From the NCBI GenBank assembly GCA_900320055.1, contig ONQS01000016.1, forward strand, positions 1 to 49,605: 49,605 nucleotides of DNA, written 5' to 3'. The stretch's first letter is position 1, and each line of letters opens with the position of its first letter. This DNA comes from an uncultured Prevotellaceae bacterium. Lineage in GTDB: Bacteria; Bacteroidota; Bacteroidia; Bacteroidales; Muribaculaceae. A model generated the notes under the pieces. The model was not told where the DNA came from. It made no database searches and saw only the letters and a program-made list of their open reading frames with translations. The position numbers and the translations under genes were made by a program. Shown piece by piece: positions 1 to 49,605 of this stretch.

Positions 1-40
1 TAAACAGCCTTTTCGGACACGTTCCCGAAAAGCGCGACTG

Positions 41-48
41 CAAAGGTA
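41..48 (-). promoter_or_regulatory. Bacteroidota-type promoter reading out of the left edge
   Basis: On the minus strand this is TACCTTTG, a full match to the -7 consensus TAnnTTTG. A TTG triplet lies about 19 nt upstream on the same strand, where the -33 element is expected. Transcription would run leftward out of the window, so a minus-strand gene probably begins just outside it. An inverted repeat at 10-31 (TTTTCGG/CCGAAAA) would lie at the start of that transcript. Confidence 0.6.
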
Positions 49-71
49 CAAATAATTTCCTGAACCACAAG

Positions 72-107
72 CCGAAACGCCACTTTTTTCATCAAAAAAG
101 TTTTCGG
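72..107 (-). terminator. Hairpin downstream of the TonB-type barrel gene
   Basis: The arms CCGAAA (72-77) and TTTTCGG (101-107) enclose a perfect inner stem, CTTTTTT/AAAAAAG, with a 4-nt loop. It lies about 27 nt past the stop of the minus-strand gene ending at 134. No clean T-run follows the outer stem, so termination is inferred from structure and position only. Confidence 0.35.
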
Positions 108-133
108 AACTGTGCGCCATACTTGTTAGCGGG

Positions 134-2458
134 CTAATTGATGTTGTCTTTAATTTCTTCGTAGTCTTGCGAACTATTATTAACGACATTGTACTTTTGG
201 TTCTTGCCGCCTGAGAATTTCCATTGCAGAGAGATGCCGATACTTTGGACTGGCGTGGTATAGTCGTACGTGATCTTGCAGCCATTGGCCTGCCTGTCAT
301 ACTTACGACGATCGCCGAGAGCGTTGAAAGTAAGCGTCAACTGTAACTTGTCTTTGCACATGGACTTATATATTTGTCCGTAGACATTCCAGACGGTATA
401 ATAAGTGCGGTCGTAATTTTTGCATGTCGGCTCATAATTGATGTTCAGCATACCACCCCAACCGTGTTGAAAACTAAATGTGTTGTACATAGCATAGTAC
501 TGGCGGAGCCTCGTCTTATCATAGTAAACACCACCTAAGGTTAGATCTTCAGGGCAAATCTCATAACGTCCTGACAATTTCATCGTCCATGGCTTTACCG
601 GGCTCCAATTCACCTCAGCACCCACACCATACGAATTCTGAGCTGGCAGATTGATAGGGGTTATATAGAACACATCGAGGGCAGCAGGGCTTTGCCTGGT
701 CTCCCAATGGATAGTATTTCTTGCCCTTGCATACATTGCATTCAGGTTCAACAGGTTGCGGAACATGGACACTCCTGCTATGACCATGTCTACTGTTTGG
801 GCCTTCAAGTCGGGATTACCGACAGTGTAGTTATATGGATCTGTCCAACGAATGGTAGAAGAGATAGCGGAATAGGGTATATTATCAAGTGTACGCTTGT
901 AGTTAAGCATCAGAGCGTGCTTGCCATTGCCCCCTAATGGCATCATCAACTGCACCGTGGGATTAATGCCCCATTGTGTATCTGTAGATGTTTCGCCGTC
1001 ATCCAATGTCTTATACCATATCCTGTTCAATTGAAAATTGGCACCTGCATTGTATTGAATCTTCCAAACCTGTCCCATAGCTGACGCATATACCAGTGGG
1101 GTCAGGCCACTCGTGCGTGTTGCAACTTGGCTGGTTTGGAATCGCTCAGAGCCGTCAACCCCACCAACAATTGGAGTATATTCTGACGTAATGTATTGTA
1201 ATGATGCGCCATATTTCCAAACCAGCTTTTGACTGCGAGGGTCAGTCAGATCCACCGAAAACTTATACATGTTCAACGTGGTTTTATCCTCCGACGTGCT
1301 TGACGGATTCTGGGCATAAGTATAGTTTGACTTGTTATCAGACTGGCGGTTATAATAGTCGCCAATCATTTCCAACGTTGTTCCACGTTGGCTAAGGGAG
1401 GACGTATTGTATTTCAATGTTGCTTCTTGAATAAGATAACTGTTTCTTGCATCCACACTGGAAAGACCAGTCGCGCCCTTGTCTAAAGTAGTGGTCTTGG
1501 TCTTGTTGGTCGCGATGTAGTAACTTCCTCCCAAATAACTCTTATCGTTGATGTTGTGGGTTAGACTCAAACGGTTTCTGAAAGTATGCCATTTATTTTT
1601 TACCTCTTCATCGATTTCTGTACGCATATTGTTGGTCGGATCCCAGATTGACTGCTTTGCCGTCTCTTCTGGTTGGAAGAAATCCAATGAGAGGTTATCA
1701 TAGATGCTCAGGTTTTTGTATCGGTAGTAGATTAGACCACCGAGGTTTTCGTTGCTGAAACCGAATGAAGGTTCATATTCTGCACCACCCCACAATGATC
1801 CGTAATAACTACCTTCTGATGGCTTATGTAATGTAATCTCAATAGTTCCTCCTGCACTTGCTGCATTTTGGTTCGCTCCTGCAAGATAGTTGACCTTTAC
1901 TTTATCTATGATGTCCGCAGGTATGTTCTTGAGTTCATCTGATGATGTGAGTTTGACACCATCCACATAGATTTCACTTACCTTTAAACCGTTGATTTTA
2001 TAATCGCCATCTTCTTTGCTGACGCCAGGAAGAAAGGCTAATGCATCTGGCGCTTGCTTACCTTTTGCTATTGCCGATGAACGGAGGTTTACCATGTACC
2101 CGCGGGCATCGTATTGAGTTCTGGATGCTACTATGACGACCTCATCAAGCATCTTTGAATCTTCTTTCATGACGATAGTGCCCAAATCTCCTGCCCTACA
2201 GACTTTTTTGATGCTTTCGTATCCCATATACGACAACAACAATGTGTACTCTATATCTTCCTGTATTTGCAAGGTGAATAAACCTTCTGTATCCGTTGCG
2301 ACGCCACATACATAGGAAGAATCTTGCACATTTTGTAGAACAACACTGACATAAGGCAGAGGATTATTCTGAGAATCTACCACCTTTCCCTGGATTGACG
2401 TCACTGCATTCAAGTGCAATGCGATCAGCAACGCCAGTATAATTGATACGTTTCTCAT
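134..2458 (-). CDS. TonB-dependent-receptor-like outer-membrane beta-barrel protein
   Basis: A 774-residue protein that probably sits in the outer membrane and imports or binds an unknown ligand. It starts with a signal peptide (MRNVSIILALLIALHLNA). A carboxypeptidase-regulatory-like beta-sandwich follows at about residues 22-100 (GKVVDSQNNPLPYVSVVL), then a plug-like region with YVDGVKL and a GGTIEITL motif near 205, then a long aromatic-rich barrel of the OMP_b-brl_3 type. Unlike the neighbouring receptor it has no STN signalling domain. It lies 173 nt downstream of that receptor and has its own promoter-like box at 2509-2516, so it may be expressed separately. The gene is more AT-rich than its neighbours. 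No SusD-like lipoprotein is nearby, so a polysaccharide-utilisation role is not supported; the substrate cannot be told. Confidence 0.85.
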   Translation of the reverse strand: MRNVSIILALLIALHLNAVTSIQGKVVDSQNNPLPYVSVVLQNVQDSSYVCGVATDTEGLFTLQIQEDIEYTLLLSYMGYESIKKVCRAGDLGTIVMKEDSKMLDEVVIVASRTQYDARGYMVNLRSSAIAKGKQAPDALAFLPGVSKEDGDYKINGLKVSEIYVDGVKLTSSDELKNIPADIIDKVKVNYLAGANQNAASAGGTIEITLHKPSEGSYYGSLWGGAEYEPSFGFSNENLGGLIYYRYKNLSIYDNLSLDFFQPEETAKQSIWDPTNNMRTEIDEEVKNKWHTFRNRLSLTHNINDKSYLGGSYYIATNKTKTTTLDKGATGLSSVDARNSYLIQEATLKYNTSSLSQRGTTLEMIGDYYNRQSDNKSNYTYAQNPSSTSEDKTTLNMYKFSVDLTDPRSQKLVWKYGASLQYITSEYTPIVGGVDGSERFQTSQVATRTSGLTPLVYASAMGQVWKIQYNAGANFQLNRIWYKTLDDGETSTDTQWGINPTVQLMMPLGGNGKHALMLNYKRTLDNIPYSAISSTIRWTDPYNYTVGNPDLKAQTVDMVIAGVSMFRNLLNLNAMYARARNTIHWETRQSPAALDVFYITPINLPAQNSYGVGAEVNWSPVKPWTMKLSGRYEICPEDLTLGGVYYDKTRLRQYYAMYNTFSFQHGWGGMLNINYEPTCKNYDRTYYTVWNVYGQIYKSMCKDKLQLTLTFNALGDRRKYDRQANGCKITYDYTTPVQSIGISLQWKFSGGKNQKYNVVNNSSQDYEEIKDNIN

Positions 2459-2508
2459 AATATTATGTTTATTTGATAGTTATACATTAGATGCCATTTT
2501 ACTCAATG

Positions 2509-2516
2509 CAAAATTA
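2509..2516 (-). promoter_or_regulatory. Promoter box TAATTTTG for the barrel gene at 134-2458
   Basis: The minus strand reads TAATTTTG, matching TAnnTTTG, about 50 nt before the start codon at 2458. It suggests the second barrel gene has its own transcript besides any readthrough from the sigma/anti-sigma/receptor operon. Confidence 0.5.
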
Positions 2517-2631
2517 TTGATAAGCGTAGGAGCCTGCAATACCCAAAAGGGTGTTTTTTCACAAGGCACATAAGAAACAGGCCTATCGTTTCGTCCTCGG
2601 CTGACCATAGTATAGAAATTACAAGTATAAA

Positions 2632-5217
2632 TTAGAAACTGCCTGTATCGGAATCCTTGTTCTGTAGTTTTCGACTAATCTTGTAATTCTTACCTGTAGA
2701 GAAGTCGTAACTGAAACCGAGGACAAACATTGACTTATTGTCATCAATCCATGTCTTGTATGTACTTTGCAGAATACTTGTTGGCATGCTATAGCCTGAA
2801 TAACGTGATCGAGTGAAAATCCAATAGTCAGCGGCGAAGATGCGCCAGTTCTTGTTTTGCCAAAAAATATGTAGGTGAGATTTGTTCTCGCCGGCATCCA
2901 GTGTGGATCCATTGAGGCGTTTTGACACGATGTTCCCTACATAGGAGGCTCCCCAGTTGCCCTTCCGGAACTGAATGGCATAGTAGAGCGGTGCCCACGT
3001 ATGATGGTAGTGTCCGATAATGGGGCTACTGACCGTTTGACGAGAGACGTAGCCCCGAATGACCACCGTCAGCACCTGACTCTTAAAGGGGCTAATGACC
3101 AACAGGTATGACCCACCCAAATCACTGCTATAGTTGGCATTTTCGTTCGTGCCCACAATATATTGCAGGCCGTTAATCTCTTGCTGGGTATAATAGCGGT
3201 TGATCGGAGAATCGGAATATGAATAGTATAGTCCAACTTGGGTCTGTAGCCAGCCGAGGTTCCACTTGTGGATAAATTCTGACCGATAAGTGTTATAACT
3301 TTTCAGATACGGGTTGCCAATTCTCAGCACTCCAGGAATGACGAGGCTGGCATTGTTGCTGAGTTGTGAGATAGGGGGCGTATTCGATTTTGACGAGGTA
3401 ACCCACTGAAGGCTCATCGTCTTTGATAGATTAGTACTCAGGATGAGTTTTGGTGTGAAGAGCCAATGAGAGTCGTGAGCATCAGTATTGTCTTGGGTCA
3501 CTTGTGTGGCTCCTGCACCGATACGGTACATCAATTTTCCGAGATTGCCACTATACTCGGCATACATATAGTGCTGATAACTGGCAGATGAGTATTCATA
3601 GTCTTCATAGCCTGAAAGCACGTTGCTGATGGTGGCATTCGAGCGTCCGAACGATCCGCGATAGCCCAGGCTCAGGTTGCCCTTTTCCCATTTCTTAGTA
3701 TAAGCCAATTCACCAATAAAGGAGTACTTGTTGTTCTGCTGCTCTTGGTTGTCTGACAGCCATACCTCACCGTCGCTGACGGCCGTCTCCTCAGCCCAGT
3801 TCTTTCTGCTGTTGTGATAATAAGTGCCCACGAGGTCGATCGACAGTTCTTGATTTTTAGGCAGCGTTTTCTGGACATACACGTTCAGGTCTGGACCAAA
3901 TGTGTTCATGCGGCTGCCAAATTCGCCTTTCCCCGCAACTGAGGTGTTGAGTGTTGATGTGTTATGGATATCACTCTGTCCATCGCTATGCCTGTGGCTG
4001 AAGTGGGGAGTTGCCACAATCTGTACCGCTATATCGTCAGATTTGTTGTAGGTGTACTTAATGACGGGGTCGTTCCAAGTATAGCCGAATTTGTCGTGGG
4101 TCTTTTTTTGATAGTTGTAATGAACAGGAGACGCTGGTGCTGCGTCGTCGGGAAGGTGCCTTTGCAGTGTATAGTCGTAAGTCTGCTTACCAAAGCGCTT
4201 TGAATAGTCTCTCATGTTGAACGAATAAGAGAGTGAAAACTGATGGTTGCCCGAAGTCAGGTTCAGGTAGGCCTCATCGTTTGTAAAGCCCGTCGTGAAG
4301 GCTGTACTTGCCTCGATGCCTGCATTGATGCCAGTCTCCATCCGCTTGGTAATCACGTTGATGAGTGTACCGGCTTCGGCATAGCGGGCTGGTGGAATGT
4401 TGTAATATTCTACCCTTGAGATCTTGTCTGCAGGAATGCCTTTTAAGTCAATGTCTGATGCTGCTACGCCATTGATCAGTATCTTCACGCTGCCGCCGTC
4501 CATTCGCTGAATCTTATTGCTCACCGGATCGATTTTCAGGTCTTCAACGTGTTCCAGCAGGTCACGGACATTGCGGGCTTGCCTTATTTGCTCAATAGTG
4601 AAGGTATGGACTGACTTATCCACATAGTTCATGATACGGGTACCTTCTACCGTCACACCGTTGATGATATACTCAGCGGGTCGCATTTGGATTGTGCCTA
4701 TATCACCAGCCTCGCAATTTCGATAGTAGGTGCGATAGCCGACAAAACTGCACTTCACGATGACATGGTGGGCCTCAATAGGAATCACGAAGCGACCGCT
4801 CTCATTACTGACGCCTCCTGTGAGCAGCGTTGAGTCGGCAGGGTTAAGAATAGCAATGGTTGCATATGCCAATGGCTGGCCTTGTTCATCGACGATGGTG
4901 CCCTTGAGGTGGTGCTCGGTCTTGTGAATGCATTCCACATAGATATCGTTGTTTTCACCCAGGACCATCTGGATGGGATAGAAACCAATAATCTGTCTAA
5001 TGGCTTCAGGAACAGGTTTGTTCTTGACACTGGTGGTAACAGTGAAGTCCTCCAGTTCGTTGTAGATAAACACGATCTTGTGGTTGGCGGTCTGTTGCTG
5101 GATGTACTTCAGCGCGTCGCTCATCGACACATTCTGGAAATTGTGGGTAATGCGCTGCGCGTGTGCTATGCCTGCCAGGAAGCACAGCAATAGGATCATG
5201 GTAAATAGTCTCTTCAT
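2632..5217 (-). CDS. STN-domain TonB-dependent receptor-like protein of a sigma/anti-sigma system
   Basis: An outer-membrane protein of about 861 residues. The ATG at 5217 is preferred over a GTG at 5220 because it gives a clean signal peptide (MKRLFTMILLLCFLAGIAHA). Next comes an STN domain at about residues 27-90, the periplasmic module that contacts an anti-sigma factor in FecA-type signalling. Then a carboxypeptidase-regulatory-like domain at about 105-185 (LKGTIVDEQGQPLAYATIAI), a plug (about 200-295, with ILINGVAASDIDL and LINVITKR), and an OMP_b-brl_3 barrel. The start codon shares one base with the anti-sigma stop codon (TGATG), so the two are translationally coupled. The order sigma, anti-sigma, STN receptor is the classical cell-surface signalling arrangement. 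The ligand is unknown and no SusD partner follows. Confidence 0.88.
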   Translation of the reverse strand: MKRLFTMILLLCFLAGIAHAQRITHNFQNVSMSDALKYIQQQTANHKIVFIYNELEDFTVTTSVKNKPVPEAIRQIIGFYPIQMVLGENNDIYVECIHKTEHHLKGTIVDEQGQPLAYATIAILNPADSTLLTGGVSNESGRFVIPIEAHHVIVKCSFVGYRTYYRNCEAGDIGTIQMRPAEYIINGVTVEGTRIMNYVDKSVHTFTIEQIRQARNVRDLLEHVEDLKIDPVSNKIQRMDGGSVKILINGVAASDIDLKGIPADKISRVEYYNIPPARYAEAGTLINVITKRMETGINAGIEASTAFTTGFTNDEAYLNLTSGNHQFSLSYSFNMRDYSKRFGKQTYDYTLQRHLPDDAAPASPVHYNYQKKTHDKFGYTWNDPVIKYTYNKSDDIAVQIVATPHFSHRHSDGQSDIHNTSTLNTSVAGKGEFGSRMNTFGPDLNVYVQKTLPKNQELSIDLVGTYYHNSRKNWAEETAVSDGEVWLSDNQEQQNNKYSFIGELAYTKKWEKGNLSLGYRGSFGRSNATISNVLSGYEDYEYSSASYQHYMYAEYSGNLGKLMYRIGAGATQVTQDNTDAHDSHWLFTPKLILSTNLSKTMSLQWVTSSKSNTPPISQLSNNASLVIPGVLRIGNPYLKSYNTYRSEFIHKWNLGWLQTQVGLYYSYSDSPINRYYTQQEINGLQYIVGTNENANYSSDLGGSYLLVISPFKSQVLTVVIRGYVSRQTVSSPIIGHYHHTWAPLYYAIQFRKGNWGASYVGNIVSKRLNGSTLDAGENKSHLHIFWQNKNWRIFAADYWIFTRSRYSGYSMPTSILQSTYKTWIDDNKSMFVLGFSYDFSTGKNYKISRKLQNKDSDTGSF

Positions 5218-5879
5218 CACTTGCCCTCCTGTGCTGATTCAACAATGAGTTTGCCATCCTCACGATAGATGTTGAGCGACTCGAAATGGGACAGCATGTC
5301 CACGACCATGTCGAGTGAATAGTCGGGCTCCCACTCGTAATGGAGGCGCAGCGAGCGAACATCGTCGCTGCGGTATTCCACGTTAACGTGGTAATAGGCA
5401 GCGAGTTCGTTCAGGATCTGCTCCAGCGGCACGTTATCATAAAGCCGGGTCTCGGCCATGACCGTTAGCGTGTCGGTCGCTTGCTCAATGGCCTCTGGAG
5501 TAGCGTCGGCGGTGACGGCAGGGGCTTCAGTCTTGACAGCGGCGGTCTCCTCTGTATTCTGCTTTTGCAGACCGAAGAAGCCTGTCTTGACGGCAGCATA
5601 GGAGACTCCGAAGAGGACCAAAGCGATAGCGGCGGTTGCTGCCACCTTGCGCCACATGGGGACGATGGCTGCGCGAGGACGTTGTGACTGGGTCAGGCGT
5701 TGCCACTCGGCATCGATGGTCTCGCCGCTCACCTCGGGCGACGGGGCGGTGCTCTTGACTTTCGCCATCAGGGTATAAAGTTCACGGCACTCGTCATCGG
5801 CAAGGATCTCTTGCCATTGTGCCTCGCTGTAACGCTCGGGTTGTTCCAGCATCTGGAAAAGTAAATCGGTCTTGTTCAT
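5217..5879 (-). CDS. Anti-sigma factor with a C-terminal STN-like/DUF4974 domain
   Basis: A 220-residue inner-membrane regulator expected to hold the ECF sigma factor encoded just upstream. Residues 1-70 form a charged cytoplasmic region rich in short helices. One membrane segment lies near residues 82-105 (VAATAAIALVLFGVSYAAV), followed by an Ala/Thr/Glu-rich linker. The last 75 residues (from TRLYDNVPLEQILNELAAYY) resemble DUF4974, the domain that ends many Bacteroidota FecR-like proteins and shares the STN fold. The usual central FecR domain appears to be missing, so the protein is shorter than typical FecR-like family members. It shares one base with the receptor gene downstream and lies 51 nt after the sigma factor gene. 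Confidence 0.82.
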   Translation of the reverse strand: MNKTDLLFQMLEQPERYSEAQWQEILADDECRELYTLMAKVKSTAPSPEVSGETIDAEWQRLTQSQRPRAAIVPMWRKVAATAAIALVLFGVSYAAVKTGFFGLQKQNTEETAAVKTEAPAVTADATPEAIEQATDTLTVMAETRLYDNVPLEQILNELAAYYHVNVEYRSDDVRSLRLHYEWEPDYSLDMVVDMLSHFESLNIYREDGKLIVESAQEGK

Positions 5880-5884
5880 TGCTG

Positions 5885-5920
5885 CTTAGTTTTTAGTCCT
5901 TAGTTCTTAGTTTTTAGTTG
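5885..5920 (-). repeat. Short tandem CTAA-type repeat before the anti-sigma gene
   Basis: On the minus strand this reads as repeats of the kind AACTAAAAACTAAG, filling the gap between the sigma and anti-sigma genes. Related AACTAAC-type runs occur at 7502-7557, 11141-11180, 38166-38185 and more loosely near 30096 and 40311. Function unknown. Confidence 0.6.
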
Positions 5921-5930
5921 GCATCCGCCC

Positions 5931-6434
5931 TCATAACGCCTCATTTCTTTTAAGCGTTTGACGTAATTGACGGAGCGCGCTGTGCAGGTGCTTGTAGATG
6001 GTGGTGTGGCTCACGCCCAGGCGACGGGCGACCTCGGTCAAGGCTATTCCTTCATGGAAATGCAGGCGTATCACCTCCCGGCACACAGGCGGCACCAGAG
6101 CATCGATGCCCTTGCTGAGCACTTCAATTTCGCGCTCAAGGTCCTCGGGCGATGTCTGTTCCACTACCGTGTCGGGAATGAGGTACTGCTGCAATTGGGC
6201 ATGCAGCCGGCGGTCACGCATCACGTTCAAGCACTGGTTGCGCACGCATGACAACAGATAAGGCAGGACGGTCGATTCACGCAGTTCCGTTTGTTCCACA
6301 AGCAACTTGGCAAAGACGTCGTGCACAACGTCCTTGCTGTCGTCATCGTCGTGCAACAGCAGGTAAGCCAGCCGATGCATCGCGCTGTAATGCTGCCTGA
6401 ACAGCCCCTCGATATGTCTTTCTCTGTCTGTCAT
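5931..6434 (-). CDS. RNA polymerase ECF-type sigma factor
   Basis: A protein of about 167 residues that would direct RNA polymerase to a small set of promoters when released by its anti-sigma factor. Region 2 is near the N terminus (YSAMHRLAYLLL, then SKDVVHDVFAKLL). Region 4 is a helix-turn-helix near the C terminus (ALTEVARRLGVSHTTIYKHL). I chose the ATG at 6434 (MTDRERHIEG) because the extension to 6449 depends on a GTG codon and adds only five residues. It is the first gene of a three-gene unit with the anti-sigma factor and STN receptor, matching Bacteroidota cell-surface signalling systems. The regulon cannot be told from the sequence, but the receptor operon itself is the usual target. 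Confidence 0.9.
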   Translation of the reverse strand: MTDRERHIEGLFRQHYSAMHRLAYLLLHDDDDSKDVVHDVFAKLLVEQTELRESTVLPYLLSCVRNQCLNVMRDRRLHAQLQQYLIPDTVVEQTSPEDLEREIEVLSKGIDALVPPVCREVIRLHFHEGIALTEVARRLGVSHTTIYKHLHSALRQLRQTLKRNEAL

Positions 6435-6520
6435 ACACTCTATATACACACAGAAACCGATTTTTTAAACCCCCAAACGATGATTTTCTCGATTTTTAAT
6501 TCTGTATCAGTATGGCAGTA

Positions 6521-6528
6521 CAAAAATA
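6521..6528 (-). promoter_or_regulatory. Promoter box TATTTTTG upstream of the ECF sigma factor
   Basis: The minus strand reads TATTTTTG, fitting TAnnTTTG, about 90 nt upstream of the sigma factor ATG. It would drive the sigma/anti-sigma/receptor operon from the housekeeping sigma factor. Confidence 0.45.
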
Positions 6529-6625
6529 CTAGAACGCTCAACCTATGTCAATACCCATGTGGGCATTTTCTATCGCACAAGACGTTTTTCGACCGTTTTG
6601 GTGAGTAATCCCATATATGATGAGA

Positions 6626-6656
6626 CAAAAAAAGCCCACCGAGAACCTCGGTGAGC
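6626..6656 (-). terminator. Intrinsic terminator of the small barrel gene
   Basis: On the minus strand the stem GCTCACCGAG/CTCGGTGGGC is followed directly by seven T residues. It lies about 28 nt past the stop of the gene at 6684-7349, a textbook rho-independent terminator. Confidence 0.85.
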
Positions 6657-6683
6657 ATGGCAAGACTGTAATAAAAAGATGGT

Positions 6684-7349
6684 TTAGAAACGATAGCCAA
6701 AGGATATCTGGGCATTGCCGTTTTTGGTATGATGCTTAAAAAAGTCCGTTTCGCCTTCCGTTTCAAATACTATGTTCTTGAAAACGTCGGTCAATCCCAT
6801 GGTGTATCGTGCCTGAACAAAGACATGATCGGAAAAGTTGTAGGTCAGTCCCAGACCCAAGCCAAAGTCGACGTCATGGGTGCTCTCCTTCAGGCTCATG
6901 GTCTCTTTTGCCACTTTGCCCTCAGGGTCCTGGCCAATGGTGACCTTGTGATACACATTAAAACCTACTTGAGGACCAAAGTCAATGCTCAACGACGGCG
7001 TCATGTAATACTTGAACATAACCGGCAGATTGATGTAATTGATGTGATAGTTAGCCGGCCGGGTATAACGTCCATATTGCGAAGGGTAAGTTTTATCATA
7101 ATTCACGAAATCGTATTTGCCTCCTTGTGCGGCAAACACCACTTCGGGGGCCAGAGCAAACTTGCCGTTAAAGCGGTATTCCATCTGCAGGCCAGCCTGA
7201 TAGTTAAGTTTCCCGCCATGGGAGGTGTGTTTGCCCCAGTAGTGCGTGTAGTCTACACCAATTTTAGGGCCAAAACTGAATGTCTTCTGAGCCATTGCCG
7301 CCGAAGAGGCTAAAAGCAGGCACACGAGTGTGATGATCGTTTTCTTCAT
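6684..7349 (-). CDS. Porin-family outer-membrane beta-barrel protein (OMP_b-brl_2 type)
   Basis: A protein of about 221 residues with a signal peptide ending in SSAAMAQ, followed by amphipathic, aromatic-rich strands ending in Phe (ISFGYRF), as in small eight-stranded barrels. I chose the ATG at 7349 because the frame upstream of it encodes an unrelated stretch before a perfect signal sequence. It is a paralog of the protein at 42300-42893: both share a YQAGL.MEY.F segment, an EVVFA.QGGK motif, and DVDFGLGLG near the C terminus. It is a single gene with its own terminator at 6626-6656. A structural or adhesin-like role is possible; no substrate can be inferred. Confidence 0.85.
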   Translation of the reverse strand: MKKTIITLVCLLLASSAAMAQKTFSFGPKIGVDYTHYWGKHTSHGGKLNYQAGLQMEYRFNGKFALAPEVVFAAQGGKYDFVNYDKTYPSQYGRYTRPANYHINYINLPVMFKYYMTPSLSIDFGPQVGFNVYHKVTIGQDPEGKVAKETMSLKESTHDVDFGLGLGLTYNFSDHVFVQARYTMGLTDVFKNIVFETEGETDFFKHHTKNGNAQISFGYRF

Positions 7350-7501
7350 GATAAAATGAATGATGTTGGTTGTTATTAATATAATGTTGATTCTCGACAA
7401 AGTCTGTCATCTTATAAGACACCCGGCTACCGATTTACTAAACCCTATGCAGTCATTTTTTGTAATAATTAACAAATGGGGTGAGCAGTTGTGTAGTTGT
7501 C

Positions 7502-7557
7502 ACTAAAAACTAAAAGAAACTAAAGACTAACAACTAACAACTAACAACTAACAACTA
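7502..7557 (+). repeat. AACTAAC heptamer tandem repeat in a 303-nt intergenic region
   Basis: The sequence goes from irregular ACTAAAA units into at least four perfect copies of AACTAAC. It lies between two divergent genes (the barrel gene ending upstream at 7349 and the cyclo-ligase starting at 7653) and ends 39 nt before a promoter box. The rest of 7350-7501 shows no gene or clear signal. Confidence 0.75.
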
Positions 7558-7595
7558 TTTAACATTACTTTTCTATCATTAATCTGAAAAAACGC

Positions 7596-7603
7596 TACCT
7601 TTG
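7596..7603 (+). promoter_or_regulatory. Promoter box TACCTTTG for the 5-formyl-THF cyclo-ligase gene
   Basis: A perfect TAnnTTTG match 49 nt upstream of the start codon at 7653. No clear -33 element is visible at the expected distance. Confidence 0.65.
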
Positions 7604-7652
7604 CGTCGATATATCTACACTATTCAAGACATAGCATCGTATTTAAGATAAA

Positions 7653-8225
7653 ATGACAAAGAAAGAACTGAGACAGCAGATCAAGCAGTTAAAGGCAATC
7701 ACTCCCGTAGCCCTGCGTGAGGTAGAGGCCGATATGGTGTTTAACACAATCAAGGCAATGCCCGTATGGCAACAGGCCCGGCACATCCTGTGCTACTGGT
7801 CACTGCCCGACGAGTTACCCACACACGAGAGTGTGAATCAATGGCTTGCCGACGGGAAAAACATCTACCTGCCTCGAGTCAAGGGCGATGATTTGGAAAT
7901 CGTGCCTTACCATGGTGCACAGAGCCTGGATGACAACAACAAATTCCACATCGGTGAGCCCGTGGGCGATGCCGTCGAGGCCGCATGTCTGGAACTCATC
8001 ATCGTTCCTGCCGTGGCTCTTGATGGCAAACGCAACCGCTTGGGTCGCGGCAAGGGCTTCTATGACAGACTGCTGAGCACTACAGATTGCCCTACAATCG
8101 GTGTGGTGTGCGACTTCCAACTGGTTGAAGAAGTGCCTGTTGAATCACACGACCGCCCGCTGGACTGTGTAGTGACCAGCGACACCGTCATCGCCAATCC
8201 CGAAAAACAGTCCCTGTTCGCCTGA
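7653..8225 (+). CDS. 5-formyltetrahydrofolate cyclo-ligase
   Basis: A 190-residue cytoplasmic enzyme that converts 5-formyl-THF to 5,10-methenyl-THF with ATP, recovering the folate pool for one-carbon metabolism. The N terminus (MTKKELRQQIKQL) and the C-terminal signature NRLGRGKGFYDRLL, the family's glycine-rich GxGxGxYDR motif, identify it. The length fits the family. The ATG lies 49 nt after a strong promoter box. The M16 peptidase gene follows in the same direction after about 120 nt, so partial co-transcription is possible. In E. coli the homologous gene follows 6S RNA; I could not recognise a 6S RNA here. Confidence 0.93.
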   Translation: MTKKELRQQIKQLKAITPVALREVEADMVFNTIKAMPVWQQARHILCYWSLPDELPTHESVNQWLADGKNIYLPRVKGDDLEIVPYHGAQSLDDNNKFHIGEPVGDAVEAACLELIIVPAVALDGKRNRLGRGKGFYDRLLSTTDCPTIGVVCDFQLVEEVPVESHDRPLDCVVTSDTVIANPEKQSLFA

Positions 8226-8344
8226 CAAGCAACTCACACATATAACCGCAATGGTTTTGATGACAACTATAACAACATATGTGGGGGATATACGCGTCCG
8301 TAAGTAGGCACGCTAAGCGTTGGATATTAAAGGATACAATAGAA

Positions 8345-11137
8345 ATGATGAGGATATTATTGCTGGCTTTTGTATTGGTTGCTGTGATTCAGGTGACGGA
8401 GGCACGGGAAGAACAGTTGCCGATAGATCCGGAGTTGCGGATTGGACGACTGGAGAACGGCTTGACCTATTACATCCGTCACAATGAGCAGCCTCAGGGC
8501 AGGGCCGAGTTCTGGCTGGTGCAGAACACGGGTTCGCTGGTCGAAGACGAGGATGAGCGCGGTCTGGCCCACATGATTGAGCATATAGCATTCCAGGGCA
8601 CACGCAATTTTCCAGGCATAGACATGGTCGATATCCTGCAGAACAACGGTGTGTCCTATGGTCGTGACATCAATGCGTCGACAGGCTTTGACGATACCCG
8701 TTTCCAAATCTCGAATGTACCCACCGATCGTGCGGAACTGCTCGACACCGTCTTGTTGATGCTCAAGGACTTGTCATGCGAACTGAACTTTGACGACCGT
8801 GCCATCGAGGAAGAACGAGGTGTGATCCAAGAGGAATGGCGCATGCATGCCGACCAAACCATGCGCATGTATGAGAACACTTTTCCCATCTTGCTCTCTG
8901 GCAGCCGTTATGCCTACCGCATTCCTATCGGAGACATGACTGTGGTGCGCCATGCCAGCCATAAGCAGTTGATGTCGTTTTATCGGCGCTGGTACGACCC
9001 GAGCCGACAAGCCGTGGTGCTTGTGGGGGATTTTGACATCGACAGCATGGAATCCCGCGTCAAGCGCATCATGGGACAAATCCCCAAACGCGACACACCT
9101 GATCCCGATCCCAAATTTAAACTTGTGGCCGACCACAATGGTGTGAATTATGCCCTGAACACCGATCCTGAGGCTTCAAGCACTATGGTTTATCTGATGT
9201 TTGAACACAACCCCTTGCCTTGGGCACAGCGCAACACGATGACCCAAGTGCATCAGCAAGCGTTGTCTAGACTGGTACAAGGCATGCTTAACGACCGCAT
9301 CAGCGAGATGACCCGCATGCAAGATTCGCCACTGGACTACGGAGCGGTCTATGACCATCAATTTCTGGTTGCCAGCAGCCGCAAGGCATTCTCCCTCGTA
9401 GACATCGTGAAAGAGGGACGCGCACAGGAGGGGCTAGACTCGCTTACCACCCTTGTTGCGCAAGCGGTACAACATGGATTCACCACAGGAGAGTTGGAAC
9501 GGGCTAAGCGCAACAACGTGGCCAGATACCAAGACGAACTATCAGAAGTTGGCAAACACGAGAGCCGCACCTTTGTCGAGGAATGTATCGATCACTTCGA
9601 AAATGGAGGCCACATCCTAGGCGTCAGCACCGAGATGCAGATTTTCATCGATGAGACACAACGCATTACAGGCGATGAGGTAAACGAATATATGCGCTCG
9701 ATCGCAGGCAAAGACAATGTGAGCGTTCTGATATCAGGTCCCCAATCGATAGGGACCACAAGCCGCTATCCCACCTCCCGCGATGTGATCGCCCACTATG
9801 GCCGCATCATGAACACGCCCCAGACACCCTACGCCGACATGACCGCAAGCGATCGGTTAATTGAGAAGGAGCCCAAAATGGGAGCGATTATCAACGAGAC
9901 CTATGACGAGGCCAGCGGAATCACCACCATGACCCTGCGTAACGGCGCTACGGTGAGACTCAAACCGACCGACTTCAAGAACAACGAGGTGCTGTTCAAC
10001 GCTTTCAGCCTTGGCGGCGAATGGGCATATAGTGACACGGCCGATGTGAACGTGCGTCTGATGGACCAAGTGATTGAAAACTGTGCACTGGGCGGTCATA
10101 CCATCAACCAACTCAACCGCATGATGAGCGGCCGCCAACTGGGTTTGTCGTTTATCCTTAACGATGCCAACGAGCAACTGAGCGGCGGTTGTCAGAGCGC
10201 TGACCTCGAGACCCTGCTGCAACTTTGTTACCTGTACTTCACCGATGTCAGTCTTGATCAGGAGGCATATCAGAGCACCAAGACCCGCATCCGTTCACAG
10301 TTGTCCCAATCCAGTTATAATCCCAAGATGATCTTTAGCGACTCTATCGGCAGCACCATCTATAAGGGCAATCACATGTACCGCAATCTCAAAGCCGAGG
10401 AAGTGGACCTGCTGGATGGCAACCGCGTGCTGGAATTGTATCGCCAGCGCGTGGCCAATGCGGGCGATTACTCATTCTCGATTGTTGGATCGTTTACGGT
10501 GGATGAGGTGAGGCCGCTCATCAGGCGATATCTGGCATCATTACCCGACAATGGCGTGAGGGAAAACGACATTTCCTATCGTCCCGCGATGGCAACCGGC
10601 AAGGTGGACAACTTCTTTGTAACACCGATGCGCAATCCCAAGACCTCTGTATTTGTCAGCATCATGGGTGATACCAAATACAGTTTTGACGATGAATTCA
10701 TGGTTGATCTGGTAGGCGAGTCGGTGGGCACCGCATTGCTCACCTATTTGCGGCACCAGAAGCACGGCACCTATGATGTGGCAACCGATGGCAATTTGTC
10801 CATCTATAACAACCGATGGATGATTAACTTTGAGTTTGAAACCAACACAGCCGACAGGGACAGTATGCTGGTATGGGCAGACTACGCTGCCAGCGCCATT
10901 TTTGACAAGGGTGTCAGTCTGGATTTGTTCAACAAGATGAAGGAGAGCATCAGCCATCAGCATGATTTGGCATTGAAGACCAACGACTTCTGGCTACAGG
11001 CGTTGCAGATGCGTGCACTGGGTGTCGACATCATTGGCGGCTACCAACGCCTCTTCCCTACCCTGACACAAGAACGGCTCAACAATTACATCGGCTCCAT
11101 GAGGCCGCACACCATACTACGGATCGTAATGAATTGA
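8345..11137 (+). CDS. Secreted M16-family zinc metallopeptidase
   Basis: A protein of about 930 residues, related to pitrilysin and processing-peptidase-like enzymes. The ATG pair at 8345/8348 begins a signal peptide (MMRILLLAFVLVAVIQVTEA); an in-frame upstream ATG at 8279 would place 22 unrelated residues before it. The inverted zinc motif HxxEH is present as HMIEH about 76-80 residues from this start, and the distal glutamate is probably in EEERGVIQEEW about 75 residues later. A second M16-like half without the zinc motif follows, giving the two-lobed clam-shell typical of about 900-residue M16 enzymes. Probably periplasmic; peptide substrates unknown. The gene ends just before an AACTAAC-type repeat and is convergent with rsgA. 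Confidence 0.9.
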   Translation: MMRILLLAFVLVAVIQVTEAREEQLPIDPELRIGRLENGLTYYIRHNEQPQGRAEFWLVQNTGSLVEDEDERGLAHMIEHIAFQGTRNFPGIDMVDILQNNGVSYGRDINASTGFDDTRFQISNVPTDRAELLDTVLLMLKDLSCELNFDDRAIEEERGVIQEEWRMHADQTMRMYENTFPILLSGSRYAYRIPIGDMTVVRHASHKQLMSFYRRWYDPSRQAVVLVGDFDIDSMESRVKRIMGQIPKRDTPDPDPKFKLVADHNGVNYALNTDPEASSTMVYLMFEHNPLPWAQRNTMTQVHQQALSRLVQGMLNDRISEMTRMQDSPLDYGAVYDHQFLVASSRKAFSLVDIVKEGRAQEGLDSLTTLVAQAVQHGFTTGELERAKRNNVARYQDELSEVGKHESRTFVEECIDHFENGGHILGVSTEMQIFIDETQRITGDEVNEYMRSIAGKDNVSVLISGPQSIGTTSRYPTSRDVIAHYGRIMNTPQTPYADMTASDRLIEKEPKMGAIINETYDEASGITTMTLRNGATVRLKPTDFKNNEVLFNAFSLGGEWAYSDTADVNVRLMDQVIENCALGGHTINQLNRMMSGRQLGLSFILNDANEQLSGGCQSADLETLLQLCYLYFTDVSLDQEAYQSTKTRIRSQLSQSSYNPKMIFSDSIGSTIYKGNHMYRNLKAEEVDLLDGNRVLELYRQRVANAGDYSFSIVGSFTVDEVRPLIRRYLASLPDNGVRENDISYRPAMATGKVDNFFVTPMRNPKTSVFVSIMGDTKYSFDDEFMVDLVGESVGTALLTYLRHQKHGTYDVATDGNLSIYNNRWMINFEFETNTADRDSMLVWADYAASAIFDKGVSLDLFNKMKESISHQHDLALKTNDFWLQALQMRALGVDIIGGYQRLFPTLTQERLNNYIGSMRPHTILRIVMN

Positions 11138-11140
11138 GTT

Positions 11141-11180
11141 TTAGGTGTTAGTTGTTAGTTGTTAGTTGTTAGTTGTTAGT
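11141..11180 (-). repeat. AACTAAC heptamer tandem repeat (minus orientation)
   Basis: The plus strand reads GTTAGTT repeated about five times, the reverse complement of the run at 7502-7557. It fills most of the 72-nt gap between the convergent M16 peptidase and rsgA genes. No separate terminator hairpin is visible. Confidence 0.75.
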
Positions 11181-11209
11181 TCTCTCTAATCAATAACCAC
11201 CAATCGCTA

Positions 11210-12145
11210 TTAAAAGGGCTTGCGGTATTTGTTGTTGGGGTCCTCATCCAGGATGCTCAGATAACTGGTATAGCGCGATATCGAGATGTCGCCATTCTCC
11301 ACTGCGTCACGCACGGCGCACCCCGGCTCATGGGTATGGGTGCAGTTATTGAAGCGGCAATCGCTCGATACCTTGAAGATTTCGGGGAAATAATGTGCCA
11401 CTTCGGCTCGTTCAAAGTCGATCGTGCCAAAGGCCTTGACACCAGGAGTATCGATGATAGCACCGCCGCCTGGAAGATCCAGCAGTTCGCTGAAGGTGGT
11501 CGTGTGCATGCCCTTGTGATGGGTCTGACTCACGTCACCCACTCTGACATGAGCGCCAGGCACCAGCAGGTTGATGATAGACGATTTGCCCACACCACTA
11601 TTGCCCGAAAGCAACGACATTTTACCGGCCAACATATCCCTCAACGCATCGGCGCCCTCACCAGTAGCAGCCGACAAGGCGATAGTCTTATAGCCAATCG
11701 ACTGATAGAGAGCCTGCAACTCGTCGAGCCCTACACGCAATTCTTCGGTAACAAGCAAATCCACCTTGTTGAAAGCGAGCACGGCTGGTACTTGATAGGC
11801 CTCGGCTGTGGCGAGGAAACGATCGATAAAGGTGGTACTGGTCACGGGATTGGTCAGTGTAACCACAAGCACAGCCTGGTCCAGGTTGGCGGCAATGATC
11901 TGGAACTCCTTGGAGAGATTGCTGGCGCGGCGGATTATGTAGTTGCGCCTCGGCTCGATGGCACCCACTACAGGAGCGTCACCACCCTTGTCCTCGACCT
12001 GTACAGTGTCTCCTACGGCAACAGGATTGGTGCAGCGCATCCCCTTGAGGCGTAACACACCGCGCATCTTGCAGTTTACCGTAGCACCGTCCTCAAGGCG
12101 CACGGTAACCCAACTGCCTGTATTCTTTATGACTAATCCTTTCAT
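11210..12145 (-). CDS. rsgA: Small ribosomal subunit biogenesis GTPase RsgA
   Basis: A 311-residue circularly permuted GTPase that checks maturation of the 30S subunit. An OB-fold N-terminal domain (about 1-70) is followed by the permuted G motifs: G4 NKVD at 126-129, then G1 GNSGVGKS at 181-188, then G3 DTPG at 232-235. The C-terminal zinc-binding region holds Cys263, Cys268, His270 and Cys276 in [14 protein letters not shown]. All hallmark residues are present. It lies 59 nt downstream of the AGCS symporter gene on the same strand, so the two may share a transcript. Confidence 0.96.
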
Positions 12146-12204
12146 TTATTTTTACATTGAGAGGTGACTCCTGTCACGATAAAAATTGACACTGACGATA
12201 TAAC

Positions 12205-13617
12205 TTACTCCCAAGCGTCAAGTTCATCGGCAATCTCGGGGAGGTCGCTACGATGAAAGACGGGGTTCTTGATGCCTCGATGCTTCTGGTCACGATAGTT
12301 TTCGAGCAATCTGAAGGCATATTTACAAAGGAACACCAAAGCGACCAAATTGCACAGGGTGACAAGAGCCATAAACAGGTCACCGAGGTTCCACACAAAG
12401 TCGAAACTGGCCACTGCTCCCAGAAAAACGAAGGCACCGCCCGATAGGATGCGAAATACCGTGAGCACCCACTTCTTGTCGGTCAAGAAGCGGATGTTGG
12501 CCTCGCCGTAGTAATAATTGCCGATAATGCTGCTAAAAGCGAACAGGAAAAGCGCGATCGCCACAAATATCGTACCCCAACTGCCCACTTGTGACTCCAG
12601 TGAAGCCTGTGTGAGTTGGATGCCCTCGAGGCCCTCGGTTGTGTACAGGCCGCTAACAAGCACCAGAAATGCAGTGCAACTGCACACGAGCAAGGTGTCG
12701 GTAAACACGCCGAGAGCCTGAATAAGGCCCTGCTTGACGGGGTGCGAGACATCGGCAGTTGCCGCCACATTGGGCGCACTACCCTCGCCCGCCTCGTTAC
12801 TAAAGAGGCCTCGCTTGATACCCACCATGATGGTCATGCCCAAGCCACCGCCAGCCACTTGTTCAAAGCCAAACGCGTTTTCGATAATCAGTTTAAACAC
12901 ATGAGGTATCATGCTGATATTGGTAATCACAACATAAAGAGCAAGGATGAAGTAGCCGATGGCCATGATCGGCACCAAGACACTGCTCACGTGGGCAATG
13001 CGATGGATACCGCCAAAGGCAATAAACAAGGCAATAGCAGTGATGATGCACCCCACCACCAAGGGATCGAAACCGAAGGCTTTGTCCAACGCGCCACAGA
13101 TGGCGTTGCTCTGGATAGAATTATAGGACAGGCCAAAGGTTAAGGTGATTAGCACTGCAAACAACCCCGCCATCCACTTGCTATGAAGACCGCGGCTGAT
13201 GTAATAGGCGGGTCCGCCGATAAAAGACTCACTTGACGGACGCTTGAACAACTGGGCCAGCGTTGCCTCAACAAAGGCCGTTGCCGAGCCGAAGAGTGCT
13301 ATCAGCCACATCCAGAAGATGGAGCCTGGGCCACCCACAGCAATGGCTGTTGCCACGCCAGCCAGGTTACCTGTGCCTACACGTGTCGCCATTGATACAG
13401 CAAACGCCTGGAACGAGGAAACATGCCTCTGGCTACTCTTGGATGACGAATCAACGAGTTGACGGAACATGTCGCCAATCATCGTGAATTGGACAAAGCG
13501 AGTGCGGATCGTGAAATACAAGCCACACAGAATCAGGGCACCTATCAGCAGATAGGTCCACAGAGCATCATTGACCGTTGTGATTACATTATTGAGGGCG
13601 TCAAGGTTAAGCGTCAT
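12205..13617 (-). CDS. Alanine/glycine:cation symporter family (AGCS) protein
   Basis: A 470-residue inner-membrane transporter expected to take up a small neutral amino acid, probably alanine or glycine, with Na+ or H+. Family signatures include the N-terminal segment ALWTYLLIGALILCGLYFTIRT, the stretch ATRVGTGNLAGVATAIAVGGPG, and GLFSNEAGEGSAPNVAATA in the second half. About ten or eleven hydrophobic segments are visible. It begins 106 nt from the divergent GH2 gene and has its own promoter box at 13643-13650. rsgA follows on the same strand. The exact amino acid and ion cannot be told from sequence alone. Confidence 0.93.
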   Translation of the reverse strand: MTLNLDALNNVITTVNDALWTYLLIGALILCGLYFTIRTRFVQFTMIGDMFRQLVDSSSKSSQRHVSSFQAFAVSMATRVGTGNLAGVATAIAVGGPGSIFWMWLIALFGSATAFVEATLAQLFKRPSSESFIGGPAYYISRGLHSKWMAGLFAVLITLTFGLSYNSIQSNAICGALDKAFGFDPLVVGCIITAIALFIAFGGIHRIAHVSSVLVPIMAIGYFILALYVVITNISMIPHVFKLIIENAFGFEQVAGGGLGMTIMVGIKRGLFSNEAGEGSAPNVAATADVSHPVKQGLIQALGVFTDTLLVCSCTAFLVLVSGLYTTEGLEGIQLTQASLESQVGSWGTIFVAIALFLFAFSSIIGNYYYGEANIRFLTDKKWVLTVFRILSGGAFVFLGAVASFDFVWNLGDLFMALVTLCNLVALVFLCKYAFRLLENYRDQKHRGIKNPVFHRSDLPEIADELDAWE

Positions 13618-13642
13618 TTCTTGCCAAGTCTATTGATTGATG

Positions 13643-13650
13643 CAAAATTA
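13643..13650 (-). promoter_or_regulatory. Promoter box TAATTTTG for the AGCS symporter
   Basis: A minus-strand match to TAnnTTTG 26 nt upstream of the start codon at 13617. With the plus-strand box at 13694-13701 it makes a compact divergent promoter region of about 100 nt. Confidence 0.6.
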
Positions 13651-13693
13651 GGAAAATATCATTGATTTTGAGCCTTCTTTGCCGAATATTTTT

Positions 13694-13701
13694 TAAATTT
13701 G
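13694..13701 (+). promoter_or_regulatory. Promoter box TAAATTTG for the GH2-GH3 operon
   Basis: Matches TAnnTTTG and lies 22 nt upstream of the GH2 start codon at 13724, leaving a short 5' leader of about 15 nt. Confidence 0.55.
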
Positions 13702-13723
13702 CTGAATAAAACAAAGACCGATT

Positions 13724-16700
13724 ATGAAAAATCCAGTCACATTATTATTGATAGCCTTGCTGTGCATTACCGCAAGCGCCCAACAGTCAAACCGCCCCAT
13801 CGGGCAATATCCAGGCAATCCGAGCGAGTACTTCGGACCCAAACTGGTGCAAGATAACAGCTACCGCAATTTTGCTTTGCACCGCACTGTATATCAGTCC
13901 TCATCGTGGGATTTTAACCTGACATCCCAACTCCTGACCGATGGCATCATCGATGATAAAGAGCCTGCGTGGCTCAACGTTACCACACCCGAGGGACCGC
14001 TGCCCCCACACAAGCGCGAAGCCTGCATCGACGGCAACGAGTGGACATGCAACATCCTAATGGGAGGCGACACTTGGCTGCAATATGACTGGGAAGGCAT
14101 GGCCATCGACATCGACGAGGTGGAGATGGTGTGCAGCATGGCCTACCGTGAGGATTCCCCAAAAGGATTCAAAATCAGATTGCTCACGTCCAAGGAGGGC
14201 AAGAAATGGAAGGTTGCCGACGAATGGATAGCAGACTCTTTACCAGGCACTGCTTCGCGCCGCCGCGCCCACAGCGACCCCAACAAGAATTCGGGAGATG
14301 ATCTGCTGCCTACACGCAACATCGACCATACATTCCACCTGAGCGGGAAACCGTTCTCGCACATGAAACTGGAGATGGTCACCCCCAGCGCTGTTCACTG
14401 GACCATCACCGAACTGAAGATGCTCAAACACGGCAAGCGTGCCAAAGGTATCCTGCCGGCCGAACATTTTGTGAGCGCTTGGCGCAGCCTGGGCAACCGT
14501 GACGAATGGGTGACCGTTGACTTGGGCACGACAGCCGACATCAGCACCATAAACCTGTATTGGATGAACATGCCCTCAAGCGGCAATATCCAGATCAGTG
14601 ATGACAACATCCACTGGCGGACGGCTGATCTACTGCCCAAAAAATCTCTGCCGTTCAAGAAGGGCATTCAACACGTCGTCCTGTCACAAGAGTCAAGAGG
14701 CCGATACGTCCGCATCAACATGATTGAGCCCAACAAGAACGGGCTGCCCTTTTGCCTGAAAGAAATACAAATCGGAGGAAAGACAGGAGGACTGAAAGCG
14801 TTATCCCCTGCCCCCAGCGGCTGGCAAGACGGGAAGTGGATGCTCAATGGCGGCGACTGGAAACTGGCACGGGCCTCGCATCCCCAGGCTGAGCCGCTTG
14901 TAGCAACGGTTCCGGCAACGGTGTTGTCGAGTTTTGTCAATGCCGGGGCACTGCCCGACATGAACCATGACGACAACCTGATGCTGGCTTCGGAATCGTT
15001 CTTTAACGGGGATTTCATCTACAGGCGATCGTTTAACTTGCCCAAGGAGATGATGGGCAAACGTGTTTTCCTCAACTTTGACGGCATCAACTGGAAGGCA
15101 GAGGTAACGCTTAATGGCACCAACCTGGGACGCATCGAGGGTGCCTTCAAGCGAGGCAAATTTGACATCACACCCTACCTCAAACAGAAAGGAAATGAAC
15201 TGAAGGTGCTTATTATTGCCAATGATAACCCCGGGGGCGTGAAGGTCAAGACCGAAAAGAATACCGACTACAACGGCGGCATCCTTGGCGCCGATAATCC
15301 CACATTCCACGCCACCATTGGCTGGGACTGGATTTCGACCATCCGTGGGCGTGACATCGGCATTTGGGACGACGTTTACTTGACAACAAGCAGCGACGTG
15401 ACGGTGAGTGATCCTGTCGTGACGACCACGCTGGCCCAGGGCGACACCCTCGCCACAATGACACCTGCCGTCATGCTGACTAACCATGCTCAACAGCCAG
15501 TGACAGGCACCCTGCATGGCCACATCGGAGAGATTTGCTTTGAAAAGCAAGTCACGCTCGCTGCTGGAGAGACCATCGAGGAATCATTTAATCCTAGCGA
15601 ATTCCAGCAATTGAAGGATCAAAGGATGCACTTGTGGTGGCCCAACGGATATGGAGAGCCCTATTTGTACGATGCAGGCTTTGAGTTTATCATCAATGGG
15701 CAGCAGAGCGATGCCATCGAGTACAAGGCAGGCATACGTGAGGTGAAGACTGTTGACAAGGACACAAAATTGAAGATCTATATCAACAACCGCAGGCTAG
15801 TGCCTCTTGGAGGCAACTGGGCCTTTAGCGAGAACAACCTGAATTACCGTGGCCGGGAGTTTGATGCAGCCATACGTCACCACCAGCAGATGAACTACAA
15901 CATGATTCGCAACTGGGTGGGGATGACCGGCGACAGGGAATTCTATGAGGCCTGCGACCGCTATGGTATCATGGTGTGGCAAGACTTCTGGCTGGCTAAT
16001 CCTGCCGACGGCCCCGACCCCGACGATGAGGCCATGTTTATGGACAATGCCCGCGACCTGGTGCTGAAAATCCGTAACCATCCGTGCATCGCCATCTATT
16101 GCGGGCGTAACGAGGGCTATCCCCCCAAAACACTCGACGATGGCCTGCGACAGACGGTTTCATCACTGCATCACGGATTGGATTATATCTCCAGTTCGGC
16201 CGATGATGGCGTGAGCGGCCATGGACCGTACAACGCATTGAGTCCTAAGGAGTACTTCGAGAAGCAGACAGGCAAGTTGCACACCGAGCGCGGCATGCCT
16301 AATGTCATGACCTACGAGGGATTGAGCCGTACACTTGAGGCCGAGCACCTGTGGCCTCAAAACCTGTATTGGGGCCGCCACGACTACACGATGGAGGGTG
16401 CTCAGCGCGGTGCCTCGTTCAACCAACTGATCATCGATAACTTTGGTGAGCCAACATCGGCTCAAGAGTTTTGTGAATGGGCTCAGTGGATCAACTATGA
16501 GGGTTACCGGGCCATGTACGAGAGCGGGAGCCACGACCGCATGGGACTGCTCATCTGGATGAGCCATCCCTGCTGGCCCTCGATGGTATGGCAGACCTAT
16601 GACTACTATCTGGAGCCCACCGCTGCCTATTATGGGGTGAAACACGCCTGCGAACCCTTGCATGTGCAGTGGAATCCCATGAGCAACCACGTTGAAATTG

Positions 16701-17233
16701 TCAACCGGTCGGCAGGACGCCAGCAGGGCATCGTCAAGGCTAGTGTTATTGACTTGAATGGGAACACCCTCTGGGAACAGGTCCAAGGCTATGTCATCGA
16801 CGAAGACATGACCCTCGAGATGATGCGGGTGGAGGTGCCCGCTGAGATGAGCGGCGTTTATTTCTTGCGCCTGGCGATAACCGATAACACAGGCCATGCG
16901 CGTTCGATCAACGACTATGTTAATACCACCGTCGAGAATGATCGCACATCGCTTCATGACTTGCGACAAGCCCAGGTTAGCGCCACTGTCGATGGCAAGA
17001 ATATCACATTACGTAATCATGGAAACTCACCCGCTGTGATGTTGCGCCTTAATCTCAAGGGTGATGACGGAGAGCAGATTTTGCCCGTTATCTATAGCGA
17101 TAATTATTTCCACCTGATGCCTGGCGAGACTCGAACCATCGGTATTGACTGGAAAGTCGAGGATGCCCGTGGTTGCCAGCCTGTCGTAGAAATCAGTGGC
17201 ATGAATGTTACTAAAACGACTGTACAATTATGA
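13724..17233 (+). CDS. Secreted glycoside hydrolase family 2 enzyme with discoidin-like domains
   Basis: An 1169-residue exported enzyme. The signal peptide ends at ITASAQ. Two F5/8-type-C (discoidin) like regions at about residues 45-245 and 250-360 probably bind carbohydrate. The GH2 sugar-binding domain follows (about 370-560, RRSFNLP and FDGINWKAEVTLNG), then an immunoglobulin-like domain and a TIM barrel from about 690. The proposed acid/base is Glu797 in CGRNEGYPP and the proposed nucleophile is Glu865 in VMTYEGL. Their spacing of about 70 residues resembles exo-beta-glucosaminidase-type GH2 enzymes, as does CGRNEG in place of the usual NE motif. Beta-mannosidase or another exo-beta activity is also possible. 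The stop codon overlaps the GH3 start (ATGA), so the two enzymes are probably made together. Confidence 0.88.
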   Translation: MKNPVTLLLIALLCITASAQQSNRPIGQYPGNPSEYFGPKLVQDNSYRNFALHRTVYQSSSWDFNLTSQLLTDGIIDDKEPAWLNVTTPEGPLPPHKREACIDGNEWTCNILMGGDTWLQYDWEGMAIDIDEVEMVCSMAYREDSPKGFKIRLLTSKEGKKWKVADEWIADSLPGTASRRRAHSDPNKNSGDDLLPTRNIDHTFHLSGKPFSHMKLEMVTPSAVHWTITELKMLKHGKRAKGILPAEHFVSAWRSLGNRDEWVTVDLGTTADISTINLYWMNMPSSGNIQISDDNIHWRTADLLPKKSLPFKKGIQHVVLSQESRGRYVRINMIEPNKNGLPFCLKEIQIGGKTGGLKALSPAPSGWQDGKWMLNGGDWKLARASHPQAEPLVATVPATVLSSFVNAGALPDMNHDDNLMLASESFFNGDFIYRRSFNLPKEMMGKRVFLNFDGINWKAEVTLNGTNLGRIEGAFKRGKFDITPYLKQKGNELKVLIIANDNPGGVKVKTEKNTDYNGGILGADNPTFHATIGWDWISTIRGRDIGIWDDVYLTTSSDVTVSDPVVTTTLAQGDTLATMTPAVMLTNHAQQPVTGTLHGHIGEICFEKQVTLAAGETIEESFNPSEFQQLKDQRMHLWWPNGYGEPYLYDAGFEFIINGQQSDAIEYKAGIREVKTVDKDTKLKIYINNRRLVPLGGNWAFSENNLNYRGREFDAAIRHHQQMNYNMIRNWVGMTGDREFYEACDRYGIMVWQDFWLANPADGPDPDDEAMFMDNARDLVLKIRNHPCIAIYCGRNEGYPPKTLDDGLRQTVSSLHHGLDYISSSADDGVSGHGPYNALSPKEYFEKQTGKLHTERGMPNVMTYEGLSRTLEAEHLWPQNLYWGRHDYTMEGAQRGASFNQLIIDNFGEPTSAQEFCEWAQWINYEGYRAMYESGSHDRMGLLIWMSHPCWPSMVWQTYDYYLEPTAAYYGVKHACEPLHVQWNPMSNHVEIVNRSAGRQQGIVKASVIDLNGNTLWEQVQGYVIDEDMTLEMMRVEVPAEMSGVYFLRLAITDNTGHARSINDYVNTTVENDRTSLHDLRQAQVSATVDGKNITLRNHGNSPAVMLRLNLKGDDGEQILPVIYSDNYFHLMPGETRTIGIDWKVEDARGCQPVVEISGMNVTKTTVQL

Positions 17234-19557
17234 TTAATCGCACGATAGTCACTATCATCACATTGGCGCTTATCACGCTTAGCGTTAACGCCAAGAACAA
17301 ATATCCTTTTCAAGACGCCTCGCTGCCCATCGACCAGCGTGTAGAGGACTTGCTATCACGCATGACACTTGAAGAGAAGGCAGGACAACTCATGTGCCTC
17401 ATGGGGTGGGACTCCTACGTGAGAAACGGCAACAAGGTGACCGTGAGCAACAAATTCCGTCACGAGACAGATAGCATGCACGTGGGCATGTACTGGGCGG
17501 TATTCCGTGCCGACCCGTGGACGCAGAAGACCCTTGACAATGGCCTGAATCCCGCTCTTGCGGCACAAGCAGCCAATGCCATGCAACGCTATGCCATCGA
17601 GCATACAAGACTGGGCATTCCCCTCTTTCTGGCCGAAGAAGCGCCACATGGCCACATGGCCATCGGAGCAACCGTGTTCCCTACTGGACTCGGCATGGCA
17701 GCGACATGGGACCCAGAGTTGATGCAACAGGCGGGAAGTGTTATTGGCAAGGAAATCAGGCTGCAAGGCGGGCACATCAGTTACGGGCCCGTGCTGGATC
17801 TGGCGCGTGACCCCCGATGGTCACGAGTCGAGGAAACCATGGGAGAGGATCCCTACTTGAGCAGCGAGATGGGGGCCGCAATGGTTCGGGGCTTGGGTGG
17901 AGGAGACCTTAGTCTTCCCTACTCCACCATCACAACGTTGAAGCACTTTATCGCATACGGCACTACCGAAGGTGGTCAAAACGGCGCGCGCAGCATCGTC
18001 GGGCCCAGGGAACTGCTCCAAGTGTTCCTGCAACCATTCAGACGTGTGATCAGCGCTGGAGCCTTGTCGGTGATGACCTCCTATAACTCGCTGGACGGTG
18101 TACCATGCACATCCAACCGCCAGTTGCTCACCGACGTGCTGCGCGGGGAATGGAATTTTAAGCGCGGCATGGTCGTTAGCGACCTGTTCAGCATTGACGG
18201 ACTCAAGGGGTCGCACCACACGGCTGCAAATTGGCAAGATGCTGCTATTCAAGCACTACAGGCTGGCGTTGACGTCGATTTGGGCGGAAACTGTTTCACC
18301 GATCTCGTTGATGCCGTTAAAAACGGAAAAGTAAAGGAAGCAGCGCTCGACCAGGCCGTTGAGCGCGTGCTGCGGTTGAAATTCGAGATGGGACTGTTTG
18401 AGAATCCCTATGTCAATGCCAGAACCGCTCAACGAGAAGTACATGCCACGGCTGCTGTAACCGTGGCCCGTCAAGCAGCCCTAGAGTCCATCACCCTGCT
18501 CAAGAACGATGGCACACTGCCACTGAGCAAGGATAAGAAAGTGGCGGTCATTGGGCCCAATGCCGACAACGTCTATAACATGCTGGGCGATTACACCGCT
18601 CCGCAGCCCGATGGCAAGGTAGTGACCGTCTATCAAGGCATCAGAGCGATGCTGGGAGATGCCCGCTGCACCCATGTCAAGGGGTGCGCCATTCGCGACA
18701 CGATGGACTGCGACATCCCTGCGGCTGTCGAGGCGGCCATGCAGGCCGATGTGGTGATTGCCGTAGTGGGTGGATCATCGGCCAGGGATTTCAAGACCTC
18801 CTACGAGGACACGGGGGCAGCCAGTGCCGAACAGCAAACTGTCAGCGACATGGAGTGCGGCGAGGGCTTCGACCGCGCCACGCTCGACCTGCTGGGCCGT
18901 CAGATGGAGTTGCTCAAGGCATTGAAGAAGACTGGAAAACCGCTTGTTGTCGTCTATATTGAGGGGCGTCCGTTAAACAAGAACTGGGCTGATGAGAACG
19001 CCAATGCCCTGCTCACGGCCTACTATCCCGGCGAGCAAGGCGGCAACGCGATTGCAGAGGTGCTCTTTGGCGATTATAATCCATCAGGACGATTGCCCAT
19101 GTCTGTGCCTCGCCATGTGGGACAACTGCCCGTCTATTACAACAAGCCCGCACCAGCGGCCCATGACTATGTGGAAATGTCAGCCAAGCCACTCTACCCC
19201 TTCGGTTACGGCTTGAGTTACACCACATTTGAGTACAGCGACCTCACCGTGACAGGGCTTGACGCGACATTCAAGGTGACCAACACCGGCAACCATAAGG
19301 GCGACGAAGTCGTGCAACTCTACCTGCATCAAGACTTATCAACAGTCGTGCAGCCTGAGAGGCAATTAAAAGCCTTTAAGCGCATCACACTTGAGCCTGG
19401 CGAAACCCGTGAGGTGACGCTACATCTTGACTATGGCGACCTTGCCATAGTCGATGCCGACATGCAGTGGACCGTCGAGCCTGGCACTTACCACCTCCTC
19501 ATCGGCTCATCGAGCAAAGACATCCGCCTGATGGGACGGATCACCATCCCCGACTAA
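17230..19557 (+). CDS. Secreted glycoside hydrolase family 3 enzyme (beta-glucosidase/xylosidase type)
   Basis: A 775-residue exported enzyme with a signal peptide (through LSVNAK). The GH3 N-terminal TIM barrel includes MTLEEKAGQLM, GPVLDLARDPRWSR and the KHFIAYG substrate-binding motif. The catalytic nucleophile is Asp318 in VVSDLFSIDG. The C-terminal alpha/beta sandwich starts near residue 420 (ITLLKNDGTLPL), and a fibronectin-III-like domain ends the protein (YPFGYGLSYTTFEYSDL). The order is that of BglX-type enzymes. The start codon overlaps the GH2 stop by 4 nt. The pair probably acts in sequence on one oligosaccharide in the periplasm. Specificity (beta-glucoside, xyloside or N-acetylglucosaminide) cannot be settled; I do not see the Asp-His dyad of GH3 N-acetylglucosaminidases. 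Confidence 0.93.
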   Translation: MINRTIVTIITLALITLSVNAKNKYPFQDASLPIDQRVEDLLSRMTLEEKAGQLMCLMGWDSYVRNGNKVTVSNKFRHETDSMHVGMYWAVFRADPWTQKTLDNGLNPALAAQAANAMQRYAIEHTRLGIPLFLAEEAPHGHMAIGATVFPTGLGMAATWDPELMQQAGSVIGKEIRLQGGHISYGPVLDLARDPRWSRVEETMGEDPYLSSEMGAAMVRGLGGGDLSLPYSTITTLKHFIAYGTTEGGQNGARSIVGPRELLQVFLQPFRRVISAGALSVMTSYNSLDGVPCTSNRQLLTDVLRGEWNFKRGMVVSDLFSIDGLKGSHHTAANWQDAAIQALQAGVDVDLGGNCFTDLVDAVKNGKVKEAALDQAVERVLRLKFEMGLFENPYVNARTAQREVHATAAVTVARQAALESITLLKNDGTLPLSKDKKVAVIGPNADNVYNMLGDYTAPQPDGKVVTVYQGIRAMLGDARCTHVKGCAIRDTMDCDIPAAVEAAMQADVVIAVVGGSSARDFKTSYEDTGAASAEQQTVSDMECGEGFDRATLDLLGRQMELLKALKKTGKPLVVVYIEGRPLNKNWADENANALLTAYYPGEQGGNAIAEVLFGDYNPSGRLPMSVPRHVGQLPVYYNKPAPAAHDYVEMSAKPLYPFGYGLSYTTFEYSDLTVTGLDATFKVTNTGNHKGDEVVQLYLHQDLSTVVQPERQLKAFKRITLEPGETREVTLHLDYGDLAIVDADMQWTVEPGTYHLLIGSSSKDIRLMGRITIPD

Positions 19558-19640
19558 ACAAGGGTAGCACAACACCGATAGGTCTAAAAATTACATCAAA
19601 AGAACCGACCCTATTTTACCCAGGAAAGGGGATTATAGCA

Positions 19641-19672
19641 AGAGCGCCGTGACGTTGATGTCGCGGCGCTCT
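19641..19672 (+). terminator. Strong hairpin between the convergent GH3 and methylmalonyl-CoA mutase genes
   Basis: AGAGCGCCG and CGGCGCTCT form a long GC-rich stem, extended inward by TGAC/GTCG. A short T-containing tail (CGTATTTA) follows. It lies midway between two convergent genes, so it may end transcription from both sides. Confidence 0.65.
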
Positions 19673-19715
19673 CGTATTTAATAGAATAATGTGTCTCTGT
19701 CGTCAGCAGCAGGGA

Positions 19716-21854
19716 TTACTCCTGGTCGTCGAGCAAGATGTGCATCACCTCGATGGCACTCTTCATGACGTTGGTGCCAGGGCCAAAGATAGCGGCAACA
19801 CCAGCCTTATAGAGGTAATCGTAGTCCTGCATGGGGATCACACCACCAGCGGTGACGATGATGTCCTCACGACCCAACTTTTTGAGTTCCTCGATAACGG
19901 CGGGAACCAGGGTCTTGTGACCAGCGGCGAGTGAAGAAACGCCAAGGACGTTAACGTCGTTCTCGACGGCCTCACGAGCGCTCTCCTCGGGAGTCTGGAA
20001 CAAGGGACCCATATCCACGTCAAAGCCACAGTCGGCATAACCGGTAGCAACCACCTTGGCGCCACGGTCGTGTCCGTCCTGACCCATCTTGGCAATCATG
20101 ATGCGCGGCTGACGGCCTTCCTTCTTGGCAAAGAGAGCGGTCAAGCGGCGAGCCTCCTCGAGGTCGGGATCTGATTTGGTTTCTGCTGAATACACGCCTG
20201 AAATAGTTTTAACAACTGCTTTGTAACGTCCAACAACTTCCTCGCATGCGTCTGAGATTTCACCCAGCGATGCGCGGTCCTTAGCAGCCTCGACAGCAAG
20301 TTCGAGCAAGTTGCCCTTACCGGTCTTGACACACTCGGTGATGGCAGCGAGGTCGGCCTTAACCTTAGCCTCGTCACGGTTAGCGCGCAACTTCTTGAGA
20401 CCCTCTACCTGCTCTTTGCGAACCTCGGTATTGTCAATCTCCAGAATGTCGATGGGATCCTCCTTCTCGAGGGCATACTTGTTGATGCCGACGATGGTCT
20501 GGCGGCCACTGTCGATGCGGGCCTGAGTGCGGGCAGCAGCCTCCTCGATACGCATCTTGGGCACGCCGGTCTCGATAGCCTTGGCCATACCGCCCAACTT
20601 CTCGATTTCCTCGATATGAGCCCATGCCTTCTGCACGAGTTCGTTGGTCAGAGCCTCTACATAGTAGGAACCTGCCCAAGGATCGATGACCTTGGTGATG
20701 TAGGTTTCCTGCTGGATGTAGATCTGGGTGTTACGGGCGATACGAGCCGAAAAGTCGGTAGGCAGTGCGATAGCCTCGTCGAGGGCGTTGGTGTGCAACG
20801 ACTGGGTATGACCCAGGGCGGCAGCCATAGCCTCGATACAAGTGCGGCCCACGTTGTTGAAGGGATCCTGGGCGGTCAGTGACCAACCAGAGGTCTGGCT
20901 GTGGGTACGCAGCGACATCGACTTGGGATTCTCGGCACCGAAACTCTTCACGATCTTGGCCCACAACAGACGACCTGCACGCATCTTGGCGATCTCGGTG
21001 AAGAAGTTCATCGAAATACCCCAGAAGAATGACAGACGGGGAGCAAAGGCGTCAACCGACAGACCAGCATTCACACCAGTGCGGATGTAGTCCATACCAT
21101 CGGCCAGCGTGTAAGCCAACTCGATGTCGGCGGTAGCGCCTGCTTCCTGCATGTGGTAACCCGAAATCGAGATCGAGTTGAACTTGGGCATATACTTAGA
21201 GGTGTACTCAAAGATGCTGGCGATAATCTGCATCGAGAACTTGGGAGGATAGATATAGGTGTTGCGCACCATGAACTCCTTCAAGATATCGTTCTGGATG
21301 GTTCCCTGCATCTCCTCGAGCTTAGCGCCCTGCTCCAGACCTGAAACGATGTAGAACGCCATGATGGGCAGCACGGCACCGTTCATGGTCATGGACACTG
21401 ACATCTTGTTCAAGGGGATACCGTCGAACAGGACCTTCATGTCCTCTACCGAGCAGATCGATACACCTGCCTTGCCGACGTCACCGACCACGCGGGGGTT
21501 GTCAGCATTGTAGCCACGGTGGGTGGGAAGGTCAAATGCTACCGACAGACCCTTCTGGCCCGAAGCCAGGTTGCGGCGATAGAAGGCGTTGGACTCGGCA
21601 GCGGTCGAGAAACCAGCGTACTGACGGACGGTCCACGGACGGAACGGGTACATCAGTGAATAGGGGCCACCCAGGAAGGGAGGAATACCGGCAACAAACT
21701 CCAGGTGCTCCAGACCCTCGATGTCCTCATGAGTATAAATGGGCTTAATGTCGATCAGTTCGGCATTCTTCCACACCTCGCCCTTGGGAAGGGGATTGTG
21801 CTTTACATTAAAAGCATCGTTTGCAATATCTATATTCTTAAAATTCGGTCTCAT
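19716..21854 (-). CDS. Methylmalonyl-CoA mutase, large (catalytic) subunit
   Basis: A 712-residue adenosylcobalamin enzyme that interconverts succinyl-CoA and (R)-methylmalonyl-CoA on the way to propionate. The N-terminal TIM barrel carries the family signatures [20 protein letters not shown] and [17 protein letters not shown], and [16 protein letters not shown]. The C-terminal B12-binding domain has the DxHxxG motif as DGHDRG, with His595 as the expected cobalt ligand, and TAGGVIP near the end. Length and motifs are normal. It starts 10 nt after the small-subunit gene, so the two form an operon and a heterodimer. No epimerase, decarboxylase or MeaB-type chaperone gene lies in this window. 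Confidence 0.97.
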
Positions 21855-21864
21855 AGTCGTCTCG

Positions 21865-23718
21865 TCATTTTAACAGTTTAGCGTTGAAGGCTTTTAATGT
21901 TGCAAGCACGTTGGTGCGCACGTTGATGAAGTGCTCAATGCCCAGGGCCTTGAATTCGTCGGTCTCGGGACCAGCCAAAACGAGTTCGGCACGGCCACCA
22001 AGTTCCTTAACAGCCTCGGGGATCAGAGCGGCATACTCGTCGTCACTGGAGCAGAGCACGACCACGTCGGCCTTCTTCTCCATAGCGGCGTCCATACCCT
22101 CCTTGACGGTCTTGAAACCGTTGTTGTCGATGAGTTCGTAACCAGCGCAGGCAAAGAAGTTGTCGCTGAACTGGGCACGGGCCAGACGCATAGCCAGGTT
22201 GCCAATGGTGAGCATAAACACCTTGGGAGTGTTGGCGGCGTGTTCGGTCTGGAGACGGATCTCCTCGAACTGCTCGGCCAGACGCTTGGTGTTCAACTTC
22301 ACGGCACCCTCAGCCTCCTCGACGTTGCAGCCGCAGTGGCAGCAGCAAGCCTCGCGGGCATCGGCCTTGTCGGCAGCCTTCTCGGTGAAGTTGGGGAACT
22401 GGTTGGTACCCAACAACTGCTCACGGCGCTTGGCCACCTTGTCAAAGCGTGCATTGGCACTGGCGTTGACGGCGTTGATGATGTCACCACTCTCAAGAGC
22501 AGCCTTGAAGCCACCCTTGTCCTCAACCTCGAGGAAGAGTTTCCAGCCCTGCTCGGCCAGATTCTTGGTCAGCATCTCCACATAGTAGGAACCACCGGCG
22601 GGGTCAACGACCTTGTCGAGGTGGCTCTCTTCCTTGAGCAGGATCTGCTGGTTGCGGGCGATGCGCTCGCTGAAGTCGTCGCTCTTCTTATAGGGAGCGT
22701 CAAACGGGGTAACAACCAGTGAATCAACACCTGCCAGGACGGCACTCATGGCCTCGGTCTGGCTGCGGAGCAGGTTCACATAACTGTCATAGATGGTCTG
22801 GTTGAAACGGGTGGTCTCGGCATTGACATTCATCATGCACGAGTAGTCGTTTGCGGGCTTAAACTCCTTAACGATCATGGCCCACAGTTCGCGAGCAGCG
22901 CGGAACTTGGCAATCTCCATGAAGTAAACCGTCGAAACGCCCATGTTGAACTTGATGCGGTTAGCCACCTCGTCGGCGGTAAAGCCTGCCTCGGTCATCA
23001 TGGCCATCCACTCGGCACCCCAAGCCAGGGCATAACCCAACTCTTGGTAGATGTAGGCACCTGCGTTGTTCAGGGCCAGCGAGTCAACGCTGAGCACGCG
23101 CAGGTGAGCGACGGGCTTAACGGTGTTCATCAGGTCGGTAGCCATCTTGACGATGTCACCGGGGAACGGTTCGCCGTGCTTGAACGTGCGCTTGAACGGG
23201 TTGAAGGCGATTGAGCCAACAAAGGTGTCCTCGCAGCCAGCCTCCTTACACAGGGCTACTAACTGCTCGGCATAACCCAGAGCGCACTTGGGGCAGCACT
23301 GAATGTTGATTTCACAAGCGGAAAGGACGATGCCATTGAGCAGGGCCTTGAGGTCCACGTCACCACCATGGAAGCGGAAACCGATCGAGTTGATACCCTT
23401 ATCGAGCACCTCCAGGGCCTTGGCGTTGGCAGCCTTTACATCTTCGCTGTTGACGTCGATGTTCTGGCGCACCTTCCAGTCGTTGTTGTAGCGGGTTCCG
23501 CGGACATAGGGGAACTCACCGGGGAGTGATTTGGTCTGCTTGAGGTCGGCAATGTCAACGCTGCGATACAGCGGCTGAGCATTGAAACCCTCGTTTGTCC
23601 GCCAAACCATTTTCTTCTCAAAGTCGGCCCCTTTCAGGTCAACTTCGGCCTTGGCACGCCACTCCTCGGGAGTGACAGGCGCGAATTGGTCGAACAATTT
23701 CTTTTTTGTTTCTGCCAT
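21865..23718 (-). CDS. Methylmalonyl-CoA mutase, small subunit
   Basis: A 617-residue partner of the catalytic subunit encoded immediately downstream. It keeps the mutase TIM-barrel fold ([20 protein letters not shown] near the N terminus, [29 protein letters not shown] in the middle) and a degenerate C-terminal B12-binding-like domain without DxHxxG, as expected for the non-catalytic subunit. A Cys-rich stretch, [17 protein letters not shown], near residue 465 lies in the linker between the two domains; it might bind a metal, but I know of no assigned role. The promoter box at 23837-23844 gives a 5' leader of about 110 nt in which I saw no cobalamin riboswitch. Confidence 0.95.
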
Positions 23719-23836
23719 AAAAAATTGAAAAATTATATAGTAACCTTAAAATTTTAAGTATCTGTTTTGTCAATCTTGAAGTCGTCGATTGGCAGATTGA
23801 GCACGCAACTGCCTGGCGGCGCTCCATAACAGTCGG

Positions 23837-23844
23837 CAAAGGTA
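23837..23844 (-). promoter_or_regulatory. Promoter box TACCTTTG for the methylmalonyl-CoA mutase operon
   Basis: A perfect minus-strand TAnnTTTG match 119 nt before the small-subunit start codon. The leader (23719-23836) has no recognisable cobalamin-riboswitch core. The intergenic region to 24252 (533 nt) also holds a palindromic repeat element (23971-24115) and the next gene's promoter. Confidence 0.65.
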
Positions 23845-23970
23845 CTATTATTTGCCGAATAAATATCAATTTTCAGCATTAATCATTATTAAAAAAGAAA
23901 AAAAACAATACCTGTGACGGAGTTTAGCGGAAACAAAAAAAACTGAAGACCACAAAAAAAACAGGGAACA

Positions 23971-24115
23971 ATATAGCAGTTGACCCTGAAAAGTTTTTAA
24001 TGCTAATCTCGCTAATGAAGCGAATTTCACATCAATAATTAAATATTTCGCATCAGATTAGTCATAACTTGTGTAATTCGCATTAGCCCCGTAGTGTCTG
24101 GGCCAACTTCTATAA
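23971..24115. repeat. Palindromic interspersed element, copy 1 (imperfect terminal inverted repeats)
   Basis: A non-coding element of about 145 bp. Its left end, ATATAGCAGTTGACCCT, is an imperfect inverted repeat of its right end (about 13 of 17 positions match the reverse complement). Inner segments around GCTAATGAAGCGAAT and AATTCGCATTAGCC are also inverted repeats of each other, so the whole could fold into one long hairpin. A clearly related copy lies at 48682-48836 in the same order. The structure is like a miniature inverted-repeat element or a large interspersed palindrome. No target-site duplication was obvious. Confidence 0.7.
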
Positions 24116-24219
24116 TCATTGCCAGTGGCAAATTTAGTCATTTTTTCAGGTAATGACAGAAAAAGATTATTTTCATCACTAAAAGCGCTCATCAGTAGCG
24201 TAAATTGAAATACTTTTCT

Positions 24220-24227
24220 TACCTTTG
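24220..24227 (+). promoter_or_regulatory. Promoter box TACCTTTG for the ECF S-component gene
   Basis: A perfect TAnnTTTG match 25 nt upstream of the ATG at 24253. It lies inside the longer open frame that begins at 24205, which is why the 24253 start is preferred. Confidence 0.7.
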
Positions 24228-24252
24228 CAATCAAACTAAAGGATTTACTGAA

Positions 24253-24771
24253 ATGGAAAGTAACGCTACTACTATCAGATTGTATTCACTGGGATGGCGC
24301 GAGATGCGCACCTACTTGTTCGCATTGCTGTTTATTGCCGGTAACATCGTGCTGCCGCAGTTGTGCCACCTGATCCCGCAGGGAGGCTTGATGCTGCTGC
24401 CCATCTACTTCTTCACGCTGATTGCCGCCTACAAGTTCGGCTTCCGCGTTGGCTTGCTGACGGCTGTGCTGTCGCCGCTGATCAACTCGGCTCTGTTTGG
24501 TATGCCTGCCGCTGCCGCACTGCCCATCATCACCATCAAGGGCGTGCTGCTGGCCGGTGCCGCCGCCTGGATGGCCAGCAAGAGCAAGGGCGCATCACTG
24601 CTGGCGCTCATCGCCGCCGTGCTGGGCTATCAACTCGCGGGTGGTGCTATCGAGTGGGCCATGACAGGCAGTATCGCCAGCGCCTTGCAGGATTGGAAAC
24701 TGGGCTGGCCCGGCATGATGCTGCAGGCCGTGGCTGGCTGGCTGATACTTAATCACCTCTTTAAGAAATAA
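24253..24771 (+). CDS. ECF-type transporter substrate-binding (S) component, putative
   Basis: A small integral membrane protein of 172 residues with about six hydrophobic segments, including REMRTYLFALLFIAGNIVLP, GLMLLPIYFFTLIAAYKFGF and LLTAVLSPLINSALFGMP. This layout (size, number of helices, a Gly/Pro/Asn-rich loop after TM3) is that of S components of energy-coupling-factor vitamin and metal transporters. No ATPase (EcfA) or EcfT gene lies in the window, so it would use a shared module from elsewhere. The substrate is unknown. The start is set by the promoter box at 24220-24227. A short segment at 25560-25616 repeats the 3' end of this gene. Confidence 0.7.
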   Translation: MESNATTIRLYSLGWREMRTYLFALLFIAGNIVLPQLCHLIPQGGLMLLPIYFFTLIAAYKFGFRVGLLTAVLSPLINSALFGMPAAAALPIITIKGVLLAGAAAWMASKSKGASLLALIAAVLGYQLAGGAIEWAMTGSIASALQDWKLGWPGMMLQAVAGWLILNHLFKK

Positions 24772-24816
24772 GATTAGCACCCCCACTCTCTGACTTTCTG
24801 TCACCTTATCGTGGTA

Positions 24817-25314
24817 ATGAAAAATAAGGTACTCAGGATATTGTCGCTCTATCAAGCGTCGGTAAGACGTGGCTCGGGATACATCACAGCGCTGATTATG
24901 TATCCCATGTTCAAGTTGATGTCTCAGATGTCGCCATCATTCAGGCAAAACCTTGACGTCTATGATTTCAAGTCTTATCTCCAGAACTATCGGCGGCGAA
25001 ACAGCGACGACAATGACGTGTGGATTGATCGGGCAAGCATGATCATCCCTTGCGTCTCCCTTTTCGCACTCATCTTGATTGTACTTTCCTCACTGAATGT
25101 TCCGGTCAGGGGTGTGCACGTTGCCATCATCCTGGCATTAATCATCGCCATGGCAGTATATGTCTGGAAACAACTGGACCTTAAGATTGCTGAACAATAC
25201 AAGCGTGAATTCAAGCAGATGGCTTCACAACGACGCCGCAAATGGGTGCTGTGCTCGTGCCTGTGCCTGCTACTGACAGCGCTCTTGCCATTTATGCTCA
25301 TGCTCGTGGCATAG
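24817..25314 (+). CDS. Hypothetical small membrane protein
   Basis: A protein of about 165 residues that I do not recognise. The first 70 residues are hydrophilic and basic (MKNKVLRILSLYQASVRRGS). Two adjacent hydrophobic segments lie near 75-115 (SLFALILIVLSS and VAIILALIIAMAVYVW). A basic stretch (KREFKQMASQRRRKW) follows, then a third hydrophobic segment at the C terminus. I chose ATG at 24817 over GTG at 24811. It starts 45 nt after the ECF S-component gene in the same direction, so the two are probably co-transcribed. It could be an accessory of that transporter, but only the position suggests this. Confidence 0.55.
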   Translation: MKNKVLRILSLYQASVRRGSGYITALIMYPMFKLMSQMSPSFRQNLDVYDFKSYLQNYRRRNSDDNDVWIDRASMIIPCVSLFALILIVLSSLNVPVRGVHVAIILALIIAMAVYVWKQLDLKIAEQYKREFKQMASQRRRKWVLCSCLCLLLTALLPFMLMLVA

Positions 25315-25316
25315 TC

Positions 25317-25556
25317 CCTAGCGCGACAGCCGATTCTGGACCAGAACGGAAGCGAGATCAGAAACAAGTCGATAACCACCGGCACAGAGATGGCAAGCCA
25401 CTCGTGCCGGGTTTTCTTATAGAGAAGTATAGGCAACAGGCTTGTTGCAATCAGTGCAGCGCCATAGAACGAAACCAACACAAGCGAGGGCAAAATACTG
25501 TAATTGTTGACTTCGGCATGAATGCTCTCGACAGGTATCATGACCACAGAAACCAT
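25317..25556 (-). pseudogene. Remnant of a DUF3667-like membrane protein (C-terminal part)
   Basis: The minus-strand frame encodes about 80 residues including SLLPILLYKKTRHEWLAISV and a hydrophobic end. This resembles the C terminus of the intact DUF3667 protein next door (SLLPVAVYKNYHSTWRAMLSL). There is no room for the N-terminal half, since a relic of the ECF-S gene begins 3 nt past its right end, and no in-frame stop closes the domain. I read it as the surviving tail of a diverged paralog. The similarity is modest, so chance or a separate small gene is possible. Confidence 0.45.
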
Positions 25557-25559
25557 GAG

Positions 25560-25616
25560 GGTATGCTGCTGGCCGTGGGTGGCTGGCTGGTCATCAACAG
25601 CCTGCTGCGCAAGTAA
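25560..25616 (+). pseudogene. Relic of the 3' end of an ECF S-component gene
   Basis: The frame ends GMLLAVGGWLVINSLLRK then stop, closely matching GMMLQAVAGWLILNHLFKK at the end of the intact S-component gene (24253-24771). The nucleotide match is also evident (GGCCGTGG, TGGCTGGCTG in both). Nothing upstream of 25560 on this strand resembles the rest of that gene, so only the 3' end of a second copy survives. Confidence 0.7.
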
Positions 25617-25724
25617 TAAGGGAATTGTATATCCAAATCGATATCTATCAGCCTATTACACAGCATAGTGAAGCGTTTCACCGGACCCGAATAATAAGGG
25701 ACACAGAACAATTCATCACAGGTC

Positions 25725-25755
25725 CATCATGAATTGCCGCGGGCAATTGGTGATG
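25725..25755. terminator. Hairpin between the ECF-S relic and the DUF3667 gene
   Basis: CATCATGAATTGCC and GGCAATTGGTGATG form a long imperfect stem around a GCG loop. It is just past the stop of the minus-strand DUF3667 gene. No strong T-run follows on either strand. Confidence 0.45.
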
Positions 25756-25764
25756 AACCTTTAC

Positions 25765-27177
25765 TTATAAAGACATCATCACAACAATCAGGATTGCTGC
25801 CGGGAGCAGTGACAACATGGCGCGCCACGTGCTATGGTAATTCTTATAGACTGCAACAGGCAAGAGGCTCAACGAGACCGACAGGGGCGCAAACACAAGC
25901 ATAGCGATCACTATCACGATATAGTAGAGGAAAACCGGCACTATAGCAATCGACATGCACTTGAAAATGAGAAGGATGGAGAGCATTGCCGCTTTGCAGC
26001 CGTAATTCACGGCCCGCGGCACGGCTTCTTTATTGGCCTTCAGGAGCCGTTTGGCAAAACTGAACCCCCGCACTATCAGCGCTATGCCAATCGAGAGAAG
26101 CAGGATATCTGCAACAATGTCATATGCATGCTGTGAAATGCTCGTGATGATCACACCTGTCAAGGTGAACAGGGTGAGGCCCACCAGCAAGGTCAGCAAC
26201 AGGTGTAAAACCGTTGACATCCATGTTAAGCCAAAAAACTGGCGGAAGACAACCGTCAACAGTAAGACAACAGCAATGGAATAGGCGACAAAGGCATATC
26301 CGGCACACTGTTGAAGCAGGGGACTTAGCGATGCCACACTTCCTCCGAGCCAAATCAGTAAGGTTCCAGGAATCAAGCAGAGCAGGAATTGCGCCAACAC
26401 ATAAGTCAGGAAAATGTATGTCTCGACAAAATTGTATTTGCTCACCCTGTAGAAAGCGATCCTGATACAGATGCCAAGAACAGCGCCGATGAAAAGCCAC
26501 TCATAGAGCATGTTCCTGGACAGGAACCAGACCAGCCACATGATCGCCGACAAGAAGGCCCTGAGGTTGCTCAGGTCCGTGGCGCCTGTGATTTGTAGAG
26601 CATCGGCGGCAGCATCAAGTTTGGCCGCCACAAAGGCTTTGATGCCTTCCCAATCAGTCACCTCGTCCAGCCCCACCACCTCAGCAAAGAAACTGAGAGG
26701 GGACAGGCCGTGAACGCCGGTCAGCCACCCGACAAAAACCAGGAGCACCACTGCTACGGCGACCAACTTGAATGGCGGGAAATAGAACTGACGATGGCCA
26801 TTCAGGTAATCGCGTATCATGTAGCCCGGTCGCCAGAAGAGTTCCTTCAACGTGCGGAACATCGGCCTGTTGCCCAGTCCCCAGATGTCAAGCAGGTTAA
26901 GAAAGGCCTGTCGCCACGTGTAGCGCTCCCAGGTGCCGATTTGCCCGCATTGCGGGCAGACGCGCCCGGTATAATGATTGCCACAGTTGCAACACCTGCG
27001 GCTGGTGTCGTCAACTGTCTTGGGAACGATTTCCCGCTGCTGCTGGCGGTGATCCAGGCGTTTAGCCCATGCCCGCACGCGACGATAGGGCGCACTCTTC
27101 CTCCTGTTGACGGGCTTCTTTACGGGCCCCTTGTCAGGCATACTGACCGACACCTTATTACGCAGCAACTTGTTCAT
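25765..27177 (-). CDS. DUF3667-family membrane protein with an N-terminal zinc ribbon
   Basis: A 470-residue inner-membrane protein of unknown function, restricted as far as I know mainly to Bacteroidota. The first 60 residues are strongly basic (SVSMPDKGPVKKPVNRRKSA). A zinc-ribbon pair (CCNCG and CPQCG, near 62-79) is followed by the DUF3667 signature region GTWERYTWRQAFLNLL and FWRPGYMIRDYLNGHRQFYF PPFKL. The remainder has about seven to nine hydrophobic segments. A promoter box lies only 4 nt from the start codon, so the mRNA may be leaderless, or translation may begin at Met13. Tail relics of a paralog lie just past its 3' end. Confidence 0.82.
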   Translation of the reverse strand: MNKLLRNKVSVSMPDKGPVKKPVNRRKSAPYRRVRAWAKRLDHRQQQREIVPKTVDDTSRRCCNCGNHYTGRVCPQCGQIGTWERYTWRQAFLNLLDIWGLGNRPMFRTLKELFWRPGYMIRDYLNGHRQFYFPPFKLVAVAVVLLVFVGWLTGVHGLSPLSFFAEVVGLDEVTDWEGIKAFVAAKLDAAADALQITGATDLSNLRAFLSAIMWLVWFLSRNMLYEWLFIGAVLGICIRIAFYRVSKYNFVETYIFLTYVLAQFLLCLIPGTLLIWLGGSVASLSPLLQQCAGYAFVAYSIAVVLLLTVVFRQFFGLTWMSTVLHLLLTLLVGLTLFTLTGVIITSISQHAYDIVADILLLSIGIALIVRGFSFAKRLLKANKEAVPRAVNYGCKAAMLSILLIFKCMSIAIVPVFLYYIVIVIAMLVFAPLSVSLSLLPVAVYKNYHSTWRAMLSLLPAAILIVVMMSL

Positions 27178-27181
27178 ACTG

Positions 27182-27189
27182 CAAAGGTA
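27182..27189 (-). promoter_or_regulatory. Promoter box TACCTTTG abutting the DUF3667 start codon
   Basis: A perfect minus-strand TAnnTTTG match ending 4 nt before the ATG at 27177. With normal spacing, transcription would start at or within the start codon, implying a leaderless transcript or a downstream start. Confidence 0.6.
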
Positions 27190-27204
27190 ATATAATTTTT
27201 CGTT

Positions 27205-28767
27205 CTAACGCAGTGACTTGATCCACTCAAAGAGTTCGTCCAGGGCATAATCACCGCTATGAGGGCGGTTCCAGGCCAACAGAAAGTTGACATCCTTACC
27301 CGCATTCTGGAGTTTCAGCGCCAGATTGATGGGGACAGGGAATGCCGTGTCGCGGTCACGAGCGCCATGACGGATGTACCAGTGGGGGGCTACATCGGTC
27401 ACGCTGTCACCAATGAAATTCATTGGATTCAATAGGGAAACATGGTTAGCGATTTCAGGAGTAATGACGTTGCCCGTCTTAGCGGCACTATACTCAGTGA
27501 AATTGACGCTGCTGCCCTTGCTGTCGCCAAATTCCTCGTTCTCTCCCGAAGCATTTTGCCCGACAACGCCTTGTGTATCAAATGCAGGAGCGGTCTTCAA
27601 CGGCCGAGTAGATACCACATAGTTCAGGTATTTGTCCATGTCGAGGTCGATGATGTACTCCCCTACCCACTTAGCGAGACGCAGTTGCATGGGAGGACGG
27701 ACTTGAATATCCCGTGACAGCATCTTGTCTAATTCATTGACAGACATGTGCATCTGATCGGCTATCTCTTGCTTTGATACACGCGTCCCGCCGCCATTGA
27801 TAGAAGGCGCGCTAAAGACGAAGCCCAGGCTGTCGGGGATGTCAGCACCGGCATTCTTGGCTATCTGGGCCGAGCGGATGAGTTCGCTCTTGATGTAATC
27901 AAGGTAATTGTCGGCGGTGAGCAAAGTGCCGTCTGGAGTATACAGATTCAGGCTTGCCAAATAAGCCGGAAACATGGCCTTAAGTTCGTTACTCACGGCC
28001 AGCACATCGGCATCGCCCTGCTGACGGCTGTCAGTACCGTTATAGAGACACTCATAGGCCATGTCGGCGTGGTCAAGGTCGGTTATCGGGCAGTAGCACA
28101 CGCTGGCAAAAACATCGTCGCGCTCGTCGGCAGCGCCCATGGCCTGAAGCATCGGCTCGTAGGCAGGATTGTTACCCGTCGCACCCATCAGCGAGGACAT
28201 GGCACCACCGGCACTGGTTCCGTCGGTAATGATGTGCTCGGCATCGCCAGGAATCACGTCATCAAAGTGGCGCAGGTAGCGGATGGCGGCCTTCAAGTCA
28301 AGAATTGCCGCGGGAGCGCGGCCTGTATAGATTGTTTGCCCCTTCTTGACGCCCTTTTTCTTATCACTTTTGGTGGCGGTGACAGTGGAATTGCGGCCAC
28401 GTGATCCAGGGATGACCAGCACATAGCCCTCCTTAAGCGCACGGCCACTGGCATCGCCATCCTGAGGTTGACCTGCGGCAGAGGCCATGTACCCGCCAAC
28501 ATAGGTGCGCAGAAAAATCGGCGTCTGCTGTGTTGCGCCATCTGGCACATAGACGTTCAGGAACTGATAGGCCGAGTCCTCAATGTTGGTCACAAAATAG
28601 AGGCGCTCATAGGCGGTGTATCGCACTCTGGTGCCATCGTGCATGGTCATCACTCGTGCTTCGCCTGCATTAGGATCGAACTGTAATGCGGGCTGTGGTG
28701 CCTTGGTCTTGGCCGAAAGGCCCAGTGCCAGAGCAACGGCAATCATCAATGAGAAAGTCTTTTTCAT
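27205..28767 (-). CDS. Secreted alpha/beta-hydrolase, subtype-B-tannase-like esterase
   Basis: A 520-residue exported hydrolase with a signal peptide (MKKTFSLMIAVALALGLSAK). The nucleophile elbow is GTSAGG with Ser185. Asp473 (or Asp471, in ARDRDTAF) and His503 (in RPHSGDYALDELFEW) complete a plausible catalytic triad. The overall layout, including GRAPAAILDLKAAIRYLRH before the nucleophile and the large insert between Ser and Asp, recalls bacterial subtype-B tannases, which cleave galloyl esters of plant polyphenols. A feruloyl or other aryl-ester substrate is also possible. It lies 9 nt after a short fusion-like ORF and is probably transcribed from the promoter box at 29077-29084. Confidence 0.78.
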   Translation of the reverse strand: MKKTFSLMIAVALALGLSAKTKAPQPALQFDPNAGEARVMTMHDGTRVRYTAYERLYFVTNIEDSAYQFLNVYVPDGATQQTPIFLRTYVGGYMASAAGQPQDGDASGRALKEGYVLVIPGSRGRNSTVTATKSDKKKGVKKGQTIYTGRAPAAILDLKAAIRYLRHFDDVIPGDAEHIITDGTSAGGAMSSLMGATGNNPAYEPMLQAMGAADERDDVFASVCYCPITDLDHADMAYECLYNGTDSRQQGDADVLAVSNELKAMFPAYLASLNLYTPDGTLLTADNYLDYIKSELIRSAQIAKNAGADIPDSLGFVFSAPSINGGGTRVSKQEIADQMHMSVNELDKMLSRDIQVRPPMQLRLAKWVGEYIIDLDMDKYLNYVVSTRPLKTAPAFDTQGVVGQNASGENEEFGDSKGSSVNFTEYSAAKTGNVITPEIANHVSLLNPMNFIGDSVTDVAPHWYIRHGARDRDTAFPVPINLALKLQNAGKDVNFLLAWNRPHSGDYALDELFEWIKSLR

Positions 28768-28776
28768 ACTTCTATA

Positions 28777-28992
28777 CTATTGTTTAGATTGTTCAAATAG
28801 CCAGTCACGCACTGGTGTTAACTTGTAAGCGTAGTCAAACGAAGCCATGTGCTCCATCCCCTTTCCATCCTCAGGCAAGACTGTTCCACCCAGAGCGGGG
28901 GCGATGGCGGCACCCGCCATCACTGTGAGCAACGACATGGAGAGAATGGAAACGGTCACCTGGCGGGAAACTTCAACTTTCTGTGTCATCAT
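28777..28992 (-). pseudogene. Deletion-fusion ORF: MFS transporter N terminus joined to an esterase-like tail
   Basis: A short frame of about 71 residues. Its first half (TQKVEVSRQVTVSILSMSLL, then AGAAIAPALG) looks like the cytoplasmic start and first membrane helix of a drug-exporter-type MFS protein. Its second half (YAYKLTPVRDWLFEQSKQ) looks like the last residues of a secreted alpha/beta-hydrolase. The most economical reading is an in-frame deletion that joined the start of one gene to the end of another. It has a promoter box and lies 9 nt before the tannase-like gene, so it may still be translated as a leader ORF. I cannot show that it has a function. Confidence 0.5.
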
Positions 28993-29076
28993 AAAATAAA
29001 CGATTGGAGTTGTTCCTAAGGGTGACTGCCCTTGCTGCTCTACCAAGCAGTTTCTAAATGGTTAGTAAACTGGATG

Positions 29077-29084
29077 CAAAGATA
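29077..29084 (-). promoter_or_regulatory. Promoter box TATCTTTG for the fusion ORF and tannase-like gene
   Basis: A minus-strand TAnnTTTG match about 85 nt upstream of the fusion ORF start at 28992, immediately after the terminator of the upstream gene. Confidence 0.55.
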
Positions 29085-29086
29085 CA

Positions 29087-29126
29087 AAAAATCCCGAGAT
29101 TGGCTTATGCCACTTTCGGGATTTTT
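29087..29126 (-). terminator. Bidirectional intrinsic terminator after the nucleotidyltransferase gene
   Basis: AAAAATCCCGA (29087-29097) pairs with TCGGGATTTTT (29116-29126), with an inner TGGC/GCCA stem. T-runs follow on both strands. It lies 54 nt past the stop at 29180 and separates the galactose cluster from the esterase unit. Confidence 0.88.
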
Positions 29127-29179
29127 TTATTTAACCAAAGCGTTGGATGCGCCATGGCATGCCATGCGATACCCTTGAA

Positions 29180-30085
29180 TTAGAACATCTTATCGGGATA
29201 AACGCCTGTAGCATGCAACTCTGCAAACTTGTCGACCACGCCTTGACGATCGGCTGCATAGGTCACACCAAACCACTTGCTCTCGGTCGTCAACACCTTG
29301 ACTTGAGCAGTGCCGTCATTGACGAGTTGATTGACCAGCGTGGGAATAAAGAACTCGGCTTTGGGCTTGTCGATATTCTCTTTAAGGAACTCGACAAAGC
29401 ACTTCTCGCTATAGTCAAAATAGTCAGGGGTGAAGCCCCAGAAGTTCATCGACACCGGCGTGTCAAAAGTCAGATGCTGCACCTGGCCATTTTCGTCGGT
29501 AAAGGCGATGTTATGGTCGGCATCGTAGCCGATGCTCGTACGCTCGACCACACCCGTGAGCAAGCCATCACGAGCCTCGCACACACCACGTGACACGGTT
29601 CCACTCTCGCTCATGGTATTTCCCACCTTGAACCCCACCATGCTATAGTGACCCTTACTGCCCTCGGGCAATGAGGAGAGTTCGCGTGCCATGACCTCGA
29701 AACTATTACGTCCATAATAGTCATCGGCATTGATAATGGCAAAAGGCTCGTTAATTACGTCTTTGCCCATGAGCAAGGCATGATTGGTGCCCCAAGGCTT
29801 CACACGCTCGGCTGGGCAAGTAAAACCCTCTGGCAGATCGTTCAAGCCTTGGAAAACGAGTTCCATGGGGATATGTCCCTCATATTTTGAAATGATCTTC
29901 TCGCGGAAGTCGGCCTCAAAGTCCTTACGGATGACAAACACTACTTTGCCAAAACCACTCTGAATGGCGTCATAGATCGAATAGTCCATAATGGTCTCGC
30001 CATGAGGGCCCAGACCATCGAGTTGCTTTAAGCCGCCATAGCGGCTGCCCATACCTGCTGCGAGAACAAATAATGTCGGTTTCAT
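29180..30085 (-). CDS. Sugar-phosphate nucleotidyltransferase family protein
   Basis: A 301-residue enzyme of the NTP_transferase fold that should activate a sugar 1-phosphate with a nucleoside triphosphate. The N-terminal nucleotide-binding signature is LAAGMGSRYGGLKQL, followed by GETIMDYSIYDA and later NADDYYGRNSFEVMA, whose Asp pair would bind the metal. It lies 67 nt downstream of galM and galK on the same strand, so galactose metabolism is a likely context. No galT lies in the window, so a uridylyltransferase acting on galactose or glucose 1-phosphate is a reasonable guess, but substrate and nucleotide are not proven. Confidence 0.8.
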   Translation of the reverse strand: MKPTLFVLAAGMGSRYGGLKQLDGLGPHGETIMDYSIYDAIQSGFGKVVFVIRKDFEADFREKIISKYEGHIPMELVFQGLNDLPEGFTCPAERVKPWGTNHALLMGKDVINEPFAIINADDYYGRNSFEVMARELSSLPEGSKGHYSMVGFKVGNTMSESGTVSRGVCEARDGLLTGVVERTSIGYDADHNIAFTDENGQVQHLTFDTPVSMNFWGFTPDYFDYSEKCFVEFLKENIDKPKAEFFIPTLVNQLVNDGTAQVKVLTTESKWFGVTYAADRQGVVDKFAELHATGVYPDKMF

Positions 30086-30152
30086 TATACTGATTATAGT
30101 TGTTAATTCTTTGTTGTTTGTTGTTAGTACGATTACTCTCTACCCTAGGGTA

Positions 30153-31202
30153 TTACTTGACCTTGAAGTCAAAGAGGATGACACGGCGATATTCCTCATC
30201 AGGTCGCAACACTTGTGAGGGGAAGTTGTCGTGGTTGGGCGCATCGGGGAAACCTTGGCACTCGATGGCAACGCCATCGTAATCGTGATATGCCTGGCCG
30301 CTCTTGCCCGTAGGACAGCCCTCGAGCCAGTTGCCGGTATAGACCTGGACAGCAGGTTGGTCGGTACTGATCTCGACCACCCTACCCGATAGATTATCAC
30401 ACAACACCGCTGCCAGATGCAGGTCTCCATCCTCATGACCATCAATAACCCAGCAGTTGTCATAACCCTTGCCATAGTTCAAGGCTGGGAAGTCCTGCTT
30501 GATGTCACGGGAAATCAGTTTGGGCGCGGAAAAGTCCATCGGAGTGCCTTCGACTGAAGCGATCTCGCCAGTGGGGACCAAGTTATCTCCAGTGGGCAAA
30601 TAGTGGCTAGCATTGAGTTGAAGCACTTGGTCAAGCGCTGTGCCCAACTTATCCTCGCCAGCCAAGTTGAAATAAGTGTGGTTGGTCAGATTGACAACAG
30701 TGGGAGCGTCGGTGACGGCACCCAGTTCGATCTTGAGCACATTGTCATCGCTCCAAGTGTAGGCGACACGTGCGGTCAAATTGCCAGGATAGTTCTCATC
30801 GCCATCGGGACTCTCGAGCGAGAACACAACGGTGTCACCGTCCATCTCGCAATCCCAAATCTTGCTGGCAAAATTTTCAGGACCGCCATGCAGATGGTCG
30901 GTTCCGGTATTGGTGTTCAACTGATACACTTTGCCATCAATGTCGAGGTGTCCCTTGCCAATGCGATTAGCATAGCGGCCAGGCACCTTGCCGGCAAACG
31001 GTCCGTCATAGAAATAGTCCTCCACTTTCTGGTAGCCCAACACCACGTCGGCGAGTTTGCCGTCACTGTCGGGGACTTTGATTTCAAGAATCCCAGCGCC
31101 CAGAGATGACAATTTCACGCTGGCGCCACTGGCATTGATCAGTTCATAGGTAGTAACCTCGCCACGTTCAGTCTCGTGGGTGTCTATTCTGATACTTTTC
31201 AT
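30153..31202 (-). CDS. galM: Aldose 1-epimerase (galactose mutarotase)
   Basis: A protein of about 349 residues that interconverts alpha and beta anomers of galactose so that GalK can use them. Typical segments are FAGKVPGRYANRIGKG near residue 70, TGTDHLHGG (with a likely catalytic His), NLTNHTYFNLAG, and a C-terminal AIECQGFPDAPNHDNFP containing the likely catalytic Glu. I chose the ATG at 31202, one base after the galK stop codon, giving a natural N terminus (MKSIRIDTHE). No signal peptide is visible, so it acts in the cytoplasm. In relatives a sugar transporter gene is often found in this cluster; here galK and galM are directly adjacent. Confidence 0.95.
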   Translation of the reverse strand: MKSIRIDTHETERGEVTTYELINASGASVKLSSLGAGILEIKVPDSDGKLADVVLGYQKVEDYFYDGPFAGKVPGRYANRIGKGHLDIDGKVYQLNTNTGTDHLHGGPENFASKIWDCEMDGDTVVFSLESPDGDENYPGNLTARVAYTWSDDNVLKIELGAVTDAPTVVNLTNHTYFNLAGEDKLGTALDQVLQLNASHYLPTGDNLVPTGEIASVEGTPMDFSAPKLISRDIKQDFPALNYGKGYDNCWVIDGHEDGDLHLAAVLCDNLSGRVVEISTDQPAVQVYTGNWLEGCPTGKSGQAYHDYDGVAIECQGFPDAPNHDNFPSQVLRPDEEYRRVILFDFKVK

Positions 31203-31203
31203 A

Positions 31204-32340
31204 TCAATCCTCCACTTTGTGAGCACCGTCGCTAATGATGACGTTAATCACCTCAGGCTCATGTCCGTATTTAGCGTTGAATTTCTGCTTGGCTGTGGCA
31301 ATAAAGTGGTCGTAGCGGTCTTCCTTAACCAGATTGATGGTGCAGCCGCCAAATCCGCCACCCATGATACGTGAGCCGGTAACACCACACTCGCGAGCCA
31401 CGTCGTTGAGGTAGTCGAGTTCATCGCAACTCACCTCATAGTCGCGCGACAGGCCATCGTGGGTCTCATACATGCAACGGCCCACAGTCTCATAGTCGCC
31501 ACGTTCCAGCGCATCGCACACGTCGAGAACACGTTGTTTCTCGCCAATGACATAGCGGGCACGGCGGTAGTCCTCGTCACTGATCTTGTCACGCACATCG
31601 GCCAGCATGGTGTAGGAGGCGTCTCGCAGAGTCTCAACACCCAGCGCTGCGGCAACACGCTCGCACGATTCACGGCGCTTGTTGTAGGGCGAGTCGACCA
31701 GTTCGTGCTTTACCTTGCTATTGAGCAACACGAGTTTGTAGCCCTCGGGATGGAAGGGGAAATAAGCATGCTCGAGCGAGCGGCAGTCGAGGCGCATCAG
31801 GCAGTCTTTCTGGCCAAACACAGTGGCAAACTGGTCCATAATGCCGCAGTTCACACCGCAATAGTTGTGCTCGGTGCTTTGGCCGATCTTGGCCAGTTCA
31901 AACTTGTCAATCTTGTTATCGTTGAACATGTCGTTGAGCGCAAAGGCAAAACAAGACTCCAATGCTGCTGACGACGAGAGACCGGCGCCTAATGGCACAT
32001 TGCCGGCAAACACGGTGTCAAAACCCTTGACCGTGCCGCCGCGCTTGATGGTCTCACGGCATACGCCGAAGATGTATCGGGCCCATTGTTCTTGAGGAGC
32101 ATCCTCCTCGTTGAGGCCAAACTCACAGTAGGCATCCATGTCCATGCTATAGACCCTCACCTTGTCGGTGCCGTTGATATTGATAGCAGCCATGATATAC
32201 TTATCGATTGCACCAGGGAACACAAAGCCACCATTGTAGTCGGTATGTTCTCCAATCAGATTGATGCGGCCAGCCGAAGCATAAGTCACACAATCGGTGC
32301 CAAAGCGCTGCTTGAATTGCGCTTGGATTCTCTCTTTCAT
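31204..32340 (-). CDS. galK: Galactokinase
   Basis: A 378-residue GHMP-family kinase that phosphorylates galactose to galactose 1-phosphate, the first step of the Leloir pathway. The signature GRINLIGEHTDYNGG lies at about 24-38, the ATP-binding loop PLGAGLSSSAALE near 115-127, and the third GHMP motif SRIMGGGFGGCTINLV near the C terminus. The catalytic Asp is probably in CGIMDQFATVFG. All expected motifs are intact. It is the first gene of a minus-strand run with galM (1-nt gap) and a nucleotidyltransferase. No TAnnTTTG box is evident in the 100 nt upstream. Confidence 0.97.
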   Translation of the reverse strand: MKERIQAQFKQRFGTDCVTYASAGRINLIGEHTDYNGGFVFPGAIDKYIMAAININGTDKVRVYSMDMDAYCEFGLNEEDAPQEQWARYIFGVCRETIKRGGTVKGFDTVFAGNVPLGAGLSSSAALESCFAFALNDMFNDNKIDKFELAKIGQSTEHNYCGVNCGIMDQFATVFGQKDCLMRLDCRSLEHAYFPFHPEGYKLVLLNSKVKHELVDSPYNKRRESCERVAAALGVETLRDASYTMLADVRDKISDEDYRRARYVIGEKQRVLDVCDALERGDYETVGRCMYETHDGLSRDYEVSCDELDYLNDVARECGVTGSRIMGGGFGGCTINLVKEDRYDHFIATAKQKFNAKYGHEPEVINVIISDGAHKVED

Positions 32341-32440
32341 AGTAGTTAATTAAATATATGAAGTTAATAATATTTCTTTAAGTGAGTCATGAGTACCGAG
32401 CCATGCGGCCATTGACGGAAGCCTTGACACGGACAGCCAT

Positions 32441-32932
32441 CTAGTTGTTGAAATAGTTGGCTTGATCGTTGATGATCCTTTCCAGGTTGTCGGTGTTGAT
32501 GTGACCATTGATGACGAGCATGGTATCGGACGTGCCATTGGCGTTGGCAATGACGATTTCACTGATATATTCTCCGTCACGACGCACGAGCACCGTCTGC
32601 TGGTCATAGTCGCGCTGGGTAGTCATCACCTCCTCATAGTAGCGAGACTTGTAGAGGTTCTGGACGCGTTTGCGGAATTTCTCACGCACGCTGACGTTGC
32701 ATTTGCTCAGATCAAGCAGTTGCACCGACGTGATGCCTATTTTCGCATCATACAAGGTGGGTGAAATCAGTCGTCCCAGACCCAGCAGTCCACTACCCAC
32801 GTTGACGTACTGCGCGTTTCTCGCGTCTCGCATATCATTGATGATATCATCGGCATTACGTGACAACATGCTGCAAGACACGACCAGAAGAGCCAGCATC
32901 ATGCATGCTAACGCTCTCATCGATTTGATCAT
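32441..32932 (-). CDS. DUF4252-like lipoprotein
   Basis: A protein of about 163 residues with a lipoprotein signal (MIKSMRALACMMLALLVVSC), the Cys of VVSCS being the lipidation site. The rest resembles DUF4252, a Bacteroidota family of unknown function (NVSVREKFRKRVQNLYKSRYYEEV, then ISEIVIANAN). Alternative starts in frame lie at 32947 and 32953; I chose 32932 because it gives a compact lipobox signal and leaves a leader of about 30 nt after the promoter box at 32970-32977. It stands alone, upstream of galK on the same strand. It probably sits in the inner leaflet of the outer membrane. Confidence 0.75.
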   Translation of the reverse strand: MIKSMRALACMMLALLVVSCSMLSRNADDIINDMRDARNAQYVNVGSGLLGLGRLISPTLYDAKIGITSVQLLDLSKCNVSVREKFRKRVQNLYKSRYYEEVMTTQRDYDQQTVLVRRDGEYISEIVIANANGTSDTMLVINGHINTDNLERIINDQANYFNN

Positions 32933-32969
32933 TAAATTATGTTTCATACCCATTTAGAATTATTGATGA

Positions 32970-32977
32970 CAAAAGTA
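32970..32977 (-). promoter_or_regulatory. Promoter box TACTTTTG for the DUF4252 gene
   Basis: A minus-strand match to TAnnTTTG close to the lipoprotein start. A second TACTTTTG lies at 33053-33060 with a TTTG 16 nt upstream of it, so the gene may have two tandem promoters. Confidence 0.5.
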
Positions 32978-33052
32978 AGAAAAAAAGCGAGATATCATCT
33001 GCTTTCTTTTCTTAAAAATTCTCAAAATGACAATATAATCCATACAATATTA

Positions 33053-33060
33053 CAAAAGTA
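33053..33060 (-). promoter_or_regulatory. Second upstream promoter box TACTTTTG (minus strand)
   Basis: A minus-strand TAnnTTTG match about 83 nt upstream of the box at 32970-32977. Between here and the pgk promoter lies an inverted repeat (GCAGGTT at 33069-33075, AACCTGC at 33113-33119), a possible operator of the divergent promoters. Confidence 0.4.
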
Positions 33061-33178
33061 CATGAATTGCAGGTTACAAACATTCACCATTCAGCGGGCA
33101 ACCATTCACAGGAACCTGCACTTGGCGGCGTGAATTCGATTTTTGATGCTAATTGTCTGCTGTGAAACAAAAAAATAG

Positions 33179-33186
33179 TACCTTTG
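33179..33186 (+). promoter_or_regulatory. Promoter box TACCTTTG for pgk
   Basis: A perfect TAnnTTTG match 58 nt upstream of the pgk start at 33245. The AT-rich leader (AAAAATCACTAATATT) is typical of well-translated Bacteroidota mRNAs. Confidence 0.7.
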
Positions 33187-33244
33187 CGGTGTGTATTGGT
33201 AATAAGGACTATCAAAAATCACTAATATTTCTATTTTTACAAAT

Positions 33245-34498
33245 ATGGCTAAAATCAATGACTTTAATTTTGCCGGACTGAAGGCAATCGTGCGTGTAGA
33301 CTTTAACGTGCCCCTGAATGAGAAAGGTGAAATCACCGACGACACCCGCATCCGCGGTGCAGTTCCGACACTGAAGAAGATCCTCGCCGACGGCGGAGCG
33401 CTGATCATCATGTCGCACATGGGTAAGCCTAAAGGCAAAATCAATCACAAATTGTCACTCAGCCAGATTACCAGCGCGGTAGCAGGCGCACTTGGCTGCA
33501 CGGTGAAGTTCGCTCAGGATAGCGCCGACGCCAAGAGCCAAGCCGATGCCTTGAAGCCTGGCGAAGTGCTCATGCTGGAGAACCTGCGCTTCCATCCCGA
33601 GGAAGAGGGCAAGCCCGTTGGCATCGAGAAGGATGATCCCAACTATGATGCTGCCAAGAAGGAGATGAAGGCCCGTCAGACCGAGTTTGCCAAGACGCTG
33701 GCCAGTTACGCCGACGTATATGTCAACGATGCCTTTGGCACCGCTCACCGCCGCCATGCATCGACCGCCGTTATCGCCGACTTCTTTGACGACGATCACA
33801 AGATGTTGGGCTACCTCATGGAGAAAGAGGTGACCGCTATCGATAGCGTGATGAAGAACGCTCAGCACCCCTTCACCGCCATTATCGGCGGCAGCAAGGT
33901 TTCGTCGAAACTCTCAGTGATCAAGAACCTGCTCGACAAGGTGGACAACCTGATCATCGGTGGTGGTATGGGCTTCACCTTTATCAAGGCACAGGGTGGC
34001 CACATCGGCGAGTCGCTCCATGAGGATGACCTCATCCCCGAGGCTTTGAACGTCATGGCTGCCGCTAAGGAGAAAGGCGTGAACCTGAGCCTCTCGGTTC
34101 AGACCGTAGCCGCCGACCGCTTTGACAACGATGCCAACCGCAAGCCTGTCGACATCTTCAACATCCCTGATGGATGGGAAGGTATGGATGCTGGCGAGGA
34201 GTCGCTCAAGAACTGGAAGGAAATCATCTTGAATTCCAAGACCATCCTGTGGAACGGCCCCGTGGGCGTGTTTGAGTTTGAAAACTTTGCTCACGGTACT
34301 GGCGAGATTGCCAAGTATGTGGCCGAGGCAACCAAGAATGGAGCCTACTCTCTTGTTGGCGGCGGTGATTCGGTAGCAGCAGTCAACAAGTTTGGCCTGG
34401 CCGATCAGGTATCCTACGTATCGACAGGCGGCGGCGCCATGCTCGAAGCCATCGAGGGCAAGACCCTGCCCGGCGTAGCAGCCATCCTCGGCGAATAA
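33245..34498 (+). CDS. pgk: Phosphoglycerate kinase
   Basis: A 417-residue glycolytic enzyme that moves the phosphate of 1,3-bisphosphoglycerate to ADP. The N-terminal signature is [21 protein letters not shown]; the substrate-binding [23 protein letters not shown] and [14 protein letters not shown] are all present, and the C-terminal nucleotide-binding [13 protein letters not shown] and [19 protein letters not shown] are intact. Codon use is GC-rich, unlike the next gene. It is a single-gene transcript between its own promoter (33179-33186) and a strong terminator (34545-34596). Confidence 0.98.
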
Positions 34499-34544
34499 CA
34501 CCGCCTGACTAAGTGCCTTAAGCCAAGGCGCTAAGTTTCTATTA

Positions 34545-34596
34545 GACAAGTTCTGCATTTACCATTTCGGTAAAATACGGGACTTGTCCTTTTTTT
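34545..34596 (+). terminator. Intrinsic terminator of pgk
   Basis: GACAAGTTCTGCATTTACC and GGTAAAATACGGGACTTGTC form a long stem with a 5-nt loop, followed by a run of eight T with one preceding C. It lies about 46 nt past the stop codon. Confidence 0.92.
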
Positions 34597-34627
34597 GCAA
34601 AATCACTGTTTAATTCAAAATATTATA

Positions 34628-34635
34628 TATATTTG
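34628..34635 (+). promoter_or_regulatory. Promoter box TATATTTG for the BspA-like gene
   Basis: Matches TAnnTTTG, 47 nt upstream of the start codon at 34683 and directly after the pgk terminator. Confidence 0.55.
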
Positions 34636-34682
34636 CAGCACATAAACACTGATTTTTAATTACCGAATAAAGCATATCAATT

Positions 34683-36926
34683 ATGAGAAATCTAATTACT
34701 ATTTTTATGTTTTTGTTCTCACTCAGCTTGCATGCGCAAGTAGAGCTTCGTTATAATGGAGACAAAAGACCTTCTCGTAATTTCAAGACTGATATGATTC
34801 CTGCTGATTTATTGCCAAATTTCAGCGCTGACAAGCTTAACGAAGCGAACACCATATTTGAGGAGGACAGAATACGTTACTACATCATTAATGATGATGA
34901 GGTGGGTGTTACTCATAAAGATCCTAATGATGAAATTAATTACACACAAGATACTATCATTATTCCCGAACACGTGTTACACGATGGTCATAATTATATT
35001 GTCAGTGCAATTGGCAACTATGCATTTACACTTTGTCAGAATCTTAAGAAGGTAGTGATACCAAACACTGTCACATCCATTGGCTATTACGCTTTTTATA
35101 AATGCAGTTCGTTAACCAGCATCTGTCTACCTGAATCCTTAGATATTATTGATTATGGAGTTTTCGATGAATGCACATCATTAAAAGATGTAACAATCCC
35201 TTCATCGATAAAAACTATTGGTGTTTATGCATTTGATGAATGTACCGAGTTGTCCACAGTATATGCTTCTGATTTAAATTCTTGGTGCCAAATTGATTTT
35301 TGCTCCATCACATCCAATCCTCTTATTTATGCCCAACATCTTGTTATTGATGGTGAAGAAATTACCGATTTAGTTATTCCCAACTCAGTGACAGACATCA
35401 AGCCATTCAGTTTCACGGGTTACTCTGGACTTAAAAGTGTTACTTTTCCCAATTCGGTAAATAGTATTGGACGAGAAGCATTTTCTTACTGCTTCAATCT
35501 TACAGACATTGATTTTGGTGATGGTATCACAACGATAGACTATCGGTCGTTCTTTGATTGTGAGAATCTGACAAATATGACGTTACCGACAAGTCTCACG
35601 TACTTATCACATGGTGCATTCAGTTTCTGCAATGGACTCACTAGCATAGATATCCCTGATGCTGTTATCTCAATGGGGAATTATGTTTTCTATGGATGCG
35701 AAAATTTGAAGTATGCATCATTTGGATCGTCATTAGAATCCGTTCCAGTACAGACTTTTGCAGAATGTAAAAGCATTCATTCTGTTAGATTAAATGAATC
35801 TCTTACATCTATTGACGATGAGGCTTTCCATAATTGCCGTTGTCTTATCGATCTGGACCTGCCAGATAATGTAAAGAGTATAGGTAATTCTGCTTTTAAA
35901 GGTTGCCACGGTTTTACTGAAATCATGATTGGAGACGGAGTTGAGTCAATCGGCAATAGAGCGTTTGAAAGTTGCATTAATTTGAAAAATGTTACCATAC
36001 CTAACGTTTCTTCGTTAGGTGATTTAGTATTCAATGCATGCTGCGATCTAAAAAGTGTCACTTTAGGCGATAACTTGTCAAGTATGGGTAAGTATGCATT
36101 TATGAATTGTACATCTCTCACCAATGTTGATCTGGGCAATGGTATAAAAAACATCAGTGACAGTGCTTTCATGGATTGCTCGGGCCTAGAGAGAATGCTA
36201 ATCCCTAATTCAGTCATCGAAATCGGCAAAGGCGCTTTCCAGAATTGTCTTTTGCTGGAGGAACTCAATCTGGGTAATATGGTGCAAAAGATAAGAGGAC
36301 ACGCTTTTTATCATTGTTTAGGCCTCACTAATGTGTTAATCCCCAATTCGGTGGAAACTATTGGCGACTACACATTTGCCGACTGCAAAGCTTTGGAGCA
36401 CGTGTCATTTGGAAATTCTTTGAAGACAATCGGCCAATATGCATTCACCAATGATACTGAATTGACGAGTATTACACTACCTAATACGGTGACAAGTATT
36501 GGCATTCACTCATTCTCATATTGTAATAAATTAAACTCGGTAAGTCTTGGCAAATCATTGACAACTATTGGAGCGAATTCATTCTTCATGGACGACTGTT
36601 TGACTTCGATAACTTGCAAATCGGTAACACCTCCATCATTACCAGCAATCACTCCTCATCTGCAACATAATACTACACTTTATGTGCCTATAAAATCGTT
36701 GGAACTCTACAAGAGTACTTTTCCTTGGAAATGGTTTGATCATATCATCGGTCAGATTGATGCTGATGTGAACGGTGACAATGAAATCAACATTGCCGAC
36801 GTGAACGCTGTCATTGATACCATTCTCGGCGATGATAGTAACACCGAATTGCAAGATGTGAATGGCGACGGGGAAATCAACATTGCCGACATAAACGCCA
36901 TCATAGCTGCTATCCTGGGCGAGTAA
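34683..36926 (+). CDS. Secreted BspA-like leucine-rich-repeat protein with a C-terminal dockerin-like domain
   Basis: A 747-residue exported protein with a signal peptide (MRNLITIFMFLFSLSLHAQ). From about residue 110 to 650 it consists of roughly twenty 22-24-residue LRR_5 repeats of the form IGxxAFxxCxxLxxVxIPNSV, as in BspA-like adhesins. The last 55 residues hold two dockerin-type calcium-binding repeats (DVNGDNEINIADVNAVIDTI and DVNGDGEINIADINAIIAAI). A role in adhesion or attachment to a surface partner is inferred. The gene is clearly more AT-rich than pgk and pta on either side, which hints at a different origin. It has its own promoter and terminator. Confidence 0.9.
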   Translation: MRNLITIFMFLFSLSLHAQVELRYNGDKRPSRNFKTDMIPADLLPNFSADKLNEANTIFEEDRIRYYIINDDEVGVTHKDPNDEINYTQDTIIIPEHVLHDGHNYIVSAIGNYAFTLCQNLKKVVIPNTVTSIGYYAFYKCSSLTSICLPESLDIIDYGVFDECTSLKDVTIPSSIKTIGVYAFDECTELSTVYASDLNSWCQIDFCSITSNPLIYAQHLVIDGEEITDLVIPNSVTDIKPFSFTGYSGLKSVTFPNSVNSIGREAFSYCFNLTDIDFGDGITTIDYRSFFDCENLTNMTLPTSLTYLSHGAFSFCNGLTSIDIPDAVISMGNYVFYGCENLKYASFGSSLESVPVQTFAECKSIHSVRLNESLTSIDDEAFHNCRCLIDLDLPDNVKSIGNSAFKGCHGFTEIMIGDGVESIGNRAFESCINLKNVTIPNVSSLGDLVFNACCDLKSVTLGDNLSSMGKYAFMNCTSLTNVDLGNGIKNISDSAFMDCSGLERMLIPNSVIEIGKGAFQNCLLLEELNLGNMVQKIRGHAFYHCLGLTNVLIPNSVETIGDYTFADCKALEHVSFGNSLKTIGQYAFTNDTELTSITLPNTVTSIGIHSFSYCNKLNSVSLGKSLTTIGANSFFMDDCLTSITCKSVTPPSLPAITPHLQHNTTLYVPIKSLELYKSTFPWKWFDHIIGQIDADVNGDNEINIADVNAVIDTILGDDSNTELQDVNGDGEINIADINAIIAAILGE

Positions 36927-36989
36927 GCCTTGATACGCGCCTGCGGCATGGCTTCACGCTAAGCCGCTGTGGCGCTAAGAAACATTTAT

Positions 36990-37043
36990 CCGACAACTTG
37001 GACAATCCTTTTTAAAAAAGTAGTCCAGGTTGTCGGAATTTTA
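36990..37043 (+). terminator. Intrinsic terminator of the BspA-like gene
   Basis: CCGACAACTTGGAC pairs with GTCCAGGTTGTCGG (one mismatch), with an AT-rich loop, followed by AATTTTATT. It lies about 65 nt past the stop codon. Confidence 0.85.
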
Positions 37044-37078
37044 TTCCATTAGTTGATGTATCATTTATAAAAAAGCAC

Positions 37079-37086
37079 TACCTTTG
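37079..37086 (+). promoter_or_regulatory. Promoter box TACCTTTG for pta-ackA
   Basis: A perfect TAnnTTTG match 51 nt upstream of the pta start. A TTG at 37053-37055 is a possible -33 element. Confidence 0.68.
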
Positions 37087-37137
37087 TTGCACTGAAACCA
37101 ATTAACAATCAGTTTTCCTAAAATACTTCAAGAAACA

Positions 37138-38148
37138 ATGGAACCTTTGTTTGAGAAACTCAAGAGCAACGCGATTGCCAACAGGCAGCGCATCATCCTT
37201 CCCGAGAGTACTGAACCCCGCACCTTGACGGCTGCCAACCGCATCATCGCCGATGGCATCGCCGACATCGTCCTCATTGGCGACAAGGCCGAAATTCTGG
37301 CCAAAGCCGCTGAACTGGGACTCGAAAACATCGACAAGGCTACGGTGGTCAATCCCAACGACGCCGAGGCTGTCGAGAAATATGCTCAACTGTTCTATGA
37401 GCTGCGCAAGGCCAAGGGTGTGACCATCGAGGATGCCCGCAAGAAGGTGCTCGACCCGCTGTACCTGGGATGCCTGATTATCAAGAACGGTGATGCCGAC
37501 GGTCAGGTTGCCGGTGCGATGAACACCACAGGCAACGTGCTGCGTGCTGCCTTCCAGGTATTGAAGACTGCTCCCGGCATCAGCACGGTGAGCGGCGCTT
37601 TCCTGATGCTGTTGCCCGAGGGTTCGCCCTACGGCCACAATGGCGTGATGGTGTTTGCCGATTGTGCAGTCGTTCCCGATCCCGATGCACAGCAATTGGC
37701 ACAGATAGCCGTGAGCGCCGACCGCACCGCTCGCGCTCTGGCCGAAATCGACGATCCCAAAATCGCCATGCTCAGTTTCTCGACCAAGGGCAGCGCCAAG
37801 CATGAACGCGTTGACAAGGTAGTCGAGGCTACCCGTATAGCCTTGGAGATGAATCCCAACCTGAAGATTGATGGAGAGTTGCAGGCCGATGCCGCAATCG
37901 TTCCCAGCGTGGGCGCCAGCAAGGCTCCCGGCAGCGCGATTGCCGGTCATGCCAACGTGCTCGTATTCCCCGACCTGGGTGTGGGTAACATTGCTTACAA
38001 GTTGGTCCAGCGCATCGCTGGTGCCAAGGCCGTAGGTCCCGTGCTGCAAGGTCTTGCCGCTCCCGTCAACGACCTGTCGCGCGGCTGCAACGAGGACGAC
38101 ATCTACCGCACCGTTATCCTCACCTGCAACCAGGCAATCAACAAATAG
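37138..38148 (+). CDS. pta: Phosphate acetyltransferase
   Basis: A 336-residue enzyme that converts acetyl-CoA and phosphate to acetyl phosphate, the step before AckA. It is the short form, with only the catalytic domain and no N-terminal regulatory domains. Signatures include RIILPESTEPRTLTAANRI, DPLYLGCLIIKNGDADGQVAG, MLSFSTKGSAKHERVDKVV, and the C-terminal GNIAYKLVQRIAGAKAVGPVLQGLAAPVNDLSRGC. ackA follows 44 nt downstream in the same direction, separated by an AACTAAC-type repeat. Together they yield acetate and one ATP. Confidence 0.97.
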   Translation: MEPLFEKLKSNAIANRQRIILPESTEPRTLTAANRIIADGIADIVLIGDKAEILAKAAELGLENIDKATVVNPNDAEAVEKYAQLFYELRKAKGVTIEDARKKVLDPLYLGCLIIKNGDADGQVAGAMNTTGNVLRAAFQVLKTAPGISTVSGAFLMLLPEGSPYGHNGVMVFADCAVVPDPDAQQLAQIAVSADRTARALAEIDDPKIAMLSFSTKGSAKHERVDKVVEATRIALEMNPNLKIDGELQADAAIVPSVGASKAPGSAIAGHANVLVFPDLGVGNIAYKLVQRIAGAKAVGPVLQGLAAPVNDLSRGCNEDDIYRTVILTCNQAINK

Positions 38149-38165
38149 ATGACTGTGAACAGTGA

Positions 38166-38185
38166 TAACTAACAACTAACAACTA
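38166..38185 (+). repeat. AACTAAC-type repeat between pta and ackA
   Basis: ATAACTAACAACTAACAACT, just over two heptamer units, 8 nt before the ackA start codon. It belongs to the same family as 7502-7557 and 11141-11180. Confidence 0.65.
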
Positions 38186-38192
38186 TACAATA

Positions 38193-39407
38193 ATGAACAT
38201 CTTAGTGCTCAACTGTGGCAGCAGTTCTGCCAAGTACAAACTCATCGAGATCAAGGAGAACAAAACCCTCGCCGAGGGCGGTGTGGAAAAAATCGGTCTG
38301 CCCGACGGTTTCATCAAGTTGAAATTTGACGATGGCAGCAAGAAGAACATCGACCTGGGTCTCACCGACCACAAGGGCGCCATCAAGGCCATCCTCGATG
38401 CCCTCGTACATCCCGAGTATGGCTGCATCAAGGACCTGAAGGAAATCGACGCTGTGGGTCACCGCGTGGTGCATGGCGGCGAGAAGTTCAGCCGCAGTGT
38501 CCTGATTACCGACGAGGTGAAGGACATGATTCGCGAGTGCTACGGCATCGCCCCACTACACAATCCCGTCAACATGGCTGGTATCGAGGCTATCGAGGCC
38601 GTGCTGCCCGGTGTTCCCCAGGTGGGCGTGTTTGACACCGCCTTCCACCAGACGATGCCGAAGTCGGCCTTCATGTATCCCCTGCCCATGGAGTATTACA
38701 CCAAGGACCACGTGCGCCGCTACGGCTTCCACGGCACGAGCCACCGCTTCGTGACCCAGCGCGTGTGTGAGATGTTGGGAACCACACCCGAGGGCAAGCG
38801 CATCATCTGCTGCCACATCGGCAATGGTGCCAGCATCAGCGCCGTCAAGGATGGTAAGAGCATCGACACCACGATGGGCCTCACGCCCACCGAGGGTCTG
38901 ATGATGGGAACCCGTTCGGGTGACGTCGATCCGGGCGCATTGCTCTTCCTCATGGAGAAGTACAACCTGAGCCCCAAGGATATGCTCAACATCATCAACA
39001 AGAAGAGCGGTGTGCTGGGCATCACCGGTCTGAGCAGCGACATGCGCGACGTCGTTGACGCTGCCGAGAAGGATAACAACGAGCGCGCCAAGTTGGCTCT
39101 TGACATGTATGAACTGCGCATCCTCAAGTACATCGGTGCCTATGCCGCCGAGTTGGGTGGCGTGGACATCATCGCCTTCACGGGCGGTGTCGGCGAGAAC
39201 CAGTATCAGACCCGCAAGCGTGTATGCCGCCAGTTAGCCTATCTGGGTGTGAAGATTGACGAGGAGTTGAACGACACCCTGTGGCGCGGCAAGGAAGGCG
39301 AAATCAGCCTGCCCGACAGCAAGGTCAAGGTCGTTGTCGTCCTCACCGATGAGGAATATATGATCGCCCGCGACACCGAGGCCATCGTCGAAGGCCGCGA
39401 GCCGTAA
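38193..39407 (+). CDS. ackA: Acetate kinase
   Basis: A 404-residue enzyme of the ASKHA fold that makes acetate and ATP from acetyl phosphate. The N-terminal signature is MNILVLNCGSSSAKYKLI, and GHRVVHGGEKF, PLHNPVNMAGIEA, VFDTAFHQTMP, YGFHGTSHRFV and CHIGNGASISAV carry the substrate and catalytic residues. The C-terminal FTGGVGENQYQTRKRV nucleotide motif is present. Length is normal. It follows pta and ends in a strong terminator at 39449-39495. Confidence 0.98.
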   Translation: MNILVLNCGSSSAKYKLIEIKENKTLAEGGVEKIGLPDGFIKLKFDDGSKKNIDLGLTDHKGAIKAILDALVHPEYGCIKDLKEIDAVGHRVVHGGEKFSRSVLITDEVKDMIRECYGIAPLHNPVNMAGIEAIEAVLPGVPQVGVFDTAFHQTMPKSAFMYPLPMEYYTKDHVRRYGFHGTSHRFVTQRVCEMLGTTPEGKRIICCHIGNGASISAVKDGKSIDTTMGLTPTEGLMMGTRSGDVDPGALLFLMEKYNLSPKDMLNIINKKSGVLGITGLSSDMRDVVDAAEKDNNERAKLALDMYELRILKYIGAYAAELGGVDIIAFTGGVGENQYQTRKRVCRQLAYLGVKIDEELNDTLWRGKEGEISLPDSKVKVVVVLTDEEYMIARDTEAIVEGREP

Positions 39408-39448
39408 ACACGCAGTACAGTTTACGCTGTATAATGGTATATATTATA

Positions 39449-39495
39449 AACCCTGTACTTGACTGGATTGGTACAAGTACAGGGTTTTGTTTTGT
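39449..39495 (+). terminator. Intrinsic terminator of pta-ackA
   Basis: AACCCTGTACTTG and CAAGTACAGGGTT form a nearly perfect 13-bp stem, followed by TTGTTTTG. It lies about 42 nt past the ackA stop and 22 nt before the end of the convergent gene at 39517. Confidence 0.9.
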
Positions 39496-39516
39496 GGCTA
39501 TTTCAACAGCAGCGTT

Positions 39517-40089
39517 CTATTTACCGATACCAACGGCTCGCGAAATCGACTTGATTGCTGCGGCTTTATCGCTGTGATGGGAATCCGTATCGGCCCCGAG
39601 AGGATGATCATTGTCGATAGGACAGTAGGCCGTGTATTGAGTCAACAGCGCATTGAGCGACAGCAACAAATAGCCGTCGTCATCAATTTTATAGTATAAT
39701 TCTTCATGGTCACCATCATCAAACCAGAGATACAAACGGTTTAATTGCTGCTCCCATTTCAAGTCTACATAATTTATGACTATGTTGTGATTGTAATAGG
39801 AAGAATAACCATATTCACCTGTTTGGTCCTCATGGAAGTCAAAACTCACCTTGATTGCCTCGGGAATCTCATATCTCTCACCATTATCACCAATGGCATA
39901 CTCCGATATCCAACTGCCTACAATGCTTTTAAAGTGGTTTACTCCCAAGATGACACCGATAACGTCATTGACATCGGCTATCGAGACTTCGCCGTCACCA
40001 TTCACATCGCCATATACGTAGGTCTGGGCTAACATGCTGCAGGGCATGGCAAACATCAGTCCAATAAGTAGAATCTGAATCCTTTTCAT
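39517..40089 (-). CDS. Secreted protein with an N-terminal dockerin-like repeat
   Basis: A protein of about 190 residues with a signal peptide (MKRIQILLIGLMFAMPCSML AQ). Directly after it comes one dockerin-type calcium-binding repeat (YGDVNGDGEVSIADVNDVI), placed at the N terminus rather than the usual C terminus. The rest (about 55-170) is Tyr/Asp-rich and probably beta-stranded, with SWISEYAIGDNGERYEIPEA and LYLWFDDGDHEELYYKIDDD; it vaguely recalls lipocalin-like Bacteroidota domains, but I cannot assign it. I chose the ATG at 40089; in-frame Met codons upstream add only three residues. It is convergent with ackA and may share that terminator region. Confidence 0.72.
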   Translation of the reverse strand: MKRIQILLIGLMFAMPCSMLAQTYVYGDVNGDGEVSIADVNDVIGVILGVNHFKSIVGSWISEYAIGDNGERYEIPEAIKVSFDFHEDQTGEYGYSSYYNHNIVINYVDLKWEQQLNRLYLWFDDGDHEELYYKIDDDGYLLLSLNALLTQYTAYCPIDNDHPLGADTDSHHSDKAAAIKSISRAVGIGK

Positions 40090-40235
40090 CATACACATAT
40101 CAGTAAATAATCCCGTTATGGGAAGTAAAAGTTAATAAAATAAGGCCCTTACTAACTCACATCGTTGACTTTTAGCAATCTAAAATGGGTATTAGAGAAT
40201 CTTAAATCACTAAATGCACATCCAGTATGCAAATT

Positions 40236-40281
40236 ACGTCATTATTCTTGATATATGCAAGTTGATTTAAAGAATGATGTC
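40236..40281. repeat. Inverted repeat upstream of pheS
   Basis: GTCATTATTCTT (40238-40249) and AAGAATGATGTC (40270-40281) match as inverted arms at about 10 of 12 positions, around a 20-nt spacer. It lies in a 281-nt region between divergent genes, about 58 nt before the pheS promoter box. It could be an operator; no other feature is seen in that gap. Confidence 0.35.
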
Positions 40282-40338
40282 AATGACGATGGCTGAAAAA
40301 AACTATTCTCTATTAACTGTTAACTAAAAACTATTTTG

Positions 40339-40346
40339 TACCTTTG
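40339..40346 (+). promoter_or_regulatory. Promoter box TACCTTTG for pheS
   Basis: A perfect TAnnTTTG match 24 nt upstream of the ATG at 40371. It overlaps the longer frame from 40344, so the later start is preferred. A loose CTAA repeat (40311-40332) lies just before it. Confidence 0.7.
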
Positions 40347-40370
40347 CACGTTAAATCAACAGATAAGACT

Positions 40371-41408
40371 ATGTTAAAAGACAAGATAGAGGCGCTCAAG
40401 GCGCAGATTGCTGACCTCAAGGCAGAAAACGAAGAAGCCTTGGAGGCTTTGCGTATCAAATATCTGAGTAAAAAAGGAGAGGTGACCGCATTGTTCAATG
40501 AGTTTCGCGAGGTTGCTCCCGAGGAGAAACGCGAACTGGGTCAGAGGCTCAACGAACTCAAGAATCTCGCTACCGAAAAGATCAATGCCCTGCGTGAAGC
40601 CACCAAGCAAATGGCCAAAGAGCAGAACAAGATTGACATCACTCGTCCCGCTTTCCCGGCAGAACTGGGTACCCGTCACCCCATCTCGGTGGTGCGTAAG
40701 CAGATCATCGACATCTTCTCACGCCTGGGATTCACCATCGCCGATGGTCCCGAGGTCGAGGATGACTGGCACGTATTCAGCGCGCTGAATTTCGCAGCCG
40801 ATCACCCTGCCCGTGACATGCAGGACACCTTCTTCATCGAGAAGAATGAGCAGGATGTGACCCGCAACATCGTGCTCAGGAGCCACACCAGTTCGGTACA
40901 GGTGCGCACCATGGAACGCCAGCAACCGCCCATCCGCATCATCTGCCCGGGCCGCGTTTATCGCAACGAGGCCATTACCGCCCGCGCCCACTGCTTCTTC
41001 CACCAGATCGAAGGTCTCTATATTGACAAGAACGTATCCTTTGCCGACTTGAAGCAAGTGTTGCTTCACTTTGCACAGGAACTGTTTGGCACCGAGACCG
41101 AGATTCGTTTGCGTCCCAGTTATTTCCCGTTTACCGAGCCCAGTGCCGAGATGGATGTCACTTGCATGCTGTGCGGCGGCAAGGGCTGCGGATTCTGCAA
41201 GCACACGGGTTGGGTCGAAATCCTGGGTTGCGGCATGGTGGATCCCGCCGTGCTTGAAGCCAGCGGCATCGATAGCACCATCTATAGCGGTTATGCCTTT
41301 GGTCTGGGCGTGGAGCGCATCACCAATCTGAAGTATATGGTGAAGGACCTGCGCATGTTCAGCGAGAACGACGTACGCTTCCTGGACGAGTTCAAGAGCG
41401 CACACTGA
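40371..41408 (+). CDS. pheS: Phenylalanyl-tRNA synthetase alpha subunit
   Basis: A 345-residue class II aminoacyl-tRNA synthetase subunit that pairs with PheT to charge tRNA-Phe. An N-terminal coiled coil (MLKDKIEALKAQIADLKAE) precedes the catalytic core. Motif 2 is in CPGRVYRNEAITARAHCFFHQ and motif 3 is GLGVERITNLKY near the C terminus. A Cys-rich loop CMLCGGKGCGFCKHTGW precedes motif 3. pheT is not in the window. A terminator at 41427-41480 ends the transcript. Confidence 0.97.
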   Translation: MLKDKIEALKAQIADLKAENEEALEALRIKYLSKKGEVTALFNEFREVAPEEKRELGQRLNELKNLATEKINALREATKQMAKEQNKIDITRPAFPAELGTRHPISVVRKQIIDIFSRLGFTIADGPEVEDDWHVFSALNFAADHPARDMQDTFFIEKNEQDVTRNIVLRSHTSSVQVRTMERQQPPIRIICPGRVYRNEAITARAHCFFHQIEGLYIDKNVSFADLKQVLLHFAQELFGTETEIRLRPSYFPFTEPSAEMDVTCMLCGGKGCGFCKHTGWVEILGCGMVDPAVLEASGIDSTIYSGYAFGLGVERITNLKYMVKDLRMFSENDVRFLDEFKSAH

Positions 41409-41426
41409 TCGATCCAATAGGAAATT

Positions 41427-41480
41427 AAATAATGAGGATTTAGGAAATTTTACAGTATCTCCTGTTTCCTCATTATTTTT
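41427..41480 (+). terminator. Intrinsic terminator of pheS
   Basis: AAATAATGAGGA (41427-41438) pairs perfectly with TCCTCATTATTT (41467-41478), followed by more T. The nth start codon is only about 10 nt further on, so nth must have its own weak promoter here or depend on readthrough. Confidence 0.85.
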
Positions 41481-41489
41481 GACGAGTAT

Positions 41490-42125
41490 ATGATAATGAC
41501 CATCAGTGAGAGATATCAGGGGATTTTGGATTATTTCAGCCAGAATCAGCCCAACCCCGAGACCGAGTTACATCATCGCGACCCGTTTGAGTTGCTCGTG
41601 GCAGTTATGCTGAGCGCCCAGTGTACCGATAAGCGTGTGAACATGGTCACCCCTGCACTGTTTGAGGCCTACCCTACCGCCCACGCGATGGCTAGGGCCA
41701 GTGTCGATGATATCCTGCAATATGTCAAGAGCGTATCTTATCCCAACAGCAAAGCAGCCCACCTGCAAGCCATGGCTAAGATGCTGGTCGACGAGTTTCA
41801 CGGCCAAGTGCCTGATAACATGAAGGACTTGACCTCGCTGCCCGGCGTGGGACGCAAAACGGCCAACGTGGTGATGGGCGCCGCTTTTGGCAAGGCTACG
41901 ATTCCTGTAGACACTCACGTGTATCGGGTGTCGCATCGTCTGGGCCTATCCAAAGGCAAGACGCCCAACGACGTGGAAAAAGACCTAGGGCGCCACATTC
42001 CCGAAGCATTGCGTTTCAAGGCCCATCACTGGATATTGCTGCATGGCCGGTACGTGTGCAAGGCGTTACGCCCCGACTGCCTAAACTGCCAGATCAAGCA
42101 ATTCTGCAAGGAATATTCGCACTAG
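41490..42125 (+). CDS. nth: Endonuclease III (DNA glycosylase/AP lyase)
   Basis: A 211-residue base-excision-repair enzyme that removes oxidised pyrimidines and nicks the abasic site. The helix-hairpin-helix LPGVGRKTANVV carries the catalytic Lys123, and Asp141 (VDTHVYRVSHRLG) is the conserved acid. Four Cys at 190, 197, 200 and 206 (C-x6-C-x2-C-x5-C) bind the [4Fe-4S] cluster. The Met at 41496 is an equally possible start. It begins directly after the pheS terminator. The following 174 nt hold an inverted repeat (42225-42248). Confidence 0.96.
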   Translation: MIMTISERYQGILDYFSQNQPNPETELHHRDPFELLVAVMLSAQCTDKRVNMVTPALFEAYPTAHAMARASVDDILQYVKSVSYPNSKAAHLQAMAKMLVDEFHGQVPDNMKDLTSLPGVGRKTANVVMGAAFGKATIPVDTHVYRVSHRLGLSKGKTPNDVEKDLGRHIPEALRFKAHHWILLHGRYVCKALRPDCLNCQIKQFCKEYSH

Positions 42126-42224
42126 ACTATTCCATTTGGGCAACAAAGTGTCCCAAAGTACACATTTTCCCGATTTCTCGGGATAATGAATTAAACTTTA
42201 TGAAAACATGTTTGTCAAAACAGA

Positions 42225-42248
42225 GTCGTTATCCAAAAGTGTAACGAC
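42225..42248. repeat. Inverted repeat upstream of the second small barrel gene
   Basis: GTCGTTA and TAACGAC, a perfect 7-bp inverted repeat with a 10-nt spacer, 52 nt before the start codon at 42300. It may be a regulator site or a 5'-leader hairpin. No TAnnTTTG box is visible in this gap. Confidence 0.35.
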
Positions 42249-42299
42249 AGTATTCAGACAGATAATAACTTAATGTTTTATTAAACTAAAAATTAGATT

Positions 42300-42893
42300 A
42301 TGAAGAAAGTGTTAACTTTGATTGCTGCTGCAATCCTGTGCATGAGCGCCAGCGCTCAAGTTCAATTTGGTGCTAAGGTTGGTTTTGACCTGACTAACTT
42401 CTGGGGCTCTGATGTTGAACACGGCATGAAGCCGAGTTATCAGGCTGGTCTGGTGATGGAGTACAAGTTCAATCCCAACTTTGCCATCGCTCCTGAAGTT
42501 GTGTTTGCCTCACAGGGTGGCAAGTTCAAGGCCCTCGATTTGAACATCTTTGGTCTCGACGTTTCCAAGACTGTTACGTACAATACCAACTACATCAATA
42601 TTCCCGTGATGTTCAAGTACTATGTTGCCCACGCATTCAGCATCGACTTTGGTCCTCAGTTGGGTATCAATGTATATAGCAAATATTCCATCGAAGACGT
42701 TGACAAGGCTGTTGACATCAAGGACAATACCAAGGACGTTGACTTTGGCCTGGGTCTGGGTGGCACCTACAACCTCACCGAGAACGCATTTGTTCAGGCT
42801 CGCTACACGATGGGCATGACCAAGGTATTTGATGGTGACCACAACAAGGAGAAGAACGGTAACATCCAGATCGCCTTCGGTATGAAGTTCTGA
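42300..42893 (+). CDS. Porin-family outer-membrane beta-barrel protein (OMP_b-brl_2 type), second paralog
   Basis: A 197-residue exported protein with a signal peptide ending in SMSASAQ (MKKVLTLIAAAILCMSASAQ), then amphipathic strands ending in IQIAFGMKF. It is the paralog of the protein at 6684-7349, sharing YQAGL.MEYKF, APEVVFASQGGKF, YINIPVMFKYYV and DVDFGLGLG. These proteins form small outer-membrane barrels whose role is mostly structural or unknown. It has its own terminator at 42930-42970 and no partner genes. Confidence 0.87.
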   Translation: MKKVLTLIAAAILCMSASAQVQFGAKVGFDLTNFWGSDVEHGMKPSYQAGLVMEYKFNPNFAIAPEVVFASQGGKFKALDLNIFGLDVSKTVTYNTNYINIPVMFKYYVAHAFSIDFGPQLGINVYSKYSIEDVDKAVDIKDNTKDVDFGLGLGGTYNLTENAFVQARYTMGMTKVFDGDHNKEKNGNIQIAFGMKF

Positions 42894-42929
42894 TTGCCTT
42901 ACCGATAAAAACAGTATTAATAGAAGGGA

Positions 42930-42970
42930 AATGGCTGCACTCATGATGGGTGCAGCCATTCATTTCGTTT
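42930..42970 (+). terminator. Intrinsic terminator of the second small barrel gene
   Basis: AATGGCTGCAC and GTGCAGCCATT form a perfect 11-bp stem, followed by CATTTCGTTT. It lies about 36 nt past the stop codon. Confidence 0.82.
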
Positions 42971-43069
42971 CATCATCAACCTCCATCACACGTAATTGAT
43001 CGGTAGTTGAAAGTTGATGAATAAGAAATCCTAAATTTCTATATAAAAATATAAAAATATCTTAAAATA

Positions 43070-43102
43070 TTTGTATAATTCCAAAAATGATTTGTACTTT
43101 TG
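43070..43102 (+). promoter_or_regulatory. Two-part promoter (TTTG ... TACTTTTG) with no following gene on this strand
   Basis: TTTG at 43070-43073 and TACTTTTG at 43095-43102 are separated by 21 nt, close to the Bacteroidota consensus for both elements. Transcription would run to the right, but the next plus-strand feature is a terminator 36 nt on. Confidence 0.6.
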
Positions 43103-43107
43103 TACGT

Positions 43108-43171
43108 GTGTTTTTCATGGTATTAGATTTAAGGTTTGTGGAGGCTGTCGTGAGACATCTTCCACTTTTTT
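43108..43171 (+). ncRNA. Candidate small RNA ending in an intrinsic terminator
   Basis: A predicted transcript of about 64 nt begins about 6 nt after the promoter box at 43095-43102. It ends in a hairpin with arms GTGGAGGCTGTC (43138-43149) and GACATCTTCCAC (43154-43165), a GTGA tetraloop, and six T residues after it. Eleven of 12 stem positions can pair, counting one G-T pair. The T-run is on the plus strand only, so the hairpin does not terminate the convergent def gene. The last two bases overlap the def stop codon in antisense. The 5' part (43108-43137) is unstructured. Confidence 0.4.
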
Positions 43172-43742
43172 ATTTCTTGCGGTTATGTGGTGCAAACTTG
43201 CAGCGGTAGTTGCATGAGATTTTACCCTTCACCATATTATTCAACTTGCTCCTTATCAACTGCTTTCGGATGGGCGAGATGCGGTCGATAAACAGCGTCT
43301 TGTCGAGATGATCACACTCGTGCTGAATCACGCGTGCCAAGTACCCTTCGATGTCTTGCTCATGTTCCTGAAACTGTTCGTCCTGCCAGCGGATGTGGAT
43401 TTTCTCGTGCCGGTACACATTCTCGTGAATGCCAGGCACACTCAGACACCCCTCCTCGCGAGAAATGGATGGTGCATCCTCATCGACTGTTATCTCAGGA
43501 TTGATGAGAACCATCCGCACATCCTTGAGTTCAGGGAAGTCCTCGGCCAGAACATCCACGTCGATGAAAACGATACGGGCATTCACACCCACCTGAGGGG
43601 CGGCAATGCCGATGCCCTGTGTATGATACATGGTTTCCTTCATGTTCTCGATCAGTTCCTGCAGATTAGGAAAGTCGGGAGTTACAGTAGCGTTCTCTGA
43701 GCGCAGTACGGGATGACCATAAATATAAATCGGTAATACCAT
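43170..43742 (-). CDS. def: Peptide deformylase
   Basis: A 190-residue metalloenzyme that removes the formyl group from nascent proteins. All three family motifs are present: GIGIAAPQVG at 43-52, EEGCLSVPG at 96-104 with metal ligand Cys99, and QHECDHLDKTLF at 140-151 with ligands His141 and His145 and catalytic Glu142. It follows ruvX/yqgF by 15 nt on the same strand and probably shares its transcript. Confidence 0.96.
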   Translation of the reverse strand: MVLPIYIYGHPVLRSENATVTPDFPNLQELIENMKETMYHTQGIGIAAPQVGVNARIVFIDVDVLAEDFPELKDVRMVLINPEITVDEDAPSISREEGCLSVPGIHENVYRHEKIHIRWQDEQFQEHEQDIEGYLARVIQHECDHLDKTLFIDRISPIRKQLIRSKLNNMVKGKISCNYRCKFAPHNRKK

Positions 43743-43757
43743 AACAATGAAACTGTA

Positions 43758-44186
43758 TTAAAGGTTTGGTTGGTTATATCTACTTTGCAGATAATCGTTG
43801 AGGATGATGGTTGCAGCAATGGCATCCACTCGCGACTTGTCACGACGGTCGCTCTTCTTCATGCCGCCATCGATCATCGCTTGGTGGGCTATGGTGCTGG
43901 TGAAACGCTCATCATACATCACCACAGGCATATCGGGCAACTCTTTGCGCAACCGGTTGACAAAGGGTGTGATATACTTCATGCTCTCGCTAGGCTCACC
44001 GTTAAGTTGGCTGGGCTGGCCGATCACAATGCGATCCACCGACTCGCGAGCGACATAGTCCTTGATGTACTGCATGAGTGTGTGCGTGGGCACCGTAGCC
44101 AGATTACCCGCAATGATCTGCAGTGGATCGGTTACAGCCACGCCTGTGCGCTTGCGACCATAATCAATGCCCATTATGCGTCCCAT
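43758..44186 (-). CDS. Putative pre-16S rRNA nuclease / Holliday-junction resolvase-like protein (YqgF/RuvX)
   Basis: A protein of about 142 residues of the RNase H fold. The first catalytic Asp is in IMGIDYGRKRTGVAVTDPL, GQPSQLNGE is the conserved middle motif, DERFTSTIAHQAM carries the conserved Glu, and RVDAIAATIILNDYLQSR at the C terminus carries the last Asp. Homologs trim the 5' end of 16S rRNA. I chose the ATG at 44186 because the upstream in-frame start (44195) is a TTG. It is followed by def. Confidence 0.93.
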   Translation of the reverse strand: MGRIMGIDYGRKRTGVAVTDPLQIIAGNLATVPTHTLMQYIKDYVARESVDRIVIGQPSQLNGEPSESMKYITPFVNRLRKELPDMPVVMYDERFTSTIAHQAMIDGGMKKSDRRDKSRVDAIAATIILNDYLQSRYNQPNL

Positions 44187-44226
44187 AATCCTCAACAGAC
44201 TTAACTACACGATGCTTGTTGTTCTA

Positions 44227-46320
44227 TTAGCCTTGCTGCATAGTCAGCAGGAATTCCTCGTTGTCGCGAGTGCGATCCATGCGTTCCTTGACAAACTCCA
44301 TGGCCTCGACCGAGGTGCGGTCACTCAGGAATCGGCGTATGATCCACATCTTGTTGAGCGTGTCTTGAGGCAGCAGCAGGTCATCACGCCTGGTGCTCGA
44401 AGCCATCACATCCACTGCCGGGAAGATGCGCTTGTTGGACAATTTGCGATCGAGTTGCAACTCCATGTTACCTGTACCCTTAAATTCCTCAAAGATCACT
44501 TCGTCCATCTTGGAACCGGTTTCGGTCAATGCCGTGGCTATGATCGTGAGGCTACCACCTCCCTCTATGTTACGTGCGGCGCCGAAGAAGCGCTTAGGAC
44601 GTTGCAGTGCGTTGGCGTCCACACCGCCCGTGAGGATCTTGCCCGATGCGGGAGCGATGGTATTATAGGCACGGGCCAGGCGAGTGATGGAGTCAAGCAG
44701 AATCACCACGTCGTGGCCACATTCCACCAGGCGTTTGGCTTTGCTCAGCACCAGATCGGCGATCTTAACATGACGGTCGGCCGGCTCGTCAAAGGTAGAT
44801 GCGATCACCTCGGCGTTTACACTGCGGGCCATGTCGGTCACCTCCTCGGGACGCTCGTCGATGAGCAGAATGATCATATAGGTCTCGGGATGGTTCTCTG
44901 AAATGGCGTTGGCGATCTCCTTCAAGAGCATGGTTTTACCGGTCTTGGGCTGTGCGACAATCAGTCCGCGCTGCCCCTTGCCGATCGGTGAGAACATATC
45001 GACCACACGCTGCGACACCGTCGGACGGGTCTTGCTCACCAGATTGAATTTCTCGTCAGGGAAAAGTGGCACCAGATGCTCAAACGGAACACGGTCACGC
45101 ACATAGGCCGGCGTGCGACCATTAATCAGGCGGATCTTGCTCAGGGGGAAGTACTTCTCTCCCTCCATGGGCGGGCGGATTGTGCCTTCGATCACGTCAC
45201 CGGTTTTCAGACCATAAGCCTTGATCTGGGACTGCTGCACGTAGATGTCGTCGGGAGATGTCAGATAGTTATAGTCGCTTGAGCGCAGGAAGCCATATCC
45301 CTCGGGGGCTATATCAAGCACGCCCTGTGCCTCTAGGATATTATCAAAATTGTAGGGCTGGTCCAGATAGGGATTTACTTCGGCAATCTGCTGCTGTTGC
45401 TGCTGCTTCATCTTGCGCTTGTTCTTCTTGCTCTCCTTGACCACTTTGGGTTCCTGGATAACAATGGGTGCGGCTGCAGCCTGCTCGGCTTGACGGCGAC
45501 GTTCCTCCTCGGCCTTGCGCATCGCCTCTTCGCGTTCCTGCTGAGTGCGCGGCTTAAAGGTGAAACTGCTGCCGGTGTTGAAGAATGAGTTTAACGACAC
45601 GTCCTCACGACCGGGAGCCGGTTGCTCGGTTGCAGCCGATTGCTCGGCGACAGGAGCAGGGTCGTTTTCAACCGGGGTTGCGGCAACCTCCGCTTGAGCC
45701 TCGACATCATCAGGTTGCGCTACAGGCATCTCAGACTGTTGCTGCTCACCATCAATGCTGTCAAAGGGCAAGACGGGTTGTTCGGCCACAGCCTGCTTGG
45801 GCTTGCGGCCTCGACGGCGCGGTGCCTCTTCAACCGCTTGAGCCGCTTGAGCCGTAGTCTCGTCGGCTGTTAAAGCCTGTTCTGCATCGGCCTGCGCCTT
45901 GAGGGCGGCCTCACGGGCAGCCTTCTCGGCAGCCGATGGACGCCCACGCTTACGCTTGGGCGCTTCTATTACTTCGGGCTGCGGAGTCGCTTCATCGGCA
46001 TGCTCCTCTTGAGGCTTGTCGGTGGCTTCGGGCTTTGGAGCCGCTGCCTTTTTATCTTCTTTTTTATTCTTCTTGTTGGGGACAGCATCATCCTTAGTCA
46101 CTTCGTTGCCATTGGCCTTAGCAGCCGGCTGACGGATGCGTTCACGACGGCGACGTGTGGGCTCAGAGGAATTGGCGGCTTCAGCAACAGCCTGCTGATC
46201 AAGCACCTCGTATACAAGAACGTCGTGGTCGATAGAATCGGCCTTCTTGATACCCATAGACATTGCGAGTTCGCGCAGTTGCTCGTCGCTCATTTGATTC
46301 AGTTGATCAATGTTGTACAT
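44227..46320 (-). CDS. rho: Transcription termination factor Rho with a long disordered insert
   Basis: A 697-residue hexameric RNA helicase that ends transcription; E. coli Rho has about 420. A SAP-like Rho_N segment (residues 1-45, [20 protein letters not shown]) precedes about 270 residues of low-complexity, charged, Ala/Glu/Pro/Gln-rich sequence (46-315). The RNA-binding cold-shock-like domain follows (about 325-400, [14 protein letters not shown]), then the ATPase with Walker A AQPKTGKT at 456-463 and Walker [12 protein letters not shown]. The insert holds two AT-hook-like motifs, KRKRGRP near 122-128 and RRRGRKPK at 168-175, and a poly-Gln run near 306-311. Long disordered inserts are known in Bacteroides Rho, where they support condensate formation. 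Confidence 0.96.
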
Positions 46321-46621
46321 ATTATAACTTTAATAATCCATGCATGAATAGCGCCTACCTATATTATTCTTAGTCATTTAGCGGCTTTATATCACGCGTT
46401 GACGTGCATTACTCACAACGCACGACGAGGGATGTTGTTAATGATTTATCAATAATTTCTTTGCCATTTATCCTCAGTTCCCATGCCGATCATTATGTCA
46501 AGTATTGACAAAGTCGAAACAATTACCAGTAATTAATAATAAGTGTACGGGAAAATGCTAGAAAAAATGGAATTGATGATTTTTAGCCACAAAACTCGCG
46601 ATTAATAGCGGTTTTGCGGTG
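46321..46621 (-). promoter_or_regulatory. Long 5' leader of rho
   Basis: About 300 nt between the likely promoter box (46622-46629, minus strand) and the rho start codon, with no ORF I can support. In other bacteria rho has a long leader through which Rho limits its own synthesis; the same is possible here. I saw no standard riboswitch. Confidence 0.4.
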
Positions 46622-46629
46622 CAAAAGTA
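46622..46629 (-). promoter_or_regulatory. Promoter box TACTTTTG, probably for rho
   Basis: A minus-strand TAnnTTTG match with no other minus-strand gene between it and rho. It lies about 50 nt from a divergent plus-strand box at 46673-46680. Confidence 0.5.
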
Positions 46630-46672
46630 GTCATTTTTGACAACATGAGCAAAAAAAGCGAGAAAAAAGCCG

Positions 46673-46680
46673 TAATTTTG
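46673..46680 (+). promoter_or_regulatory. Promoter box TAATTTTG for the CCA-transferase fusion gene
   Basis: Matches TAnnTTTG, 19 nt upstream of the start codon at 46700, giving a short AT-rich leader. Confidence 0.58.
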
Positions 46681-46699
46681 CACACTAAAAAAATAAAAC

Positions 46700-48625
46700 A
46701 TGGACATCGACCGACAAAAAATAGCCCAGCACGTGAATCTGCCTATCATGAAGATGGTGGGTGAGGTTGCCGACGAGATTGGCCGCGATTGTTATGTCGT
46801 GGGAGGGTATGTCAGAGACATCTTTCTCGAACGACCCAGCAACGACATGGATTTCGTGACCATCGGCAGCGGCATCGCTGTGGCCAAGGCTGTGGCTCAC
46901 CGTCTGGGACGACAGGCCCATCTTGCCGTGTTCCGCACCTATGGCACCGCTCAAGTCAAGACGCGACAGTGGGAACTGGAGTTTGTCGGGGCTCGCCGCG
47001 AGTCATATCACCGTGAGAGCCGCAACCCTATCGTTGAGGACGGCACTCTCGACGACGACCAGCGCCGTCGCGATTTCACCATCAATGCGATGGCCATCTG
47101 CCTGAACAAGGAGCGTTATGGCGAGTTGCTCGACCCGTTTGATGGTATCGGGGACATGGAGCGTCGCATCATCCGCACCCCACTGGATCCGGACATAACC
47201 TTCAGCGACGACCCATTGAGGATGATGCGGGCCGTGCGTTTTGCCACCCAACTGGGCTTTGACATCTATCCCGAGACGTTCGACGCCATACGCCGCAATG
47301 CCGGCCGCATACGTATCATCACCCGCGAACGCATCGCCGATGAGTTGACGAAGATCATGCGCAGCAACAAGCCCTCCCGTGGCTGGCTGCTGCTTGACAA
47401 GTGCGGCCTGTTGCCGCTCATTTTCCCGGAACTGGCGGCCCTCAAGGGCGTCGAGACGGTCAACGGCCGCGGACACAAGGACAACTTCATGCACACCCTA
47501 CAGGTGCTCGACAACGTTGCCGTGGCAAGCGATAACGTGTGGCTGCGCTGGGCAGCGTTGCTGCACGATGTGGGCAAAGCGCGCACCAAACGCTGGGATC
47601 CCCAGTTGGGCTGGACGTTCCACAACCACAACTTCATCGGCGAGAAAATGGTGCCCAAGATTTTCGCCAAAATGCGCCTGCCACTCAACGAGCACATGAA
47701 GTATGTCAAGAAACTTGTGGGCCTGCACATGCGCCCCATCGCCCTGGTCGAGGACGAAGTGACCGACAGCGCCGTGCGGCGCCTGCTCTTTGATGCGGGC
47801 GATGATATCGACGATCTGATGACCCTGTGCAAAGCCGACATCACCAGCAAGAACCAGAACAAGGTGCAGCGCTTCCGTGAGAATTTCGACTTGGTAAAGC
47901 AGAAATTGGTTGACATTGAGGAGAAGGACCGCGTGCGCAACTTCCAGCCACCCGTCGATGGCGAGGAAATCATGACGACATTCGGCCTCGCTCCGTCGCG
48001 TCCTGTGGGCTATATCAAGGATGCCATCAAGGATGCTATCCTCGATGGTGTGATCACCAACGACTATGCTTCGGCCTATCGCCTCATGCTCGACAAGGCC
48101 TCCGAACTAGGCATCGCCCACGCCCATGAGGGACAACTGTGCCACACCACGATGCAGACTCCCGTGGGCACATTATATATTGGTGCCACGACCCAAGGCA
48201 TTGCCCTGATCGGTTGGGATGAAACCGAAATTGAAAAAATCGCAACGAAACTGAAATTGCAGCCCGTCGAGTCACTCACTCCCCTACTCTCCCAAGCCGT
48301 CGTCCAACTGAATGAGTATTTCGAGGGCAAGCGATGCGAGTTCTCGTTACCCCTGCATGTCCAGGGCACCGAGTTCCAGATGCGCGCCTGGGCCGAGTTG
48401 CAAAAGATCCCCTATGGCGAGACCATCTCCTACGGCGAGCAAGCCTCCCGCATGAGTAATCCCAAGGGCAGCCGAGCAGTAGCCCAAGCCAATCACAACA
48501 ATCCCGTGTGCATCGTCATCCCGTGCCACCGCGTAATCAACGCCGACGGCACACCCGGCGGCTACGCCCCCGGCCCCGACAAAAAACAATACCTCCTCAC
48601 CCTGGAATCCCACCACAGGGAGTAA
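46700..48625 (+). CDS. Fusion of CCA-adding tRNA nucleotidyltransferase and O6-alkylguanine-DNA alkyltransferase
   Basis: A single uninterrupted 641-residue frame. Residues 1-475 are a class II tRNA nucleotidyltransferase: GGYVRD at 35-40, the metal-binding DMD at 49-51, RRDFTINAMAI near 130, and an HD domain with HTLQVLDN and LLHDVGK (His289, Asp290). This part adds or repairs the 3' CCA end of tRNA. Residues from about 482 to 641 are a complete methylated-DNA-protein cysteine methyltransferase: MQTPVGTLYIGA at its start, FQMRAWAELQKIPYGETISY in the DNA-binding region, and the active site PCHRV with Cys609. That part would remove alkyl groups from guanine O6. The two are normally separate proteins; the short joint (SELGIAHAHEGQLC) lacks a linker. 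Confidence 0.9.
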   Translation: MDIDRQKIAQHVNLPIMKMVGEVADEIGRDCYVVGGYVRDIFLERPSNDMDFVTIGSGIAVAKAVAHRLGRQAHLAVFRTYGTAQVKTRQWELEFVGARRESYHRESRNPIVEDGTLDDDQRRRDFTINAMAICLNKERYGELLDPFDGIGDMERRIIRTPLDPDITFSDDPLRMMRAVRFATQLGFDIYPETFDAIRRNAGRIRIITRERIADELTKIMRSNKPSRGWLLLDKCGLLPLIFPELAALKGVETVNGRGHKDNFMHTLQVLDNVAVASDNVWLRWAALLHDVGKARTKRWDPQLGWTFHNHNFIGEKMVPKIFAKMRLPLNEHMKYVKKLVGLHMRPIALVEDEVTDSAVRRLLFDAGDDIDDLMTLCKADITSKNQNKVQRFRENFDLVKQKLVDIEEKDRVRNFQPPVDGEEIMTTFGLAPSRPVGYIKDAIKDAILDGVITNDYASAYRLMLDKASELGIAHAHEGQLCHTTMQTPVGTLYIGATTQGIALIGWDETEIEKIATKLKLQPVESLTPLLSQAVVQLNEYFEGKRCEFSLPLHVQGTEFQMRAWAELQKIPYGETISYGEQASRMSNPKGSRAVAQANHNNPVCIVIPCHRVINADGTPGGYAPGPDKKQYLLTLESHHRE

Positions 48626-48632
48626 CAAAATC

Positions 48633-48663
48633 GCGAGGATGCCTGCTAAATGTGCATCCTCGC
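48633..48663 (+). terminator. Hairpin after the CCA-transferase fusion gene
   Basis: GCGAGGATGC and GCATCCTCGC form a perfect 10-bp stem with an 11-nt loop, 7 nt after the stop codon. The following TATAAAT is not a strong T-run, so termination efficiency is uncertain. Confidence 0.6.
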
Positions 48664-48681
48664 TATAAATACTTTGGAAAC

Positions 48682-48836
48682 GATATAGCAGTTGACCCTA
48701 TCAGATTTTTTAATGCTGATTTCGCCAATCAAGCAATTTTACGAAAACAATTAAGTATCTCTTATTCAATTAGTTTAACTCGCGTAATTCGCATAATTCG
48801 CATTAGCCCCGCAGGATTTGGGCCTACTTTTATATC
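48682..48836. repeat. Palindromic interspersed element, copy 2 (imperfect terminal inverted repeats)
   Basis: An element of about 155 bp related to the one at 23971-24115. It starts GATATAGCAGTTGACCC, almost identical to copy 1, and ends TGGGCCTACTTTTATATC, which is again an inverted repeat of its own start (about 13 of 18 positions). TTTTTAATGCTGAT and AATTCGCATTAGCCCCG are shared with copy 1 in the same order. The middle has diverged. It lies between convergent genes, after a terminator. Confidence 0.7.
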
Positions 48837-48841
48837 AATGC

Positions 48842-49605
48842 CTAATTTTTCTTAAATCGTCCCAAATGGTTGGTGTTGGAGCGGTTTTGCGCACCACGCA
48901 CGCGGCTTTGGCCAAATTTCTGTGTATATCTTATCTGTAAAGATATGTTATTGTATTTGGGTTTTTCTCTATATGCGTATGATTCAGTGTTATAGTGATA
49001 TGCTGGCCTGTAATTTAGCAGATTAAAGGCGTCAACACTAATAGTCCCACCGAACTTGAATTCCTTGCTGAATGATGCGCTGAGCAAATGCTTATGATGT
49101 CCTACTCTTGATATTCCTCTTAACGGCGTATAGTAGTTATAACTCAATGTGGCCCTGATACCACTGGAAGAAATCTTGAAGATATTGCGAATCCCGGCCT
49201 CTCCACCCCATATCTTGTAACTTACATCCTGGCCATCAATTGTACCTTGGTCACGGTCATAAACAGCGGTTGCATTTAACGACATTCGCCAGATTCCGTT
49301 AAAAAATACCTTTTCTACGTTGCAATAGAGTGAGAATGACTGCTCGTTTCCATAATTTGCCACACTGCTCACTGTGGTATTGTTCTCAGCGAGAAAACGA
49401 TACTCACTGAAGGAATCAGAGCCATAACTATAAGACGCTCCAATCATATAATCTCCGAGAAACCTATAACTCAAATTCATATCACTGTAAATCATCGGTT
49501 TAAGATAAATGTTTCCCATACTATAGGTATTCTCTGAAGTCCATATCTTAAATGGATTCAAATAATTATAAAAAGGTCGCACAATAGAACGGGACAAATC
49601 CAATG
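48842..49605 (-). CDS. TonB-receptor-like outer-membrane beta-barrel protein (C-terminal part, cut by the window)
   Basis: The last 253 or so residues of a minus-strand gene that continues beyond the right edge. The visible part consists of alternating aromatic and polar beta-strands (YRFLGDYMIGASYSYGSD, ATLSYNYYTPLRGISRVG, VDAFNLLNYRPAYHYNTES) ending in LQIRYTQKFGQS and a short basic tail, as in the barrels of OMP_b-brl_3/TonB-dependent receptors. It resembles in style the proteins at 134-2458 and 2632-5217. The plug and N-terminal domains are not in view, so ligand and signalling role cannot be judged. Confidence 0.75.
   Translation of the reverse strand, partial: LDLSRSIVRPFYNYLNPFKIWTSENTYSMGNIYLKPMIYSDMNLSYRFLGDYMIGASYSYGSDSFSEYRFLAENNTTVSSVANYGNEQSFSLYCNVEKVFFNGIWRMSLNATAVYDRDQGTIDGQDVSYKIWGGEAGIRNIFKISSSGIRATLSYNYYTPLRGISRVGHHKHLLSASFSKEFKFGGTISVDAFNLLNYRPAYHYNTESYAYREKPKYNNISLQIRYTQKFGQSRVRGAQNRSNTNHLGRFKKN

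Follow-up and report, generated by a model that had tools for sequence, protein, structure and literature searches.

Fusion of a tRNA nucleotidyltransferase and an O6-alkylguanine-DNA alkyltransferase in one reading frame of Muribaculaceae genomes

The window analysed in this study, a 49,605-nucleotide stretch of DNA from an uncultured bacterium of the Muribaculaceae, carries on its plus strand (46700..48625) a gene of 641 amino acids, with an ATG start and no internal stop, in which a tRNA nucleotidyltransferase is followed by an O6-alkylguanine-DNA alkyltransferase. Judged from its sequence and its relatives, this gene probably encodes a genuine bifunctional protein with two independent active sites, derived from a cca-ogt gene pair and kept as the genome's alkyltransferase; we put the probability of this reading at about three in four. 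The single frame, the complete domain sets, the conservation, the purifying selection, the spread, the precursor-like layout and the reciprocal presence within the genus are all computed observations. In the proposed scheme, the N-terminal part would add or repair the 3' CCA of tRNA in the cell, the C-terminal part would act as an ordinary one-shot O6-alkylguanine-DNA alkyltransferase, and the two sites would work independently, with no coupling, on a single uncleaved chain. Separate proteins normally perform these two tasks, which in these gut and rumen bacteria would fall to one. The stop/start boundary between the co-directional neighbours cca and ogt would have been lost, and we propose that the fusion was retained because it is the source of the genome's alkyltransferase.

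Five Pfam domains follow one another in the frame, all above their curated cut-offs. The first part contains the nucleotidyltransferase head (PolyA_pol, PF01743, E 1.6e-25; residues 31-159, 46790..47176), with GGYVRD at 35-40, DMD at 49-51, and RRD at 123-125, the RNA-binding neck (PolyA_pol_RNAbd, PF12627; residues 186-247, 47255..47440), and an HD domain (PF01966; residues 263-348, 47486..47743) with its HD pair at 289-290. The second part contains the alkyltransferase N-terminal ribonuclease-like domain (Methyltransf_1N, PF02870; residues 482-553, 48143..48358) and the DNA-binding/active-site domain (DNA_binding_1, PF01035, E 3.8e-30; residues 558-637, 48371..48610), whose PCHRV active site (residues 608-612, 48521..48535) holds the acceptor Cys609, as read in the translation. 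The head with its GG..RD and DxD motifs, the neck, and the HD domain assign roughly residues 1-472 to the class II tRNA nucleotidyltransferases, and a complete alkyltransferase occupies about residues 479-637; it scores 104 against a cut-off of 27 for PF01035 and 97.8, above the cut-off of 46.4, for the NCBIfam model TIGR00589 (ogt). The calculated mass of the full chain is 72.7 kDa. The frame and the Pfam matches thus agree with the initial annotation, which had read one continuous frame with a complete tRNA nucleotidyltransferase and then an alkyltransferase with PCHRV and Cys609. The divergent upstream neighbour, given here for context, is rho (44227..46320, minus strand), and a rho match is present at 46 of 65 fused loci (L001-L063, L070, and L072). 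Downstream of the fused gene, a short repeated TTCGCAT-like stretch was noticed by eye at 48780-48810.

Ada is an example of an alkyltransferase joined to another domain. Other alkyltransferase fusions on record are AGT-EndoV from Ferroplasma acidarmanus and AGT-2 from Caenorhabditis elegans (PMC10779285). The partners in AGT-EndoV, AGT-2, and Ada act on DNA or resemble DNA-binding proteins, whereas the partner in the window protein is a tRNA 3'-end enzyme. No description of a fusion between a CCA enzyme and an alkyltransferase was found in the literature searched, which covered few subscription papers and included PMC10779285 and PMC7824862. The N-terminal part has the same head-neck-HD layout and catalytic motifs as the bacterial CCA- or A-adding class II enzymes (PDB codes: 3wfr, 1vfg/4wbz, 3h37, and 1miv), which are among the best structural matches of its model, but these have no C-terminal alkyltransferase, and the window protein lies below the NCBIfam equivalog cut-offs (355.4 bits against 438.8 for the best CCA equivalog, TIGR02692). 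Similarly, the C-terminal part shares both alkyltransferase domains, PCHRV, and the partner residues with the Ogt/MGMT proteins (M. tuberculosis OGT, PDB codes: 4bhb and 4wx9; E. coli Ada C-terminal part, PDB code: 1sfe); unlike them, it forms the C-terminal quarter of a chain that starts with a tRNA enzyme.

Conservation was assessed on 79 fused rows, 76 of them distinct, with one frameshifted in the CCA part (L079/G063) and one cut by a contig end (L056). Residues Y578, R592, N601, C609, H610, R611, K629, and E636 and the proline of PCHR are invariant in all 79. The spacing of these residues, R611 and the proline apart, equals that of human MGMT Y114, R128, N137, C145, H146, K165, and E172. 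The family score, the PCHR acceptor site, and the Tyr/Arg/Asn/Lys/Glu partners found in 79/79 rows identify the part as an alkyltransferase; alkyltransferase-like proteins have PWHR in place of PCHR. In the head, GGYVRD is kept in 77 of the 77 fused rows that reach it, and D51 is replaced by His in one row (L023). Both parts are under purifying selection. Of 2926 pairs, 158 fell within the dS range, and their median dN/dS is 0.095 in the CCA part against 0.29 in the alkyltransferase part, where values span 0.08-0.88; three sequences had been entered twice. The roughly threefold higher dN/dS of the alkyltransferase part could suggest a structural passenger without transferase activity; however, its active site is invariant in 79/79 rows, its pace of change is that of separate alkyltransferases, and none of the 82 genus genomes with the join has another alkyltransferase match, so that this explanation appears highly improbable. 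Where the CCA parts are 8-16% apart, the median differences between fused alkyltransferases are 32-34%, and at comparable CCA distance the separate alkyltransferases of unfused relatives differ by 25-37% (14 pairs). The pace relative to the CCA part is about equal in the two sets, and therefore the fused copy behaves as an ordinary alkyltransferase. Overall, the family matches, conservation, dN/dS, and spread uphold the earlier view that neither half is a relic.

In the AlphaFold model of the window protein (mean pLDDT 91.4; residues 104-111 below 50), the best Foldseek matches of the N-terminal part are tRNA-processing or CCA-adding enzymes, and the C-terminal part aligns with M. tuberculosis OGT at a TM-score of 0.85-0.87 of the target and 38-39% identity. 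The junction between the two enzymes, placed by alignment and pLDDT at about residues 473-481 (48116..48142), appears short and ordered (pLDDT 95-97 over residues 471-490), and the placement of the domains relative to each other is less certain (pTM 0.72). Internal initiation or cleavage at the junction could yield two separate products, making the fusion one of DNA only. Met485 is present in 38 of the 79 fused rows, the window protein included, and a Met anywhere at 473-487 in 43, so an internal start is possible in those rows; however, 36 of the 79 have no Met there and the junction is modelled as ordered, and we hold two products to be unlikely.

How far the architecture spreads was a point raised by the initial annotation. 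Of 101 genomes sampled from the window's genus in the Muribaculaceae, 82 have the join, as do all five genomes of genus g87 and four of nine of genus g82, where the frame of the fourth (G256) is cut. The PF01035 domain occurs in 90 of the 101 genus genomes, as full-length fused frames in 77, as impaired fused frames (cut, frameshifted, or head-less) in five (G028, G044, G045, G061, and G063), and as separate genes only in eight. The 11 genomes without it are six that have no match to the window protein, G017, in which the sole CCA-type enzyme found is of another, not window-like, type, the unfused G076, G088, and G470, and G062, truncated where its contig ends. Of the matches listed for the family sample, which covers 397 genomes in 30 genera, 75 reach the alkyltransferase: 67 from the window's genus, five from g87, and three from g82. 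No fusion was found in 27 other Muribaculaceae genera, each represented by one genome; 24 of these have PF01035, in frames of 70-371 amino acids, which are too short to hold the CCA part. The matches listed for the rest of the order, sampled with one genome for each of 59 families (58 with a match), likewise showed no fusion, nor did those listed for 295 other genomes of the phylum; in the latter sample, G475, G480, and G607 have long frames of 815-869 amino acids, apparently without the alkyltransferase. A match was found in 471 plasmid records, none over 80% of the query.

The contig scan kept 80 of 105 relatives, 65 extending into the alkyltransferase and 15 ending with the CCA part. They are metagenome-assembled genomes, mostly ruminant, labelled Muribaculaceae, Prevotellaceae, Bacteroidales, and in some cases Candidatus Sodaliphilus, which the window's genus probably includes, since the match start of L053 (Candidatus Sodaliphilus fimicaballi) is that of G031, a member of the genus. 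An assembly or frameshift artefact is ruled out as the general cause of the join, since PF01035 lies in a frame of at least 639 amino acids in 77 of the 101 genus genomes; 76 of these frames also match the window protein, and G472 was judged by frame length alone. The exceptions are G045 and G061, split across contigs, and G063 (L140/L079), in which a frameshift within the CCA part, due to sequencing error or decay, breaks the fused gene. Several other long frames were rejected as fusions: the 898-residue frame of G099/L136 is, by eye, a run of N joining two genes, the 758-residue frame of G060/L117 looks by eye like an upstream open frame without a domain, and those of G118, G211, and G280 proved on inspection to be of 485, 504, and 495 amino acids.

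The distribution of separate alkyltransferases within the genus is largely reciprocal to that of the fusion. Each of the 82 genus genomes with the join has exactly one PF01035 match, and a separate alkyltransferase is present in eight of the 11 unfused members (G076, G088, G046, G074, G015, G060, G412, G470, G090, G039, and G040), with none found in the other three, whose assemblies are 77-87% complete; G062 (L144) was dropped from the unfused count, which fell from 12 to 11, because its contig ends at residue 457. A counter-pattern is seen in g82: of its four fused genomes, G171 and G256 carry a second, short PF01035 frame (131 and 122 amino acids), so that the fused copy is not the sole alkyltransferase in that genus. 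Frames of 122-144 amino acids that comprise the DNA-binding part of the alkyltransferase, with PCHRV, and nothing else of the enzyme were observed in G060, G171, G074, and G256 (L191, L197, L198, and L199).

For the trees, fused rows of the window's genus were thinned and identical rows dropped, leaving 84 of 113 alkyltransferase and 81 of 117 CCA rows, and the alkyltransferase tree left out frames below 110 bits, among them the short frames in G060, G074, G171, and G256. In the alkyltransferase tree, fused sequences form two groups, the window's genus (40 rows) and g82 with g87 (9 rows), although a single fused clade is not rejected (AU p 0.39). Seven of the eight separate alkyltransferases of the genus are in the tree and fall outside both groups, the short G074 copy being under the score limit; those of the five unfused g82 genomes group with the ones from other genera. 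A quick CCA tree places unfused genus members among fused ones, and therefore loss of the fusion within the genus is likely. The fewest state changes on this tree are seven with G062 counted as a lone CCA enzyme and six without it, or six also without L136 (G099), where a stretch of N directly follows the CCA part; the starred-branch minimum is four. The unfused pair L064 (a G076 contig) and G088 lies at the rho-flanked site that many fused genes occupy. Taken together, these sequences suggest that the fusion arose once or twice in Muribaculaceae, with probable later loss in some lineages, the majority of them carrying a separate alkyltransferase. That close relatives might always have two genes at this place, which the initial annotation had named as evidence against a fusion, is not what was seen, although separate genes do occur in some relatives. 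The recurrence of the join in 79 rows shows that it is not a product of chance.

A likely precursor layout is found in genus g86 (G175, L182), where a HAD hydrolase gene, cca, and ogt lie in this order on one strand. The HAD gene and cca are 45 bases apart, and the stop of cca (477 amino acids) overlaps the start of ogt (168 amino acids) in ATGA. The enzymes, order, and strand are those of the fused gene; however, the overlapping stop and start leave two proteins. In G159 (g70), the order on one strand is cca-queD-queE-ogt, the que names being given by eye, and in the five g87 genomes the HAD gene is on the strand of the fused gene and precedes it by about 1.1-1.3 kb. The data fit a neighbouring cca-ogt pair that lost its boundary, a direction that we infer, and a change in the opposite direction would be compatible with them as well. 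A parallel, different fusion of the CCA enzyme was also observed, a 680-residue frame whose N-terminal part is a HAD-family hydrolase (L138:2280-4319 of G177, genus g88, and L078:766-2805).

One genome, G044, appears to show partial decay. Its gene (L141:3357-4814) has lost the head, with no PF01743 in the frame, retains the neck-HD part and an intact alkyltransferase, and directly follows, with an ATGA overlap, a gene that by eye resembles nth (endonuclease III). The genome, 88% complete, has one PF01035 match; its single PF01743 protein is another CCA-type enzyme, 466 amino acids long (L212:1426-2823). Retention of the alkyltransferase without the nucleotidyltransferase argues, from one genome, for separate selection, and the surviving HD part may have a use of its own. 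The other CCA-type enzyme occurs also in G005, G017, G080, and G085 and is 35-36% identical to the window protein in four of the genomes listed; in G044 its gene adjoins one that by eye resembles a poly(ADP-ribose) glycohydrolase gene.

These cases bear on a possible coupling on RNA, in which the alkyltransferase would be delivered to alkylated tRNA by the tRNA-binding part and would repair tRNA instead of, or besides, DNA. The linkage is kept in three genera and the junction is short and ordered, as such coupling would favour; however, the alkyltransferase keeps its standard residues and matches separate ones in its rate of evolution, eight of the 11 unfused genus members have a separate alkyltransferase, and G044 lost the tRNA-modifying head and retained the alkyltransferase, which together make RNA coupling very unlikely. 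Another explanation is regulatory. The acceptor Cys of the alkyltransferase family is used once per chain, and alkylation of Cys609 might alter or destabilise the chain and lower CCA addition, so that alkylation damage to DNA would slow translation. The window genome has one PF01743 match and one PF01035 match, on this same chain, though with the assembly 92.8% complete a separate copy of ogt or cca may have gone unnoticed. In this genome, 22 of 28 clearly read tRNA genes have no encoded CCA and six carry it (29 distinct genes were read, from 30 of 41 tRNA places). With most of the tRNA genes read having no CCA of their own, the window protein is thus the only candidate found for adding it; its nucleotidyltransferase, presumably CCA-specific, is probably essential. 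However, unfused members stand among fused ones in the quick CCA tree, so the link is dispensable, and the relative orientation of the domains is not confidently predicted (pTM 0.72); such regulation seems slightly less likely still than RNA coupling.

Therefore, a tolerated operon fusion with two independent activities remains the most likely account, although retention in three genera could hint at more than tolerance. The initial annotation had offered both a repair link between alkylation and tRNA and simple tolerance; the latter fits better, and nothing supporting the former was found. Coupling between the halves is possible but unsupported, and it is improbable that one protein forms a damage checkpoint, in which alkylated Cys609 disables or destabilises tRNA 3'-end maturation, or that its tRNA-binding part extends alkyl repair to tRNA. 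The window gene represents a fusion, spread across a clade, between an enzyme of tRNA maturation and a suicide protein of DNA repair; among its relatives are a likely unfused precursor, versions that have been replaced, and one in partial decay. Should the two halves be independent, this would be a clean case of neutral operon fusion; otherwise, alkylation damage and tRNA quality would be directly linked.
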